Assembly (NCBI GenBank): GCA_003167555.1
Contig: PMSN01000011.1
Span: forward strand, 434,001 to 498,000
Direction: 5' to 3'
DNA from: Spartobacteria bacterium
GTDB taxonomy: Bacteria; Verrucomicrobiota; Verrucomicrobiia; Chthoniobacterales; UBA10450
Length of the DNA: 64,000 nt
Under the pieces are notes generated by a model, which was given only the letters and a program-made list of their open reading frames with translations, made no database searches and had not been told where the DNA came from. The position numbers and the translations under genes are program-made. The number at the start of each line of letters is the position of its first letter. The first letter of the stretch is position 1. Of this stretch, positions 1 through 64,000 are shown one piece after another.

Positions 1-444
1 TGTGACGTGATCCTCCTGCGGAAAGCGCTGCCAAAGCATGAAGAGCCGATCGGCCTCCGGGTAAGGCGGACCTTCCAGCAGGACTGAGTTAACAATCGTG
101 AACATGAGCGCCGTGCTTCCGATTCCCAGCGCCAGAACGAGCGCGACGGTAAGCGAGAAAACCGGAGACTTGCGCAAGGTGCGAAACGCGAAGCGCAGAT
201 CCTGCCAGCGCGTCTCGAGAAAACGACCGAGGCGAACTTCCCGCACCTGTTCTTTCACCTGCTCGATGCCGCCGAATGCGACGAGCGCGGCGCGGCGGGC
301 CTCCGGCTCAGCGAGGCCCTCCTTCATTTTTCTCTGTGTCGACAAATCGACATAGGAACTGACTTCATCGGCCAGGTCCTGTTCGACTTTGCGCCGGCGC
401 GTGAGGTTGCGGAGAAAACTGGGGATGCGGGGAAGGAATGGCAT
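1..444 (-). CDS. ADOP-family ABC permease, N-terminal part (cut by window edge)
   Basis: This is the first 148 residues of a gene that runs off the left edge. Its ATG (442-444) lies 18 bases after the stop of the preceding permease, so both belong to one operon led by a PadR regulator. Residues 1 to about 85 carry the cytoplasmic prefix typical of PadR-linked ADOP permeases ([40 protein letters not shown]). The first membrane helix follows (about residues 95-120, VALVLALGIGSTALMF), then the start of the MacB-type extracytoplasmic domain. The family consists of FtsX/MacB-like permeases with two four-helix modules, thought to export or release lipophilic or peptide substrates. The substrate is unknown. 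Translation is by eye; no frame break is seen. Confidence 0.85.
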   Translation of the reverse strand, partial: MPFLPRIPSFLRNLTRRRKVEQDLADEVSSYVDLSTQRKMKEGLAEPEARRAALVAFGGIEQVKEQVREVRLGRFLETRWQDLRFAFRTLRKSPVFSLTVALVLALGIGSTALMFTIVNSVLLEGPPYPEADRLFMLWQRFPQEDHVT

Positions 445-462
445 AATGTTATCCGGCTGTTT

Positions 463-3114
463 TCACTCGTAACGGAGTGCCACCATCGGAGTGACTTTCG
501 CGGCGCGTCGCGCGGGAATATAGGAAGCGAGCAACGCGACCGTTGTGAGAAAGAGCGTGACGACGCCGAAGGTCGCGGGGTCACTCGTGCTGACGCTGAA
601 GAGCAAACTCGACATGAGACGCGTAACCGCGAACGCGCCCAATAAACCGAGCGCGGCGCCGATTAACGTGAGCTTCAATCCCTGGCCGACAATGAGCTTG
701 AGGACGTCGGCGGATTGCGCGCCGAGCGCCATCCGGACACCGATCTCGTGGGTGCGTTGCGCGACCGAATACGAGATGACGCCGTAGATTCCGATAATTC
801 CCAAGGCAAGACCGATGCCGGCGAACGCGGTGAGCATCAGCATCGTGGAGCGTGGTTGCGAAATGGATTTTGCGACGACCTCGGTCATCGGTTGGAGATC
901 GGTGATCGGCACGTTCTTATCGATCGACCAAACGGCGGCGCGAATCGACGGAGCCAGGGCGGAGAGCGGCGTGGCACTCCGCACCATGATGGTTAGCGGC
1001 GGCAATTCGCTGTGCTGAAAGAACGGCCGGTACACCTCCGGCACGGTCGGAACGCGCAAGCTCTGTTGCTTAATGTCTCCGACCACGCCGACCACCGTGA
1101 CCCAAACACCTTTGCCTTCGAAGCCGGTGTTGATGCGTTTGCCGATCGGGTTTTCGCCGAGCCAATATTTTCGCGCCAGCGTGTCGTTGATCAGCGCGAC
1201 TTTCTCGCCGGTCTCGTTATCGGCGTCCGTGAAGGCGCGGCCCTTCAGCAGCGGAATGTTCATCGTGCGGAAATAATCCGAGGTCACGAGCCGCCAGTTC
1301 ACGCTTTCCGCCGAAGTCCCCGGCGGCAGCGGACGGTCTTCGATTTTCAACGATGGATCCCAGTTGCTGTCGCCCATCGGCAGCAAGTGAATGCCGCCGA
1401 TCGATTGCACCCCCGGCAGATTCGCCAGACGCTCGAAAACCTGACGGTAATAAACGCGGGCGCGCGCGGGTCCTTCCTCTTTCGAACTGCCCTCTGCAAA
1501 TTCCGGCGGCGAGAGCTGGAAGGAAAGGACCTGATCGGCTTCGAAGCCCGGATTGACGTGCTGGAGCCGCCAGAAACTTTTGATCAGAAGCCCGGCGCTG
1601 ATCACGAGCGTCAAGGCGAGCGCCATTTCCGAGATCACGAGCAGCGAGCGCAAACGACCGCCGCCGCTACTGGGATTGCGGCCTCCTTCTTTCAGCGGTG
1701 TTTGGAGATCAGGATTGGAAGTTTGCAGAGCCGGCGCGAGTCCGAAGAGGACGCCCGCCAGGACGGAAATGCCTAACGAGAAGCCGAGGACGCTCCCGCT
1801 GATCCCGATCTGGCCGATGCGCGGCGTCTCCGCGGGGAGCAGGGTCAGCAGAAAATCGAGGCCGACGTAAGCGAGCGCGACGCCCGCCACGCCGCCGAGC
1901 ACCGAGAGCAACATGCTTTCGGTGAGGAGTTGGCGAATCAATCGGGCGCTGCTGGCGCCGAGCGCCGCACGGACGGCGAGCTCCCGTTGCCGGCTGCTCG
2001 TGCGCGCCAGTTGCAGATTGGCGACGTTCGCGCAGGCGATCAGCAAGACGAGTCCGACTGTTCCGAAAAGAATGAAAAGAGTGGTGCGGATGCCGGCGAC
2101 GTTTTCGGCCTGGAGAGAATTGACCTGCGCAGCGGCGCCGTAATCGGCCGGAATGTTCGGCAGTTTTTCCCGAATGCTTCGAGCGAGGGCGACGATTTCC
2201 GCGCGCGCTTGCTCGAGGCTGACGCCCGCTTTCACGCGGCCCACCAGCGTCAGGTAACCGGCGGCGAAATCGCCTTTCTCGCGCGGGTCAAGCGTCGCCG
2301 GAATCCAGAGGTCGTGCGGTTCTCCCTCCGGAAAATTAAAACCTTTCGGCATCACGCCGACCGCGGTGTAGCTCTGGCCGTCGATCGTAATGGTCTGCCC
2401 AATGATCCGCTGATCGGAACCGAACCGGCCTTGCCAAAGCCCGTAACTCAACAGCGCGACCTTGTCGCGACCGGGCTGATCTTCCTCGGGGGCGAAGATC
2501 CGGCCGACCGCTGCGTCCACGCCGAGGAGCGAAAACAGATTCGAGGTGGTACGTGCGCCATCGATCTTCGCCGCTTCGCCAGTGCCGGTGACGGTGAAGC
2601 CCCAATTGCTGTAAGCGGCGATGTCGTCGAAGGAGCGCACTGCTTTTCTGATCTCGACGAAATCGGCTTTCGAGACCGACGAGTGAAATCTCTCCGGCCA
2701 AATTTTTACCAGCCGGGCTGGTTCACGGTAGGGCAGGGGCCGCAAGATGACTGCGTGAATGATGCTGAAGATGGCGGTGTTCGCGCCGATGCCTAGGGCG
2801 AGAGTCAGCAGCGCGACGGCGGTGAAGCCGGGGCTTTTGCAAAGGGAGCGCAAACCGAAGCGCAGATCTTTCGAGAACGTCTCGAGCCAGTAACCGAGCC
2901 GCACTTCCCGAACTTGTTCCTTCACCTGCTCCATGCCGCCCAGTTCCAGCATCGCTGCCCGCCGCGCGTCCTTCTCGCTCATGCCCTCTTTCATTTTGTT
3001 CTCCGCAAGTAATTCAACGTACGAGCCGACCTCTTCTGTCAGTTCGCGATCCACCTGATCTTTCCGAGTGGTGTTGCGGAGCAGGCGCGCGACGCGTGAA
3101 AGGAGCGTTGTCAT
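463..3114 (-). CDS. ADOP-family ABC permease (PadR-linked, with prefix domain)
   Basis: The 883-residue protein has the full ADOP layout. Residues 1-85 are the helical prefix ([35 protein letters not shown]). The first transmembrane helix is at about 98-122 ([20 protein letters not shown]), followed by a MacB_PCD-type periplasmic domain and an FtsX block near 340-450 ([33 protein letters not shown]). A second periplasmic domain and a C-terminal FtsX block ([20 protein letters not shown], ending [20 protein letters not shown]) complete it. The length fits the family. It starts 16 bases after the PadR stop and is followed 18 bases later by a second copy. No ATPase gene lies beside it, so it must borrow one or act otherwise. 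The substrate is unknown. Confidence 0.93.
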
Positions 3115-3130
3115 GACAAGATTCCGCGCG

Positions 3131-3475
3131 TCAGCTCGCGCGAAGCGCGCTGCCGATAGCCAGTGAGATTCGCTGCCAATCTTCCGTCTCGGTTTCGAGT
3201 TGGCGCCGCCCTGCTTTTGTCAGGCTGTAAAATTTCGCGCGCCGATTATTTTCCGACTCGCCCCATTCCGCTTTAAGCCAACTTGCCTCCTCCATCCGGT
3301 GCAACGCCGGAAAGAGCGATCCCGGCTTCACGTCGAACGTCCCCTTGGTGATTTGGTTGATCCGGCTCGAAACTCCGAGCCCATGGAGCGGTTGCGCCGC
3401 CAGCGCCTTCAAGACCAGCAAGTCGAGTGTTCCCTGTAAGAGATCAGCTGTGAATTCATCGTCGCGGTTGCTCAT
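3131..3475 (-). CDS. PadR-family transcriptional regulator
   Basis: This 114-residue winged-helix protein matches the PadR core: [23 protein letters not shown], then [21 protein letters not shown], the wing with [15 protein letters not shown], and a short C-terminal helix ([12 protein letters not shown]). I chose the ATG at 3473-3475 (MSNRDDEFT). The open frame extends further upstream, but those residues look nothing like PadR and would run through the promoter. In this family such small PadR proteins repress the ADOP permease genes that follow them. Here the permease gene begins 16 bases downstream, so autoregulation of the whole operon is likely. Confidence 0.92.
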
Positions 3476-3494
3476 ATAGATAATCTGTAGGGGC

Positions 3495-3527
3495 ATAGTC
3501 GAGGCGCTCCTATAGACTGTCAATAGG
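3495..3527 (-). promoter_or_regulatory. PadR operon promoter with overlapping operator palindrome
   Basis: Read on the minus strand, a perfect -35 TTGACA (3518-3523) is followed after 17 bases by GACTAT (3495-3500), a weaker -10. The start codon lies about 20 bases beyond. The -35 box sits inside the near-palindrome CCTATAGACTGTCAATAGG (3509-3527; outer CCTAT/ATAGG, inner GAC/GTC). That position would let a bound PadR dimer block polymerase. The operator role is inferred from position and symmetry. Confidence 0.6.
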
Positions 3528-3569
3528 AAAAGGTTCGCCGTGCAGAAAGGAGGCGATGGCGCTCCCGAA

Positions 3570-4013
3570 TTACCGCTGGTCCATGGCACTGACCAGAGTC
3601 GACATCGCTTCGAGGATCGAGGCGCGCTTTTGTTTGGGCAGGGCCGCCAGCAAAGCATCAAACTTCGAATGGCGCGCGTCTGCCAGCCGTTGCGCGGCCG
3701 CCTTCCCGCCCGGCGTCAACTGAATCTGGATGACCCGGCGGTCGTGGGCCGCGGCGGCGCGTTTGATCCATTTTCGTTTTTCCAACTGGCGCACGAGGCG
3801 GCTCACTGTGCTCTTCTCGAGCCGCAACCGGGAGGCAAGCTCGCCGTGATTCAAAGGGCCATCCGCCGCGAGGTCCATCAGAGCATGGGCCTCGGCGACG
3901 GGGACCGGCTCGCCGCACGGCGTTTCGTCCGGGCGATGCAAACCAAAGGACCGGACCATCGCCACCATCGCCGCCGCCAGCTCCTTCGATTTGGGATCGG
4001 ACTTCCGCGCCAT
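3570..4013 (-). CDS. MarR-family transcriptional regulator
   Basis: This 147-residue protein is the usual MarR length. The winged helix-turn-helix is visible at about residues 50-110: GPLNHGELASRLRLEKSTVSRLVRQLEKR, then a wing with AAAHDRRVIQIQLTPGGKAAAQRL. The DRR-x-x-x-x-LT element is diagnostic. Flanking helices would form the dimer interface. It is transcribed away from the exported protein at 4060, with only 46 bases between the two starts, and that gap holds a perfect AACTA/TAGTT palindrome. MarR proteins commonly repress themselves and the divergent gene. The ligand is unknown. Confidence 0.92.
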   Translation of the reverse strand: MARKSDPKSKELAAAMVAMVRSFGLHRPDETPCGEPVPVAEAHALMDLAADGPLNHGELASRLRLEKSTVSRLVRQLEKRKWIKRAAAAHDRRVIQIQLTPGGKAAAQRLADARHSKFDALLAALPKQKRASILEAMSTLVSAMDQR

Positions 4014-4022
4014 AACATTAGT

Positions 4023-4059
4023 TTGACATTACAACTATTTAGTTCGTCTATACAACTAT
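4023..4059 (+). promoter_or_regulatory. Promoter with MarR-type operator, apparently leaderless
   Basis: On the plus strand, TTGACA (4023-4028) is followed after 18 bases by TCTATA (4047-4052). Transcription would start at about 4058-4060, which coincides with the ATG at 4060, so the mRNA would lack a leader; no Shine-Dalgarno sequence is present. Between the boxes lies the palindrome AACTA-TT-TAGTT (4033-4044). The 8-mer ACAACTAT recurs at 4031-4038 and 4052-4059. This is a plausible binding site for the divergent MarR protein. Confidence 0.6.
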
Positions 4060-4581
4060 ATGAACAAGACCTTACTGTCAATCCTCCTGCTTGCCACCAT
4101 GTTTTCATTTCGCGCCCTAGCCCAGGAGGCGACGGTGAGTCCCGGTCCCGACCACAGCGCTCACCCGGAGCACGCTCAGGGAGTGGATGAACGGGGCGAC
4201 AAGGGAATGGGGTTCAATCATCAACTCACGGGCCACCACTTTTATCTTTTCCCGGATGGCGGTGGCATCGAGGTCGAGGCGCGGGATTCAAAAGACGCAA
4301 AGAGTCAGGACGCCATCCGGACCCATATGAGCATGATCGCGGCTATGTTCGCCGAGGGAAATTTCTCGATTCCGATGTTCGTGCACAACACCGTGCCGCC
4401 AGGCGTGGAGAAACTGAAACTGTTGAAGAAAGAGATTACTTACACGGCCGAGAACACTCCACTTGGCGCGCAGGTGAGAATAACGACAAAAAACTCCGAA
4501 GCGATCAAAGCCATCCATGAATTCCTCCGGTTTCAAATCGAGGAACACCGCACCGGTGACTCAATGGAAGTGAAGAAATAG
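4060..4581 (+). CDS. Exported conserved protein of unknown function
   Basis: The 173-residue precursor has a clear signal peptide (MNKTLLSILLLATMFSFRALA, cleavage likely before QEA), a His-rich stretch (DHSAHPEHAQ) and one compact domain. I recognise the pattern (GFNHQLTGHHFYLFPDGGGIEVEA, IRTHMSMIAAMFAEGNFSIPMF, PPGVEKLKLLKKEI) as a conserved bacterial family of exported proteins, but I know no established function. The clustered histidines could bind metal; this is speculation. It is probably controlled by the divergent MarR regulator, whose palindrome lies inside its promoter. The next gene (4603-5265) converges on it. Confidence 0.85.
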   Translation: MNKTLLSILLLATMFSFRALAQEATVSPGPDHSAHPEHAQGVDERGDKGMGFNHQLTGHHFYLFPDGGGIEVEARDSKDAKSQDAIRTHMSMIAAMFAEGNFSIPMFVHNTVPPGVEKLKLLKKEITYTAENTPLGAQVRITTKNSEAIKAIHEFLRFQIEEHRTGDSMEVKK

Positions 4582-4602
4582 GCGCGGCGAGGTTTTGAAA
4601 CG

Positions 4603-5265
4603 TTATGGTCGAATCACTTTTCCAAAACGACGAACTTGGGAGAGAAGCGGGCCCGGGGTGAGACAAAAGGCGGGCGTGACCGGGCAGCCCGCTTTGCGGA
4701 GCCCCGAGGCCACCCAGGTGTTGCAGGTGTTGAACGCGGAATAGGTGCCGCGGGCCCGATACCAGCGGGTGCCGAGTCGAATTGGCCGCCCTGATTCGTC
4801 GAGCGCATACGTTTGTTCGATGTGCCGGCACAACCGCGAAAACCCCAAAGCGGAGAGATCCACCTCGACGATTTTGAGGCGCGAGTCGCTGAAGTCTTCG
4901 AATCGATTGCTCAGCAGCACGGTGCGTCTCGAGCCGAGAAGCGCTTTCACGGCGATGCCCGTGGTGAGGTCCTTGCGATATCCATCGTCATCGCCCCAAC
5001 CCACTTCGAGATATTTGCAGCCCGGGTAATCCTTCTTCGCCGGCCACATTCCGCGCGGAATGTCCGAGCGTTTCACGGCGAGGCCTGTGTGGAGGATGCT
5101 GTGGTTGATCACATAAACTTTTCGCGGCCGTTCGCCAGAGCCGGGCGGATAAAGCGATTTGATGGGGCCGGCACAGCCTGAGGCCAGGAGGAAAACGAAT
5201 AGGATGAAACCGCATCGTTGGGTTTCGCGGACCAGAGTCTCGATTGGCCGGACGCGATTCTGCAT
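4603..5265 (-). CDS. DUF2459-family lipoprotein
   Basis: About 220 residues from the ATG at 5265 (MQNRVRPIET). A lipoprotein signal ends in LASGC, so the cysteine is probably lipidated and the protein membrane-anchored in the periplasm. The body fits DUF2459: VYVINHSILHTGLAV near the start, then KYLEVGWGDDDGY, VKALLGSRRTVLL, YSAFNTCNTWVASGLRKAG and a C-terminal TPAF. The conserved His, Asp and NTCNTW Cys suggest a papain-like hydrolase fold, but the family has no firm function. The open frame has an earlier ATG (5298), which would put extra polar residues before the signal, so I prefer 5265. It stands alone, convergent with the gene at 4060. Confidence 0.8.
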   Translation of the reverse strand: MQNRVRPIETLVRETQRCGFILFVFLLASGCAGPIKSLYPPGSGERPRKVYVINHSILHTGLAVKRSDIPRGMWPAKKDYPGCKYLEVGWGDDDGYRKDLTTGIAVKALLGSRRTVLLSNRFEDFSDSRLKIVEVDLSALGFSRLCRHIEQTYALDESGRPIRLGTRWYRARGTYSAFNTCNTWVASGLRKAGCPVTPAFCLTPGPLLSQVRRFGKVIRP

Positions 5266-5300
5266 CCAGATAATTCGGCGTGAACCGAAACTTTTCAACG

Positions 5301-5378
5301 AAGGGGAACCGTAATTGCTGCCTTGGCAACGGTGAAATTACCGAGGCAACTCCGGTCGGCCAGGCAGTTACTTTTTTT
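5301..5378 (+). ncRNA. Riboswitch-like leader with terminator, upstream of a CHAP-like protein
   Basis: The leader has several foldable parts. GTAATT (5311-5316) pairs with AATTAC (5336-5341). A hairpin ACCGAG-GCAA-CTCCGGT (5340-5356) has a GNRA loop and a bulged C. CTGCCTTGGC (5318-5327) pairs with GCCAGGCAG (5359-5367) apart from one bulge, and seven T (5372-5378) follow, as in an intrinsic terminator. The pairings exclude one another, as in a switch. The blocks GGGGAACCG, CGGTGAA, GGCAACTCC and CAGTTAC recall the c-di-AMP (ydaO) riboswitch, which often controls cell-wall hydrolases. The usual 3' block (AGCUAACC-CGUAAGC) is not clearly present, so the identity is tentative. Confidence 0.4.
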
Positions 5379-5441
5379 GTGAAACAAATACGGAAAAATC
5401 GCTTGCGTCGGCGCCCCGATGAGAGGATAGGGGGCGCTTCC

Positions 5442-5993
5442 GTGCGAAAAATATCTCTCCTAATCACTCTTGGTGTCTGTGCTCTCGCTGCCTCAGCCAG
5501 CGCAGCCAAAACCGAAAATTTTAATTTCAAACCGCAATTCGTCTTCAAAGATCGAGACGGCAAAACGGTGTCTGCTCCCGTCGTCGACGAGTATCAGAAG
5601 AAGAAGGTCGTTTATCCGTCAGCGAAGATCGATCCGCGTCTGGATCCGAAGTTGATGCGGGCGGCCACGATCGCGGACGAGCGCGCGCATGCGCATTCGA
5701 AGTCGCGCTGCTGGCATTATGTCAAGGAAGCGCTTCTGGCCTCGGGCGTCATCGATGCCCGACCGAAAACCGCGCTCGCCAAGCAAGCGGGAGATGAGCT
5801 CGTGCGCGACTACGGCTTCAAGAAACTTTCCATTCGCGATCCGTTTGCCGCGCCGCTCGGCTCAGTCCTGGTCTATAATAATCGAGGCGCCGCCGGCCAC
5901 GTCGAGATTCGAACGAAGAACGGATTCGTGAGCGATTTCCGCTCGAAAACTCCTTCGCGTCGTCCGCTCATTGGCGTTTACGCCAAAAGGTAG
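5442..5993 (+). CDS. Exported CHAP/NlpC-like cysteine hydrolase
   Basis: About 183 residues from GTG 5442, chosen because a purine-rich stretch (GAGAGGATAGGGGG) lies just upstream and a signal peptide follows at once (KISLLITLGVCALAASASAA). The domain shows the Cys-His pattern of CHAP/NlpC-P60 amidases: the Cys in KSRCWHYVKEALLASG, then GDELVRDYGF, PFAAPLGSVLVY, and the His in GAAGHVEIRTKNGFVSDF. The inferred role is cutting peptidoglycan peptides in the periplasm or outside the cell. A close paralog lies at 7419-7973. A riboswitch-like leader stands upstream. The open frame starts further 5', but that part runs through the leader and lacks coding character. Confidence 0.75.
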   Translation: MRKISLLITLGVCALAASASAAKTENFNFKPQFVFKDRDGKTVSAPVVDEYQKKKVVYPSAKIDPRLDPKLMRAATIADERAHAHSKSRCWHYVKEALLASGVIDARPKTALAKQAGDELVRDYGFKKLSIRDPFAAPLGSVLVYNNRGAAGHVEIRTKNGFVSDFRSKTPSRRPLIGVYAKR

Positions 5994-6160
5994 TCCCCAA
6001 CGTTTCCCGAGCGCGCGTCGCATCGCTTGGCGTCCCGAATTGTTGCAGACGGGACCGCGACCACGGAGGAGCGGCGACCTCGCAAATGCTCACCCGCCAG
6101 CTGCGCAAAGGCCATGTCGCCCAGGCGTGCCAAGCGTGTCAGACACACGTAACGTGCTCG

Positions 6161-6203
6161 TTCGACTGCGAGGTCCTTCGCCGTCTTCGCGGCTCAGGAT
6201 GAC
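6161..6203. repeat. Degenerate single arm of the GTCATCC-GAGCG dispersed repeat
   Basis: Read on the minus strand this begins GTCATCCTGAGCCGCGAAGA and continues with GAAGGACCTCGCAGTCGAA, recognisably one arm of the element that is complete at 17130-17209. The partner arm is missing. It lies in the 244-base gap between the CHAP-like gene and the glutathione transferase, in which I see no gene. Confidence 0.55.
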
Positions 6204-6237
6204 ACGCTTGGTGATGCTGGCGACGCGGTTTGAGCGG

Positions 6238-7179
6238 CTACGCTTCGCCAAATGTTTCTCGCCCATGTGGCGCTTGCAGGTCGAGCGCCGGACCGATCGG
6301 GACAATGCGCGTGGGATTTATCTCGTCGTGCGTCATGTAGTAATGGCGTTTGATGTGATCGAGATTCACCGTCTCGGCGATGCCGTCGTGCTGATAGAGA
6401 TCGCGCAGGTACGGCCAGAGATTTTCATAATCGACGATGCGGCGGACGTTGCATTTGAAGTGACCGTGATAAACGGCATCGAAACGGATGAGGGTGGGAA
6501 AGAGACGCCAGTCGGCTTCCGTCATGCGGTAGCCTAACAAGTAACGCTGCGACGCCAGGCGCGCGTCAAGTTGATCGAGCGTTTCGAATAATTTCTTCGC
6601 CGCACGTTCGTAGGGCCGTTGGTGGGTGGCGAAACCGGCGAGATAAACGCCGTTGTTCACGCGCTCGTAAACGATCTTATTGAGCGCCTCGATCGCATTG
6701 CGGAGTTCAGCCGGATAAAAATCGTAATCGTTCGTCGCGAAGTCAGCGAACTCGCTGTTGAGCATTCGCAGCAGGTCATCGTCGGAATTGCTCACGATGC
6801 GTTTCGTCTGCGTGTCCCACAGCACGGGAACCGTGACGCGTCCCCGGTAATTGGGATCGGTCGCGCGGTAGGCTTCACTCAGGAACTGGAACCCATTTAC
6901 CGGATCTTCCGAATGGCCGGGGCCGTTTCGGAAAGCCCAGCCGCGCTCGTCGCGCACCGGATCGACGACGGTCATGCCAATCGTATCTTCGAGGCCTTTG
7001 AGTTTGCGCAGAATGATCGTGCGATGCGCCCACGGGCACGCGAAAGAGACATAGAGATGATAACGCCCGCGCTCGGGTGGAAAAGGCGTCGAGCCATCGC
7101 GCTTCACCCAATCGCGGAACGCGTCCTCCTGGCGTTTGAAGGCGCCGCTTTTCGTTTGTTCGTCAGGAAATTGCGCCAT
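6238..7179 (-). CDS. yqjG: Glutathionyl-hydroquinone reductase (Xi-class GST, YqjG type)
   Basis: The 313-residue protein matches the YqjG/ECM4 family throughout. The N-terminal thioredoxin-like domain carries YVSFACPWAHRTIILRKLKGLE with the catalytic Cys of CPWAH, then VDPVRDERGWAF, TVPVLWDTQTKRIVSN. The helical domain has RPYERAAKKLFETLDQLDARL, RYLLGYRMTEADWRLFPTLIRFD and AVYHGHFKCN. These cytosolic enzymes use glutathione to reduce glutathionyl-hydroquinones. Family length is about 310-330. It is a single gene, divergent from the CHAP paralog at 7419; no cofactor or regulator gene lies beside it. Confidence 0.95.
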   Translation of the reverse strand: MAQFPDEQTKSGAFKRQEDAFRDWVKRDGSTPFPPERGRYHLYVSFACPWAHRTIILRKLKGLEDTIGMTVVDPVRDERGWAFRNGPGHSEDPVNGFQFLSEAYRATDPNYRGRVTVPVLWDTQTKRIVSNSDDDLLRMLNSEFADFATNDYDFYPAELRNAIEALNKIVYERVNNGVYLAGFATHQRPYERAAKKLFETLDQLDARLASQRYLLGYRMTEADWRLFPTLIRFDAVYHGHFKCNVRRIVDYENLWPYLRDLYQHDGIAETVNLDHIKRHYYMTHDEINPTRIVPIGPALDLQAPHGRETFGEA

Positions 7180-7418
7180 GGAAAATTAATGTCGGATCGC
7201 TTCCGTGTTCGGAGACTCGCTTAATCCACGAGCCGAATCCACTGGAACAACGCGCTCGGACAGACGCTGCGGATTGATCGCGACAAAGCTACGGTTATTG
7301 CTCTGTTTTCTCACAATTCAGACAGATTCTTGTCGAGCCGCTGTAACAGGAAAAAACTTCAGCATTTGTACGCAAAAAGGCTTGTCATGCTGGTACGCCG
7401 CTTGCATACACACAATGC

Positions 7419-7973
7419 GTGCATCGTTTTCTCGTCTTCGTTTTTCTCGCCAGCTGCGCGCTGATAAGTTCCACAATGGAAGTGCGATCCGCCGGGCTCG
7501 CCCCTTCCCGGTCTCGCTTCTATTACAACGATTTTGATGGGTCCGTCGGCTCCGCCCGGATCATGCGTCATTACTGGGTGCCGGTCGGTCACCCGGATGC
7601 CAGCGTCGATTCGCGGCTCGATCCCCGGTTGCGCCGCGCTGCCACGATCGCTCAGGAACGCGCCAACGCCCGCTCGAGAGCGCGTTGCTGGCAGTATGTG
7701 AAAGAGGCGCTGGTCGAATCCGGTGTGATTAATTCCTACCCCAAGACGAATTACGCCTCGGAAGCCGGCGACGAATTGGTGCGCAGTTTCGGATTCAAGC
7801 GCTTGCCGGTGCACGATCAATTCGCGGCGCCGGTCGGCTCAGTCCTGGTTTTCGGCCACGGTGCCGCGGGCCATGTGGTAATTCGGACCAAAAGCGGTTT
7901 TGTGAGCGATTACTGGACGAAGAACCGCTGCAAATATCCGTTGGTTGCCGTTTACGGTAAGTTTTCTTCTTAA
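7419..7973 (+). CDS. Exported CHAP/NlpC-like cysteine hydrolase (paralog)
   Basis: The 184-residue precursor starts at GTG 7419 with a signal peptide (FLVFVFLASCALISSTMEVRSA). It is paralogous to the protein at 5442: both share DSRLDPRLRRAATIAQERA-like text (here SVDSRLDPRLRRAATIAQER), a Cys in RARCWQYVKEALVESGVI, GDELVRSFGFKRLPV, FAAPVGSVLVFG and a His in GAAGHVVIRTKSGFVSDYW. It probably cleaves wall peptides, as inferred for its paralog. A possible promoter (TTGTCA 7383-7387 region, 17 bases, CATACA 7405-7410) would leave almost no leader. The riboswitch-like leader of the paralog is absent. Confidence 0.75.
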   Translation: MHRFLVFVFLASCALISSTMEVRSAGLAPSRSRFYYNDFDGSVGSARIMRHYWVPVGHPDASVDSRLDPRLRRAATIAQERANARSRARCWQYVKEALVESGVINSYPKTNYASEAGDELVRSFGFKRLPVHDQFAAPVGSVLVFGHGAAGHVVIRTKSGFVSDYWTKNRCKYPLVAVYGKFSS

Positions 7974-8000
7974 AGAAACTCGCCGCGCTAAGCTGCGCGT

Positions 8001-8492
8001 CTAGCGTAGGTAGACCGGCCCCAGGTAGTCGATAAAGGCATCGATCCAATCTTCCTGCATCGCCGTTTGCGCTTGCGCCAGCGTGATGCGGCCTTCCGCA
8101 ATCCGGAGCCGAAGGCATCTCGTCAGCAACTCTTTTCGCTCCACGCCGTAAGGTTTGACTGTCAGATTTTGCGGCCAAAGATTTTCAACGCTGTCGGCCC
8201 CTCCCAATTCCACTGGGATAAGATGATCGATTTTGAACTCCGCGCGCCGGCTCCATGGGATGCGATAGCGCTTGAAGACTTTCTGCTCCATCCCGGCGGA
8301 AACGCCGTGCTGGTCTTTGTCGCGTCGCACGATTTTGCCCGGAGTGAGTTTTGGATTGGGCAGCAGGAGGTCTTCCGCGCGCGCATTCGCGCCGAGAAGG
8401 ATCAGGCTTACGAGAAGCGCTTTGTAGGTGATTGGATTATTCAATGCGAAAAGGGGGCCAGGGACAATCCTGTATCGCACGAGACTCCCCAT
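8001..8492 (-). CDS. Exported HNH-like protein
   Basis: 163 residues. A hydrophobic segment (YKALLVSLILLGANARA) looks like a signal peptide after a somewhat long N-terminus, so the true start may be a later TTG/GTG. The domain has the core of the HNH/beta-beta-alpha metal fold: EFKIDHLIPVELGGADSVENLWPQNL (D-H, G-G, N-x-WPQ). The third metal-binding His is not obvious, and a role as a nuclease is only inferred. The Rhizobia and other soil bacteria have small exported proteins with the same HLIP-ELGG-NLWPQ signature. It begins 19 bases after the S9 peptidase stop and could be co-transcribed with it. Confidence 0.7.
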   Translation of the reverse strand: MGSLVRYRIVPGPLFALNNPITYKALLVSLILLGANARAEDLLLPNPKLTPGKIVRRDKDQHGVSAGMEQKVFKRYRIPWSRRAEFKIDHLIPVELGGADSVENLWPQNLTVKPYGVERKELLTRCLRLRIAEGRITLAQAQTAMQEDWIDAFIDYLGPVYLR

Positions 8493-8511
8493 TCAGATGC
8501 CGCTCGCTTGT

Positions 8512-10500
8512 TTACTTCAGCAGGAATTCACGAATGAACTGAACCGTGCTGTAAAACTGGAAGTCGGCGTTTTTCTTTTTCGCAAAGCCGTGCCCCTCGT
8601 CTTTCGCCACGAGATACCAGACCGGCGTTCCCTGTTTCTTGAGCGTCTCGACGATTTGATCCGCCTCCGATTTCGGCACCCGCGGATCGTTTGCGCCTGC
8701 CACCACAAACAGCGGCTTCGTGATTTTTTTCGCGTTGTTCAACGGCGCGGTCCGCTCCATGAACTCCGCCATTTTCGGATCGCGCTCGTCGCCGTACTCA
8801 GCCCGGCGCAAATCGCGCCGATAGCTCTCCGTGTTTTTCAGAAAAGTGGCCAGGTTCGAGATCCCGACCACATCCAACGCGCAGCGAATCCGGTCGGCGT
8901 AATTGCAAGCGACGGCCAGCGTCATGTGTCCGCCATACGAGCCGCCCGTCACCATCACCCGGTTCGCATCCAGTTGGGGCTGCGTCTTGATCCAGTCGAG
9001 CAGCGACGAAATATCTTTGTAGGTATCTTCCCGCTTAAATCCGTTGTCGAGCTTGACGAAAGTTTTGCCGTAACCAGTCGAACCGCGCACGTTCGGATAG
9101 AGAATCGCGCAGCCGAGTTCATTGATGAAGTAATTGTTCCGGGCCAGATAACCCGGCCGGAATTGCGCCTCCGGGCCACCGTGGATGTTGATGATGACCG
9201 GCGTGGGATTCGACAACTCGCGCCCGCGATAAAGAAATCCGGTGATCTCTTTGCCGTCGAAACTTTTCCACTTCACCAATTCCGGTTCGGTGAAACGCGC
9301 CGAGGGAATGCCGCCGGTTTCGCTCTCCGTCCAGCGTGTGGTCGCGTTTTTGGAAGTGTCCCAGGTGTAAACATCCGCGGGCTGGCGTGCGCCCGTGACG
9401 TTGAACGCGAGCAGATTCGGATTGGAATGACGATGCCAGCGCACGCCGGTGATAACGACATTCTTCAGCGGCGGATTGAAAACAGGTTCGCGCGGTGTTG
9501 AGGCAGTCGTCACGCCATTCTTCAGTGCAAGATCGAGAACGTGAAGAGTGCTCACGCCGTTTTCATTCAGCGTGTAGGCAATCTGTTTGCCGTCGTCGCT
9601 CAAATCCCAATCATCCATGTCGAATTTGATATCGGGCAGGAGATAGGTGTGCTTGCCGCTGGCGAGATCGATATAAGCCAGTCGCTGAAACTCCGATTCT
9701 CGATCGGTCGTGACGAAGATGCCTTTGCCATCTTTCGCGAATTGCGCGCGCGAATAAGCCACGTTTTCCGCTCCGTCCGCTGGGCGCGGTGTCAGCTCCT
9801 TCTTCTCGCCCGTCTCCGAATTGAAGAGCCAGAGATAGCTTTCGTTGACCGAGATTTCCTCGAGCACGAGCAACTCATTATCGTCCGGCGACCAATCGAG
9901 CACGTCCCACCCGCCGCCCTTCACTTCGGCGAGCAACCTGTCCGTTTTCGGATCGAGCGGCGACTGTCGATAGATGTCGGTGTCGGCGCCGTTGCGTCGC
10001 GTGGAAGTGTAAATGATCCGATCGCCCTTGTTGCTCCAGGTTGGCCCGGAATTTTTCGATTTGCCATCGGTCAGCAGCGTGACCTCGCCGGTCGCGTTGT
10101 CGTAGCGATAGTTCTGAGTGAATTCGTTCCCGCCCGCGCCCTTGGTGAAAATGAAAAAGTCGCCCTTCGCCGGCTCGTAGGATGCGCCGTCGATCCGATC
10201 GGGAAAGAATGTCAGTTGGGTGCGCGCGCCACCCGGCATCACGATCCGGTGGACCTGATTCGTGTCGCCAAACCGCGTCGTGATCAACATCTCGGCCTTG
10301 CCCGGTTGCCAGTCTTGAAACGTGGCTGCGCGGGATTCCGTGTAACGCCCGATCTGCTCGACCAACTCGGCGGGGATGGGCGGGATGCCGTCGATGACGA
10401 GGTTCTCGGCCGGAGTGAGCGGTGGTTTCGCCGGGGGATCAGCGGCGAACGCGCACAGCGGCGAGAGAAACAAAGAAACCAACAGGACAATTCGATTCAT
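8512..10500 (-). CDS. S9 family prolyl-oligopeptidase, exported
   Basis: From ATG 10500 the precursor has 662 residues with a signal peptide (RIVLLVSLFLSPLCAFA). Residues of about 60-390 form the beta-propeller (repeated WSNKGDRIIYTSTRR, WSPDDNELLVLEE, LSDDGKQIAYTLNENG). The alpha/beta hydrolase domain follows: INIHGGPEAQFRPG, YPNVRGSTGYGKTF, the nucleophile Ser521 in GGSYGGHMT, Asp605 in ANDPRVP and His637 in DEGHGF. It is probably a periplasmic peptidase that removes short peptides. An upstream in-frame ATG (10572) gives 24 more residues before the signal; I judge the later start better. Its neighbours are the HNH-like protein downstream and the 3D-domain protein upstream, on the same strand. 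Confidence 0.92.
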   Translation of the reverse strand: MNRIVLLVSLFLSPLCAFAADPPAKPPLTPAENLVIDGIPPIPAELVEQIGRYTESRAATFQDWQPGKAEMLITTRFGDTNQVHRIVMPGGARTQLTFFPDRIDGASYEPAKGDFFIFTKGAGGNEFTQNYRYDNATGEVTLLTDGKSKNSGPTWSNKGDRIIYTSTRRNGADTDIYRQSPLDPKTDRLLAEVKGGGWDVLDWSPDDNELLVLEEISVNESYLWLFNSETGEKKELTPRPADGAENVAYSRAQFAKDGKGIFVTTDRESEFQRLAYIDLASGKHTYLLPDIKFDMDDWDLSDDGKQIAYTLNENGVSTLHVLDLALKNGVTTASTPREPVFNPPLKNVVITGVRWHRHSNPNLLAFNVTGARQPADVYTWDTSKNATTRWTESETGGIPSARFTEPELVKWKSFDGKEITGFLYRGRELSNPTPVIINIHGGPEAQFRPGYLARNNYFINELGCAILYPNVRGSTGYGKTFVKLDNGFKREDTYKDISSLLDWIKTQPQLDANRVMVTGGSYGGHMTLAVACNYADRIRCALDVVGISNLATFLKNTESYRRDLRRAEYGDERDPKMAEFMERTAPLNNAKKITKPLFVVAGANDPRVPKSEADQIVETLKKQGTPVWYLVAKDEGHGFAKKKNADFQFYSTVQFIREFLLK

Positions 10501-10582
10501 AAGGAAAGCGGATGCTTTCACATTGGCGCTCTCGGATCGAAACAAAAAAGCGATTGAGCAACTTTCCGGCAACAGGAATGAG

Positions 10583-11152
10583 CTAAGGCATGTACATCCG
10601 CGACTTTGGTCGGTCTCGCATGTCTCGCCGAGGGACTCGCACCACTTGTGGTGGCGTCGGAGTCGGCTGCTGCCGAGGATTCGAGGACGCAGCTTGCATC
10701 ACCTTCTGCGGGCGCGAGAACGAGGGTGTCCGAAAATCGGGCGGCAAAACTCGCACGAACATGAAATAAGGATTCCGGTTCGCCCAGCTCAGGGCTTGTT
10801 GTTTGGTTTCAAAAAATCGATCGATGACCAGGGCGCTTCGTTCCAGAGCTGTGCGGCCGGAGCGCCGCGCCGCTTTGCGGCTGACCACGGCGGAGCCGGT
10901 ATCGACCGCGAGCAAGGCGCCATCGGGAAGCGTGACTTTGCTCCCGTACGGAATCCGGCGCGGGTCGACGGCGCAATGGCCGGGCTGCAAGTGTGCGCCG
11001 GTAGAACAAATGTGGCGCCGCGTCCAGCGATCCGAACCGCCGCCGCCGCTGGCCCAATAGACCGTGACGCGCGCGAGAATGGATTGCTCTCCGCCAAACA
11101 CCGCGGGCGTAAATAGCAGGACCAGTCCAACCGCTATGAGGAATCGTTTCAT
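10583..11152 (-). CDS. Exported 3D-domain (RlpA/MltA-like barrel) protein
   Basis: About 189 residues from ATG 11152 (MKRFLIAVGLVLLFTPAVFG signal peptide). The core matches the 3D double-psi barrel of MltA/YabE/RpfB-type wall enzymes: VTVYWASGGGGSDRWT, GHCAVDPRRIPYGSKVTLPDG, AVDTGSAVVSRKAA, LVIDRFFETKQQALSWA. The three conserved aspartates are in AVDP, AVDTG and VIDRF. These domains act on or bind peptidoglycan glycan strands. The C-terminus is a basic Pro/Arg tail (QPTPTPPQVVRVPRRD). It lies upstream of the S9 peptidase on the same strand. An earlier ATG at 11191 lacks support. Confidence 0.85.
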   Translation of the reverse strand: MKRFLIAVGLVLLFTPAVFGGEQSILARVTVYWASGGGGSDRWTRRHICSTGAHLQPGHCAVDPRRIPYGSKVTLPDGALLAVDTGSAVVSRKAARRSGRTALERSALVIDRFFETKQQALSWANRNPYFMFVRVLPPDFRTPSFSRPQKVMQAASSNPRQQPTPTPPQVVRVPRRDMRDRPKSRMYMP

Positions 11153-11314
11153 AAATGACGTCCGGTTAAATTCCAGAGTCGAGTGGATCAAACCGGCGGG
11201 CGAAGGGCCGCACGGGAGTGCTCACATCTCCGATTCGAACCTGCCGAACCAATTGGCCCTATGCGGCTCGAATTCATCTGGTTATCCTTGCATTCACGTT
11301 GGAATGTCCCGCCG

Positions 11315-12055
11315 ATGCCGAAGAACGAGCCGGTGCGGATCGCGATGTGGTCGGGCCCGCGAAATATTTCCACCGCGATGATGCGTTCGTGGGGGAACCG
11401 GCCGGACACCGTGGTGTGCGACGAGCCGTTTTATGCGCATTACCTGCACGCGACTGGGCGCGATCATCCCGGCGCGAGCGAAGTCATCGCCAGCGGTGAA
11501 ACCGATTGGCGGAAGGTGATCGAGACGCTGACGGGCGATATTCCTGGCGGCAAACGCATCTTCTACCAGAAGCAGATGACGCATCACTTGTTGCCGCGGA
11601 TCGATCGTAGCTGGCTCGGCGCCGTGCAGAATTGTTTTCTGATCCGCGATCCACGCGAAGTCATCGCCTCTTACATTAAGAAGAACAACGAACCGGCGCT
11701 GGAAGATATCGGCTTCGTACAGCAGGCGGAAATTTTCGATTGGGTCCGCGAGCATACTGGCACGATCCCGCCCGTGATCGATGCGCGCGATGTGCTCGAG
11801 AATCCGCGCAGAATTCTGGGATTGTTATGCGAGGCGGTCGGCGTCGAATTCATGGACGCGATGCTTTCCTGGCCGCCGGGTTTGCGCGAGACGGACGGCA
11901 TCTGGGCGAAACATTGGTATGGCGAAGTCGCGACCTCGACCAGTTTTCGCAAGCCTTCGCCGAGAGAACCGGAGCCGATTCCAGAGCATTTGCGTGACGT
12001 GCATGAAAAATCACGCACTGCTTACGAGCGCCTTCACGAGTATCGCCTGAGGTAG
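11315..12055 (+). CDS. Sulfotransferase-like P-loop protein
   Basis: 246 residues from ATG 11315 (MPKNEPVRIAMWSGPRN). The N-terminus MWSGPRNISTAMMRSWGNR is a sulfotransferase-type phosphate loop, followed by VVCDEPFYAHYL and, near 110, LIRDPREVIASYIKKN, the 3'-phosphate (PAPS) binding RDPR-x-x-x-S pattern. The C-terminus has DGIWAKHWYGEVATSTSF. Homologs sit beside or are fused to class IV aminotransferases, and such an aminotransferase starts 81 bases downstream. Whether it transfers sulfate is unknown. The 44 codons of open frame before 11315 lack family similarity. An inverted repeat begins inside its stop codon. Confidence 0.85.
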   Translation: MPKNEPVRIAMWSGPRNISTAMMRSWGNRPDTVVCDEPFYAHYLHATGRDHPGASEVIASGETDWRKVIETLTGDIPGGKRIFYQKQMTHHLLPRIDRSWLGAVQNCFLIRDPREVIASYIKKNNEPALEDIGFVQQAEIFDWVREHTGTIPPVIDARDVLENPRRILGLLCEAVGVEFMDAMLSWPPGLRETDGIWAKHWYGEVATSTSFRKPSPREPEPIPEHLRDVHEKSRTAYERLHEYRLR

Positions 12056-12122
12056 GGACGGCGCGCTGCGCCGTCCGAACGCCACAGGAAAGACGATGGA
12101 CGCCGCAGCGCGGCGTCCCTAC
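12052..12122. repeat. Inverted-repeat doublet, GTAGGGACG family
   Basis: Two 25-base arms (12052-12076 and 12098-12122) face each other across 21 bases. They differ at two positions, yet each arm stays self-complementary: GGACGGCGC/GCGCCGTCC in the left, GGACGCCGC/GCGGCGTCC in the right, each with a 3-base loop. It spans the gap between the sulfotransferase-like gene and the aminotransferase. Confidence 0.85.
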
Positions 12123-12136
12123 CATCGCGCCCGCGA

Positions 12137-13036
12137 ATGCTCCAGCAATTCAACGAGAAGAACCGCGACCTGCTGATCAACCTCAACGGTCGCTTGCTGC
12201 ATCGCGACGAGGCCGGCATCAGCCCATTTGATTCGTCGGTCCAGGGTGGCGACGCGGTCTGGGAAGGATTACGGCTTTACGATGGCCGCATCTTCAAACT
12301 GCGCGAACATCTCGCGCGGCTGCGGCGTTCCGCGGAAGCGCTTTCATTTTCCAAAGTTCCGCCTGACGAAAAAATCATCGAGCAAATCAGGCGAACTCTG
12401 GCCGCGAACAAGATGCGCGCCGGCGTCCACATTCGTCTCACCCTTACGCGAGGCGTGAAGATCACTTCCGGGATGGATCCGCGCCTGAATCAATCCGGAC
12501 CGACGTTGATCGTGCTCGCCGAGCACAAGCCGCCGGTCTACGCGAAGACCGGGCTCACGTTGATCACGAGCAAGATCAAGCGCCCACCGCCGGAAATACT
12601 CGATCCGCGAATTCATCACGCCAATCTGCTCAACTCGATCCTGGCCAAGATCGAAGCCAACAACGCCGGCGTGGATGATGCCCTCATGCTCGACACGCGC
12701 GGCTTCGTTGCCGAGACGAATGCAACCCATGTCTTCATCGTGCGCGAGGAGGAGTTGGCCACGCCGCGCGTCGTTGCCTGTCCGGAGGGAATTACGCGCG
12801 CCACCGTCCTCGAGATTTGCGCGGCAGAAAAAATCGGGATCAGCGAAAGCGATCTCACGCTCGAGGACGTTTATGGGGCGAACGAAATGTTTTGCACCGG
12901 GACGATGGGCGAGCTGGCCGGCGTGATCAAAGTGGACGATCGCACGATCGGCGATGGGCAAGTCGGGCCGATGACACGGCGCTTGAGCGAGCGATTCACA
13001 GCGCGCACCGCGACGGAAGGCTTCGTAATCGTCTGA
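12137..13036 (+). CDS. Class IV (branched-chain/D-amino-acid type) aminotransferase
   Basis: 299 residues with the whole class IV fold. Visible are NLNGRLLHRDEAGISPFDSSVQGGDAVWEGLRLYDGRIFKLREHLARLRRSA, VHIRLTLTRGVKITSGMDPR, the likely PLP lysine in HHANLLNSILAKIEANNAG, and the phosphate-binding end ISESDLTLEDVYGANEMFCTGTMGELAGVIKVD. Family members transfer amino groups of branched-chain or D-amino acids with 2-oxoglutarate; the exact substrate cannot be read. It follows the sulfotransferase-like gene on the same strand and may share its transcript across the repeat. Confidence 0.92.
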   Translation: MLQQFNEKNRDLLINLNGRLLHRDEAGISPFDSSVQGGDAVWEGLRLYDGRIFKLREHLARLRRSAEALSFSKVPPDEKIIEQIRRTLAANKMRAGVHIRLTLTRGVKITSGMDPRLNQSGPTLIVLAEHKPPVYAKTGLTLITSKIKRPPPEILDPRIHHANLLNSILAKIEANNAGVDDALMLDTRGFVAETNATHVFIVREEELATPRVVACPEGITRATVLEICAAEKIGISESDLTLEDVYGANEMFCTGTMGELAGVIKVDDRTIGDGQVGPMTRRLSERFTARTATEGFVIV

Positions 13037-13045
13037 GCGATCTTT

Positions 13046-13117
13046 TGTAGCGGCGGTCTCTGACCGCCGAATCGAATCTGGCTCCGGCGGTTTCGGCGGT
13101 CAGAGACCGCCGCTACA
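13046..13117. repeat. Inverted-repeat doublet, TGTAGCGGCGGTC family
   Basis: Perfect 25-base arms (13046-13070, 13093-13117) surround a 22-base spacer. Each arm also folds alone (CGGCGGTC-TCT-GACCGCCG). It occupies the gap between the aminotransferase and mutS and could act as a terminator, although no T-run follows. Confidence 0.88.
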
Positions 13118-13176
13118 GGAAAGTCTCGCCCCAGTTCCGGCTCGCAATCTGGAGTCCCTGATTTCATCTTGGAACC

Positions 13177-15696
13177 ATGGCCGACGCGCTCACTCCGATG
13201 ATGCAGCAGTACCAGCGGCTGCGCGCGAGCGTGCCCGCGGACACGTTGCTGCTCTTTCGGCTCGGCGATTTTTACGAGCTCTTTTTCGAGGACGCGAAAG
13301 AAGCCTCTGGGTTGCTGAATCTCGCGCTCACCCATCGCAACAGCGTGCCGATGTGCGGCATGCCGTATCACGCGGCCCAAGGTTACATCGCGAAACTGAT
13401 CCAGGCCGGACGGCGCGTCGCCATTTGCGATCAAACGAGCGAGCCGCAGCCGGGGAAAATCGTCACGCGCGAGATCACGCAAATTATCACCGCCGGCACG
13501 GTGAGCGAACTGGATTTGCTCAAAGCGAACCGGCCGAATTATCTCGGCGCGGTTTATTTTCTCGAAGGCGTTTTCGGCTTCGCCTACGCCGAGCTGAGCA
13601 CGGGGGAATTTCGGCTCACGCAAGCGGCGAGCGCGAGCGCGCTGCTCGACGATCTCGCGCGCATCTCGCCGGCGGAATTGCTCGTGAGCGAACAACAGCA
13701 AGCGCAATTCGGGGAAATCGAAGGCGCGCTGCCCTACGACGATTTCGCGTTCCTGACCGAGCACGCGCGTTTCACTTTGTGTGAGCATTTTGGCGTCAAA
13801 TCGCTGGATGGTTTTGGCTGCAGCGAAATGCCGGCTGCGATCGGCGCGGCGGGCGCGATCATTCATTACCTCAAACAGCAACTGCGGCGAAAGGTGAGCC
13901 ATCTCTCTTCGTTGCGCTGCGACGGGCGCGACGATTACGTGATGCTCGATGCCGCTACGCAGGTGAATCTCGAGCTGGTCGAATCGCGCGGCGCGCGCAA
14001 CACGAGTCTGCTCGCGGCGCTCGACCGGACCGTGACGCCGATGGGCGGGAGAAAATTGCGCGCCTGGATTCTGCAACCGTTGCGCGATCTGGGCGAACTG
14101 GAGCGGCGGCAGCAGTTGATCGCGGATTTATTGCACGAGCCCGATTTGCTCGCGGGACTGCGCAGTTGTTTGAAATCGATCCGGGACCTGGAACGCGCGG
14201 CGGGCCGGTTGAGCCAGGCCTCGGGAAACGCGCGCGATCTGGTGGCGTTGAAAACTTCCCTGCAGCAAATCCCTGAGTTGAAGCGGGAGCTGCGCCGGCT
14301 AATCGAGCGAAACGAATTCGGAAAAGATCCGGCTGATTCGCCAGGAGGAAATTCGATTCGTCCCTACCAGAATCAGCTCGAGCGCGACTTGCAGGAGATG
14401 CCGGCGCTCACGCAGAAATTGAGCGAAGCGCTGCTCGACGATCCGCCCATGGTCCTGAAAGAAGGCGGAATTTTTCGGGACGGGTTCGACGCGGACCTCG
14501 ATGAGCTGCGGCAGGCGTCACGCGACGGGAAAACGTGGATCACTGAGTTGCAGGAGCGCGAGATCGCCGAGACCGGAATCAAATCGCTCAAGGTCCGGTT
14601 CAATTCCGTCTTCGGTTATTTCATCGAGATCACGAAATCGAACCTGGCGAACGTGCCGGAGCGCTACACGCGCAAGCAAACGACCGTCGGCGGCGAGCGT
14701 TTCATCACGCCGGAATTGAAGGAGATGGAAGCGAAAATCCTCGGGGCCGACGAGCGCGCGCGCCAGCTCGAATACCAACTCTTTCAAACCTTGCGCGAGG
14801 AAACGCTGCGCGAGCTGGCGCCCATCCAACAGACTGCGAGCGCGCTCGGAACGCTCGATGTGATCAGCGCGCTCGCGGAGACCGCGCGGCTCTTTGGTTA
14901 CTCGCGGCCTGTCTTGAATCAGACGCTGAGACTTGTCATCCGCGATGGGAGACATCCGGTGCTCGATCAAAATCTCGCCGAGGAAAAGTTCGTGCCTAAC
15001 GACACGGAACTCGACGGTGAACGAACGCGCCTCGCCATCATCACCGGACCGAACATGGCTGGCAAATCGACTTATATCCGGCAGGTCGCGTTGATCGTGT
15101 TGATGGCGCAGATCGGAAGTTTCGTCCCGGCCTCGGGCGCGGAGATCGGCCTGGTCGATCGCATTTTTACCCGAGTCGGCGCGAACGACGATCTCTCGCG
15201 CGGCCAATCCACTTTCATGGTGGAGATGAACGAGACCGCGAACATCGTGAACAACGCGACGCAGTGCAGCCTCGTTATTCTCGATGAGATCGGCCGCGGG
15301 ACTTCGACCTTCGATGGACTCTCGATCGCGGGGAGCGTGGCGGAGTTTCTCCACGACAAAATCAAGGCGCGCACGCTGTTCGCGACCCATTACCACGAGT
15401 TGACGAAGCTGGCCGAGGAACGCAAAGGCGTCGCGAATTTCAATGTGGCCGTGCGGGAATGGAACGAACAGATCATTTTCCTGCGCAAGATCATTCCGGG
15501 CGGCGCCGACAAGAGCTACGGCATCCACGTTGCGCGGCTCGCCGGTGTGCCGAAGGAGATTCTCGACCGCGCGAAAGACATTCTTTCACATTTGGAGAAA
15601 CCGAACGGAACGACAGACGTGCAAAAACCGGTGAAAGGCCGGCGGCGCAAAAAGACGGTGACCGCGCCCGAGAAGCCGCAAATGGACTTGTTCTGA
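13177..15696 (+). CDS. mutS: DNA mismatch repair protein MutS
   Basis: 839 residues, the normal MutS1 length (E. coli 853). Residues 32-34 (FYE in GDFYELFFED) are the Phe-x-Glu mismatch-reading wedge. Then come CGMPYHAAQGYIAKLI, the connector, lever and clamp (ESRGARNTSLLAALDRTVTPMGGR, FNSVFGYFIEITKSN), and the ATPase with Walker A GPNMAGKST at about 624, DDLSRGQSTFMVEM, Walker B LVILDEIGRGTSTFDG and FATHYHELTKLA. The tail QMDLF is a likely sliding-clamp binding peptide. It binds mispaired bases and recruits MutL. The TPR gene starts 5 bases after its stop. Confidence 0.98.
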   Translation: MADALTPMMQQYQRLRASVPADTLLLFRLGDFYELFFEDAKEASGLLNLALTHRNSVPMCGMPYHAAQGYIAKLIQAGRRVAICDQTSEPQPGKIVTREITQIITAGTVSELDLLKANRPNYLGAVYFLEGVFGFAYAELSTGEFRLTQAASASALLDDLARISPAELLVSEQQQAQFGEIEGALPYDDFAFLTEHARFTLCEHFGVKSLDGFGCSEMPAAIGAAGAIIHYLKQQLRRKVSHLSSLRCDGRDDYVMLDAATQVNLELVESRGARNTSLLAALDRTVTPMGGRKLRAWILQPLRDLGELERRQQLIADLLHEPDLLAGLRSCLKSIRDLERAAGRLSQASGNARDLVALKTSLQQIPELKRELRRLIERNEFGKDPADSPGGNSIRPYQNQLERDLQEMPALTQKLSEALLDDPPMVLKEGGIFRDGFDADLDELRQASRDGKTWITELQEREIAETGIKSLKVRFNSVFGYFIEITKSNLANVPERYTRKQTTVGGERFITPELKEMEAKILGADERARQLEYQLFQTLREETLRELAPIQQTASALGTLDVISALAETARLFGYSRPVLNQTLRLVIRDGRHPVLDQNLAEEKFVPNDTELDGERTRLAIITGPNMAGKSTYIRQVALIVLMAQIGSFVPASGAEIGLVDRIFTRVGANDDLSRGQSTFMVEMNETANIVNNATQCSLVILDEIGRGTSTFDGLSIAGSVAEFLHDKIKARTLFATHYHELTKLAEERKGVANFNVAVREWNEQIIFLRKIIPGGADKSYGIHVARLAGVPKEILDRAKDILSHLEKPNGTTDVQKPVKGRRRKKTVTAPEKPQMDLF

Positions 15697-15701
15697 CAAC
15701 G

Positions 15702-17117
15702 ATGGCCGCAACGAGCGAAAAAGATTTGAGCGAGCAACTGCGCAGCCACTGGCTGAAAGCGGTCGCGGCGATTGAGCTGCGTAATTTTGGGTACGCGATC
15801 TCGTTGCTGCAAGGGATCCTGAAACAGGAACCCGAGTTCCTCACGGGCCGTCAGCTCTTGCGCCGCACGGAAATAACGAAGCAGAAGGCCAGCAAGAAGG
15901 TTTTCTTCAACGTCTCGACCGCGGCCCTTTCCGTCATGAAAGCGCAGCGGGAATTGAAGAAGGATCCGAAGCGCGCGGTGGAGCTAATCGAGAAAATTCT
16001 GGAAGACGAGCCCTACAATCGCCAGGCCAACCTCGTTTTGAAACAGGCCGCCGTCGCGGCGGGCTGGCCGCAGATCGGCGTCTTCGCGCTCCAGACTTTG
16101 CTCGAGGAGAAACCGCGCGATACGAAAGTTCTGCACGAACTCGGCCGACTTTATCATGAGCTGGGGGAGAGCGACAAGGAGGTGGAAATCTACAATCGGA
16201 TCACGGAGATCGATCCGATCGATGCGGAAGCAGTGCGGCTGGGCAAGGACGCTTCGGCCCGCGCTTCCATCAAGACGGGCGGATGGACCCAGGCGGAAAG
16301 CTACCGCGATTTGATCAAGGACAAGGCGGCGGCTGTTTCGCTCGAGCAGCAAAGCCGGATGGCGCTGACGGGTGAGTCGCTCGAACAGCAGATCGAGGAA
16401 ACTTACGCGCGCCATCAGGCCGAGCCGGAAAGCGTCGATTTCGCCCGGAGATTAGGCGACCTGCATGAGCAAAAGGAAGACTTCGAGAATGCCATCGCGT
16501 GGTATCAATACGCGGCCGACCTAACGAGTGGGAGCGATCCTGGTCTGGTGCGGAAAGTTTCCGATTTGCAGCGGAAACGCTCGGAGCGCGAGATCGCGGC
16601 GCACCAAGAATTTCTGACGACGCATGGTCCGGAGGAGGAGGGCTACCGCGAGCGGTCTGAGGCGCTGGCCGCGGCGAAGAAAACGCGCGCCGAACTGGCG
16701 ATCGACGATGTGCGCAAACGCGCGGAGCGCAATCCGACCGATCTGCAAATCCGCTTCGAGCTGGGCGAACATCTTCTGCAGGCCGGCCGGTTTCGCGAGG
16801 CGCTGCCGGAATTGCAACGAGCGCGGCAGAACCCGAACGCGCGTTTGAGAGCGATGAATCTGCTGGGCCGTTGCTATCACGAGTTGGGCATGCTTGATCT
16901 GGCCGCGAAACAACTCGAAGAAGCCGCGAAAGAAATCACCTCGATGGACACGATGAAGAAGGAGGTCGTCTACAATCTCGGTCTGGTTTACGAGCTGATG
17001 GGCGAAAAAGAGAAATCGCTCAGTTGCATGAAGCAGATTTACGAGGCCGATTACGGCTATCGCGACGTGGCCACGCGGGTCGAAGGCTCCTACGAACGTC
17101 CGGCGTCGGATCGTTAG
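15702..17117 (+). CDS. TPR-repeat protein
   Basis: 471 residues from ATG 15702, five bases after the mutS stop, so probably co-transcribed. There is no signal peptide or membrane helix. TPR-like helical pairs fill it: NFGYAISLLQGILKQEPEFL, DPKRAVELIEKILEDEPYNR, TKVLHELGRLYHELGESDKE, FARRLGDLHEQKEDFENAIA, LQIRFELGEHLLQAGRFREAL, AMNLLGRCYHELGMLDLAAK, YNLGLVYELMGEKEKSLSCM. It is probably a cytoplasmic scaffold. Similar proteins occur in Verrucomicrobiota, but I know no function. An open frame upstream of 15702 overlaps mutS and is not coding. Confidence 0.85.
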   Translation: MAATSEKDLSEQLRSHWLKAVAAIELRNFGYAISLLQGILKQEPEFLTGRQLLRRTEITKQKASKKVFFNVSTAALSVMKAQRELKKDPKRAVELIEKILEDEPYNRQANLVLKQAAVAAGWPQIGVFALQTLLEEKPRDTKVLHELGRLYHELGESDKEVEIYNRITEIDPIDAEAVRLGKDASARASIKTGGWTQAESYRDLIKDKAAAVSLEQQSRMALTGESLEQQIEETYARHQAEPESVDFARRLGDLHEQKEDFENAIAWYQYAADLTSGSDPGLVRKVSDLQRKRSEREIAAHQEFLTTHGPEEEGYRERSEALAAAKKTRAELAIDDVRKRAERNPTDLQIRFELGEHLLQAGRFREALPELQRARQNPNARLRAMNLLGRCYHELGMLDLAAKQLEEAAKEITSMDTMKKEVVYNLGLVYELMGEKEKSLSCMKQIYEADYGYRDVATRVEGSYERPASDR

Positions 17118-17129
17118 GCCGGCATATTT

Positions 17130-17209
17130 GTCATCCCGAGCGAAGTCGAGGGACCCCGAATATTGTCGAGCGACGCGAAACGGGGTCCCTCGACTTCGCT
17201 CGGGATGAC
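17130..17209. repeat. Inverted-repeat doublet, GTCATCCCGAGCGAAG family
   Basis: Perfect 29-base arms (17130-17158 and 17181-17209) flank a 22-base spacer. It lies between the convergent TPR and methyltransferase genes. Diverged copies stand at 49837-49929 and 62021-62110, and a half copy at 6161-6203. Confidence 0.9.
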
Positions 17210-17214
17210 GGGCG

Positions 17215-18366
17215 CTAGAGAACTCGGAGTCGAAGATGGAGAATGAACGTGCCTTCGCTCGCCGGAAGATTAACGGCTGGTAAATACAATTGAGGATCGA
17301 GACCGGTCACGCGCAAGCGCAGCAGTTTCGGATCGGGCAACAGCTCGACGTCTCCGGCGATCCTGATCATCTCAAATCCGGTGTCGTCCTCCGCGGTGAA
17401 ACAAATCGTGTCTTCCTTCGTTAGGCGAATCGATGCGATTTCGATCGTGGTGAGGGCGCTGACGAAATCGATTCGCAGAGGCGCGGCGAAAGCGTCATTC
17501 GGCAACTCGATTCGCACATCTTTCCATCCCTCATGTCCAACTCGCGCATAGACCGAATCTTCTTCGCGATGCGAGCCATCGCGCGTGTGGAAAACCTGGA
17601 TGATGGTTTGCTGCGCGAAAGGCGTCTGCCGGATCGTTCCATCGCGCCAATGCCCGGCGATCTTCTTCTGCATTTCCTCCGCACGATCGCTGTAGTATCG
17701 CGCGAGCGCCTCGTTCCGCTCGTTAGGCGGAGAGAGAAGTTGTTCGAGAAATCCCGGCAGTTTCGAGACCGGCGGTTTTTCCCAGACGCCGAGACCGGGT
17801 CCGTCGTGAAATGTCCACGACCGGCCGCGTTCGTGCAGTTCCGCCCAGATTTTCCAAACGCCAAACTCCTTCGCGCGCACATCGACATCGTGCAAGAGCA
17901 GAAGGCCACCCGGCCGGATCTTGGACAGCCACGCTTCCAGATCATGACGCACGGCGGCCTCGGTATGAAGACCGTCGAGATGGAAAACATCGATGGTCTC
18001 CGGGAGAAAAGAACCGAGCGCTTCATCGAAGCTGGATCGAATGAGCGTGGAGAAGCCCTCGTAATTCTCTCGATTGTGCGCGGAGACTTGTTCAAACGTC
18101 GTCTCATCGTAGCCACCCGCATGCTGATCGCCGCGCCACGTATCGATGCCGAAACAACGCGCGCCCGTTTTGTTTTCCAGCGCCGACTGGCAGAAGGCGA
18201 AGTAGCTTTCGCCGCGATCGACCCCCAGCTCCACGAGCAGCCGCGGCCGCAGCGCCGCCACTAAGTCGTAAGCGAAATGCAAATGGCCGACCCACGCGCC
18301 CACTCCGTAAATGCGCGGCTCGAAGCGGCGTGAGGGCAAATCTGCGTGGATAATTTCCGTTCCCAT
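17215..18366 (-). CDS. Class I SAM-dependent methyltransferase with C-terminal beta domain
   Basis: 383 residues from ATG 18366 (MGTEIIHADLPS). Residues of about 30-230 are a Methyltransf_24-type Rossmann domain: LLVELGVDRGESYFAFCQ (motif I), CFGIDTWRGDQH, ETIDVFHLDGLHTEAAVRHDLEAWL and GGLLLLHDVDV. A linker with YYSDRAEEMQKKIAG leads to a beta-rich C-terminus (IIQVFHTRDG, WKDVRIELP, LRIDFVSALTTIEIASIRL). It sits at the edge of the glycosyltransferase locus, and its domain is paralogous to the N-terminus of the giant transferase at 18750. Probably it methylates a surface sugar. The frame has an earlier ATG at 18429. Confidence 0.8.
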   Translation of the reverse strand: MGTEIIHADLPSRRFEPRIYGVGAWVGHLHFAYDLVAALRPRLLVELGVDRGESYFAFCQSALENKTGARCFGIDTWRGDQHAGGYDETTFEQVSAHNRENYEGFSTLIRSSFDEALGSFLPETIDVFHLDGLHTEAAVRHDLEAWLSKIRPGGLLLLHDVDVRAKEFGVWKIWAELHERGRSWTFHDGPGLGVWEKPPVSKLPGFLEQLLSPPNERNEALARYYSDRAEEMQKKIAGHWRDGTIRQTPFAQQTIIQVFHTRDGSHREEDSVYARVGHEGWKDVRIELPNDAFAAPLRIDFVSALTTIEIASIRLTKEDTICFTAEDDTGFEMIRIAGDVELLPDPKLLRLRVTGLDPQLYLPAVNLPASEGTFILHLRLRVL

Positions 18367-18439
18367 GCGAGCGGGCAGGATAGCGCGTCGCGGCAACGAT
18401 GTCAGCGCGCAAGCGATAACGGCGCGCACCGGGAAATCG

Positions 18440-18613
18440 CTAAAACCGCGCGCCCGTGATCAGCCCGCGCGGGCCAGAACCAGACCAAGGTTGAGGAGAA
18501 GTTGAAGGCCGACAAAGCCAACGCAGACCGATCGCGTGCAGGAGAGCGATGCCATTCGCCAGGATCGACACAACCACCCAGATCAAGAGCAAGAATCCCG
18601 CGACGAACGTCAT
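18440..18613 (-). pseudogene. Collapsed remnant of the membrane-protein gene found at 25744-27333
   Basis: The minus-strand reading begins MTFVAGFLLLIWVVVSILAN and continues GIALLH, matching the start of the 529-residue protein (MSFGAGLLLLIWVVASILAN, GIALLH). Directly after this, in a shifted frame, comes VGLQLLLNLGLVLAR, matching its last helix (VSLQLAMNISILLAR). In a further frame the end LITGARF matches LITGVRF. So the first 27 or so and the last 30 or so codons are fused, about 1.4 kb is missing, and two frameshifts cancel to leave a 57-codon open frame. The first is at the junction, the second a GC insertion. It lies between the methyltransferase and the first glycosyltransferase; the 136 bases after it hold nothing I recognise. 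Confidence 0.75.
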
Positions 18614-18749
18614 CGAAATTGATTTTCAATGACAGCCCGCGCGCCACAAGGATTTTCGCGAATCGTTAGACATCCAGGCTGGTTTGGCTCTCTATTGGAC
18701 GGACCAAACCACGCTTCCGTAAATCCATCTCCGATTCGACGCACCTTTG

Positions 18750-21700
18750 ATGTTCGAACAGCTCCCGAGCCTTCTTCGATTTCAGCCGAAATTCTATTCC
18801 GGCGGGCCGGCGCGGTTTTATTTGCCGCTGCTCTACGATCTGGTTGCCAGCAAAAAGCCGAAGTCGATCGTGGTTCTGGGCTTCGGTGATGGTGATGCTT
18901 TCTTCACCTGTTGTCAGGCGGCGCGCGAACTGGGTGTCGAATGCCGGAGCGCCGCTCTGCGCCGGGAGCATGCCGGCGAACCCGAGGCCGGCGATCTGGC
19001 GTGGCGGAAGGGGAAAGATTACGGAAAGGAATTCTACGGAGATTTTGCGCGCTTCCTCGGCGGCTCGCTGACGGACGCTGCAAAGGAATTCGCGGACGGC
19101 GCCATCGATTTTCTTTTCATCGACGACTGCGATTCAGGACGTGAACTCAGGGCGGAGCTGTCGGCTTGGAAATCGAAGCTGGCGCCACAAGGATTGGTGC
19201 TCGTTCACGGAATAGTTTTAAAACGCACGGACAGCCCCGGAGGCGCATGGCGGGAATGGGCTGCGGCGCGGCCGTCCACGGAATTGCCTGACGGGATTGG
19301 GCTCGGGATCACTTTATGTTCGAAGCGATCCGCGCCGCGGGAATTTCTCCTCAAACAGTTGTTCTCCGACAAGAAGAGTGTGGCGGAACTGGCCGGGGTC
19401 TACCGGCTGGCGGAAGCGCGGATCGAAGCGCAGGCCCGAGCCGACGCGGCTGTGCGTGCCCAGGCGGCGCTCGAAGCGCGCCAGGTCTGGCTCGATTCGC
19501 TCCTGTCGGATCGTTGGAAGGCCCAGGAGATCATGGACCATCAGGCACGCGCGATAGCCGAGCTCGAACAAAGATTCGCCGCGCTCCTGGCCGATCGCAC
19601 GAAAGCGCAGGAAATCATGGATTCCCAGTTGAACGATCTGGAAGCGTTGCGGCTGGATCGCGGTAAGGCGCAACAGATCATGGATTCGCAATTGCAGGAT
19701 CTGGAAGCACTCCGCCGCGACCGCACCGAGGCCCAATTGGTCATGGATTCGCAGGCAGAGCAGCTTCAGCATTTCGAGGCGTTGCGCCGCGACCGCGCCA
19801 AGGCGCAGCTTGTTATCGACAGCCAGCACGAGCAGCTCCAGCACTGGGTGGCTGAGTCCGAAAATCTCAAGAGCGAAATCGAGAACCTGAAAGCTCAGAT
19901 CAAGGATCAGAAGCGGATCCTGAGTTACGCGAAAAAGGCGTGCCGGAAAAAGGGCCGCTGTTTTCAGATTCCAACGGGTCCGAAACAGCGGCGTCCGTTT
20001 GGCGAGAAAATCGTGCGCGAACTGCGCCGCCTTCCTCGCAATATCGGGATCGCGCGTTCCCCGAAGCCTGCTCCGCCGCCGCCAGAGCCGGCTCCCGTTA
20101 TTGTCGTGAAACCGAAGGAGCGATACGAGGAATGGATCAGCGAGCATGAGCCGGACATGGCGGCGCTCGAAACGCAACGGCACGCCGCCGCGCAGCTCAC
20201 GGTCCAGCCGAAGATTAGTTTGCTTGTCCCTGTCCACGATACTCCCGCGAATTTTCTGGACCAGATGTTTGCCTCGGTCGCCGCGCAAACGTACGACAAT
20301 TGGGAGATTTGCGTGGTCGATGGTGGATCCGACCTACCCGGAACAGTGATGACGTTGCAAAAGTGGATCGCCCGCGAGCCGAGAATTCGATTTGAGCGGC
20401 TCGGGAAAAATCTCGGCGTCTCAGAAAACAGCAATCGTGCGCTCGGAGTTGCCACGGGTGATTTCATCGCCTGCGTCGATCACGACGACCTGCTTGCGCC
20501 ATTTGCTTTGTACGAGCTGGCCACGGCGATCGGCGCTTTTCCAGAGGCGGAAATTCTCTACAGCGACGAAGACCGATTGAGTTCGGATGGGAAACGGCAC
20601 GCGCCATTTTTCAAACCGGAATGGAGTCCAGAGCTTCTCTGTTCTTTTATGTACATCGGCCACCTGACGGCCTACCGGCGTTCGCTCGTCGATGAAATCG
20701 GCGGGTTCCGGAAAGAATTCGATTTGTCGCAGGATTACGATTTTGCCCTGCGCGCCACGGAGCGGACGCGAAGCATTCATCACATTCCGCACGTGCTTTA
20801 TCACTGGCGCGAACACCCGGCGTCCGGTTCGGCGGGAGGAAAACCGGACGCGCGTAAAACCAATCTCGCGGCGCTGGGCGACGCGATGGGCCGCCGAAAT
20901 CTGCCGGCGGACATCATCGAATACCCCACGGCGAATCGAGCCCGCTTGAAGATTGCATCGTGGCCGCGCGTCTCGGTGATCGTGCCGACCGATTCGCCCA
21001 CCCGCGCGCAAATTTGCCTCCGCGACCTGTCGTCTGCCACAAAATATCCGGACCTGGAAATCGTGGTGGTGACAAACAGCAGGCTGGCCGAGTCGCTCAA
21101 AATTCTGGAACCGCCGGGCGCCACGGTGCGTCTGGTTGCCTACGACAAGCCGTTCAATTTTTCCGAGAAATGCAATCTCGGCGCCGAAGCGGCCACGGGG
21201 GAACGCTTGATTTTTTTCAATGACGACGTCGAGACGGCGCAGCCGGATTGGATTCAAAATCTCATCGAGCCGCTGGAGAACCCGGAAGTGGGCGCGGTCT
21301 CGCCGAAGTTGCTTTATGAGGCGGGAAAAATCCAACACGCGGGTCTGGTGATGGGCGTGCGTGGGCTCGCCGGCACCGCCTTCCATCAACGCGCGGCGGA
21401 TTCGACGGAGTATTTCAATCTGGCGCAGTCGTTGCGCGATGTGGCCGCGCTTTCCGCCGCCTGCCTCGCCATGCGGCGCGACGATTTTTTCCGCCTCGGT
21501 AAATTCGACGCGGTCAACACCCCGATCGCGCATTCCGACATCGATCTCTGTTTCAAAATTCGCGCGGCCGGGCTCCGTTGCGTTTACACGCCCTATGCGA
21601 CCTTGAGTCACGCCGGGCATGCTTCGATCGCCCTCGAGGAGAAGAAGGAAGCGCGGCGCGGCCGGAACAAGGCGTCGATCTATCTGCTGAAGCGTTGGGC

Positions 21701-22913
21701 GCGCTACGCGACGCACGATCCCTATTTCCCGGACAACATGCGGGACTGGCTTTATTCGGATTCGCCCACGCCGATTCGAATGGTGGCGCGCGACCGGCCG
21801 GAGTCCGTCGCATTGTTGCGCGATCTTCTTCTTGTTTCGCACGATTTGTCCCTGTCCGGCGCGCCGATGATGCTTTTTCACGCGGCGCAATGGTGCCAGC
21901 AGAACGGCGACTTCGTCGTGGTGATGGCACCGAGAGGTGGACGGCTCACGGCTAAATTTCAGAAGGAAGGCATTCCGGTCATCATCGATCCGCTTGTCGA
22001 TACGGGGCATGAATCATTCGCCCGGTTCGCGCGCGATTTCGATTGTATCGTCGCGAATACGATCTTGAGCGGGGCGGTGGTGCACGCGATGCGGAACGAA
22101 AACGTGCCGATGGCCTGGTGGATTCATGAACCGGGCTCCGTGGGAGAGCATTTCATTCGCGAAGACGCGCGGCTCCGCGCCGCCCTGCCGCTGGCGGACG
22201 TTCTCATCGCTCCATCGGAGCGGACGGCGACGGTCTATCGGCCGTTTAGTGACCGACCGACGCGCTGCGTGCGCAACGCCATTCCCGATCTGGGATGGCG
22301 GCGGGAGGAAAATGTCGGCGCCGACGCGCGTGCGCTTCGTTTTCTTCTTTTGGCGAGTGTCGAGCCGCGCAAGGGCCAGGACGTTTTTGTGCAAGCGCTG
22401 GCGTTGCTGCCGCGCGCGTTGGAGGAGGCTGCGCAGTTTCAAATTGCCGGGCGAATTCTCGATCCGGATTTCTGGCTGAAGGTCGAGGCAGTGGCCAGGA
22501 CGCTAAAAAACTTTTCGGTGCGGGGCGCGCTCAATCACGCCGAAGCGATCGAGTTGATGAAGGAAGCGGACGTGATCATCTCGGCGTCGCGCGACGAGGC
22601 GATGCCGACCATCACGATCCTGGAAGCGATGAGTCTCGGCAAAGCGCTCATCGCCACGACCGTGGGCGGCGCGCGGGAGGTTTTGGTGGAAGGAGAGAAT
22701 GCACTGCTCGTTAGGCCGGAAGCACCCGAGGCGCTCGCCGCCGCCATCCGTCGCTTGATTGAAGATCCCGCGCTCGCTTCCGAACTGGGAGAAAAGGCGA
22801 GGGCGACCTACGAAAAGAATTTCACGATGGAGCGGTTTGGGCCGGAGTTTCACGAATTAATCGACGAGATAATGGCGGCGCGCGCTTCCGGCGCAACTCA
22901 ACGCAACTCTTGA
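18750..22913 (+). CDS. Giant glycosyltransferase: MTase-like / coiled coil / GT2 / GT2 / GT4
   Basis: 1387 residues from ATG 18750. Residues 1-200 are a methyltransferase-like Rossmann domain (IVVLGFGDGDAFFTCCQ, IDFLFIDDCDSG). About 220-400 is coiled coil with a 21-residue repeat (DRTKAQEIMDSQ). About 485-735 is a first GT2 (ISLLVPVHDTP, ACVDHDDLLAPF, ILYSDEDRLSSDGKR). About 740-975 is a second GT2 (VSVIVPTDSP, LIFFNDDVETAQPDW). About 1025-1375 is a GT4 (LVSHDLSLSGAPMM, SVEPRKGQDVF, SRDEAMPTITILEAMSLG). No signal or membrane helices are seen. It probably builds a branched or repeating surface glycan on the inner face of the membrane. A partner enzyme begins 3 bases downstream. Confidence 0.92.
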   Translation: MFEQLPSLLRFQPKFYSGGPARFYLPLLYDLVASKKPKSIVVLGFGDGDAFFTCCQAARELGVECRSAALRREHAGEPEAGDLAWRKGKDYGKEFYGDFARFLGGSLTDAAKEFADGAIDFLFIDDCDSGRELRAELSAWKSKLAPQGLVLVHGIVLKRTDSPGGAWREWAAARPSTELPDGIGLGITLCSKRSAPREFLLKQLFSDKKSVAELAGVYRLAEARIEAQARADAAVRAQAALEARQVWLDSLLSDRWKAQEIMDHQARAIAELEQRFAALLADRTKAQEIMDSQLNDLEALRLDRGKAQQIMDSQLQDLEALRRDRTEAQLVMDSQAEQLQHFEALRRDRAKAQLVIDSQHEQLQHWVAESENLKSEIENLKAQIKDQKRILSYAKKACRKKGRCFQIPTGPKQRRPFGEKIVRELRRLPRNIGIARSPKPAPPPPEPAPVIVVKPKERYEEWISEHEPDMAALETQRHAAAQLTVQPKISLLVPVHDTPANFLDQMFASVAAQTYDNWEICVVDGGSDLPGTVMTLQKWIAREPRIRFERLGKNLGVSENSNRALGVATGDFIACVDHDDLLAPFALYELATAIGAFPEAEILYSDEDRLSSDGKRHAPFFKPEWSPELLCSFMYIGHLTAYRRSLVDEIGGFRKEFDLSQDYDFALRATERTRSIHHIPHVLYHWREHPASGSAGGKPDARKTNLAALGDAMGRRNLPADIIEYPTANRARLKIASWPRVSVIVPTDSPTRAQICLRDLSSATKYPDLEIVVVTNSRLAESLKILEPPGATVRLVAYDKPFNFSEKCNLGAEAATGERLIFFNDDVETAQPDWIQNLIEPLENPEVGAVSPKLLYEAGKIQHAGLVMGVRGLAGTAFHQRAADSTEYFNLAQSLRDVAALSAACLAMRRDDFFRLGKFDAVNTPIAHSDIDLCFKIRAAGLRCVYTPYATLSHAGHASIALEEKKEARRGRNKASIYLLKRWARYATHDPYFPDNMRDWLYSDSPTPIRMVARDRPESVALLRDLLLVSHDLSLSGAPMMLFHAAQWCQQNGDFVVVMAPRGGRLTAKFQKEGIPVIIDPLVDTGHESFARFARDFDCIVANTILSGAVVHAMRNENVPMAWWIHEPGSVGEHFIREDARLRAALPLADVLIAPSERTATVYRPFSDRPTRCVRNAIPDLGWRREENVGADARALRFLLLASVEPRKGQDVFVQALALLPRALEEAAQFQIAGRILDPDFWLKVEAVARTLKNFSVRGALNHAEAIELMKEADVIISASRDEAMPTITILEAMSLGKALIATTVGGAREVLVEGENALLVRPEAPEALAAAIRRLIEDPALASELGEKARATYEKNFTMERFGPEFHELIDEIMAARASGATQRNS

Positions 22914-22916
22914 TTT

Positions 22917-25763
22917 GTGGCCAAGGCGGCAGACAGGACGAAATCGGCGGCGCGGCCGAAAGTTTTGTTTGTGTCGCATGAGACGACGCTGACCGGCGCG
23001 CCAATTCAACTGCTTCATCTTGTCCGGCGGTTGCATAAGGAAGGATGGAACCTCTTGGTCGCGGCGCCGGAGTCCGGGCCGATCTCGGATTTGCTCGCCG
23101 CTGATGGCGTGCCGCTCGTCATTCATCCCGGCCTGCTGGAAGAGGAGGGGCACGAAAAGCTGCGCGAGCTGGCGGCGCAACATGACGTCGTGGTGGCCAA
23201 CACGATCATTAGCTGGGCGGCGGTGCGGGCCGCGCACTTGGAAGGGAAGCCGGTGATTTGGTACCTGCACGAGACGCTCGTGGCAGTCCGCTTGATCCGG
23301 CAGATCCCCGAAATAGGACCGACGCTGGAGCTGGCGACGCTTCTGGTTACGCCCACCAGACAAACTGCGCGCATTTATGAAGGCATCACGCACACGCCGA
23401 TTGAAGTGGTGCCTTATGGAATTCCGACCGCGCGGTCGGCCGAGCCCAAGGACGCAAATGCGCGCATGACTTTCATCACGGCTGCAAGCATCGAGCCGCG
23501 GAAGGGCCAGGACATTCTCGTGGAAGCAATCAAGAAGCTTCCGGCGAAAATGGGAGAAGCCGCACATTTCAAAATAGTGGGGCGGTATCTTGATCGTTCC
23601 TTCGTAGAGCAAGTGAAGGCGAGCGCGGCGGGATTAAGCAACATCGAGTTCACCGGCGAACGCGACCATACGCAATCGCTCGAGCTGCTGGCGGCTGCGG
23701 ATGGGTTGATCTGTTCGTCGCGCGACGAAACGATGCCAATCACGATTTTGGAAGCGATGAGTCTCGGCAAGGTCATCATTAGCACCGATGTCGGCGGGAT
23801 CGCGGAATGGGTGCGGGATGAAATGAACGGGCTAATGGTGCCGCCGGAAAATCCGGAGGCGCTCGCGCGGGCCATCGAGCGTTGCGTCACCGACCAGGCC
23901 CTGGTCGCGCGGCTGCGCGCGGCGGCGGGCCGAACTTTCGAGCGCCATTTCACTCTGGAGAAATTCACGGCGCACTTTGGCCGCTTGCTCATGAACGCCG
24001 CGCCCAGCAAACCGGAGCGCGATTGGAGCATCGTCACCGGTTATCCGAAATGGATGGCGCGATTTGACACGGTCGATGCCGTCGCACTGCAACGTGATCT
24101 TCGCCACCTCCGGCGGCAGCCGCTGATTTCCATTCTCCTGCCCGTCTACAATCCGGATCTGGATCTGCTCAAGGCGGCGATCGAATCGATTCACCGCCAG
24201 TTTTATGAACGCTGGGAACTTTGCATCGCAGATGACGCTTCGACCGATGTCGCCATTCGGCCATTTCTCGAGGAGAAGGCGCGCGCGGACGGCCGGATCA
24301 AGCTGACGTTTCGCAAGAAGAATGGCCACATTTCCGCGTGCAGCAATTCCGCGCTGGAGCTGGCGACCGGCGAATGGTGCGCCTTGCTCGACCAGGATGA
24401 TCTCTTCGCGGAGAAAGCGCTGGCATTCGTGGCGCGAGAGATCGAGCAGCACCCGGACGCGGGTCTGATTTATTCTGACGAAGACAAGCTGGAGACCGAC
24501 GGCACCCGTTCCAATCCGTTTCTCAAGACCGATTGGAACCCGGAACTTTTTCTTGGGCAAAACTACATCAATCATCTCGGCGTTTATCGCACGAAACTTC
24601 TGCGGGCGATCGGCGGCTTCCGCGCAGGGTTCGAGGGCTCGCAGGATTACGACTTGGCTTTGCGTTGCATCGAACGGCTGGCGCCCGCGCAGATTCGGCA
24701 CATTCCTTGGATTCTTTATCATTGGCGCGCCGTGGCCGGCAGTCTCGCCGCGGTCGTCGACGCGAAGCCGTACGCGAAAGAAGCCGCGCGGCGCGCGCTC
24801 GCCGATCATTTGAAACGGCGCGGCATCGTTGGGCGGGTGGAGCCGTGTCCGGAAAGTCCCGAATCGCACCGTGTCGTTTATGAGTTGCCCGCGGCGCTGC
24901 CCACGGTCTCGATCATCATTCCGATGCGCGATCGGGTCGCCTTGCTGGAACGGTGTATCGCGAGCATTCGCAAAGAGACTGATTATACCTCGATCGAATT
25001 TGTCCTCGTAGACAACGGTTCCACCGAGCCAGCGACGATGAAATTCCTGCGCGAGATCGAGCAGAAAATCGGAGCGCGCGTTGTGCGCGAAGAAGGCGCA
25101 TTCAATTTCAGCCGTTTGATCAACCGTGGGGCGGCTGCCGCCCAAGGTGAAGTGCTCGCCTTCCTCAACAATGATATCGAAGCGAACGAGCCGGGCTGGC
25201 TGCGCGAAATGGTCAGCCATGTTGTGCGCGCGGAAGTTGGCGCCGTCGGTGCGAGACTCTGGTATCCGGATGGAACGCTCCAGCACGGGGGCGTGATTCT
25301 CGGGCTGGGTGGAGTGGCGGGCCACGCCTTTCCGCGGGTGCCGCACGGGCATCCGGGCTATTTCAATCGCGCCTGGCTGCAACAGAATTGTTCGGCCGTG
25401 ACCGGCGCGTGCCTGCTCGTGCGCCGGAAAGTTTTCGAAGAAGCCGGAGGATTCGATGAAACGAATCTCGCGATCAGTTTCAACGACGTGGATTTTTGCC
25501 TGCGGTTAAGGGCCGTCGGTCTCCTGAATGTTTGGACGCCGTACGCGAATCTGATTCACCATGAGTCCGCTTCGCGCGGCCACCAGGCTACGCGCGAGGA
25601 GCAGGCGCAGTTCGTGCGCGAAGCGACGTTCATGCAACGCAAATGGGGAATCGATCTTCTGCACGATGCCTATTACAACCCCAATTTATCTCTCAATCTT
25701 CCGGGCTTTGAGCTAGCGGTGCCGCCGCGTTTGCCGGAGTTCGCTAGAAGCGGACTCCCGTGA
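22917..25763 (+). CDS. Multi-domain glycosyltransferase: GT4 / GT2 / GT2
   Basis: 948 residues from a GTG at 22917, three bases after the previous stop, so translation is probably coupled. Residues 10-370 form a GT4 (VLFVSHETTLTGAPIQLLHL, AASIEPRKGQDILVEAI, SRDETMPITILEAMSLGK). About 400-640 is a GT2 (ISILLPVYNPDLDLLK, CALLDQDDLFAEKAL, LIYSDEDKLETDG, SQDYDLALRCIERL). About 660-900 is another GT2 (VSIIIPMRDRVALLERC, AFLNNDIEANEPGW, FNDVDFCLRLRAVG). Modules resemble those of the neighbour but in another order. Its 3' end overlaps the convergent membrane-protein gene by 20 bases. Confidence 0.92.
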   Translation: MAKAADRTKSAARPKVLFVSHETTLTGAPIQLLHLVRRLHKEGWNLLVAAPESGPISDLLAADGVPLVIHPGLLEEEGHEKLRELAAQHDVVVANTIISWAAVRAAHLEGKPVIWYLHETLVAVRLIRQIPEIGPTLELATLLVTPTRQTARIYEGITHTPIEVVPYGIPTARSAEPKDANARMTFITAASIEPRKGQDILVEAIKKLPAKMGEAAHFKIVGRYLDRSFVEQVKASAAGLSNIEFTGERDHTQSLELLAAADGLICSSRDETMPITILEAMSLGKVIISTDVGGIAEWVRDEMNGLMVPPENPEALARAIERCVTDQALVARLRAAAGRTFERHFTLEKFTAHFGRLLMNAAPSKPERDWSIVTGYPKWMARFDTVDAVALQRDLRHLRRQPLISILLPVYNPDLDLLKAAIESIHRQFYERWELCIADDASTDVAIRPFLEEKARADGRIKLTFRKKNGHISACSNSALELATGEWCALLDQDDLFAEKALAFVAREIEQHPDAGLIYSDEDKLETDGTRSNPFLKTDWNPELFLGQNYINHLGVYRTKLLRAIGGFRAGFEGSQDYDLALRCIERLAPAQIRHIPWILYHWRAVAGSLAAVVDAKPYAKEAARRALADHLKRRGIVGRVEPCPESPESHRVVYELPAALPTVSIIIPMRDRVALLERCIASIRKETDYTSIEFVLVDNGSTEPATMKFLREIEQKIGARVVREEGAFNFSRLINRGAAAAQGEVLAFLNNDIEANEPGWLREMVSHVVRAEVGAVGARLWYPDGTLQHGGVILGLGGVAGHAFPRVPHGHPGYFNRAWLQQNCSAVTGACLLVRRKVFEEAGGFDETNLAISFNDVDFCLRLRAVGLLNVWTPYANLIHHESASRGHQATREEQAQFVREATFMQRKWGIDLLHDAYYNPNLSLNLPGFELAVPPRLPEFARSGLP

Positions 25764-27333
25764 TTAGCCCGCGAGCCAGAAGGATAGAGATATTCATTGC
25801 GAGCTGAAGGCTGACGAGCGCAACGAATGCCGTTCGCGAGACATGCTGCGAAAGCCGCCAAACTCCGAAGCACAACAGCACTCCAATCAAGGCCTGATAA
25901 CCATGAAGGACCGGGAATGCGGGACAACTATAGACAGCCAGAATCAACAGAGCCGGCCCGAGGAAACCGTACCATAGCCAGGGACGTGGTTTCGGAAGTT
26001 CGGCGCACTGCGCAAAGCCAGCGTAGATGAGAAGAAGGCCAACAACACCGGGCAGACTGAATACCCAATAATTAAGGACCGCTCTGAAATCAAAAGGGTA
26101 GACCGTAAGGACCATCGAGCAGATCAGGTAGAAGAAGTTCTGGAGGCGGATCCAGACGAAGTTCATCGGAGATGCCCAGGCTGCTTCAGTGCCCGGGCCG
26201 GCGAAATTCTGAGCCATTAAATCGGAGGGGATATCCAGGACAAACCTTGTCCAAATAATCCAGGGCGCGAGAAGCAGGCCAAAGACAACAAGATACTGAA
26301 TCGCTGATGGCACCCAAGATTTCTCCCGGCGCCATCGAGTCAGATAAAACAGGCCGGCACATCCGGCAAAGACGATTGCATACGGGTGAGCGTGGTACGC
26401 CACGGCCATGAGCGCCGCGACGAGCAATGGGCTTTGACCCCTTCGCATCGAGGTCCACGCTAACAGGATGAAGAAACCAGCCAATGCCTTAGGCCACGTG
26501 TAGATCGTCTGGGCGATGAAATATTGATTGGTGATATAAAGAAGAGCGGCCACTGGCAGAATGGAATTTGCGCCAAGGCTCGAGCAAAAAACAAACAGCC
26601 CCACGAGCAACAGCGAATTCAAGGCGAGACCAATCACTGCAAACTGGTCGAAGGCGTCGCCCGTATCCAGTTTCGATATGTCGGGCCAGTCGCGGCCGAT
26701 ATAATTGTAAGTGCCGAGCTGGGGATGGTCGCGCGGCGCACCCAGCGCCACGCGAAAAGGCAAAGCGACCAGCGGCATCAGGATGGTGCGATTGCTTACT
26801 TCGTTGCCAGGCAGGATCGGTCTCTCTTTGTTGAATGAGACGCCGCGCAGAAAAAATTCTGCGACCGCGAAACCAATGTAGTTATCCGCCGGCAATCCGG
26901 TTAGGTATTGGATCTTAACGTTAGTGCTATGAGTCTTGAAAATGTAGAGCCCATCGGGCAGAGACTCGGGGAATCGCACTTCGAGGTGAATGAGTCCAAG
27001 ACATAGGACTTGGAAGAGAAGCCATAAGGCTAACGAGATTTTGGTCGCCGATGACAGTGCAAGGAGTAGCTCTCGCGCCACTCCGCGAGCGAGGAAGTAG
27101 ACTGTGCTCGCCAGGGTCAGAGCGACAAGTAACCCAACGCATACCCAACGACCGGCGGGAACCGCCGCGATCGCCCAACCAAGAAGTCCATGCAGAACCA
27201 CGCCGGCGGCGGCGCCGTAACCTATAAGATCGAGACCGCGCAGCTTCGTAAAATGATGCAACAAAGCGATGCCATTCGCCAGAATCGAGGCAACAACCCA
27301 AATCAGGAGAAGCAGTCCGGCGCCGAAACTCAT
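25744..27333 (-). CDS. Polytopic membrane protein of the glycan locus
   Basis: 529 residues from ATG 27333 (MSFGAGLLLLIWVVAS). The start follows the TGA of the upstream gene after one base (TGAGATG), so translation is coupled. There are about ten or more hydrophobic helices and a long soluble loop near 130-215 (FPESLPDGLYIFKTHSTN). The layout is like GT-C glycosyltransferases or O-antigen polymerases, but I find no diagnostic motif. It may flip, polymerise or glycosylate the products of the adjacent transferases. Base composition is visibly less GC-rich than in the transferases. A collapsed copy lies at 18440-18613. Confidence 0.75.
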   Translation of the reverse strand: MSFGAGLLLLIWVVASILANGIALLHHFTKLRGLDLIGYGAAAGVVLHGLLGWAIAAVPAGRWVCVGLLVALTLASTVYFLARGVARELLLALSSATKISLALWLLFQVLCLGLIHLEVRFPESLPDGLYIFKTHSTNVKIQYLTGLPADNYIGFAVAEFFLRGVSFNKERPILPGNEVSNRTILMPLVALPFRVALGAPRDHPQLGTYNYIGRDWPDISKLDTGDAFDQFAVIGLALNSLLLVGLFVFCSSLGANSILPVAALLYITNQYFIAQTIYTWPKALAGFFILLAWTSMRRGQSPLLVAALMAVAYHAHPYAIVFAGCAGLFYLTRWRREKSWVPSAIQYLVVFGLLLAPWIIWTRFVLDIPSDLMAQNFAGPGTEAAWASPMNFVWIRLQNFFYLICSMVLTVYPFDFRAVLNYWVFSLPGVVGLLLIYAGFAQCAELPKPRPWLWYGFLGPALLILAVYSCPAFPVLHGYQALIGVLLCFGVWRLSQHVSRTAFVALVSLQLAMNISILLARGLITGVRF

Positions 27334-27334
27334 C

Positions 27335-28954
27335 TCAATTCTTTGTTTCCAATTGGAGTCTCTTCCTGACCTCAACAAGTGATGGAACTTGCCGGCGGTA
27401 TTCGTCCGGCGATTCGCCCGCGAAAGCGCTCCAAGGCACGATCTGCAGGACCGTTCCCTCTGGCGCGTTCAGGTCGGCGCGCAAGAGCGGCTCGAACATC
27501 TTCAAGTCCCAATCGGCGAACTCCTGGACCAGCGAACCCAGCGGCACATCGGGAATCGCGAGGTCCGCGCTCCGGCATTCCCGCGCCATCGCGACTACGG
27601 ATTGCCACGCTCGTTTGTGGGAGATCATCGATTTTGAGAATACCTTCGGATAAACATTCGCCGCAAAGTGGAGGTTGCCAATGATCACGCAAACTCCCAA
27701 GGCTAGATTAAAAATCGCGTTGAGAAGGACGGGCGCGGATGCGACCAGCAAAAGCAATTCCGCAAAGATTCCTGCCAGGGCAAACGTGCCCGGGATGAGA
27801 GAACGGGGCGCGACCAGATAAAGCGCGAATCCTTCGGGCGAAGGGTCCCGCCACTGCCGGAACGCCATCAAGGCAATGATCGTGAGGAACGACACCGCGG
27901 CGAAAGTCCAAAGGATGAATCTTGTCCGGTTACGAGCAGTGCATTCGCGCCGGCACCGAAAGAAGGCGTGGCCGAGCAGAGAACCAAAGCCGAATAGAAT
28001 CGCCAGACCATAGGGCCATGCATCAGCGCCTGGCCAACTGTTCAGGGTTAGCCGGCTTGCGTCGAAAAGGCTCTGCAGAATGGCGAAGGAAAAGTTTGGA
28101 ATGAAGCCGAGGGTCGCCATTAGAAACGAGAACGGTCGCCATCCTGGCGCTGCGGCAACAATTTCCGCATGAGGAAACTTCAGCGTGACTACCGCGTGAA
28201 GAATCGCTATCGCGACCAGGCTCACGAGCGGGAGTGGTATCCTGGCGGCATCCGCGGGACTAGAACGTCGAATCACCCACCAGATTCCAGCGATCCCGGC
28301 CACTGTCGCCGCCACGGTAGCTATTCCCAAACCGAGAAATTGAAACGAGGCATAGGCCGCCGCGGCGGCGAGCCAGGCCCAAATCTTTTCGGATGGGCGC
28401 TGCGCCATTTGCACCAGGCTCATCAACGCCAGCAGGCTGAAGAGGAGCCAGAAAAGCTGCAGGACCATGAAGGGCCACGCGACGAAGTCCCGCATCAGCG
28501 CTTGAAAGATCAGAAGCGCGGTCAGGCCGGCGGCGGCGAAGCTTGAGTTGAGTCTGGAGAGCTCAAGCGCGTAACCGCTGTTGCGCACGCACAGGAACAA
28601 CATGGTCGCCAGAAGCGCGAGCACGGTGATCTGCCGCCACTTCCAGAACCAGGCGTGAGTGCCGGCGAGTTTTGCCGTGGCGAATTCTCCCAGAAAACCC
28701 AACGGCGCATAGTGCCCGTAGAAGCTTTTTGTCAAAAGAACTTCTTCGAAGCCGTGCTGGATGGACGGAGCGGAGTGAGACAGATATAAATACCAGCCGC
28801 TTTCAGCGCGCAGAAAATTACTTTGGGTGTGGCGAAAAACGAGCGCGGTCAGGATCCACCAGAAAAGGAAGAGGCCGATGAAAGCGGCGACCCTTGAAGA
28901 TCTTAACCGGGACGCTGTTCCGGTTTCCGCGCGACGAGAACTGAGTCGTGCCAT
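27335..28954 (-). CDS. Polytopic membrane protein of unknown function
   Basis: 539 residues with about ten hydrophobic helices (VAAFIGLFLFWWILTALVF, ITVLALLATMLFLCV, GLGIATVAATVAGIAGIWWV, LLLLVASAPVLLNAIFNLAL) and a soluble C-terminal region of about 100 residues. The first loop contains ESGWYLYLSHSAPSIQHGFE, reminiscent of the extracytoplasmic loop of GT-C enzymes, but no motif settles it. The start overlaps the end of the upstream methyltransferase gene by 52 bases, and its stop is coupled to the next membrane protein. These three genes form one operon. Confidence 0.7.
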   Translation of the reverse strand: MARLSSRRAETGTASRLRSSRVAAFIGLFLFWWILTALVFRHTQSNFLRAESGWYLYLSHSAPSIQHGFEEVLLTKSFYGHYAPLGFLGEFATAKLAGTHAWFWKWRQITVLALLATMLFLCVRNSGYALELSRLNSSFAAAGLTALLIFQALMRDFVAWPFMVLQLFWLLFSLLALMSLVQMAQRPSEKIWAWLAAAAAYASFQFLGLGIATVAATVAGIAGIWWVIRRSSPADAARIPLPLVSLVAIAILHAVVTLKFPHAEIVAAAPGWRPFSFLMATLGFIPNFSFAILQSLFDASRLTLNSWPGADAWPYGLAILFGFGSLLGHAFFRCRRECTARNRTRFILWTFAAVSFLTIIALMAFRQWRDPSPEGFALYLVAPRSLIPGTFALAGIFAELLLLVASAPVLLNAIFNLALGVCVIIGNLHFAANVYPKVFSKSMISHKRAWQSVVAMARECRSADLAIPDVPLGSLVQEFADWDLKMFEPLLRADLNAPEGTVLQIVPWSAFAGESPDEYRRQVPSLVEVRKRLQLETKN

Positions 28955-29451
28955 TTGTTGCTTTCGTTATCGTATTCCGGAAGGTCTTCCCATTGGGTCG
29001 TGGCTTCGAGCACTTCGAGGCCGGCGTAACGCGCGAGCGCGCGCAAGCCGTCGGGATACATCCGCCAGCAATCGAGCGGGAAACGATGTTCCGGTCCGCT
29101 CGAGGGCACGATGATGCAGCAGAGCCCGTTGGTTTTTAGCGTGCGTGCGATTTGCCGCATCGTCTCCCAGAAAAACTCGGTGTGTTCGAATGTCTGGCCG
29201 GCGACGATGATATCGGCGCTCTCGGGAGAAATCTCCCGCCAGTCGTATGGATCGCTCAAGACGACATCGACATTGTTCCCCGGCGCGAGATCGACACCAA
29301 TATATTTCCAAGGCGGGAGCGCGAAGAGCGGGCGATAGGAACCGTTGATGTCCTGGCTGCCGAGATCGAGGATGACGAGCGGCTCGTGGCGCCGCGCCTC
29401 CAGATAGTCGCGCCGGAAAGCTGTCATTTTGTCGAAGGAACTCTGGTGCAT
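28903..29451 (-). CDS. Class I SAM-dependent methyltransferase (Methyltransf_11 type)
   Basis: 182 residues. LVILDLGSQDINGSYRPLF is the SAM-binding motif I; YIGVDLAPGNNVDVVLSDPYDW is motif II; ESADIIVAGQTFEHTEFFWETMRQIARTLKTNGLCCIIVPS carries the post-motif region. Short proteins of this type modify sugars in polysaccharide loci. It is the first gene of the operon with the two membrane proteins. The gap of 107 bases to the divergent pyruvate kinase gene must hold both promoters. Confidence 0.85.
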   Translation of the reverse strand: MHQSSFDKMTAFRRDYLEARRHEPLVILDLGSQDINGSYRPLFALPPWKYIGVDLAPGNNVDVVLSDPYDWREISPESADIIVAGQTFEHTEFFWETMRQIARTLKTNGLCCIIVPSSGPEHRFPLDCWRMYPDGLRALARYAGLEVLEATTQWEDLPEYDNESNKWHDSVLVARKPEQRPG

Positions 29452-29558
29452 CTCTCGCCAGTGAACCGTGCCGGATGAATCTGCGCAACTCCGGAAGCGT
29501 CGCCGCCGGCGAATGAAAAGCGTCTTGCTTTTGCCTCGCCAGGCTCAATTCTGCGGAC

Positions 29559-30962
29559 GTGCGCAAGACGAAGATCATCTGCACGCTCGGGCCGGCGACG
29601 GAAAAAACCGAGATACTCCGGCAATTGATGCAGGCGGGCGCGGATGTTTTCCGGTTGAACATGAGCCACGCCGTCCATCCCTGGGTGCGTGAAATCGTTC
29701 CGCGCATCCGGAAAATCGCGGTGGAACTATCGCGGCCGGTCGCCATTCTTCTCGATACGCAAGGGCCGGCGATTCGGACGGGCACGCTCAAGACAGACTT
29801 GCGGCTCAAGCCCGATGACATTCTCGAGTTCACTGTGCGCGGCGCGAAGAGCGAGGAGAAATATTCCGTCGATGTGAATTACGACGGACTCGTGAACGAT
29901 ATTTCGGTCGGGGACATCGTCCTGGTGGACAACGGGGTCATGCGCCTTCTCGTCCTGGCGAAAAAGAAGAACCGGATCCGCTGCAAGGTGCTTACGCCCG
30001 GCGTCCTCGGTTCGCGTCGGCACATCAATCTTCCCGGCGTGCGCGTGAACCTCCCGCCGCTCACGCAAAAGGACCTCGACGACGTCGCGCTTGGCGCGCA
30101 GCTCGGAGTGGATTTCGTTGCACTGAGTTTTGCGCGGCAGAAAAGCGATCTCGAGGAACTCCGGGCCGTCGTAAAAAAACTCGGGAGCACGGCACTAATC
30201 GTCGCGAAGATCGAGGACCAATCCGCTGTCCGCTCGCTCGATGAAATGATCGGCGCGGCGGACGCGGTGATGATCGCGCGCGGTGATCTCGGGATCGAGT
30301 GTCCGATGGAAGAGCTACCGATCATCCAGCGGCGGATCGTGAAGCGTTGTTTGCGGATGGGCAAACCGGTCATCGTCGCCACGCACATGCTCGAGTCGAT
30401 GATTGAAAATCCGGTCCCGACCCGGGCGGAAATCACTGACGTCGCCAACGCCGTCTTCGAACAGACCGATGCGATCATGCTCAGCGGCGAGACAACTACG
30501 GGGCGCTATCCAGTGGAATGCGTGCGGATCTTCGATCGCGTGGCGCGCCGGATCGAGCGCAGCGGCGGCGCTGGATATGGCAAGGATGCGTTGCTGGAGG
30601 ATAACCGGCAGAAAACGGTGGCGTCCGCGGTCGTTCTCGCCAATTCGTTGGACCGCGCGAAGCTCATCGTCTTCACACATCACGGGACGATGGCGCGATA
30701 CGTTTCCAACATGCGCCCGGAGAGAGCGCCGATCTTTGCGTTTACGTCCAGCGAGCGAGTCTACCGCCAGATTGCGCTTTGCTGGGGAACGTACCCGATC
30801 TTGCTCGAGTTCACCGACGATCCAAATCAGACGGTGGAAGCAGCGCTCAAGTATCTACGCGACGAAAAATTGACGGAGCGGAACGACAACCTCGTTATCC
30901 TCAGCGATATGCTCGCGGCCGGGCTGAAGGTCGATTGCGTGCAGTTGCGGCAGGCGAAATAA
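29559..30962 (+). CDS. pyk: Pyruvate kinase
   Basis: 467 residues from GTG 29559, the normal length. It catalyses phosphoenolpyruvate plus ADP to pyruvate plus ATP, the last step of glycolysis. Motifs in order: RKTKIICTLGPATEKTE, VFRLNMSHA, ILLDTQGPAIRTG, the B domain (VDNGVMRLLV, LGSRRHINLPGVRVNLPPL), LIVAKIEDQSAVRSLDE with the catalytic Lys and Glu, MIARGDLGIECPMEELPIIQ, VIVATHMLESMIENPVPTRAE. The C-terminal domain is complete (LIVFTHHGTMARYVSNMRPERAPIFAF). Transcription converges with the sigma-factor gene at a shared hairpin. Confidence 0.97.
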   Translation: MRKTKIICTLGPATEKTEILRQLMQAGADVFRLNMSHAVHPWVREIVPRIRKIAVELSRPVAILLDTQGPAIRTGTLKTDLRLKPDDILEFTVRGAKSEEKYSVDVNYDGLVNDISVGDIVLVDNGVMRLLVLAKKKNRIRCKVLTPGVLGSRRHINLPGVRVNLPPLTQKDLDDVALGAQLGVDFVALSFARQKSDLEELRAVVKKLGSTALIVAKIEDQSAVRSLDEMIGAADAVMIARGDLGIECPMEELPIIQRRIVKRCLRMGKPVIVATHMLESMIENPVPTRAEITDVANAVFEQTDAIMLSGETTTGRYPVECVRIFDRVARRIERSGGAGYGKDALLEDNRQKTVASAVVLANSLDRAKLIVFTHHGTMARYVSNMRPERAPIFAFTSSERVYRQIALCWGTYPILLEFTDDPNQTVEAALKYLRDEKLTERNDNLVILSDMLAAGLKVDCVQLRQAK

Positions 30963-30965
30963 AAG

Positions 30966-30990
30966 CGCGCGGAGGTTTTCCATCCGCGCG
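30966..30990 (-). terminator. Intrinsic terminator between pyk and the sigma-factor gene
   Basis: CGCGCGGA (30966-30973) pairs with TCCGCGCG (30983-30990) across a 9-base loop. Read on the minus strand the hairpin is followed by CTTTTATTT, a good U-tract, so it should stop the sigma-factor transcript. On the plus strand no T-run follows, so its effect on pyk is doubtful. Confidence 0.75.
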
Positions 30991-31015
30991 GTTCGAAAGC
31001 AAACAGCGTTTTTGC

Positions 31016-31882
31016 TTAGGCTTCGACCGGCAACTCGACGTCGACCGGGCGCTCTTTCTTGCTGAGCGCGCGGCGCAATTTCGAGAGCGCGATGTTCTGC
31101 AGCTGACGAATCCGCTCGCGGGTCACGCCAAATTTCTTCCCGACTTCTTCGAGGGTCTTTGGCTTGCCGCCGTCGAGACCGAAGCGCGAGAAAATAATCT
31201 TGCGCTCACGATCGTCGAGCACGTCAAGCAGGCCGCCCACTTCGTTGCGCAGGTTTTTGTCGCGGAGCAATTCGAACGGCGTCTGCGCCTCTTCGTCGCC
31301 GACGATCTCGCCGAATTCCGTTGAATCATCGTCGCTGATCGGCGCGTCCAGGGAGGCCGGACGAATCGACACGGTCTTGAGCTGCGAAACTTTTCCGCTC
31401 GCGATGCCGATCTCTTCGCCGAGCTCATCATCGGTCGGTTCGCGGCCGAGTTCCTCGCTCATCTGGAGCGAAACGCGGCGCATCTTGGAAATTTTGTCGA
31501 CCAGATGCACGGGCAGGCGGATCGTTTTGCTCTGATTCGCCAAGGCGCGCTTGATCGATTGCTTGATCCACCAAGCCGCGTACGTGCTCAGCTTTCCGCC
31601 CTTGGCGGGATCGAAGCGCTCGACCGCTTTCATCAAGCCGATGTTGCCCTCGGAAATCAGGTCGAGGAGTGGCAGGCCGAGGTTCGCGTAGTCGTGCGCG
31701 ATCTTGACGACGAGACGCAAGTTCGAACGGATCATGAGGGCGCGCGCCTCGCGGTCGCCCTTCTTGATTTTCGCGGCGAGCTCGATCTCCTGGTCGGGAG
31801 TGAGGAGCGGGATTTGCCCGATTTCTCGCAGGTAAATCTTAATTCCAGTATCGCTATCTTCAGCAGCCATATAACTTTTCAT
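31016..31882 (-). CDS. RpoD/RpoS-like sigma-70 factor
   Basis: 288 residues. Region 1.2 is GIKIYLREIGQIPLLTPDQE. Region 2 reads MIRSNLRLVVKIAHDYAN, LPLLDLISEGNIGLMKAVERFD and KLSTYAAWWIKQSIKRAL (promoter melting and -10 recognition). Region 3 is LVDKISKMRRVSLQMSEELG. Region 4 is TLEEVGKKFGVTRERIRQLQNIALSKLRR (-35 recognition). Region 1.1 and the large non-conserved insert of E. coli RpoD are absent, so it may be a group 2 (RpoS-like) factor or the compact main factor of the lineage. The start could also be the second Met (31870). It ends in a strong terminator. Confidence 0.93.
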   Translation of the reverse strand: MKSYMAAEDSDTGIKIYLREIGQIPLLTPDQEIELAAKIKKGDREARALMIRSNLRLVVKIAHDYANLGLPLLDLISEGNIGLMKAVERFDPAKGGKLSTYAAWWIKQSIKRALANQSKTIRLPVHLVDKISKMRRVSLQMSEELGREPTDDELGEEIGIASGKVSQLKTVSIRPASLDAPISDDDSTEFGEIVGDEEAQTPFELLRDKNLRNEVGGLLDVLDDRERKIIFSRFGLDGGKPKTLEEVGKKFGVTRERIRQLQNIALSKLRRALSKKERPVDVELPVEA

Positions 31883-31954
31883 GAAAAGGGTGATTAGGGG
31901 TGCGTGCTAACAAGTTTCCCGCCGTTACGTTCCTCGGGCGTTTGCCGACTTCTT

Positions 31955-31983
31955 GTTTTAGCATCCTACAAAGTAGTTAACAA
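31955..31983 (-). promoter_or_regulatory. Candidate promoter of the sigma-factor gene
   Basis: On the minus strand TTGTTA (31978-31983), 17 bases and TAAAAC (31955-31960) form a moderate sigma-70 promoter about 70 bases before the start. The rest of the 317-base gap (31883-32199) is AT-rich near 31970-32040, with TAATAT at about 32029 that could belong to a plus-strand promoter. I see no gene in it; a 71-codon frame there has no support. Confidence 0.4.
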
Positions 31984-32199
31984 CGTTAAATATCGCAATT
32001 CTGACAGAATTTAGACGCGCTTGTTCAATAATATTTGGACGCAGCTGACCGAAGGTCTTTTCGGCCCGAATCGGGGGGGAAGCAGCCAGTTTTCCACTGG
32101 AAGCGGTTCCGCCCGGGGATCGAACAGCCGGCCTGAGCCGGTTTGCCTTGGTAATTGGCGCTTTTCCAATGAAAATATTCTTGGCAATCTCAGCCGTTC

Positions 32200-34500
32200 A
32201 TGTGGGGAAATCGCAAGTTATTGGCGGTTTGTCTGATCTGCGTTGGCCATTGTTTCGCTACCCCAAGCCTGCCTGCTGCCGACGTCTCAGGAGTCTGGAT
32301 TGCCGATGACGCGAATGGCCAGTATTGGCTCGTGCTCGAACAAAACGGCGCCAATGTGACCGGGACATACACACTTCAGGACGGTCAAGTTTTTGGCAGC
32401 ATTCGTGATGGAGTCGTTCGATTAAGTTGGAGGCAGGAACAGAATCGCCGCGGCGGTTCGACCACCCTGACACTTTCGCAAGATCAGCAGGTTCTCTCCG
32501 GTCCGTGGCAATACGACCCGAAGGTTTTCAACAGCGGTCTCTCCGGCGGCGGCAGCTGGACGTTTCACCGCGCGGCGGATGATTCATCTTCCCCTTCGCC
32601 GAAGCTCGTCGTGCCGAGTCCGAATAAGTCACGGGCGCCAACGCCATTGGAGCTGGTTTCTTTCACATTCGACCAGTTCACTGCCGGTCCGCTTTCTGTC
32701 GACGCCTTTGCCACGCGAGGTGCCCAGATCACTTCACTCAAAGGCACGCCGGTAGTGAGCAATCCCGGACCGGAAATGGTTTTGCCACGGGGCCGGCGCC
32801 GCGTGTTCATGATCGGCGGCGCGCCGGTAACGTCAGTCACATTTTCCTTCGATCGTCCATTTAAGAAATTTAGCCTTACCCGAATTGGCGTCGTCAACGG
32901 AGCGTCCATTCCGACTTGGAAACTGGAGGCGCTGGATCGGGATGGGCGCTTGCTCGATTCGATCGGCGAAATCCACGGACTCTATCAGCAGCCGCGCAAG
33001 GTCTTGGTCCAGGGGATTAGTATTACAGATGTCCGGCTGAGCACGGATAACCGATCCGGGGCGGGCACCTGGGCTACGTATAATTCTTTGCCGGTGGTGG
33101 AATTCGAAATTGAGGGCGCGATTTCGTCGCCGGAACCCAGGGAGAAATCACCCACGCCGCCTCCTCGCTACACGCCACCGATCTCTACGCCAACACCCGT
33201 GCCAAAGCCTACGCCGCCGAAAGTGATAACCGCGAGTCCAACTCCGGTTTCGCCGAAAGCGACGGTGCCGCCCTTGCCATCGCGCACGCCAACACCTGCG
33301 CCAACGGCCACACCCACTCCGGCAGTGAAGCCGTCGAGTCCGCGTCCGCTTCCGACTAGCCCGGCCACGAAGGCATCGCCGTCGGCAAGTGCGATCAGCA
33401 CGAAGGAGAAGCCGCGCTCGCCGCTTGGCAAACCTGAGGCTGTGATCGCGGCCGTGAAGAAGAATCCGTCGCCCGCGTCTGGCGGCGTCCATGATGAAAC
33501 TATCGCCGATGGTGCGTTCATAGTGCAGCGACCCGATACCTGGCAGGTGACGGACACGACCGACAGTTCGGCCATGTTTGTCTCGCAAGATTTGCCAAAC
33601 GCCGGCGTGCTCTTTGAATGGGATTCGGACAAGCAAGCGTCGGCAGAAAGTGTGCTGCAGTTAAAGCAGGAGCATCCCGATCTTGAGCCTTTGCCGGACG
33701 GCCAGATGGGGAGCGCGCCAGCCCATCGTTTTGCTTGGGTAGAGGCAGCAGAGCCGGAGCGTCGCGAAGCCTTGCACGTTTCCTGGAATGCGAGAGAAAC
33801 CGCCATCCACGCCACGGCGATTGCTCCGGCGGCAGCGTGGCAAAAATATCCGGAAAAAATTCTGGCGGTGCTGAATGGCCGCACGGGAGAAAAAAGCGCA
33901 ACAAAACCAAAACCCAAATCGACGCCGGTTCCCAGTGAGGCGCCGACGCCAACCGCGAGCGCGACTCCAAGTCCAACTGCGTCTGCGAGTCCTATAGCGA
34001 CAAAAGCTCCGTTGTTGACCGCGGCGGGGGCCGTCGCGCAAAGCAAGCCGCCGGCGCCAGGCAGTGGCGAATTGCAGAATAAAACGATCGCGGATGGCGC
34101 ATTGACCATCCACTACGATGACTCGTGGAAGATCTCCGATTTCGGCAATTCCTACGTGGTTTTGGCGACGGCGAAACCGCCCGAACTGACGATCTGGATC
34201 CAGTGGTCGGATGGCAAGGGCAAGTCCTTGGATCAAGTAGCAAACGAGGCGATGGCAAAACTGCGCGCTCGCTATGACGTGATCGACTCGCTGCTTAACC
34301 GCACGATCGCGGGCGCCCCGGCGCGGCAAGTGGCGTGGCTGACGAGCGAGGACAATCAGAAGCGCGAGCATCTGCAATTGGATTGGCTCCAACACGACAC
34401 TTTGTTTCGTGCCACGATCGTCGCGCCGCCGGATGTATGGCGGAAGTGCGGCCCGCAAATTTTGCGGCTGCTGGAAGATTTCACCGAGGGCGGAGGATGA
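32200..34500 (+). CDS. Exported modular protein with Pro/Thr linkers and a duplicated domain
   Basis: 766 residues with a signal peptide (LLAVCLICVGHCFATPSLPAA). Residues 28-125 are a small beta domain (VSGVWIADDANGQYWLVLEQ). About 155-310 is a beta-sandwich (LVSFTFDQFTAGPLSVDAFA) like those that bind carbohydrate. A Thr-Pro linker follows (TPTPAPTATPTP), then two related domains at about 430-560 and 635-766 (DETIADGAFIVQRPDTWQVTD and NKTIADGALTIHYDDSWKISD), separated by a second linker. The paired domains recall PsbP/DcrB-like folds; that is a guess. Its TGA overlaps the ATG of the next gene (ATGA), so the two are coupled. Function unknown. Confidence 0.8.
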   Translation: MWGNRKLLAVCLICVGHCFATPSLPAADVSGVWIADDANGQYWLVLEQNGANVTGTYTLQDGQVFGSIRDGVVRLSWRQEQNRRGGSTTLTLSQDQQVLSGPWQYDPKVFNSGLSGGGSWTFHRAADDSSSPSPKLVVPSPNKSRAPTPLELVSFTFDQFTAGPLSVDAFATRGAQITSLKGTPVVSNPGPEMVLPRGRRRVFMIGGAPVTSVTFSFDRPFKKFSLTRIGVVNGASIPTWKLEALDRDGRLLDSIGEIHGLYQQPRKVLVQGISITDVRLSTDNRSGAGTWATYNSLPVVEFEIEGAISSPEPREKSPTPPPRYTPPISTPTPVPKPTPPKVITASPTPVSPKATVPPLPSRTPTPAPTATPTPAVKPSSPRPLPTSPATKASPSASAISTKEKPRSPLGKPEAVIAAVKKNPSPASGGVHDETIADGAFIVQRPDTWQVTDTTDSSAMFVSQDLPNAGVLFEWDSDKQASAESVLQLKQEHPDLEPLPDGQMGSAPAHRFAWVEAAEPERREALHVSWNARETAIHATAIAPAAAWQKYPEKILAVLNGRTGEKSATKPKPKSTPVPSEAPTPTASATPSPTASASPIATKAPLLTAAGAVAQSKPPAPGSGELQNKTIADGALTIHYDDSWKISDFGNSYVVLATAKPPELTIWIQWSDGKGKSLDQVANEAMAKLRARYDVIDSLLNRTIAGAPARQVAWLTSEDNQKREHLQLDWLQHDTLFRATIVAPPDVWRKCGPQILRLLEDFTEGGG

Positions 34501-37500
34501 ACTTCGCGAGGAAATACATCGCAGTCGTCTCGGCTCTCGCGATTGCATCCTTTGTTGAATGTGCGACTGCGGCGACTCCCACGCCCTCTGCATCTGCATC
34601 GCCCTCCGCGTCGCCGCAAGCCGGCGGCAAAGATACGGAGTGGGTGATTTATTCCACGGAGGTGGGTTGGTTGCGCGTCGGTCCGCGGACGGAATACGAA
34701 GCCAAGTGGGCGAAGAAAGATGAGATCAACGGCGGGACGAGCGAGGAGCCGCTCAAGAAAACTTTGCTCGCGCCGGGATTTGAGTCGCGTGACGCCGCGG
34801 TCAAATACGTCTGCGATCACTTAACCAAGGTCCAGCTTCGGATCGCACCGCCGGCCGCCGGCGGGCCGGCGCGTTATCTCACCGGCATCCTCCGCGGCAA
34901 GGAATATAGCCTGCGCTTGACCAAAGGTTTCGACGCGGAAAGCACTTTAACGATGGCGCGCACGGGAAAATTCTACAAGGCGCTCGAGTACGATTGGGAA
35001 TCGGAATGGGACGCCTTGAAGCCCTACAACGTCACGCCGCGCTACGTTTTTCCGCAGCGCGAATGGCTCATTCACGTAACGGAACACGGCTCGGTAAATG
35101 GTCCGGTGAAAGAAGACCGCTGGATGTGCTCGACCGCGAAGCCCAACATGAACGAGCGGCGCGAATATTCGGTCACGCTCGCGGACGGCATCGGCGGCAC
35201 CATCGGTTACGCGATCAAAGAGGTCGAGGGCCCGTTCCTCGACAATTACACGATGGCGCGGGCTATGAAAAAATATCACGTGGACAAAGTCGATCTTTGG
35301 CCACCGGTGACGAGCGCGGTTGGCCGTGACGTGCAACCGCGGGTTGAAGCGGACAAGATTCCCGAAAATCGCAAAGACTACGGCGACGCCGTGCTTGCCA
35401 CGCAGCCGCTCTTGCCAAACAAGGCGCTCGAGGACTGGGTGATTTATTCCATCGAAGGCAAATGGTTGCATTGCGGGACGCGTTACGAATTCAAGTTGCC
35501 GCTCAAGAAGAGCGAAGTGAATTGGGCGGGCAACAGCGAAGAACCGGCGCAGAAAACGCTGATCGCACCCCAGGAAGGCGCCAAGGAAATTTTCAAATCG
35601 CGCAAACAGGCGCTGCGAACGCTCGTCGGGGAATTGACGGAGATCAGCACGTCGTTCAATCCCACCGCTGAGCCGCGCGAGACGGTGACGGCGAAGTATC
35701 GCGGGCAATTATTCAATCTGCGCATCGAACGCGGCGAGAACGGCGATTTCGTCGTCGAAGGTCCGCGCGGGCTTGGCTACGATTTTGGCGGCAACGTCGC
35801 GTCGCTCCGCGAGATCGATCCCAACATCACGCCGCGGAAACGGTTCAACCAGCAGTGGCTCGTCCATGCGACCGAACACGGCACCATGGACGGGACACAA
35901 AAGGACGATCGATGGATGACGCTTAATTCCGCGCCGGACGGGGCGAAGCACACGTTTCTGTTGCCCGATGGAATGGGCGGAACTTTTGGCTACGCCTACG
36001 ACAAAGGCGGTGGACCATTTACCGACAGCTACGCGCTGATCGCGTACTTAAAACAAATTCACGACCCGAAAACGAAATCGGTCGGCATTTACGCTGAAGA
36101 CCGCAGCGTCAGCGTGGACGACATTCCCGATGGAATTAAGCCGATTGATTCCGGCACGCCGACGCAACCGCCGGCGATCACGCTGAAAAAGATCGCGGCC
36201 GACTCCGCCATGCAAGGCGACACGCTCGGCGTTCTGATTCTCGGATCGAAAATCGAGACGGGCAGCCGCGCGTCGCTCGGCCTTGGAATCAAGGTCAAAG
36301 ACATGGCCTACTTTGGTCGCGACGCGGATTCCAACCTCGATCAGTGGGTCGCGACCGTCGAGATCGACAACGACGCGGCAGTCGGAATGCGCACGCTCAC
36401 TGTTTACAACGCGACGAGTAATTACGGCACGCTGCCGAAAGCATTCGAAGTAAAAGAGCGGCTGAGCGACCTCTGTCCGCCGCTGGAATTGATCGCGCCA
36501 GCCAAGGCCAATCCGTGGATTTTCCGCCAAACGAACGAAGATGCCGCGAGCGGAATCACCGATCCGGCCGAGAAAGAAAAGTTCCTGACGCAACTAAAGG
36601 ATCGGCGCAGCCGGTTGCAGGACAGCCTGATCAAATGCACCGACGCGAAGGAGCAGCTCCATCTTCGCTGGGGCGATCTCGAGAGTCTGGTCGCGCAAGC
36701 CGGCAACGCCGAGGCGAACGGAAAGTTCGACGAGATTGTGCGTTTGCTGAAGCGGCGCGCAGAAGCGGAAAAAGAAGTCCGAAAGATTGAGACCGAATAT
36801 TTCAAAGCGATCAGTCCGCTCATCGAAACTTTCAGCGACGGCGAACTGCACCAACTGACGGAAAGCTTGCAGCGCCGGAGTGAATGTCTGTTCAAGCACG
36901 CGGCTGCCGCGCTCGATGACGCGCGCAAGTTCAATTACACGGTGTCGTGGGAGCAATTCAGCCAGAAAAAACTGGTCTACGACATTCATCAGGAAAATCT
37001 GGTCCACACGCTGAACGGATTTCAGATCGTCAACAGCATGCGTTTGCTGGAAGCGCAGCGGCGGCTGGGAGTTGAGCGCGCGCGTATTTTGCGCACTGAA
37101 ACGGGCGGCCTGAGCAAAGGCGGCAAAACGTTGCAACCACTCCAGCGCAGGCTGCGCGACGTTTACATCGACATGGGCATTGTCAGCATGATGCTCGCGC
37201 AAGCGCAGTCCGAAGCGGGCATGCTCGACCAGGAAAGTTATTTCGCCGGCGTGCATGGGGTGACGAAGCAAGCCAAGAACATAGAGCTCGCGAACACGTT
37301 CAAGGCGCAATCAACTCAGGGGGTCATCTTTTCGATGAAGTACCTGCTCGCGGGCGGAACCTCCGTCCTGGGCGGCGGCATCGATGGCGTGAAGCGCTTC
37401 GTTAATTGGTATTCCGAACGCGTCGCCGCCACGACTGTCTTCGACACGCTTTCCACCGACGTGGCCAAGCAGATCAAGGAGGGCCGCGAGAAAACCGAAC

Positions 37501-40500
37501 TGGGGTTGAACACGCTCAAGCGGATTCGCGGTTACGACGACAAACGCAGCACGGAATTGCCCTCGATCGTCGACGACGGGACGAAAGCGCTCAACAGCAA
37601 TCGCATTTTTCACGAGCAAACCAGCGGCGGTTTGCGGCGCATGGCCGCGTGCTATATCACCGACATTCCGCAATTGATTAATGAGGAGCTGTCGATCGCG
37701 AACGAGCACGCCGAGCTTCTCGCCGGCGACATGGAAAAGGCGTTCAACGCCAAGGTCGGCGCTAATGTTAAGGGAGAAATACCCTACAAAAAACTCCTGA
37801 CGGACCCAATCGGCACGATTCGCGTAGCGATTCAGGACACGAAATGGGGAGGCGATCATTTCACCCCGACAATCGCGTACATAGCGAACCGAAAAGGCCA
37901 GTTGCCGGAGATGGAGATGGTGCGGCAGGCGCTCGCGAAAGTGGATTTCAATCCGCTCGCGTTGCAGCGCAAACTTCCAAAAGTGTATGCCTTTTATCTC
38001 GCGCTCGAAGAAGACAACGCCGATTTTTTGCAGTGGACGTTGACGCGTGAACGGCTCGCCGCGCAACAACGCCTGGACAAAATCGACGCAGAACTCGCGA
38101 AAACTTTCGAGCCGGACCGCCGCCTCGCCTTGCAACAAATGGCCGCGCGCAATCGCAGCCTGGTGATGGCGCAGGTGGGGGAGAAACAGGCGCACGTGTA
38201 TCAATTGCAAGGCGCAGACAAAATGATGGTGTGGGATTACGACGGCGGCCTGGAATGTTTTTATCAGGCCGCGGAATGGAATCCTAAAATTCAGCCGCGC
38301 GAGCGGGTGGAAGCGTTGCGGCAAGATCTGAATTGGCAAAAAAGTATCGAGGCCGGAATGGAAGTCGCGGCGCAGGTGGGAAACATGGGGATTCAGGCCG
38401 CGATGTTTGAATTCCTCGGCCAGAGCATTGGCCGGATCATCAATGTTCCCGGCGCGCCGGCTGCCGCCACCGGCACGGCGGCGGCCGAGGATGTAGCCGC
38501 GCAAGCGTCGATCTGGACGCGCCCAATTCCGGGCGGCGGCTTTGCGGAGTTTGTCTGGAAGCAATTCAATCCATTCGCCGATTTCATTAAGGCGGGCGCG
38601 GTCGAGCGCGAATGGGAAGCGATGGGCAAATCCAGCGCGGGTCTCGCCGTAAACATCAGCACGCAGGTCGTTCAGCAAGACGTGATCAAGAAAGGAATCC
38701 TGCACGGCTACTTCGGCGTGGATGAGCAATGGGCCGACTTTCTCGCGAACGCCCTCGTGACCACTTCGCAGGTGAAACTTGGCAGCGGCAATTCCGTGCT
38801 CACTGAAGTGGGCGGCTGGCTCAAGGCTACCAACGAAAAGTTTGATTTTCGCATCGTCGATATCCCGCTTTGGAACGAGCGACAGGAGGCGCGCCGGTCG
38901 GTCTCAGATTTTTACGAATACGAGGGCTGGCTCAGCGAAGGCAAGGAAGCGCGCGAGAAAGTCAGCGGCAAGAAACTCGTTACGCAGGGCGAGACCGAGA
39001 TCAAAGCTCAGACCGAGCCCGTCGCGGAAGCGCAGGCGAAGATCGAGAAAACGCTCGAGCCAATCGAAAAAGAAAAACTCCAGGAGCTTTACGAGACCCT
39101 CTTTCCCAAAGGTGGCCCAGAACTCAACCCGGCCGAGCGGCTCATTCGGATCCGGAAATTCTTTACCGGCCTGCGCTGGAAAGAGCACATCATGGGCAAG
39201 TTTAAGAAAGGCGAAGAGATCAACATCAAGATCGACAATTTGCGCCGCGAACTCATTGCGATGGCGCAGGTCGAGTTTTTCGAACATCCGGACTACCAGA
39301 AATACAAAGCGTTCGTCGTCGATTACCTCTACATCGGCTCGGCGGGCAAAAAAACTTCCGCCGCTTATAAGAAGACCGACAGCGACATCGATTTCACGCT
39401 GCTGGTGAACGAGGATACGCCCGAAACGGTGCGCAATGAGCTGCGCGACGACTTCATGAAGTTCTTTACCGAGTACGGCGGCAAGGAGCTCGAAGGTTTC
39501 GAGATGAGCATCATGGTCGATCCGATGCCCAAGTTTAATAAAACTGGCGAATCGGCCGCTGGGATCGTAGACGCGGTCTTCGGTGAGACCAACCCGCAGA
39601 AGCGCGCCGCGAATCGCGCCGAGTTGAAGACCGGAATCGAGAAAACGATCGAGCAATTGATCCGCAACGCCAGCGACAAGGAGCGCTACCTCGATCGGGG
39701 CAATCTCTTTCGGCACAATCTCTTTGTCCGGCTCGGTTGCTTTTTGAAAAAAGCAGTCGTGCAACGAAGTGCCGAAGGCGCCGAATTAATCGACGAACCG
39801 CCCACAAAGTATGACGAGCTTTACGGCGATGTCCCGCTCGAGCCGTGGATGGCATTCGACGCCGTGATTGGAAATCTTGGCTACGTTTTTCAGCACTCGC
39901 TCGAACACCCGAACGACAATCAGTTCTACCAAAAACAGCTCTCGGGTAAGTACGCGATTCGCGGCGCGCTTTACTCGATGCTGATGCTGTCGCCGCAAGC
40001 GCGCGAGCGGATGCGGACTCTTTCGCGCGCTGAGGTGGAAGCGAAAGGCTGGGAAGGCGCGGAGCGAATCGTGGTCGAGATCGCAAAGGAAATTTTGAAC
40101 AAGCCTGGGGGAATGAAGGAACTCGGTCTGCCGACAGCCGTCGAGGTGCCCGGGAAAAAACCGCTGGGAATGTCGGCCAAAGATTGGGCGAATCTGTTTG
40201 ACGAATGGAATTATCGCAAAGAAGGCATGGACCTTCACGAGATCTTTAGCAAAACGCACGAAGGCGGACCATTCGACAAGGATCATCCGGCGGTAGCCAT
40301 TCATCTGCAGGAAAACATCGCCAAGACGGAAGGCGCTTTTAAAGCGGCGGTGCGGAAAACGATCACCGAGCAGGGGACGGAACTGATGCGGCTGAAGAAC
40401 GCGCGCAAGGACGCGCTGAGCGTAGGCGACGCCGAAGCGGCGCAAATTCTCGAATTGAAGATGAAAGAGATTTTGCTATCGCAGGCTGCAGTCTGGAACC

Positions 40501-40802
40501 GGATGAGCCGCGAACAACAAAACCTGGTCATGAAAGAATCGCCGCCCGAAGCCGATTGGTGGATGGCGATCGCGGATGTGGAAGGGCTGAAAGAACAGGC
40601 CGGGGCCGTCCCCGCGCCGACCAAAGATAATCCGGAGCGCGTCCTCCTCGATCCGACGCGAACGGCAAGCTGGCAGCCACGCATGCTGAAAGATGAAGCG
40701 GCGGATGAACTCTCCCGCCGCGCGGCGTCACTGAAAGAGCGCGCCAAGAATGCGCCGCCGTCCAAGGTTTGCAATGCGGCAGGGGAATTGACCGTGAAGT
40801 GA
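34497..40802 (+). CDS. Giant exported protein with tandem repeats and a nucleotidyltransferase signature
   Basis: 2101 residues from ATG 34497, which overlaps the previous stop (ATGA) behind GGCGGAGG. A signal peptide (YIAVVSALAIASFVECATA) and a Ser/Ala/Pro stretch come first. Two repeats begin at 48 (EWVIYSTEVGWLRV) and 313 (DWVIYSIEGKWLHC), each with VTEHGS/ATEHGT, EDRWM/DDRWM and DGIGGTIGYA/DGMGGTFGYA. About 575-680 is an IPT-like beta domain. About 690-1600 is mostly helical, with a hydrophobic Ala/Gly zone near 1288-1330. Residues 1614-1632 (GSAGKKTS, then SDIDF) match the polymerase-beta nucleotidyltransferase motif, with a possible third acid at E1669 or D1675. About 425 further residues follow. 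Function unknown. Confidence 0.85.
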   Translation: MNFARKYIAVVSALAIASFVECATAATPTPSASASPSASPQAGGKDTEWVIYSTEVGWLRVGPRTEYEAKWAKKDEINGGTSEEPLKKTLLAPGFESRDAAVKYVCDHLTKVQLRIAPPAAGGPARYLTGILRGKEYSLRLTKGFDAESTLTMARTGKFYKALEYDWESEWDALKPYNVTPRYVFPQREWLIHVTEHGSVNGPVKEDRWMCSTAKPNMNERREYSVTLADGIGGTIGYAIKEVEGPFLDNYTMARAMKKYHVDKVDLWPPVTSAVGRDVQPRVEADKIPENRKDYGDAVLATQPLLPNKALEDWVIYSIEGKWLHCGTRYEFKLPLKKSEVNWAGNSEEPAQKTLIAPQEGAKEIFKSRKQALRTLVGELTEISTSFNPTAEPRETVTAKYRGQLFNLRIERGENGDFVVEGPRGLGYDFGGNVASLREIDPNITPRKRFNQQWLVHATEHGTMDGTQKDDRWMTLNSAPDGAKHTFLLPDGMGGTFGYAYDKGGGPFTDSYALIAYLKQIHDPKTKSVGIYAEDRSVSVDDIPDGIKPIDSGTPTQPPAITLKKIAADSAMQGDTLGVLILGSKIETGSRASLGLGIKVKDMAYFGRDADSNLDQWVATVEIDNDAAVGMRTLTVYNATSNYGTLPKAFEVKERLSDLCPPLELIAPAKANPWIFRQTNEDAASGITDPAEKEKFLTQLKDRRSRLQDSLIKCTDAKEQLHLRWGDLESLVAQAGNAEANGKFDEIVRLLKRRAEAEKEVRKIETEYFKAISPLIETFSDGELHQLTESLQRRSECLFKHAAAALDDARKFNYTVSWEQFSQKKLVYDIHQENLVHTLNGFQIVNSMRLLEAQRRLGVERARILRTETGGLSKGGKTLQPLQRRLRDVYIDMGIVSMMLAQAQSEAGMLDQESYFAGVHGVTKQAKNIELANTFKAQSTQGVIFSMKYLLAGGTSVLGGGIDGVKRFVNWYSERVAATTVFDTLSTDVAKQIKEGREKTELGLNTLKRIRGYDDKRSTELPSIVDDGTKALNSNRIFHEQTSGGLRRMAACYITDIPQLINEELSIANEHAELLAGDMEKAFNAKVGANVKGEIPYKKLLTDPIGTIRVAIQDTKWGGDHFTPTIAYIANRKGQLPEMEMVRQALAKVDFNPLALQRKLPKVYAFYLALEEDNADFLQWTLTRERLAAQQRLDKIDAELAKTFEPDRRLALQQMAARNRSLVMAQVGEKQAHVYQLQGADKMMVWDYDGGLECFYQAAEWNPKIQPRERVEALRQDLNWQKSIEAGMEVAAQVGNMGIQAAMFEFLGQSIGRIINVPGAPAAATGTAAAEDVAAQASIWTRPIPGGGFAEFVWKQFNPFADFIKAGAVEREWEAMGKSSAGLAVNISTQVVQQDVIKKGILHGYFGVDEQWADFLANALVTTSQVKLGSGNSVLTEVGGWLKATNEKFDFRIVDIPLWNERQEARRSVSDFYEYEGWLSEGKEAREKVSGKKLVTQGETEIKAQTEPVAEAQAKIEKTLEPIEKEKLQELYETLFPKGGPELNPAERLIRIRKFFTGLRWKEHIMGKFKKGEEINIKIDNLRRELIAMAQVEFFEHPDYQKYKAFVVDYLYIGSAGKKTSAAYKKTDSDIDFTLLVNEDTPETVRNELRDDFMKFFTEYGGKELEGFEMSIMVDPMPKFNKTGESAAGIVDAVFGETNPQKRAANRAELKTGIEKTIEQLIRNASDKERYLDRGNLFRHNLFVRLGCFLKKAVVQRSAEGAELIDEPPTKYDELYGDVPLEPWMAFDAVIGNLGYVFQHSLEHPNDNQFYQKQLSGKYAIRGALYSMLMLSPQARERMRTLSRAEVEAKGWEGAERIVVEIAKEILNKPGGMKELGLPTAVEVPGKKPLGMSAKDWANLFDEWNYRKEGMDLHEIFSKTHEGGPFDKDHPAVAIHLQENIAKTEGAFKAAVRKTITEQGTELMRLKNARKDALSVGDAEAAQILELKMKEILLSQAAVWNRMSREQQNLVMKESPPEADWWMAIADVEGLKEQAGAVPAPTKDNPERVLLDPTRTASWQPRMLKDEAADELSRRAASLKERAKNAPPSKVCNAAGELTVK

Positions 40803-40810
40803 CGCGGCCG

Positions 40811-41197
40811 CTATTTCTTCCGCTTAACCGAAACGAAAATCTGCGTTTTCTGTTGCGGCATTTTCATCACCAGCACCTCGACCTCGGCGCCGTCCTTTGT
40901 CTTTCCGGTGATGTTGGTATGGACGAGGTCGCTGAATCCATCGGCGGTTAGCTTGGCGTCTTTGATCTGCCCTTTGTAAAAGGCGATCACTTTGTCGGGC
41001 GGGTCGTCGGTTTGCCGAACGCTTGAGGCATTGCCGGATTCATCCCCGGCGGAAGAAGCCGTGCTCCACTCCGTGCTTTTTGGGTAGAAGGCAACGCCGA
41101 TAACATTCTCGGCGACGGTTTCGGTGCTCGCCGTCTTTTTCTTGCATGCGCTAAATGGCAAGAGAACAAGGAGACAAACGATCGGGCCCCGTTTCAT
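40811..41197 (-). CDS. Small lipoprotein of unknown function
   Basis: 128 residues from ATG 41197 (MKRGPIVCLLVLLPFSACKKK). The lipobox is PFSAC, so it should be membrane-anchored. The mature part has FYPKSTEWSTAS, PPDKVIAFYKGQIKDAKL, VHTNITGKTKDGAEVEVLVMKMP and QIFVSVKRKK, an alpha-beta pattern seen in small exported domains that bind an envelope partner. I cannot name the family. It converges on the giant exported protein, the stops lying 8 bases apart. An upstream ATG at 41269 would precede the signal by 24 residues and is unlikely. Confidence 0.75.
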   Translation of the reverse strand: MKRGPIVCLLVLLPFSACKKKTASTETVAENVIGVAFYPKSTEWSTASSAGDESGNASSVRQTDDPPDKVIAFYKGQIKDAKLTADGFSDLVHTNITGKTKDGAEVEVLVMKMPQQKTQIFVSVKRKK

Positions 41198-41327
41198 CGA
41201 GCCTATTGTAGTAGGACCCCGGCGAGAATTGCCAAAGATTTTTCTTTCCAAGCGAGAAGGTTTCCCCAAGTATCGGGTTTGATAACTAAGGGTGCCGCGG
41301 AGTTATCAACGAAAGGCAAAACCTCCC

Positions 41328-42746
41328 ATGAAGAAACTACCCCTGGTCCCTCACATCATTGGTCTCTCCCTCGCTCTTTTTTTTGCAGGCGATAGCCTTC
41401 TCGCGCAATCACCGAGTCCAACCCAAACGCCGAATCCGGCGTGCCCATTAGGGTTCGGTTGGGCAGAGGGCCTTGCGCAATACACGACATACCCTGCGCC
41501 GCTCTTTCCAACGCAGGACACCGCGAACCTCTCGGCGCCGGATTGCGCCTTCCACCAGTGGTCGTGGGAAGCATTTGTGTGGGCCACGGCCATCGGGCCT
41601 GATGGCCGGGCTCGCTTTGCGACGTTGCACAATGGGGATGAGCTGGGCAAAAAAGCGGGGGCAACTGCGAAAGGCCCCAAGCCGCTGGGTCTCAAGCCCC
41701 GGGATTTGAAACCGCCGGGGCCGCGTGGTTCGGGCGACGATCCCGCCCAGGCGGGCGGCGGCATACTGGTCGATCAAAACGGGCAGATCCTCTGGTATTC
41801 AACTCACATGAACGACAGCTATTACCAGTTTCTCCAGCAGTATTCTGGGGCCGGCTATGCTCAGGCGCCTCTTTCGCTGAACTTTCCCGTGGGCGCGGCC
41901 GTCTTTAAGGCGTCGTGGCAGGTGGTGCCGGCCGGAATAACGCCCACAGGATTCTATACGGAAAAAACAACCGTCCCGCTCCTCATCAACAAGCCGGGCG
42001 GCGGCATCACCGTTGACCCCAGCGGGAAAACTCGCTCCGTCACGGTGGCGCTAGTCGGTCTCCATGTTGTCGGTGTAACAGCGAATCACCCGGAATTTCT
42101 TTGGGGCACTTTTGAGCAAGTTCAGAATGCTCCCGATCTTGCCGATCCCAATGGCTACAACTCGTCTACGCCAGTAAGCAACAAGAGCTTCACCTTCTAC
42201 GCGGCGAACACACCCGCCAACGCTTGCAACCCCGCCCCGAAGTCCACCACGCTGAAGATTACTGATCCGGTCAAACAGACAGTGGCGCCGATCACCAACG
42301 TTTTCCGGCAGTATGCCACGGGCGGGGCGGAGCCGGCGAGAACCCAGGACATCGTCGCCGTCAACGGAGCCGCGCAGAACGAGATGGCCCAAATGGGGAC
42401 GCTCGTTCCGCCGCAACCGAAGGAGACCGTTTGGGCCAATTACAAGCTCATTGGCACCCTCTGGATCGAGGCGTGCACTCTGCAGCCGGGAGTTAGCCAG
42501 TTGGAGAAGCAAGGTATCGCTTCCATCGATCTCGCGAATGCGACCCTCGAAACATTTTTTCAAGGCCCGCAAAATAATTTCAACGGAAACTCCATGGCGA
42601 ATTGTTTCATGTGCCATAACACGGGCGGTTCGGGCCCCAACTCCAAGAAGGTGTATCCCGGAAAGAACATCAATCTGAGCCACGCTCTGCTGGATTCCAT
42701 TCCGGCAACGACTCCGACACCCACGCCGGCGGCGAAGAAAAAATAG
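41328..42746 (+). CDS. Exported c-type haem protein, single CXXCH
   Basis: 472 residues from ATG 41328 with a signal peptide (VPHIIGLSLALFFAGDSLLAQ). A Thr/Pro linker follows, then a large domain (CAFHQWSWEAFVWATAIGPDGR, SLNFPVGAAVFKASWQV, LVGLHVVGVTANHPEFLWGTFEQ). Near the C-terminus, NCFMCHN (C426, C429, H430) is a haem-c attachment site; the distal ligand is not clear. The tail is again Thr/Pro/Lys. A periplasmic redox or sensor role is likely. Its substrate cannot be read and no oxidase genes lie near. The Shine-Dalgarno sequence is weak. Confidence 0.75.
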   Translation: MKKLPLVPHIIGLSLALFFAGDSLLAQSPSPTQTPNPACPLGFGWAEGLAQYTTYPAPLFPTQDTANLSAPDCAFHQWSWEAFVWATAIGPDGRARFATLHNGDELGKKAGATAKGPKPLGLKPRDLKPPGPRGSGDDPAQAGGGILVDQNGQILWYSTHMNDSYYQFLQQYSGAGYAQAPLSLNFPVGAAVFKASWQVVPAGITPTGFYTEKTTVPLLINKPGGGITVDPSGKTRSVTVALVGLHVVGVTANHPEFLWGTFEQVQNAPDLADPNGYNSSTPVSNKSFTFYAANTPANACNPAPKSTTLKITDPVKQTVAPITNVFRQYATGGAEPARTQDIVAVNGAAQNEMAQMGTLVPPQPKETVWANYKLIGTLWIEACTLQPGVSQLEKQGIASIDLANATLETFFQGPQNNFNGNSMANCFMCHNTGGSGPNSKKVYPGKNINLSHALLDSIPATTPTPTPAAKKK

Positions 42747-42868
42747 CCGGTGCGCAAACGGACGCGCGTATTCATTAATTTTGCGACTGCCGTTGCGTGG
42801 GCCGTGCGCCCCGATTGCTCTTTTCCCGCGCTCCATTTTCCGCCACGTTTCCCCGAGTCCCCTTGTTC

Positions 42869-44404
42869 ATGCTGGCCAAGATTTACTCCGCTGCGGTCTA
42901 TGGCGTGGATGCTTACGAAGTTGAGATCGAGGTAAACGGCGCCCGGGGCGAGCCGCACATCATCATCGTCGGATTACCTGATGCTGCGGTAAAAGAGAGC
43001 CGCGACCGCGTCACGACAGCCATCAGCAACAGCGGTTATTTCTGGCCGCGGGGACGGACGACGATCAATCTCGCGCCCGCGGACATCAAGAAGGAAGGGC
43101 CCAGTTTCGATTTGCCGATCGCGCTCGGCATGATCGCGGTGAGCGAAGAGCTGGATAGCTCGACGCTCGAAAAATTCAGCTTCGTCGGTGAGCTGGCTTT
43201 GACCGGAGCAGTTCGCGCCGTCAAAGGAGTGTTGCCCGTGGCACTCGAAGCGAGGCGGAGCCGCAAGCAGGCCATCTTCGTTCCAGCGGCCAACGCGCAC
43301 GAAGCCGCCATGGTGGAAGGCATCGACGTCTACGGCGTGCAGAATCTGCGGGAAACCTTCGAGTTCGTCCGCGGAGAATCGATCATGGAACCGACCCGCG
43401 GCGATCTCACCGCGTTTTTTGCGTCGCATCAAAACTACGAGGTCGATTTCAGCGACGTGAAAGGGCAGGGCCACGTGAAGCGCGCGATCGAAGTCGCCGT
43501 GGCCGGCGGACACAACCTGCTCATGATCGGACCGCCCGGCTCCGGCAAATCGATGTTGTCGAAACGGATCGCCACCATCATGCCGCCGATGTCGCTCGAA
43601 GAAGCGATCGAGAGCACGAAGATTCACAGCATCTCCGGAATGCTCAGCGGCGAACAAGCCTTCGTCTCGACGCGGCCTTTCCGCTCTCCGCATCACACCA
43701 TCTCCGATGTTGGATTGCTCGGCGGCTCTGCCATTCCCCAGCCAGGGGAAGTAAGTCTCGCGCATCACGGCGTTCTTTTTCTCGATGAGTTGCCCGAGTT
43801 CAAACGTTCGACTCTGGAAGTAATGCGGCAGCCGCTCGAGGACGGCAAAGTCACGGTCTCACGCGCCGCCGGCAGCGTGACGTTCCCCTCCGAGTTCATG
43901 CTCGTCGCCGCCATGAACCCATGTCCCTGTGGATATTTTGGCGATCTGAAACGCGAGTGCCGTTGCGGGCCGATCCAGGTCCAGCGTTACCGCCAGCGGA
44001 TTTCCGGACCGCTCCTGGATCGCATCGATCTCCATATCGAGGTTCCGGCTGTCGAGTACCGTGACATCTCAAGCACGCGCACCGAAGAAGGTTCCGCGGC
44101 GATCCGCGAACGTGTTCAGCATGCGCGCGAGCGGCAGCAGGCCCGTTTCCGTTCCGATAAGAAAACTAACTGCAACGCGCGGATGGGGCCGCGCCAGATC
44201 AAACAATACTGCAAGCTGAGCGACGAATCGCAGGAACTGATTCGGGTGGCGATGACCGAGTTGAATCTAAGCGCACGCGCTTACGATCGGATCTTGAAAG
44301 TGTCGCGCACCGTGGCCGACCTCCAAGGCGCCGAGGACATCACGCCCGAGCATGTGAGCGAAGCAATCCAATACCGCACTTTCGATCGCACGCTTTGGGT
44401 TTGA
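42869..44404 (+). CDS. comM: ComM/YifB-family Mg-chelatase-like AAA+ ATPase
   Basis: 511 residues from ATG 42869 ([24 protein letters not shown]), the canonical family start; the frame runs further upstream without similarity. The N-terminal ChlI domain holds [41 protein letters not shown] and [17 protein letters not shown]. The AAA+ core has [66 protein letters not shown] and [11 protein letters not shown]. The C-terminus ends YRTFDRTLW. In Vibrio and other naturally transformable bacteria this helicase drives branch migration of incoming DNA during recombination. It stands alone. Confidence 0.95.
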
Positions 44405-44420
44405 GCGTTTTTGAATAACT

Positions 44421-44452
44421 CGGAGGGCAGGGTCTGGAAACCCTGCTCTCCG
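44421..44452. terminator. Hairpin between convergent genes
   Basis: CGGAGGGCAGGGT (44421-44433) pairs with ACCCTGCTCTCCG (44440-44452), 13 pairs with one G-T. The loop is CTGGAA. It lies between the ends of comM and the small Cys/Trp protein gene. No U-tract follows on either strand, so it could be a terminator or another mobile-type hairpin. Confidence 0.6.
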
Positions 44453-44471
44453 GTTTAACGCTCAGGCTGGA

Positions 44472-44669
44472 TTACATGTAATTCAGCGCGCCGCAGCGCC
44501 AGCACGTAAACCACGACCAGTTGCCATGCACATAATTGCCGGCGCCGTCATTCCAGCATGTGTAAAGGAGCCGTCTGTGGCGACCACCCGCCTCAGCGCC
44601 GTCGGCTTCCTTTTCGGCGCCAGACCCACCTTCCTTGTCCGGCTTACTGCCTGTTTTTTCATCAGCCAT
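44472..44669 (-). CDS. Small Cys/Trp-rich protein, 65 residues
   Basis: From ATG 44669 (MADEKTGSKPDKEGGSG) the protein has a charged N-terminus (EKEADGAEAGG) and a compact C-terminus built of two similar units: YTCWNDGAGNYVHGNW and FTCWRCGALNYM. The units share CW-x-x-G-A-x-N-Y. Three cysteines (CW-ND, CWRC) could bind zinc. There is no signal peptide. The earlier in-frame ATG (44795) would add 42 residues with no clear character, and an AT-rich stretch precedes 44669 without Shine-Dalgarno sequence. I recognise no family. It lies between comM and a cyclophilin. Confidence 0.55.
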   Translation of the reverse strand: MADEKTGSKPDKEGGSGAEKEADGAEAGGRHRRLLYTCWNDGAGNYVHGNWSWFTCWRCGALNYM

Positions 44670-44848
44670 AATTTGATTTTTCGTTTGTTTATTTTGTAGT
44701 TGCTTCGCCCTCCCACGCACCCGCGTGGCGGCGAACTTCATTTTTGGCAAACCCGCCCGTGACAGGCAAGCACTTCGTTGCGGCCGCGCTGGCATTCTCC
44801 TTCGTTTTCTGGCGTGATGGAGCCTGAACCGGGATTCCGAAGGGAGCG

Positions 44849-45544
44849 ATGCAAGTAAACAAATTTCTTCAAGTCGCGTGCCGCATCTTTCGCCTCTTTA
44901 TTTTCGCGACCCTCATTGCGGCCACGGCGCGCGAGTTGGCGGCGCAGGAAAACGCCGAGTCGCGCCTGAGCGATCCTCGTCTTGCTTTCTGGAAAGAAAC
45001 CGCGCCGGAAGTTTTTCGGGCGAAGTTTCAAACCAGCAAAGGCGATTTCATTATCGAAGCGCATCGCGACTGGGCGCCGCGCGGTGCGGATCGTTTTTTC
45101 AATCTCGTGCGCTCTGGTTTCTTCGATGATTCCCGTTTCTTCCGCGTCCGCGCCGGCTTCATCGCGCAGTTCGGCATCGCGGGCGACGCGACTGTCGCTA
45201 CCCGCTGGAGAAGTGAAGCGATCTCCGACGATCCCGTGCGCCAAAGCAACACGCGCGCCTTTGTCTCCTATGCGATGACCGGTCCTGACGCGCGCACGAC
45301 GCAGCTCTTCATTAATCTCTCCGATAACTCGCGCCTCGATCGGGAAGGCTTTGCGCCGATCGGCCGCGTGATCGAGGGGATGGAGATTGTCGATCAGCTT
45401 TACTCAGGTTACGGCGAAGATGCCGGCGGCGGAATGCGAGGCGGCAAGCAGGATAAACTTTTCGCTGAAGGCAATCGTTATCTCGATCGCGAGTTTCCGA
45501 AGCTGGACAAAATTGTGAAGGCCGTTATCTGGAATCCGCGGTGA
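44849..45544 (+). CDS. Exported cyclophilin-type peptidyl-prolyl isomerase
   Basis: 231 residues behind a good ribosome site (AAGGGAGCG). The signal peptide is LFIFATLIAATARELAAQ. The cyclophilin fold shows FQTSKGDFIIEAHRDWAPRGADRFFNLVRSGFFDDSRFFRV, with the catalytic Arg in RFFRV. Then come AFVSYAMTGPDARTTQLFINLSDNSRLD and GFAPIGRVIEGMEIVDQLY. It should speed proline isomerisation of periplasmic proteins. The C-terminus adds NRYLDREFPKLDKIVKA. It is followed 6 bases later by the M20 peptidase gene, so both are likely co-transcribed. Confidence 0.93.
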   Translation: MQVNKFLQVACRIFRLFIFATLIAATARELAAQENAESRLSDPRLAFWKETAPEVFRAKFQTSKGDFIIEAHRDWAPRGADRFFNLVRSGFFDDSRFFRVRAGFIAQFGIAGDATVATRWRSEAISDDPVRQSNTRAFVSYAMTGPDARTTQLFINLSDNSRLDREGFAPIGRVIEGMEIVDQLYSGYGEDAGGGMRGGKQDKLFAEGNRYLDREFPKLDKIVKAVIWNPR

Positions 45545-45550
45545 AGCGAT

Positions 45551-47065
45551 ATGAGCAGGCGCATTCTTCCCTTCATTTCTCTTCTTGGCCTGGCGACCTT
45601 TTGTTCGGCCGAACCGGCCACCGTCGGCAAACAAACGCGCGCCTGGCGCGCACAACATGAGAAGGAAATCCTCGCGGAGTTCGCGGACCTTTTAGCGATC
45701 CCAAACATCGCGGGCGACCGGCCGAACATTGAGCGCAACGTGAAAGCGATCCGCGCGCTGTTGGAAAAGCGCGGCATCGCGGTGCAGGTCCTCACGATCG
45801 ACGGCGCGTCACCGATCGTGGTGGGAGATGTTCGTGTTCCGGAATCTCACCGGACCATCGCCTTCTACGCGCACTATGATGGGCAGCCGGTCGACGCGTC
45901 GCGCTGGACGAGCGATCCGTGGAAGCCGGTGATGCGGGATGGCAACGCGCGGGAAGTCGAGTGGCGCGCGGCGAAGTCGATCGATCCCGAGTGGCGCCTT
46001 TACGCGCGCTCTTCCGGCGACGACAAAACGCCGATCATCGGAATGCTGGCCGCGCTCGACGCGTTGCATGCTGCTGGGATGAAACCAGCCGTCAATCTTC
46101 GCTTCATCTTCGAAGGTGAAGAAGAAGCCGGTTCACCGCACCTCGCCGATTACCTGACGAAATATCCCGAACAATTGCGCCCGACGGCGTGGATACTTTG
46201 CGACGGGCCGGTCCATCAAAGCCGGCGGATGGAACTTTCCTTCGGCGCGAGGGGTACGCTGGGACTCGACCTAACGACCTTCGGGCCGGTGAAAGGTTTG
46301 CATGACGGTCATTACGGAAACTGGGTGCCGAATCCGATCGTTAGGTTAACGCACCTGCTAGACTCGATGCGGGACGAGAACGGCAAAATTCTGATCGCCG
46401 GATTTTACGATGACGTGAAAGCACCCACGGAATCGGAACGTGCCGCGCTCGCCAGAATTCCGGACGTTGAGCCTGCGTTGCGCCGCGAATTCCAGATCGC
46501 CGCGACGGAGGGCGACGCGAAACCATTGAATGACTTGCTGATGCTTCCCGCCTTGAATGTCCGCGGCATCGAGTCGGGTCACGTGGGTGCGGACGCATCG
46601 AACACCATTCAGACCGAAGCTCACGCCTCGATCGATTTCCGTCTCGTTCCACCGGAAACACCTGAATCGGTGAAAGCGCTCGTCGAGCGGCACATTGAGT
46701 CGCAAGGCTACAAGATTGTGCGCGAGCCGCCGGATTCGTCCATGCGGCTTCAGCATCCGAAGATTGTGAAAGTCGCATGGGGCAGTGGTTATCCGCCGGG
46801 CCGGACCGCGCTCGATCTTCCTCTCTCGCTGGAAATCGCTGAGATCATGACGAAGGCGGGCCACGAACCGATCCGTCTCCCGACCGCGGGTGGCAGCATT
46901 CCAATGTATCTGTTTCAACAGCCGAACAACACGCCGGTGATCGGTTTGCCGATCGCAAATCACGACGACAATCAACACGCCGCCGACGAGAACATCCGCC
47001 TGCAAAATCTTTGGGACGGGATCGAAGTCTTCGCGTGTCTCTTCACGCATTTAGGCGCTGACTGA
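45551..47065 (+). CDS. Exported M20-family metallopeptidase
   Basis: 504 residues with a signal peptide (RRILPFISLLGLATFCSAE). The M20 metal site is visible: AFYAHYDGQPV (first metal His, catalytic Asp), ARSSGDDKTPI (bridging Asp), FEGEEEAGSPHL (catalytic and metal Glu), ILCDGPV and, at the end, GLPIANHDDNQHAADENIRL (second metal His). A dimerisation lid lies between. Such enzymes cleave dipeptides or remove acyl groups from amino acids. It shares a transcript with the cyclophilin, and 38 bases later the response regulator begins. Confidence 0.93.
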   Translation: MSRRILPFISLLGLATFCSAEPATVGKQTRAWRAQHEKEILAEFADLLAIPNIAGDRPNIERNVKAIRALLEKRGIAVQVLTIDGASPIVVGDVRVPESHRTIAFYAHYDGQPVDASRWTSDPWKPVMRDGNAREVEWRAAKSIDPEWRLYARSSGDDKTPIIGMLAALDALHAAGMKPAVNLRFIFEGEEEAGSPHLADYLTKYPEQLRPTAWILCDGPVHQSRRMELSFGARGTLGLDLTTFGPVKGLHDGHYGNWVPNPIVRLTHLLDSMRDENGKILIAGFYDDVKAPTESERAALARIPDVEPALRREFQIAATEGDAKPLNDLLMLPALNVRGIESGHVGADASNTIQTEAHASIDFRLVPPETPESVKALVERHIESQGYKIVREPPDSSMRLQHPKIVKVAWGSGYPPGRTALDLPLSLEIAEIMTKAGHEPIRLPTAGGSIPMYLFQQPNNTPVIGLPIANHDDNQHAADENIRLQNLWDGIEVFACLFTHLGAD

Positions 47066-47103
47066 TTGACAGCGCGGGCGAAACGCGGTTCATCAGTTAA
47101 CCG

Positions 47104-48450
47104 ATGAGCAGGATCCTGATCGCGGACGACCAGAGTGATGTGCTGGAAGCGTTGCGCATTTTGCTCAAGGGCGAAGGGCATCAGACCGACTCGGTGACTT
47201 CGCTCGCAGGGATTTTCCAATCGCTCGAGAAACGCGATTACGCGCTGCTCATCATGGATCTCAATTACACGCGCGACACGACTTCGGGTCAGGAAGGACT
47301 CGAGGTCATCCCGCGGATTCAAGCGGTCGACAACACGCTGCCAATCGTGGTCATGACGGCGTGGGCGACGATCGATCTCGCGGTGGAAGCGATGAAACGC
47401 GGCGCGCGCGATTTTATTCCGAAGCCGTGGGACAACGAGCGGCTGCTCTCGATCGTGCGCACCCAGATCGAGCTGGCGGGCGCGCTGCGCAAAGGCCGGC
47501 GCCTCGAGGCGGCGAATCAATTGTTGCGGGGCAACGCGCCGAACATCATCGCCGAATCGCCGCGAATGCGGCCGGTGCTGGAACTGATTTCGCGGGTCGC
47601 GCCGTCGGACGCGAACGTGCTCATCACGGGCGAGAACGGGACGGGCAAGGGCCTGGTTGCGCGCGCGCTGCATGCGCTTTCGCAGCGGGCGTCGCATAGC
47701 ATGATCACGGTGAACATGGGCGGGTTGTCCGAGGGGATTTTCGAGAGCGAATTGTTCGGCCACGTGAAGGGCGCGTTCACCGATGCGAAGACGGACCGCG
47801 CCGGGCGGTTCGAGCTGGCGGACGAGAGCACGCTCTTCATGGACGAGATCGCGAACGTGCCGATGAATCAGCAGGCGAAATTATTGCGCGTGATAGAGAC
47901 AGGCGAGTTCGAGCGCGTCGGTTCTTCGAAAACGTTGCATGCGAACGTGCGGATCGTTTCCGCGACGAATTCGAATGCGCACGAGGAAGTGGCCGCGGGC
48001 CGGTTCCGGCAGGACCTGCTCTTTCGCTTGAACACGATCGAGATCGCGCTGCCGCCTTTGCGCGAGCGGCGCGAAGACATTATGCCGCTGGCGAATAATT
48101 TTCTCCGCCAGCACGCGAAGCGTTACCGGAAAACACTGACCGGGTTCGAAGAAGCGGCGCGCGATGTTTTGATGCAGCATCAGTTCCCGGGGAATGTCCG
48201 CGAGCTCGATCACGTGGTGGAGCGCGCCGTCCTGATGACGCAAGGCCAACAGGTGAAGGCGAACGATCTTGGCCTAACGAGTGGAAGAGACGACTCGCCG
48301 CGCCTCGAAGATATGAGTCTCGAGGAAGTGGAATCGTTCCTGATCAAGAAGGCGCTTTCCCGCTTCGACGGCAACGCGCGCAAGGCCGCGGAAGCGTTGG
48401 GGCTGAGCCGGAGCGCGTTTTATCGACGGCTTCAGCAGTATGGACTCTAG
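47104..48450 (+). CDS. NtrC-family sigma-54-dependent response regulator
   Basis: 448 residues with three domains. The receiver (1-120) has acidic DD at 8-9, phospho-acceptor Asp52 in LLIMDLNYT, the Thr in VVMTAW and Lys in PKPW. The AAA+ domain (about 150-375) has Walker A GENGTGKG at 176-183, Walker B STLFMDEIA, and the sigma-54 loop at 223-228, which reads GAFTDA instead of GAFTGA. The C-terminal Fis-type helix-turn-helix is RKAAEALGLSRSAFYRRLQ. It should activate RpoN promoters when phosphorylated by the kinase encoded 45 bases downstream. A perfect sigma-54 promoter lies at 51327. Confidence 0.95.
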   Translation: MSRILIADDQSDVLEALRILLKGEGHQTDSVTSLAGIFQSLEKRDYALLIMDLNYTRDTTSGQEGLEVIPRIQAVDNTLPIVVMTAWATIDLAVEAMKRGARDFIPKPWDNERLLSIVRTQIELAGALRKGRRLEAANQLLRGNAPNIIAESPRMRPVLELISRVAPSDANVLITGENGTGKGLVARALHALSQRASHSMITVNMGGLSEGIFESELFGHVKGAFTDAKTDRAGRFELADESTLFMDEIANVPMNQQAKLLRVIETGEFERVGSSKTLHANVRIVSATNSNAHEEVAAGRFRQDLLFRLNTIEIALPPLRERREDIMPLANNFLRQHAKRYRKTLTGFEEAARDVLMQHQFPGNVRELDHVVERAVLMTQGQQVKANDLGLTSGRDDSPRLEDMSLEEVESFLIKKALSRFDGNARKAAEALGLSRSAFYRRLQQYGL

Positions 48451-48495
48451 ACGCGAAGGCGTCGCTCGATCGCGGCGCGGGCGCCGCGTGCGTGC

Positions 48496-49827
48496 ATGAA
48501 ACCTGTCAAGAAACTGCGTCATCGGCTGACGCACGAAGGCCGGCTGAGCTGGCTCACGCTGGCGGCGGCGGCGCCGGCGCTCCTCGTCGCGCTTGTTCTC
48601 CTCTGGTTCGGCGATCACACGGCGAAAGTGCAATGGACGCTCACGCTCTTGATCGCGGGTTTCGGACTGGGCTTTCTTCTCAGCGCGCGCGAACACGTCA
48701 TCCGACCGCTCCAGACAATGACGAACCTGCTCGCCGCGTTACGCGAGGGTGATTATTCCATTCGGGCCCGCGGTGCGCGCGTCGATGACGCTCTCGGCGA
48801 GGCGCTGCTGGAAATAAATGCGCTGGGCGAAACGCTCCGCTTGCAGCGCCTCGGCGCATTCGAAGCGACCGCGCTGCTGCGAACGATCATGGCCGAAATC
48901 GACGTGGCTGTTTTCACCTTCGATCCCGAGCGGCGTCTGCGTTTGGTCAATCGCGCGGGCGAGGATCTGTTGGGACAGCCGATGGACAAATTGCTCGGCC
49001 GCCGCGCGAAGGACCTTGGACTGGAAGTTTGTTTGGACGCGGACCAGGATGCGCCGTTGACGCTCAGTTTTCCGGGAGGCTCGGGACGCTGGGGCGTGCG
49101 CCGAAGTTCTTTCCGCGAACGCGGGCTGCCGCACGAACTGCTCGTGTTGACGGATCTCAGCCGCACCCTCCGCGAAGAGGAGCGCAATGCGTGGCAGAGA
49201 CTCGTGCGCGTGATCGGGCACGAGATGAATAATTCGCTCGCGCCGATCAAATCCATCGCGGGCAGTCTGGAGAGTTTGATCCGGCGCGATCCGCCGCCGG
49301 CCGATTGGCGCGACGATGCCCGGAGCGGATTGAATATCATCGCGACGCGCGCGGAATCGCTCAGCCGTTTCATGCAGGCTTATGCGCGGCTGGCGCGCCT
49401 GCCTCCGCCGCAAAAGGAAACGATCGATCTGGGTGAACTGGTGAGACGCGTGGCTTCTCTCGAGACCCGGCTTCCGGTGCGAGTCGTGCCAGCGCCGGAC
49501 GTGACAATCCAAGGCGACGCGGCGCAGTTGGAACAATTGTTGATTAACATTCTGCACAACGCCGCGGAAGCTTCGCTGGAAACGGCCGGGACGGTGACGA
49601 CCGGCTGGCGCGACATGGTGGAATGCGTGGAAGTTTTTGTCCGCGACACTGGGCCGGGCATCATGAATCCGACAAATTTGTTCGTTCCATTTTTCACGAC
49701 GAAACCGGGTGGCTCAGGAATTGGTCTGGCCCTGAGCAGGCAAATCGCGGAAGCGCATGGCGGTTCTTTGACGCTGGTGAATCGGGTCGGGCCCGGTTGC
49801 GAAGCGCTCTTGCGTCTGCCGAAGTAA
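48496..49827 (+). CDS. Membrane sensor histidine kinase (NtrY-like)
   Basis: 443 residues. Two N-terminal helices (LTLAAAAPALLVALVLLWF, TLTLLIAGFGLGFLLSA) have hardly any loop between them, so sensing is probably in the membrane or cytoplasm. A HAMP segment (IRPLQTMTNLLAALREGDYS) follows, then a PAS-like domain (DVAVFTFDPERRLRLVNRAGEDLLG). The dimerisation helix has His242 in VIGHEMNNSLAPIKS, and the ATPase has LINILHNAAEAS, RDTGPGI, FFTTKPGGSGIGLALSRQIAEAHGG. It is the partner of the NtrC-type regulator upstream. A repeat and an IS remnant follow its stop. Confidence 0.93.
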   Translation: MKPVKKLRHRLTHEGRLSWLTLAAAAPALLVALVLLWFGDHTAKVQWTLTLLIAGFGLGFLLSAREHVIRPLQTMTNLLAALREGDYSIRARGARVDDALGEALLEINALGETLRLQRLGAFEATALLRTIMAEIDVAVFTFDPERRLRLVNRAGEDLLGQPMDKLLGRRAKDLGLEVCLDADQDAPLTLSFPGGSGRWGVRRSSFRERGLPHELLVLTDLSRTLREEERNAWQRLVRVIGHEMNNSLAPIKSIAGSLESLIRRDPPPADWRDDARSGLNIIATRAESLSRFMQAYARLARLPPPQKETIDLGELVRRVASLETRLPVRVVPAPDVTIQGDAAQLEQLLINILHNAAEASLETAGTVTTGWRDMVECVEVFVRDTGPGIMNPTNLFVPFFTTKPGGSGIGLALSRQIAEAHGGSLTLVNRVGPGCEALLRLPK

Positions 49828-49836
49828 ACAGACTTC

Positions 49837-49929
49837 GTCATCCTGAGCGCAGCGAAGCGGAGTCGAAGGATCCCGCCAAGTTACCTTTAAGGCAGCATCA
49901 CGGGATTCCTCGACTTCGCTCGGAATGAC
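49837..49929. repeat. Diverged copy of the GTCATCC-GAGCG inverted doublet
   Basis: The left arm begins GTCATCCTGAGCGCAGCGAA and the right arm ends CGACTTCGCTCGGAATGAC. The arms are partly diverged, and the left contains an extra AGCGAAGCGG segment. It directly abuts the transposase remnant on its right. Confidence 0.8.
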
Positions 49930-49942
49930 GGCGGCAAATCGC

Positions 49943-50071
49943 GATTATCATCTGGACGAGCTTGAGCATCGGTTTAACAATCGGACAAATAAATATCTGT
50001 TTCGGGAGACGCTCTTGAAATTGGTAAAGGCTGAGAAGTTGCCATACGCAGAACTCACGAAGGCAGCTTAG
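49943..50071 (+). pseudogene. C-terminal remnant of an IS1595/ISXO2-type transposase
   Basis: A 42-codon frame reads DYHLDELEHRFNNRTNKYLF followed by RETLLKLVKAEKLPYAELTKAA and a TAG. This fits the C-terminal signature of IS1595-family DDE transposases (HLDE-x-x-RFNNR-x-x-x-LF-x-TL-x-x-LV-x-x-x-x-L-Y-x-LT). The catalytic domain, the start and the left end of the element are gone; the repeat at 49837-49929 takes their place. The last 17 bases overlap the end of the convergent gene 50055-51137. Confidence 0.7.
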
Positions 50072-51137
50072 ACCTAAGCTCGCTAATTATGCGGGTTAGA
50101 TATGCCGCAATCGCATGTAGACGGTCGCAAGGCTCACTGCGGGTGCGAGACCATTCTTCTTTGTCGTCAGCGGTGAAATCCTCGGGAAACTCAACCACTC
50201 GTGCGGGAGGCGGCATCTTAACGATCTCGTTAAATCGATCGACATATTCTGGAGTAGTCTTGCGAAGGAACTGTCGAATCTTTTCGAATAGGTCGTTTTG
50301 TTCTGCCAACGGCAGAGGCGAGGCCAAACAGGCGAATACATCAAGCAGCGAATGCACCTCAAACAGAAACTCAGTCAGAGATTCAATTGGAGTCTTGTTT
50401 TCGTCGCCAGTTAATCCTTTGATCTTCGCGATAAGCTCACCTAGGCGTTTTACTCGCCCCCACAGAAATCTGAGTGTCGAGCACTGCTCGTTTGTTGCAT
50501 TGTCGAGACACGCGTGTTCTCGGAGCACTCTTTCTATTCTTTGGCAGTCAGCAAAATTCCAATTCTCTTTGAATTTGGCCCAATCCTGAAGGGAGATATG
50601 GTCTTCAAGTATTTCTTGCTTAACAGATGCTATCGCCTTGTCGTTCCATGCGACTGCTTCCGTGAACCTCGGAAGTGTTGCTCCTTTGCACTGGAATAAT
50701 GTCGCCATGTGGTTGCCTTCCGTATAAAGTGCGTCCAATTCGTCTAAGGCGATAATTAGCGGATTGTGTCGTGCCTGCTGTAAAGCAGCGCTCTCTTCCT
50801 CTAATTCTCTGATTCGCGCTAGCGCGGCGGCTAACCTGCGCTTCGGAATCGCATAGAAACATTGGACAAAAAACACTCCGGCAAACAGCGCAAAAGTTGC
50901 AAGCAAGCCCCATCCAGCACCGCTTAACGCGCGCATCATATCGTCCTTGGATTGCGCGCCGAACTGCCATTCCAACCACGCGCCGAGACCGGGGCCAAGT
51001 AGCGCACAAATAAACGCTGGAACTCGGTTCTCGATAACGAAGTGCCACGCACATTTGAGCGACTCTCGGCAAAGGGTCGCAAAGTATTTATCCACGACTT
51101 CGCCGGAGGCGGGTTGTGAGCTTTGTTTCTGGGGCAT
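50055..51137 (-). CDS. Membrane-anchored coiled-coil protein of unknown function
   Basis: 360 residues from ATG 51137 (MPQKQSSQPASGEVVDKYF). Two membrane helices lie at about 28-55 and 70-92 (VPAFICALLGPGLGAW, LLATFALFAGVFFVQCFYA). A coiled coil follows (RLAAALARIRELEEESAALQ), then a helical cytoplasmic domain with several Cys and Trp (LQDWAKFKENWNFADCQRIE, LRFLWGRVKRLGELIAK). No known motif is found. The gene is visibly less GC-rich than its neighbours, which suggests recent acquisition. It lies between the two-component system and the operon that the system probably controls, on the opposite strand. The frame opens at 51290, but that start would cover the palindrome at 51210 of the divergent operon. 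Confidence 0.7.
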   Translation of the reverse strand: MPQKQSSQPASGEVVDKYFATLCRESLKCAWHFVIENRVPAFICALLGPGLGAWLEWQFGAQSKDDMMRALSGAGWGLLATFALFAGVFFVQCFYAIPKRRLAAALARIRELEEESAALQQARHNPLIIALDELDALYTEGNHMATLFQCKGATLPRFTEAVAWNDKAIASVKQEILEDHISLQDWAKFKENWNFADCQRIERVLREHACLDNATNEQCSTLRFLWGRVKRLGELIAKIKGLTGDENKTPIESLTEFLFEVHSLLDVFACLASPLPLAEQNDLFEKIRQFLRKTTPEYVDRFNEIVKMPPPARVVEFPEDFTADDKEEWSRTRSEPCDRLHAIAAYLTRIISELRSKLPS

Positions 51138-51209
51138 CGGGCTTTTCTCTCCGATGAGAACGCTCGCATTGCTGCGGGTTGCGTCAAAGGCATAATCCCG
51201 CCCAGTTTC

Positions 51210-51229
51210 CTGTCCCACAATCGGGACAG
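51210..51229 (+). promoter_or_regulatory. Candidate activator site for the NtrC-type regulator
   Basis: CTGTCCC (51210-51216) and GGGACAG (51223-51229) form a perfect 7-base inverted repeat with a 6-base spacer. Its centre lies about 130 bases before the inferred start of transcription at 51353, a normal distance for the binding site of a sigma-54 activator. Confidence 0.55.
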
Positions 51230-51326
51230 TGGAATCCCACAAGCGAAGCTTTTCCGGGTCGACGGCGTTTTCAACGCTCGTTCCAAACACGTAACTGCGA
51301 GTGTGTTAGGACTTTGTTTCCACCCG

Positions 51327-51342
51327 TGGCACGGCCATTGCA
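51327..51342 (+). promoter_or_regulatory. Sigma-54 (RpoN) -24/-12 promoter
   Basis: TGGCACGGCCATTGCA matches the consensus TGGCACG-N4-TTGC at every fixed base. The GG doublet is at 51328-51329 and the GC at 51340-51341, twelve bases apart as required. Transcription should begin near 51353, 64 bases before the first gene of the adaptor-ATPase-permease operon. An NtrC-type activator is encoded nearby. Confidence 0.85.
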
Positions 51343-51416
51343 ATAGCTTCGCCGCGACAAGACAAAATTTGAATCCAAACGAGATGCGGACCGCATCTCA
51401 CAGGAAAGACAAGAAT

Positions 51417-51731
51417 ATGAAATCACCCATCCAGTTCAACGAAAAGAGTCGCCGCGATTCAAACGAGCGCGGCGCACGTGGACACTCCGCGTTCCCGAAA
51501 ACGGACTGCAACTATCACGCCGCCTCGATTTCGAACGTGGGCGGTCGCTGCTTCGGCTCGCGCCGGCCGTCGTTCCGTTCCATCAGCCAGGATTATTTTA
51601 AGAACGAAGCGCGCCAGAGTTATGCGGGCGAAGCCGCTCTGTTTTGCGTGATTGTGTTGACAGCCGCGTTGCCTTTGCTCGACAGCGCGCAGGCTCTCGT
51701 GCAGTTGGTTCGCTCCGTCGGAGTTCTTTAA
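51417..51731 (+). CDS. Small membrane protein, first gene of the efflux operon
   Basis: 104 residues from ATG 51417, preceded by AGGAAAG at a good distance. The N-terminal 70 residues are polar (SPIQFNEKSRRDSNERGARG, ASISNVGGRCFGSRRPSFRS). Near the C-terminus is one hydrophobic helix (AALFCVIVLTAALPLLDSAQ). I recognise no family. It begins 64 bases after the predicted sigma-54 start, and the adaptor gene starts 91 bases after its stop, so it may be an accessory subunit or regulator of the transporter. The frame is open upstream but passes over the promoter. Confidence 0.65.
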   Translation: MKSPIQFNEKSRRDSNERGARGHSAFPKTDCNYHAASISNVGGRCFGSRRPSFRSISQDYFKNEARQSYAGEAALFCVIVLTAALPLLDSAQALVQLVRSVGVL

Positions 51732-51822
51732 GCAAGCGATCACCGCGATGAGACAAAGCTCGGAAGTGAAGGCTGAAACTACTATTGTGCGGCCGAGTGG
51801 CTTTACTCATAGCACCTCAAGT

Positions 51823-53076
51823 ATGGATATTGCCCGGCCGAATGTAGCCAAGAAGAAACGTCAACGCCGGATCATGATCGTCGCGGCGGCGGTGCTGGCG
51901 CTAATCGTCATTACGTTCGGGCTTTCCCGGCTCAAGCCGGCCGTGCCAAGCGTCGATCGCTCGACTGTCTGGATCGACACGGTGAAGCGCGGGCCGATGG
52001 TGCGCCAGGTCCGCGGCCTCGGGACGCTGGTGCCGGTGGATATACGTTGGATCGCCGCCAACACTGATGGTCGCGTCGAAACCATCGTGGTTTGGCCTGG
52101 CACGGCGGTGCAAGCCGACACCGTGATTTTGGAATTGACCAGCCCGGAACTCGAACAAGCGGCTGGCGATGCGGAATCGAAAGCGAAAGCGGTGGAAGCG
52201 GAACTCACCACTTTACGTGCGACGCTTCAGCGCGAGGTGCTCGATCAGGAATCGACCACCGCGCGCGTCCATTCCGAATACGAACAAGCCAAGATGGAGC
52301 GGCAGACCAACGATCAGTTGGCCAAGAATGGCCTCGTGGCTGATCTCGTTTACAAGACGTCGAAAGTGAAGGAGGCGGAACTGGCCAACCGTGACGCGAT
52401 TGAGACGAAGCGGCTGGCGTTTTCACACGACTCGATCGACCCGCAAATCGCCTCGAAACAAGCCGCGGTCGATCAAGCCAAGGAGTTCGCGAGACTAAAA
52501 TCGGATCAAGTCCAGCAGCTCCATGTGAAAGCTGGCATGAACGGCGTCTTGCAGCAGTTGCCGGTGCAAATCGGGCAACGCGTCAAACCCGGCGATAACC
52601 TGGCGCGCGTGGCTGATCCCACCAAGCTCAAGGCGCAGGTCAAGATCGCGGAAACGCAGGCGAAAGATATTCAAACCAACCAGGTCGCCTCGATCGATAC
52701 GCGGAATGGAATCGTCGCGGGCCATGTGATTCGGGTCGATCCCGCCGTCGAGCAGGGGACCGTGACCGTGGACGTGGGCATCGACGGCGAACTGCCGAAA
52801 GGTGCGCGCCCGGATCTTAGTGTAGACGGAACGATCGAGCTGGAACGTCTAGATAATGTGATCTACGTCGGCCGCCCCGCCTTTGGCCAGGAGAATAACA
52901 CGGTCGGCATTTTCAAATTGGTCGCAGGCACTTCCGAAGCGGTCCGCACGCCGGTGAAACTCGGCCGCAGTTCCGTGAACACGATCGAGATCCTGAGCGG
53001 TCTGGAACCCGGCGATCAAGTCATTCTATCCGACACCAGCTCAATGGACGCTCACGAACGAATTCGCCTTAACTAA
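51823..53076 (+). CDS. MacA/HlyD-type periplasmic adaptor
   Basis: 417 residues from ATG 51823 (MDIARPNVAKKKRQRR). A membrane anchor (MIVAAAVLALIVITFGLSRL) is followed by the barrel and lipoyl-like half (GLGTLVPVDIRWIAANTDGRVETIVVWPGTAVQADTVI), a helical hairpin of about 100 residues (SPELEQAAGDAESKAKAVEAEL to EFARLKSDQVQ), the second lipoyl half (VKAGMNGVLQQLPVQIGQRVKPGDNLARVAD) and a membrane-proximal end (GLEPGDQVILSDTSSMDAHERI). It links the inner-membrane MacB-type permeases to an outer-membrane exit duct. The frame also allows ATG 51748, which would precede the anchor by 25 more residues. Confidence 0.9.
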   Translation: MDIARPNVAKKKRQRRIMIVAAAVLALIVITFGLSRLKPAVPSVDRSTVWIDTVKRGPMVRQVRGLGTLVPVDIRWIAANTDGRVETIVVWPGTAVQADTVILELTSPELEQAAGDAESKAKAVEAELTTLRATLQREVLDQESTTARVHSEYEQAKMERQTNDQLAKNGLVADLVYKTSKVKEAELANRDAIETKRLAFSHDSIDPQIASKQAAVDQAKEFARLKSDQVQQLHVKAGMNGVLQQLPVQIGQRVKPGDNLARVADPTKLKAQVKIAETQAKDIQTNQVASIDTRNGIVAGHVIRVDPAVEQGTVTVDVGIDGELPKGARPDLSVDGTIELERLDNVIYVGRPAFGQENNTVGIFKLVAGTSEAVRTPVKLGRSSVNTIEILSGLEPGDQVILSDTSSMDAHERIRLN

Positions 53077-53115
53077 GACTTAGCTAACACATAACAAACG
53101 CAGCAACCAAAACCC

Positions 53116-53859
<744 letters not shown>

Positions 53860-53911
53860 GTAAGAATCACTTAGTTATCTCTTAGACATGTAAACGTAAG
53901 CCCGGAGTCCT

Positions 53912-56329
53912 ATGTTACGAGATCTTAGATATGCCTGTCGGATGCTCGTAAAAACTCCGGGGTTTACGATTATCTCGGTTCTGGCGGTCGCGCTCGGAAT
54001 TGGCGCGTCGACGACGATGTTCTCGGCGATCAACGCACTCCTCCTCCGGCCGATGCCTTTGATGCAGGACCAGGAGCGGCTCGTCGCCGTTTCGGAGTTT
54101 TTCCAAAAGAAGGCTGACCAGGATGCCGGGACGGCGTTCCCGGATTACCTGGAGTGGAAGAAGAACGTAACCACGCTCGATGGAATCGCCGCGATCCAGG
54201 AGGCGACCTTCATCGTTTCCGGCGGCGACAAGCCGGAGCGTTACCTCGGCGGGCAAATCTCCGCCGATGCGTTTTCTTTCATGGGCGTGCAGCCGATCCT
54301 GGGCCGGCTATTTCGTCCTGAAGAAGACCAGCTCAACGCCCCGCCCGTCGCGCTGATCGGGTACGAGATCTGGCAGAATCATTTCGGTGGCGATCGCGGT
54401 GTCGTCGGCAAAACAATCCCGATCAACGGCAAGCAGGTGACGATCATCGGCGTCATGCCGAAGGGTTGGCGTTTCCCGGAAATTTGCGACCTCTGGATGC
54501 CGCTCCAGATGGATGAGAAAGATAATCCGCGCGGCAACTTCTTTCTCGATTGCATCGGGAAGGTGAAGCAAGGCGTCTCGATCGAACAGGCGCGCGCGGA
54601 ATTGGAAGCGATCACCGCGCGCCTTGCCGTACAACATCCGGAGACGAACACTGGCGTTGGTGTGCACGTGACGCCGTTTCGCGAAGAGATGGTCCGGAAC
54701 TTTAAGACACTTACGCTCCTCGTGATGGGCGCGGTGCTTTTCGTGCACCTCATCGCGTGCGCGAATGTCGCGAATCTGTTGCTCGCGCGTGGCGCAACCC
54801 GGGCCAAGGAGATCGGGATTCGTCTCGCGTTGGGTGCGAGCCGGCGCCAGATCGTGCGCCAACTCTTGGCCGAAAGCATTGTGCTTGGCATGGTCGGCAG
54901 CGCCCTCGGTTTGCTCTTCGCCGTCTGGGGCGTGGATCTGATGCTGACCGCGCTTCCGAACGAAGTGCCTTTCTGGCTCCGCTTTGATTTTGATTGGAGA
55001 ATTTTCTCTTTTGCGCTCGGGATCGGCGCGCTCTCCAGCGTTCTCTTTGGTTTGTTGCCGGCCCTTCAAGCCTCGCATCCCCATTTGGTTGACACGCTCA
55101 AGGAAGGCGGCCGTACGGGCGCCGGCGGCGCGAAAGGTCAGCGCGTGCGTAACTCACTCGTCATCGCGGAGGTCGCTCTCGCTTTGGTGTTATTGATTGG
55201 CGCCGGCCTGATGATGCGCAGTTTCTTAAAGCTGCAGAAGACCGACATCGGCATGGATCCCTCGAGCACGTTGACCTTTCGGGTCGGCTTGCCCGAAGCG
55301 CAATTTCCAGAAAAAGAAGGCCCGGCGCGTTTCTTCGAACAGCTTATTCCAAGGCTGGCGAATTTGCCGGGAGTGGAATCCGCAGGCGCGACAACCTCGT
55401 TGCCGGCGTCGGGAAACATCGGAGTCACTGCCTTTATCTTGGAAGGTGAGCCGGAACCCAAACAACTCCAGGATGCCCGCACCATGCGCCAGTTAACTGT
55501 TACGCCGGGCTACTTCCAAACGGCGCGCATCCCTCTCCTGCGCGGTCGAGATTTCACCGGTGCGGACACCAAGGATGCACCGCGCGTGGTGTTGATCGAT
55601 GAAGATGGCGCCCGGGCCTGGTTTCCCAATCAGGATCCGATTGGCCGGCAGTTGCGCGCGCTCGATAAACAGGGCGAACCACCCAAGTGGGCGACGATCG
55701 TAGGAATCGTTAGGCCGGTCGTCTACGACGTCTTGATCAAGAGGCGTCCCATGCCGGCAGTTTATTTCGCGCAGAATCAGGCGTCGGACCGTTTCCTCTC
55801 GGTCATGATTCGCACGAAGAGCGATCCCGCGAAATTCGCGAACCTCGCCCGCAATACCGTCCTAGCCGTGAACAAGGATCTGCCGATCTACCGTGTTTTC
55901 ACCATGGATGAGATCGTCGCGCAATCGTACTGGAGCCGGAGATTTTTCGGCACGCTCTTCACCGTCTTTGCCGGGCTGGCGCTTTTCCTCGCGTCGCTCG
56001 GGATCTACGGCGTGATGTCTTACTCGGTTCGGCAACGGACGCAGGAAATCGGAGTGCGAATGGCGCTCGGCGCGCAAACGAGCGATGTCTTGCGGCTCGT
56101 CACCGGCCAGGGACTGCGGCTCATTTTGACCGGGCTCGCGATCGGCTTTGTCAGCGCTTATTTTCTGACGAAACTGCTGGCCGGAAGCCTGCACGGAATT
56201 TCGGCGCACGATCCGCCGAGCTTCGCCCTGGTGCCATTGCTCTTGTTCGTGGTGGGCTTGGCGGCCTGTTACCTGCCGGCGCGCGCCGCCATGCGTTTGG
56301 ATCCAATGGAAGCACTCCGGTATGAGTGA
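53912..56329 (+). CDS. ADOP/MacB-type ABC permease 1 (no prefix domain)
   Basis: 805 residues that begin directly at the permease (LRDLRYACRMLVKTPGFTIISVLAVALGIG); the prefix of the PadR-linked copies is absent. A MacB_PCD domain precedes the first FtsX module ([32 protein letters not shown]). A second extracytoplasmic domain (MDPSSTLTFRVGLPEAQFPE) and FtsX module follow ([26 protein letters not shown]), ending YLPARAAMRLDPMEALRYE. It works with the ATPases and adaptor of this operon in exporting an unknown compound. The next permease starts 19 bases later. Confidence 0.93.
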   Translation: MLRDLRYACRMLVKTPGFTIISVLAVALGIGASTTMFSAINALLLRPMPLMQDQERLVAVSEFFQKKADQDAGTAFPDYLEWKKNVTTLDGIAAIQEATFIVSGGDKPERYLGGQISADAFSFMGVQPILGRLFRPEEDQLNAPPVALIGYEIWQNHFGGDRGVVGKTIPINGKQVTIIGVMPKGWRFPEICDLWMPLQMDEKDNPRGNFFLDCIGKVKQGVSIEQARAELEAITARLAVQHPETNTGVGVHVTPFREEMVRNFKTLTLLVMGAVLFVHLIACANVANLLLARGATRAKEIGIRLALGASRRQIVRQLLAESIVLGMVGSALGLLFAVWGVDLMLTALPNEVPFWLRFDFDWRIFSFALGIGALSSVLFGLLPALQASHPHLVDTLKEGGRTGAGGAKGQRVRNSLVIAEVALALVLLIGAGLMMRSFLKLQKTDIGMDPSSTLTFRVGLPEAQFPEKEGPARFFEQLIPRLANLPGVESAGATTSLPASGNIGVTAFILEGEPEPKQLQDARTMRQLTVTPGYFQTARIPLLRGRDFTGADTKDAPRVVLIDEDGARAWFPNQDPIGRQLRALDKQGEPPKWATIVGIVRPVVYDVLIKRRPMPAVYFAQNQASDRFLSVMIRTKSDPAKFANLARNTVLAVNKDLPIYRVFTMDEIVAQSYWSRRFFGTLFTVFAGLALFLASLGIYGVMSYSVRQRTQEIGVRMALGAQTSDVLRLVTGQGLRLILTGLAIGFVSAYFLTKLLAGSLHGISAHDPPSFALVPLLLFVVGLAACYLPARAAMRLDPMEALRYE

Positions 56330-56348
56330 GGGCCCTACCACATAAGAT

Positions 56349-58802
56349 ATGCTGCAAGATATCCGCCTGGCCTTCCGCAGCCTGGTCAATACCCCGGGCT
56401 TCACTTTTGTTGCCATCATCACCGTCGCACTCGCGATCGGGGCGAACACCACCGTGTTCAGCCTTGTCAACGCGCTTTTGCTTCGCCCGCTGCCTTACAA
56501 GAATCCGCAGGAGCTTGTCCTCTTGTGGGAGAAATTTTCCGCGCAAGGTCTGGACCAGATCCCGGTCTCCGCACCGGAGTATCTCGATTACGAAAAGGAG
56601 TTGAAGAGTCTGGAGATCGCGGGCTTTGATTACGTCGATCTCAATCTCACCGTCGGTGAAATTCCCGAGCGGATCGCGGGCGCCGTGGTGACCCCGAGTG
56701 TGTTTCCAGTACTCGGCGTGGAGCCGATTCGCGGACGCGCCTTTACCAAAAGCGAATTTGGCGAGGGCAACGACAGCGTAGTCGTAGTCAGCGAGCGTCT
56801 TTGGAAACGCCGGTTCAATTCCGATCCCGAATTCGTCGGAAAGCAGCTCTCGCTCAACGGACGCAGCTTCACCGTCATCGGGATCATGTCGGAGGGTTTC
56901 CAGTTTCCGCTGCCCTTATTCAATGTGCAGGGTGGCACGTTCGGACAGCAGGTCGATATCTGGAAACCGATTGCCTTTAGCAAAAACGATTTGGAATCGC
57001 GTGGTTCGCGCAGTTATGGCATTGTCGGCCGGCTCAAGCCGGGTGTGTCGCTCTCACAGGCGCAGGCGGAAGTCGATACCGTCATCGCAAGTTGGCTGCC
57101 GAGATTTCCCGATAACTATGAGCCTGCAACTCGCTTCGGTGGCACGCTCTACAAATTTCACGATCAGGTGGTTGGTGGAATGCGAACAGCGCTCGTCATT
57201 CTTCTCGGTGCGGTTGCGCTCGTTCTCCTGATCGCCTGCGCGAATCTGACCACCATGCTGCTCGCGCGGGCCGGAGCGCGGGAACGCGAATTCGCCATCC
57301 GGGTTGCGCTCGGCGCGGGTCCGGCGCGTTTGCTGCGGCAGATGCTCACCGAAAGCGTTTTGCTGGCACTCATCGGCGGACTTGCCGGCGTGCTTCTCGC
57401 CATCTGGGGATTGGATTTGCTCCGCGCCCTCGGTTCGCACACCGTCCCGCGGATTGCCGAAGCGAATCTTGATCTGCGCGTGCTTCTCGTAACGCTGGTT
57501 GCCTCCATTGTTACCGGCATTCTCTTTGGCCTCGTGCCCGCGCTCGCCAGCGCTAAACCTGAGCTGACCGAAGCGCTCAAGGAAGGTGGCCGCGGTTCCA
57601 CCACAGGGACACGGCGCAACCGCGTCCGCAATGCTCTTGTTATTTCCGAAGTCGCGCTCGCGCTCGTCCTGCTCGTGGGCGCGGGTCTTTTGCTCAAGAG
57701 CTTCGCTCGCCTGCAAAATGTCGATCCGGGATTCGATCCACGGAACGTGCTCTCGATGGAGATCTCATTGCCGGTGGCGAAGTATCCGCGCGGCAAACCG
57801 GTCACGGATTTTTATGCGGAGATAATCCGGCGGGTGCAGGCCCTGCCCGGTGTCGAAGCGACCGCCTTTACCTCGATTCTTCCGCTGAGCGGAACTAACA
57901 GTGACAGCTCCTTTGCGATCGAGGGCCGCGACCCCATGCAGGAGAAAGTTTACCCGGACGAAGAGATTCGCAGTGTGACCTCGAGCTATTTCAAAGTCTT
58001 GAAGGTCCCGCTGGTCCAGGGGCGCTTTTTTGATGAACGCGACACGGCGGACGCGCCGCAGGTCGTCATCATCAATCAGGCCTTGGCCAGGAAATGGTTC
58101 CCCAATCAGGAAGCGGTCGGCAAGAAAATCACATTCAGCGATCCGCGAAAACCCGATCCGAAGTGGATAACCATTGTGGGTCTGGTCGGCGACATGCGTC
58201 ACCGCGGCCTCGATGTCGAAGCGAAGCCCGAATATTATCTGCCGCATCCGCAGAACCCGTATCGCGGGATGATTCTCGCCGTCCGCAGCAAACAGGATCC
58301 GCGCTCCCTGGCAGAATCGATTCGACGCGAGATCCGCCGGCTCGATCCCGAATTGCCGGCGGCGAATGTCCGCACACTCGAAAACGTCGCGGCAGACTCC
58401 ATCGCGCCGCGCCGGCTTTCTGTCGTTCTTATCGGTGTCTTTGCCGCGGTCGCGTTGGTCCTGGCATCTGTCGGCATCTACGGCGTGATGTCATTCCTCG
58501 TTGTCCAACGCACGCATGAGATCGGCGTGCGCATGGCGCTCGGCGCGCAACGTGCCGATGTGCTCCGCCTTGTCGTGGGTCACGGGATGAGACTTGTCTT
58601 GATCGGCAGCGTGCTAGGACTCGTAATGGCACTCCTCTCCACCCGCGCGCTGAGCGCGATGCTCTATCGTGTCGGCGCGTTCGATCTCACCACGTTTGCC
58701 GGTGTGACGATCGCCCTCGCCCTGGTTGCGTTGCTGGCGAGCTATATCCCCGCTCTGCGCGCCACGCGGGCGGATCCAATGATCGCCCTGGGTCACGGAT
58801 GA
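56349..58802 (+). CDS. ADOP/MacB-type ABC permease 2
   Basis: 817 residues of the same two-module layout: LAFRSLVNTPGFTFVAIITVALAIGANTTVFSL at the start, first FtsX block LIACANLTTMLLARAGAREREFAIRVALG, end [26 protein letters not shown] and SYIPALRATRADPMIALGHG. The extracytoplasmic loops differ clearly from permease 1, so it is not a recent copy. The start is 19 bases after the preceding stop. The substrate is unknown. Confidence 0.93.
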   Translation: MLQDIRLAFRSLVNTPGFTFVAIITVALAIGANTTVFSLVNALLLRPLPYKNPQELVLLWEKFSAQGLDQIPVSAPEYLDYEKELKSLEIAGFDYVDLNLTVGEIPERIAGAVVTPSVFPVLGVEPIRGRAFTKSEFGEGNDSVVVVSERLWKRRFNSDPEFVGKQLSLNGRSFTVIGIMSEGFQFPLPLFNVQGGTFGQQVDIWKPIAFSKNDLESRGSRSYGIVGRLKPGVSLSQAQAEVDTVIASWLPRFPDNYEPATRFGGTLYKFHDQVVGGMRTALVILLGAVALVLLIACANLTTMLLARAGAREREFAIRVALGAGPARLLRQMLTESVLLALIGGLAGVLLAIWGLDLLRALGSHTVPRIAEANLDLRVLLVTLVASIVTGILFGLVPALASAKPELTEALKEGGRGSTTGTRRNRVRNALVISEVALALVLLVGAGLLLKSFARLQNVDPGFDPRNVLSMEISLPVAKYPRGKPVTDFYAEIIRRVQALPGVEATAFTSILPLSGTNSDSSFAIEGRDPMQEKVYPDEEIRSVTSSYFKVLKVPLVQGRFFDERDTADAPQVVIINQALARKWFPNQEAVGKKITFSDPRKPDPKWITIVGLVGDMRHRGLDVEAKPEYYLPHPQNPYRGMILAVRSKQDPRSLAESIRREIRRLDPELPAANVRTLENVAADSIAPRRLSVVLIGVFAAVALVLASVGIYGVMSFLVVQRTHEIGVRMALGAQRADVLRLVVGHGMRLVLIGSVLGLVMALLSTRALSAMLYRVGAFDLTTFAGVTIALALVALLASYIPALRATRADPMIALGHG

Positions 58803-58893
58803 AACTCAACAACAACCTGTCTTTCGATCCCGCTTCCGTCTCTCTCCTGCCTGCTCCATCCCGGCGCCTCGATCCAACTAACTTTTCTCGCAC

Positions 58894-61335
58894 ATGAACA
58901 CTCTCCTTCAAGACCTCCGTTACGGCTTTCGAATGCTGCTGAAGCACAAAGGCTTCACCGCCATTGCCGTGATCGCGCTGGGTCTCGGGATCGGCGCGAA
59001 CACCGCGATCTTTAGCCTGGTGAACGGCGTTCTCCTCCGGCCGCTGCCGTTTCCGGACGCCGAACGCATCATCTACATCGAAGGAAAAAATCCTGCGGCG
59101 GCGGGCATTACCGAGAGCAACATCTCGTTTCTCGACTTTACGGATTGGTCGCAACAAACCGATCTCTTCGCGAGCACCGCCGCCTACTGGACCGGTACCG
59201 CCAACTTTGGTGCGGATGGGGCGGAGCCGGAACGCGTGCCGCGCGCCGGTGTGACGACTGGGTTCTTCTCTGTGCTCGGGGTCCAGCCTGTTCTCGGGCG
59301 AACGTTCGTTCCCGAAGACGACAAAGGGTGGCCGCAAAGCGTCGCGATCATCAGCCACGGATTATGGAAGCGCCGCTTCGGATCTGATCCGGCCATCGTC
59401 GGGAAACAGGTCCAGATGAGCTCAAGATCCCTCACGATCATCGGCGTGATGCCCTCGGGGTTTGAATACCCGGAGCAAACCCAAGTTTGGGTGCCGACCG
59501 CGGTCAATCTCTCGGACGAACCGCGCGATAACCGCGTGTGGTCGGCGATCGCGCGTCTGAATACCGGCATCGATCTGAAGCAGGCGCAGACTCGTCTGAG
59601 CGCCATCAATGCGCAGCTCGACAAGCAGTTTCACGAGACGAACAAAGGTTGGGACGTGTTTCTTTCGACGCTCCACGAACGGTTCGTTCGCGAGGTAAAA
59701 CCATCCCTCCTTGCGCTCCTCGGCGCCGTCGGATTCGTGCTGCTGATTGCCTGCGCGAACGTGGCCAATCTCCTCCTCGCCCGCAGCGCCGCGCGGCAAA
59801 AGGAAATTGCGATCCGGGCCGCGATGGGCGCGAGCCGCACGCGCGTTCTTCGGCAGATGCTGACCGAGAGCATTCTACTCTCGGCGATCGGCGGAATTGC
59901 GGGACTCGTCCTTAGTATTTGGTTAACCGATCTGCTGATGTCGATGTTGCCCGAAGGCGCACCGCGGCTCGAACAGATCGGGATTGATTATCGCGTCCTG
60001 ACGTTCGCTCTCGGCGTCTCGGCGCTTACCGGCATTCTCTTCGGCATCGTCCCCGCGCTCCAAGCCTCGAAGCTCGACGTCACCAGCGCATTGAAAGAAG
60101 GCGGACGCAGCGGCGAAGGTCATCGCCGCACCGGCGCGCGCAGCCTCCTGTTGATTGGTGAGGTCGCCCTCTCGCTGATGCTGCTGGTTGGCGCTGGATT
60201 GCTCATCAAGAGCTTCCTCCGTCTTCAGGAGGTGCGGCCCGGCTTCAATGCGCACAACGTCCTCATCGCCAACCTGGCGTTGCAGGGTCCGAAATACAAA
60301 GATGACCAGCCGTGCGTGGAATTTTTCCGGCAACTGAAAGAACGGCTGGAAGCGGTGCCGGGCGTGCAAGCGGCGGGAGGCAGCGTCAATCTTCCGCTCA
60401 ACGCGAGCGGTTATGCGATTGGACGCGGGTTTATTCCGGAAGGCCGGCCGCTCACGGTGGATGAATCGAAAGACGCGATGTTCTCCACCATCACTGGCGA
60501 TTATTTTCGCGCCTTGCAAATTCCTTTGCTTTCGGGACGCACCTTCGAACCTCGCGACAATGCTGACGGACCGAAGGTGGTAATCATCAACGAAACCACC
60601 GCGAAGCGTCATTTCGGTTCGCCCACAGCCGCGATCGGCAAACGCCTCAGCATCTGGTCTGCATTTCGAGGGCATCGCCGCGATGAAAAATTCATGCGCG
60701 AAATTGTCGGGGTGGTCGGGGACACGAAGACCGGTTCTCTTACCGGCGAGGGCGGCGCGCAAATCTACGTTCCACACGCCCAGGACTCGCAGTGGAATTT
60801 CATGGGGCTCGTGATTCGAACCGCCGGCGATCCGGCTGCCTTTGCTACCACCTTGCGACGCGAAGTGCAGGCGCTCGACAAGGATCAGCCAATCTACAAC
60901 GTCCGGACGATGGACGATGTCGTCGCGAACTCGTTAGGCACGCGGCGCGTGTCGATGCAGCTCTTTGCGGTTTTTGCCTGCGCCGCCTTGCTCCTCGCCG
61001 CGCTCGGGATTTACGGCGTGATGGCCTACTCGGTCACGCAACGCACCCAGGAAATCGGCATTCGCATGGCGCTCGGCGCCCAGAAATCGGACGTGCTCGC
61101 GCTCGTGATCCGCCAAGGCATGATGCTGACCGTGATCGGCGTGGTTGTCGGCCTGGCGGGAGCGTTCGCCCTTACGCGCTTGATGGCCAACCTTCTCTTC
61201 GGAGTAGCAGCGACCGATTCGTTGACCTTCGTCGCAATTCCGTTCTTGCTCCTCTTCGTGGCGCTGGTTGCTTGTTATTTACCAGCCCGGCGCGCGGCTC
61301 GCCTCGATCCGACCATCGCGCTCGCGCAAAGCTAA
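58894..61335 (+). CDS. ADOP/MacB-type ABC permease 3
   Basis: 813 residues: [37 protein letters not shown], first FtsX block [35 protein letters not shown], second block [30 protein letters not shown], end [19 protein letters not shown]. The second extracytoplasmic domain is longer than in the others near 595 ([20 protein letters not shown]). A gap of 91 bases separates it from permease 2; I see no gene or hairpin there. The second ATPase starts 6 bases after its stop, so they are tightly coupled. Confidence 0.93.
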
Positions 61336-61341
61336 CCAGTT

Positions 61342-62010
61342 ATGTCTATGATCACGCTCAAACACCTCGAACGTTTCTATCCGCTCGCGAAAGGGAAATT
61401 CTTTTACGTCCTGCGCGACATCAACCTGGAGGTGAACGAAGGCGACTTCGTTTCCATCATGGGGCCATCGGGCGCGGGCAAGTCGTCCCTGCTCCACGTC
61501 ATCGGAATGCACGACCATGCCTGGAGCGGCGAATACTTCTTTGAGGACGATCCGATTCACACCCTCAAGCCCAAGGAACGCGCCACCCTTCGGAACGAGA
61601 GGATCGGTTTCGTTTTTCAGAACTATCACCTGCTGGATGATCTCACCGTCTACGAGAACCTGGACATTCCGCTTTCCTACCGGCACGTAAACAAAGCCGG
61701 GCGCGATTCGATTGTCTGCGACGCGCTGGATCGGTTTCACATCGTGGGAAAGAAGGACCTCTACCCGCGTCAGCTCTCCGGCGGACAGCAGCAACTCGTC
61801 AGCATCGCCCGCGCGATGATCGCGAACCCGAAGCTGATCCTGGCCGACGAGCCGACCGGCAATCTTCACTCCAGCCAGGGTCAGGAGATCATGGAGATGT
61901 TCAAGACCTTGAATGCTGGCGGCACGACGATCATTCAAGTAACGCATTCAGACGTTAACGCTGCGTATGGAAACCGCATCATCCAGCTTCGGGATGGCTT
62001 TGTGGTGTGA
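61342..62010 (+). CDS. ABC ATPase, second copy with altered D-loop
   Basis: 222 residues. Walker A is GPSGAGKSS (41-49; Ser in the last place), Q-loop [18 protein letters not shown], signature [15 protein letters not shown], Walker [12 protein letters not shown]. The D-loop reads NLHSSQG where the usual text is NLDS. The H-loop VTHSD is intact. It probably serves permeases 3 and 4, which flank it. It could start at Met3 (61348) instead. An inverted-repeat element follows the stop. Confidence 0.93.
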
Positions 62011-62020
62011 AGGAGTTTCC

Positions 62021-62110
62021 GTCATTCCGAGCGCAGTCGAGGAACCTCGTTTGGGGTCGAGCGACGCTCCACGGGGTCCCTCGGCTTCGCTTCGCTCCGC
62101 TCGGGATGAC
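62021..62110. repeat. Third copy of the GTCATCC-GAGCG inverted doublet
   Basis: The left arm starts GTCATTCCGAGCGCAGTCGA and the right arm ends GCTTCGCTCCGCTCGGGATGAC (partly). The internal GGGGTCGAGCGACGCTCC shares sequence with the spacer of the 17130 copy (GTCGAGCGACGC). It lies within the operon, between the second ATPase and permease 4. Confidence 0.8.
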
Positions 62111-62136
62111 TGCTGTAACCAGCTAATTCTAATCTT

Positions 62137-64000
62137 ATGCTAACTGACCTCAAATACGTATTGCGGATGCTGATCAAAGCCCCAACGTTCGCGGCCATCG
62201 CCGTTCTAACTCTCGCCCTGGGCATCGGAGCCAACAGCGCGATTTTTAGTGTCGTCGACACGGTTCTGCTTCGGCCTTTGCCCTTCAAGGATCCGAACCA
62301 AATCGTGATGGCGTGGGCACGCTACGTAAATGACAGCGAATACGGGCGCGGGGTCCACTCGTTTCCCGACTACGTCGATCTGCGCGACCAGAGCCAGAGC
62401 TTCTCCGGAATGGCGGCTTATACCAGGACAGCGGGCACTCTGGCGCAGGCCGATGACGCGCAGGCACTCGAAGGCGTCGCGATCACGCCCGAGATCTTCG
62501 ACGTGCTGGGACTTCGGCCCTTGCTCGGTCGCGGCTTTACGCAAGAAGAAGCCAAGGATCAAGGGGAGCGCGTCCTTGTCCTGACCTACCCGCTGTGGCA
62601 ACGCGCTTTCGGCGGCGATCCCAAGATTGTCGGGCAGCAAGTTACCCTGTCTGGCCGCAGTTTCACCGTCATCGGCGTGATGCCAACAGGGTGGAAGTTT
62701 CCGATCGAAGACGAGCACATCGATTATGTGATTCCTTTGCAATACCTCACCGCTTCCGCACTGATCAATCGCGGTTCGCATTTTCTCAGCGTGGTCGGGC
62801 GGCTGAAGCCGGGCGTCCAGATTCGACAGGCGGAAGCGGAACTGAGCGCGATCGCCGGACGGTTGTCGAAGCAGTATCCCGATACGAACATGAATTTCAC
62901 ATCGGTGGCCGTCGCGACGCTGCATTCCGATATCGTCGGCGATGTTCGTCCGGCGTTGATCATTTTGCTCGGCGCCGTAGCTCTCGTACTTTTGATTGCG
63001 TGCGCGAATGTAGCTAATCTTCTTCTCGCCCGCGCGGCCTCGCGCAGCCGCGAGATCGCGATCCGCACTGCGCTTGGCGCCAGCCGCCTGCGCGTTATTC
63101 GGCAGTTACTTTGCGAAAGCCTGTTGCTGGCGCTGATGGGCGGGACCGCTGGATTGTTGCTGGCGGGGTGGGGCGTGGATCTTCTTGGTGCGGCCGGCGC
63201 ACAAGGCCTTCCGCACATCGCCCAGATCAAAGTTAACTTCACTGTAGCCGCATTTACCTTTGCGCTCGCAATTGGCAGCACCGTCCTGTTCGGACTTATC
63301 CCCGCGCTCCAGGTTTCGCGGCCAAGCGTGAATGAGTCTCTCCAGCAAGGCGCGAAAGGATCGACCGGCGGCTTGCATACCAATCGGCTCCGCGGCTTTC
63401 TCGTCGTCTCTCAGGTTTCCCTTTCACTCCTCCTGCTGGCCGGTGCGGGGTTGTTGATCAAAAGCTTCTTTAATCTTCGCGCGACGAATCCCGGTTTCGA
63501 TCCGGTGAAGCTGATGACGATGCAGCTAACGCTGCCCAGAGTGCGATACCCCGACCTGGATCAGCAGATCCGCGCGCATGACGCGATTATGGAGAAAATC
63601 TCGACCATTCCCGGGGTGGAATCCGCCGGCGGCGTGAATCCACTGCCGCTGGCTGGGAATATTAGCAATTTGTCGTTCATGGTTAGTGGAGCGGCGCCCC
63701 TGCCGCGCGGCAACCATCCCGGCGCCGGTTACCTCATCGTTAAGCCTGACTACTTCCAGGCGATGAAAATTCCCGTGCTGCAAGGCCGCGCCTTTACCCG
63801 CGTGGACACGAAAGACTCCCCCTTGGTCGTCATGATCAATGAAGCATTCGTCCGCAAACATTTCCCGGATCGGAACCCGATTGGTCAACGAGTGATGATC
63901 GATCGCGGCGAGGGCAAGGCGCCGCCGTGTGAGGTAGTGGGTGTCGTGGGCAATTCGCGGCACGACTCGCTGGCCGCGCCGCCCGGACCGGAGATGTACG
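62137..64000 (+). CDS. ADOP/MacB-type ABC permease 4, N-terminal part (cut by window edge)
   Basis: About 621 codons from ATG 62137 to the right edge. It starts [20 protein letters not shown] and continues into TM1 ([19 protein letters not shown]), the extracytoplasmic domain ([20 protein letters not shown]) and the first FtsX block ([35 protein letters not shown]). The second extracytoplasmic domain is entered before the edge ([17 protein letters not shown]). It carries no prefix domain. The 126 bases upstream hold an inverted repeat but no other gene, so it is probably part of the same transcript. Translation is by eye. Confidence 0.9.

Follow-up and report, generated by a model that had tools for sequence, protein, structure and literature searches.

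A conserved sigma-54-type control region next to a kinase-activator pair probably drives a MacB-like exporter operon in Chthoniobacterales

The window analysed here, a stretch of 64,000 nucleotides, comes from a soil bacterium of the Verrucomicrobiota, order Chthoniobacterales, whose genome measures 4.2 Mb. Its plus strand carries an exporter operon that opens with a gene encoding a 104-residue protein with one transmembrane (TM) segment (51417–51731), conserved in the cassette. It is followed by a periplasmic adaptor of the membrane fusion type (RND_mfp or MacA-like, 51748–53076; PF16576, and TIGR01730 above its cut-off) and an ABC ATPase resembling LolD, MacB and DarD (53116–53859; PF00005, with the best NCBIfam match, NF038007, below cut-off). 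Downstream of these are three ADOP permeases at 53912–56329, 56349–58802 and 58894–61335, scoring 945, 986 and 987 bits against TIGR03434 (cut-off 622), a second ABC ATPase (61342–62010; PF00005) and a fourth ADOP permease (62137–64000) that is cut by the window edge and was recognised by tblastn on L182/L183. Permeases 5 and 6 were found by tblastn beyond the window. An earlier note on this DNA had described an adaptor, ATPases and four permeases; the adaptor and the ATPases stand, whereas the permeases number six and the first gene is that of the small protein. Of the components of a MacAB-TolC-like pump, the cassette has adaptor, ATPase and permease; no outer-membrane channel (OEP) gene was found in it, and all ten OEP matches in this genome map to other contigs. 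The small protein gave no match in a Pfam search. It follows the pattern MKPT...PSFR.IS..YFK.EAR...EA..F and is 35–70 percent identical across Chthoniobacterales, and short TM proteins also lie behind the promoter described below at other loci (L163, L172, L239).

The same strand encodes an NtrC-family response regulator, the presumed activator (47104–48450), and a sensor histidine kinase (48496–49827), in agreement with the earlier note, which had placed an NtrC-type regulator and a kinase about 3 kb away; Pfam confirmed the domains. The activator has the receiver, sigma-54 AAA+ and Fis helix-turn-helix domains that define the NtrC family of enhancer-binding proteins (PF00072, PF00158, PF25601, PF02954). 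Its score against the NtrC equivalog TIGR01818 is 362 bits, below the cut-off of 559, and the best NCBIfam matches, AtoC and NtrC, are likewise below cut-off and uninformative; the ZraR model also scores below cut-off. Its sigma-54 contact loop is GAFTDA, a form shared by each of the 26 Verrucomicrobiota members scored, and by 31/31 when Acidobacteriota and Gemmatimonadota are counted in, unlike the GAFTGA carried by five paralogs in the same genome. GAFTDA also occurs in most Bacteroidota homologs of the activator. It departs from the exact canonical form but counts as a working variant: PMC4641369 lists it, together with target promoters, among those that should still activate, and treats Desulfovibrio activators carrying it as functional. 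The kinase (PF02518, PF13188) combines a PAS and a HATPase domain with two TM helices, which hydropathy alone places at residues 20–38 and 45–63, about 6 residues apart; by this predicted topology it falls among intramembrane-sensing kinases, which have two TM helices and a loop shorter than about 25 residues. The activator gene is preceded, at a distance of 38 bp, by the end of a gene for a predicted secreted peptidase (45551–47065, by inspection M20-like), and the two are possibly co-transcribed.

Between the kinase gene and the promoter, a divergent frame of 411 codons occupies the minus strand (50055–51290 at its longest) and probably starts at ATG 51139. This frame has no match in Pfam or NCBIfam and is missing from the kinase-promoter gap in relatives; it is probably an insertion.

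The pattern TGGCACG-N4-TTGC has a single exact match in the 64 kb, TGGCACGGCCATTGC at 51327–51341 (+), where the chance expectation for both strands is 128000/4^11 = 0.03. The earlier note had reported all fixed bases at this position and put the chance of an 11-base exact match at a few percent, and both statements held. When up to two mismatches are allowed, the pattern shows no enrichment in the 64 kb (22 found vs 28 expected). The site agrees with the sigma-54 class (TGGCAC-N5-TTGC, with the -24 GG and -12 GC at canonical spacing) and is conserved: TGGCA...TTGC is kept in 34/34 non-redundant promoters before the same operon. As these 34 had been picked by their sigma-54 site, we judged its conservation from the adaptor loci instead: wherever a Chthoniobacterales locus reached far enough upstream, a sigma-54 site was the top-scoring one before the adaptor. 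The genome has one rpoN gene (PF04552, E 1.4e-58). Transcription from this promoter would start near 51352. In the leader, TTTGAATCCAA is found at 51368–51378, about 27 bp past the sigma-54 site, and at a similar place in most relatives.

Upstream of the promoter lies the palindrome CTGTCCC-ACAATC-GGGACAG (51210–51229), putative activator site 1, which occurs once in the whole 4.2 Mb genome. About 4 dyads with 7-bp arms and exactly this spacing are expected by chance per 64 kb, so that a lone dyad of this kind is unremarkable and the evidence for the palindrome is its conserved position. The earlier note had placed the palindrome at the right distance upstream, had proposed a search for CTGTCCC-N6-GGGACAG in related genomes, and had counted its absence from orthologous loci as a refutation. 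Every orthologous locus has the palindrome in its core form, at a fixed distance from the sigma-54 site; the exact 14-base form is in none of the other genomes among the 83 of the family. We therefore dropped the exact form as the conserved unit and used the core, GTCCC-N6-GGGAC (51212–51227), which is present in 34/34 non-redundant orthologous promoters (27 exact, 7 with one mismatch) and starts 114 or 115 bp upstream of the TGG. The outer CT/AG varies among relatives. Of 86-base windows drawn at random from these loci, 1.2 percent reach one mismatch or fewer to the core, and these are partly the promoters themselves.

A second putative activator site, TCCCACAAGCGAAGC at 51235–51249, had been overlooked. 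Within it (TCCCACAAGCG), the TCCC lies exactly 22 bp downstream of the TCCC of site 1 and is invariant in 34/34 promoters, and the CG is kept in 33–34 of them. Aligned side by side, the upstream sequences share the block GTCCC(A/G)(N)AAnCGGGAC-N7-TCCCACAAnCG, and downstream of both sites the information content of the 34 promoters drops to background.

Loci found by their adaptor and regulator orthologs share one order: regulator, kinase, promoter, small protein, adaptor, ATPase, ADOP permeases. The dyad pattern by itself had a notable background, with 13 of 19 matches followed by a sigma-54 site 85–88 bp downstream; hence the sigma-54 site was added to the search pattern. The resulting composite (GTCC-N8-GGAC with a sigma-54 site at 84–112 bp) gave 68 matches in 213 genomes of the order, compared with 7 for the reversed pattern used as control, and nearly all of the 68 fall in genomes with the regulator or the adaptor. 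In the Opitutaceae-like family the composite was present in 30 of 120 genomes, vs 1 control match. Within the order, 51 genomes carry the strict promoter and, with a single exception, also a regulator or adaptor ortholog; all these counts partly reflect shared ancestry as well as function. About one third of the adaptor-bearing genomes miss the strict pattern, partly owing to one-mismatch dyads (GTTCC) or short contigs. The window genome has no further copy of the promoter pattern elsewhere.

Sorted by downstream gene, 74 distinct promoters precede the adaptor (32), an ADOP permease (10), the activator (5), ATPase-2 (4), the small protein (1), an M13 metallopeptidase (1) and other genes (21). 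Five of these 21 stand before TolC-like proteins (by inspection), one being a confirmed OEP (PF02321), and others precede short single-TM proteins. By these counts, the targets that can be recognised mostly belong to one exporter and its own controller, and the 74 promoters form one predicted regulon. The M13 target is a secreted, neprilysin-like enzyme of one relative (L143, 5222–7680; PF05649/PF01431) and points to a possible link with peptide stress. In three genomes (L191, L192, L193) the promoter is repeated between the kinase and the adaptor operon, where it precedes the gene for a conserved secreted protein about 212 residues long.

What the sequences show directly are conserved DNA elements in a fixed geometry, a kinase-activator pair linked to them, and targets that recur across genomes. 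From these we consider it highly likely that 51210–51341 comprises a sigma-54 promoter and its control sites, through which the linked pair drives the exporter operon, with binding by the 47104–48450 protein and dependence on sigma-54 as inferred parts of the model. The kinase would phosphorylate the activator, dimers of which would bind the tandem sites 51212–51227 and 51235–51249, whose 22-bp spacing corresponds to two helical turns and which lie about 110–130 bp before the predicted start. The bound activator would then assemble its AAA+ ring, and the GAFTDA loop would open the promoter at 51327–51341, yielding a transcript predicted to cover the small membrane protein, the adaptor, two ATPases and six ADOP permeases. 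It is very probable that this switch activates a large export pump of the MacB-like kind.

A very short loop between two TM helices is typical of kinases that sense the envelope within the membrane. Because the kinase has this form and in view of the exporter type, the system may be taken to sense a membrane or envelope signal, which the exporter or the small protein would perhaps pass on. It is possible, if somewhat doubtful, that the signal is instead unrelated to envelope stress (nitrogen, carbon or a specific metabolite, for example) and that the exporter serves to secrete a product and not to remove a toxic compound, which would be compatible with the same reading of the promoter. The cytoplasmic PAS domain of the kinase is consistent with such a signal, and the sub-threshold AtoC and NtrC matches are not informative; the short loop argues for the envelope, as does the regulon so far as it can be recognised, in which little appears besides the exporter, small membrane proteins and the M13 peptidase, and no nitrogen genes.

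That the dyads are bound by another regulator, either a repressor or an unrelated activator, while the neighbouring activator acts elsewhere, is improbable. A few genomes do show the promoter with no activator detected, but these are mostly fragmentary metagenome-assembled genomes, and in nearly all relatives the promoter adjoins the kinase-activator pair. In several genomes it also stands before the activator gene itself, as in autoregulation, and activators of this type usually have tandem dyads placed at a set distance from a sigma-54 site. Least likely is an RNA hairpin, a terminator or a chance dyad beside a sigma-54 site that alone matters: although a perfect dyad with 7-bp arms is by itself not improbable in 64 kb, the palindrome is followed by no T run, its position is fixed to one base in the 34 promoters and to within a few bases before unrelated genes, and another conserved site comes 22 bp on. 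On this conservation we rejected the chance and hairpin readings, which the genome-wide counts also contradict.

The promoter layout has counterparts in other phyla, where our observations are fewer and less systematic than the Verrucomicrobiota set. At acidobacterial loci with a 62 percent identical activator, TGTCC-N6-GGACA, with a second copy 21 bp on, precedes a TGG-N8-TTGCA that lies 108–110 bp from the first dyad and adjoins the adaptor start. One Gemmatimonadota locus has TCCCACAAGCGAA before the adaptor, and in two Betaproteobacteria a sigma-54 site adjoining the adaptor follows TGTCC dyads after about 80 bp. At 14 Bacteroidota loci, TGTGCG-N4-CGCACA dyads, mostly in tandem and about 21–22 bp apart, precede sigma-54 sites, and adaptor or ATPase genes follow on the same strand in 9 of the 14. 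A plausible though tentative extension is that one ancient module, consisting of a GAFTDA activator, an intramembrane-type kinase and tandem dyads spaced by about 21–22 bp ahead of a sigma-54 site, controls exporters of the MacB/FtsX type in Verrucomicrobiota, Acidobacteriota, Gemmatimonadota, Bacteroidota and some Betaproteobacteria. In that case the dyads would have diverged by lineage (GTCCC, TGTCC, TGTGCG), and the small single-TM proteins would be accessory sensors.

ADOP permeases are present in many copies in soil bacteria. In the searchable open-access PMC literature we found no regulator or binding site for them and no experimental precedent for MacB or MacAB under sigma-54/RpoN, and the transporter terms looked for in Francke et al. 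2011 (PMC3162934) were absent. A 2025 study predicted sigma-54 control computationally for FtsX-like ABC transporters (COG0577/COG1136) in Opitutia, Gammaproteobacteria and Bacteroidia, reports sigma-54 enrichment for both COGs in Opitutia and, in its accessible part, calls this the first evidence of a sigma-54 link for the family (PMC12316311). Its promoters, like ours, are predicted by computation ahead of permease and ATPase genes of the FtsX-like class; the accessible part names no activator, binding site or regulon geometry, whereas here the link also covers Chthoniobacterales and comes with a specific kinase-activator pair, which offers a candidate mechanism for that enrichment. The analysis names a pair, defines a consensus for the putative binding site and the geometry of the promoter, and lists target genes; signal and regulon are therefore directly testable, for example in cultured Opitutaceae-like relatives.

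Compared with the MacAB-TolC and darobactin-type (DarBCD) exporters, the operon shares the adaptor, the LolD/MacB-like ATPase and the MacB_PCD/FtsX permease domains. It differs from them in that no outer-membrane channel gene was found in its cassette and its permeases are long duplicated ADOP proteins, six per operon, with separate ATPases. By topology alone the kinase is like the intramembrane-sensing BceS and LiaS types, with two TM helices and almost no extracytoplasmic loop; unlike these, it has a PAS domain and a sigma-54 activator as partner. An NtrC-family two-component sigma-54 system is of a known kind, and its regulon, binding motif and pairing here appear to be undescribed. With NtrB/NtrC, AtoS/AtoC and ZraS/ZraR it shares a REC-AAA+-Fis activator, a linked kinase, tandem upstream dyads and a -24/-12 promoter, and it is set apart from them by its own dyad sequence, its GAFTDA loop and its predicted target, a MacB-like exporter.
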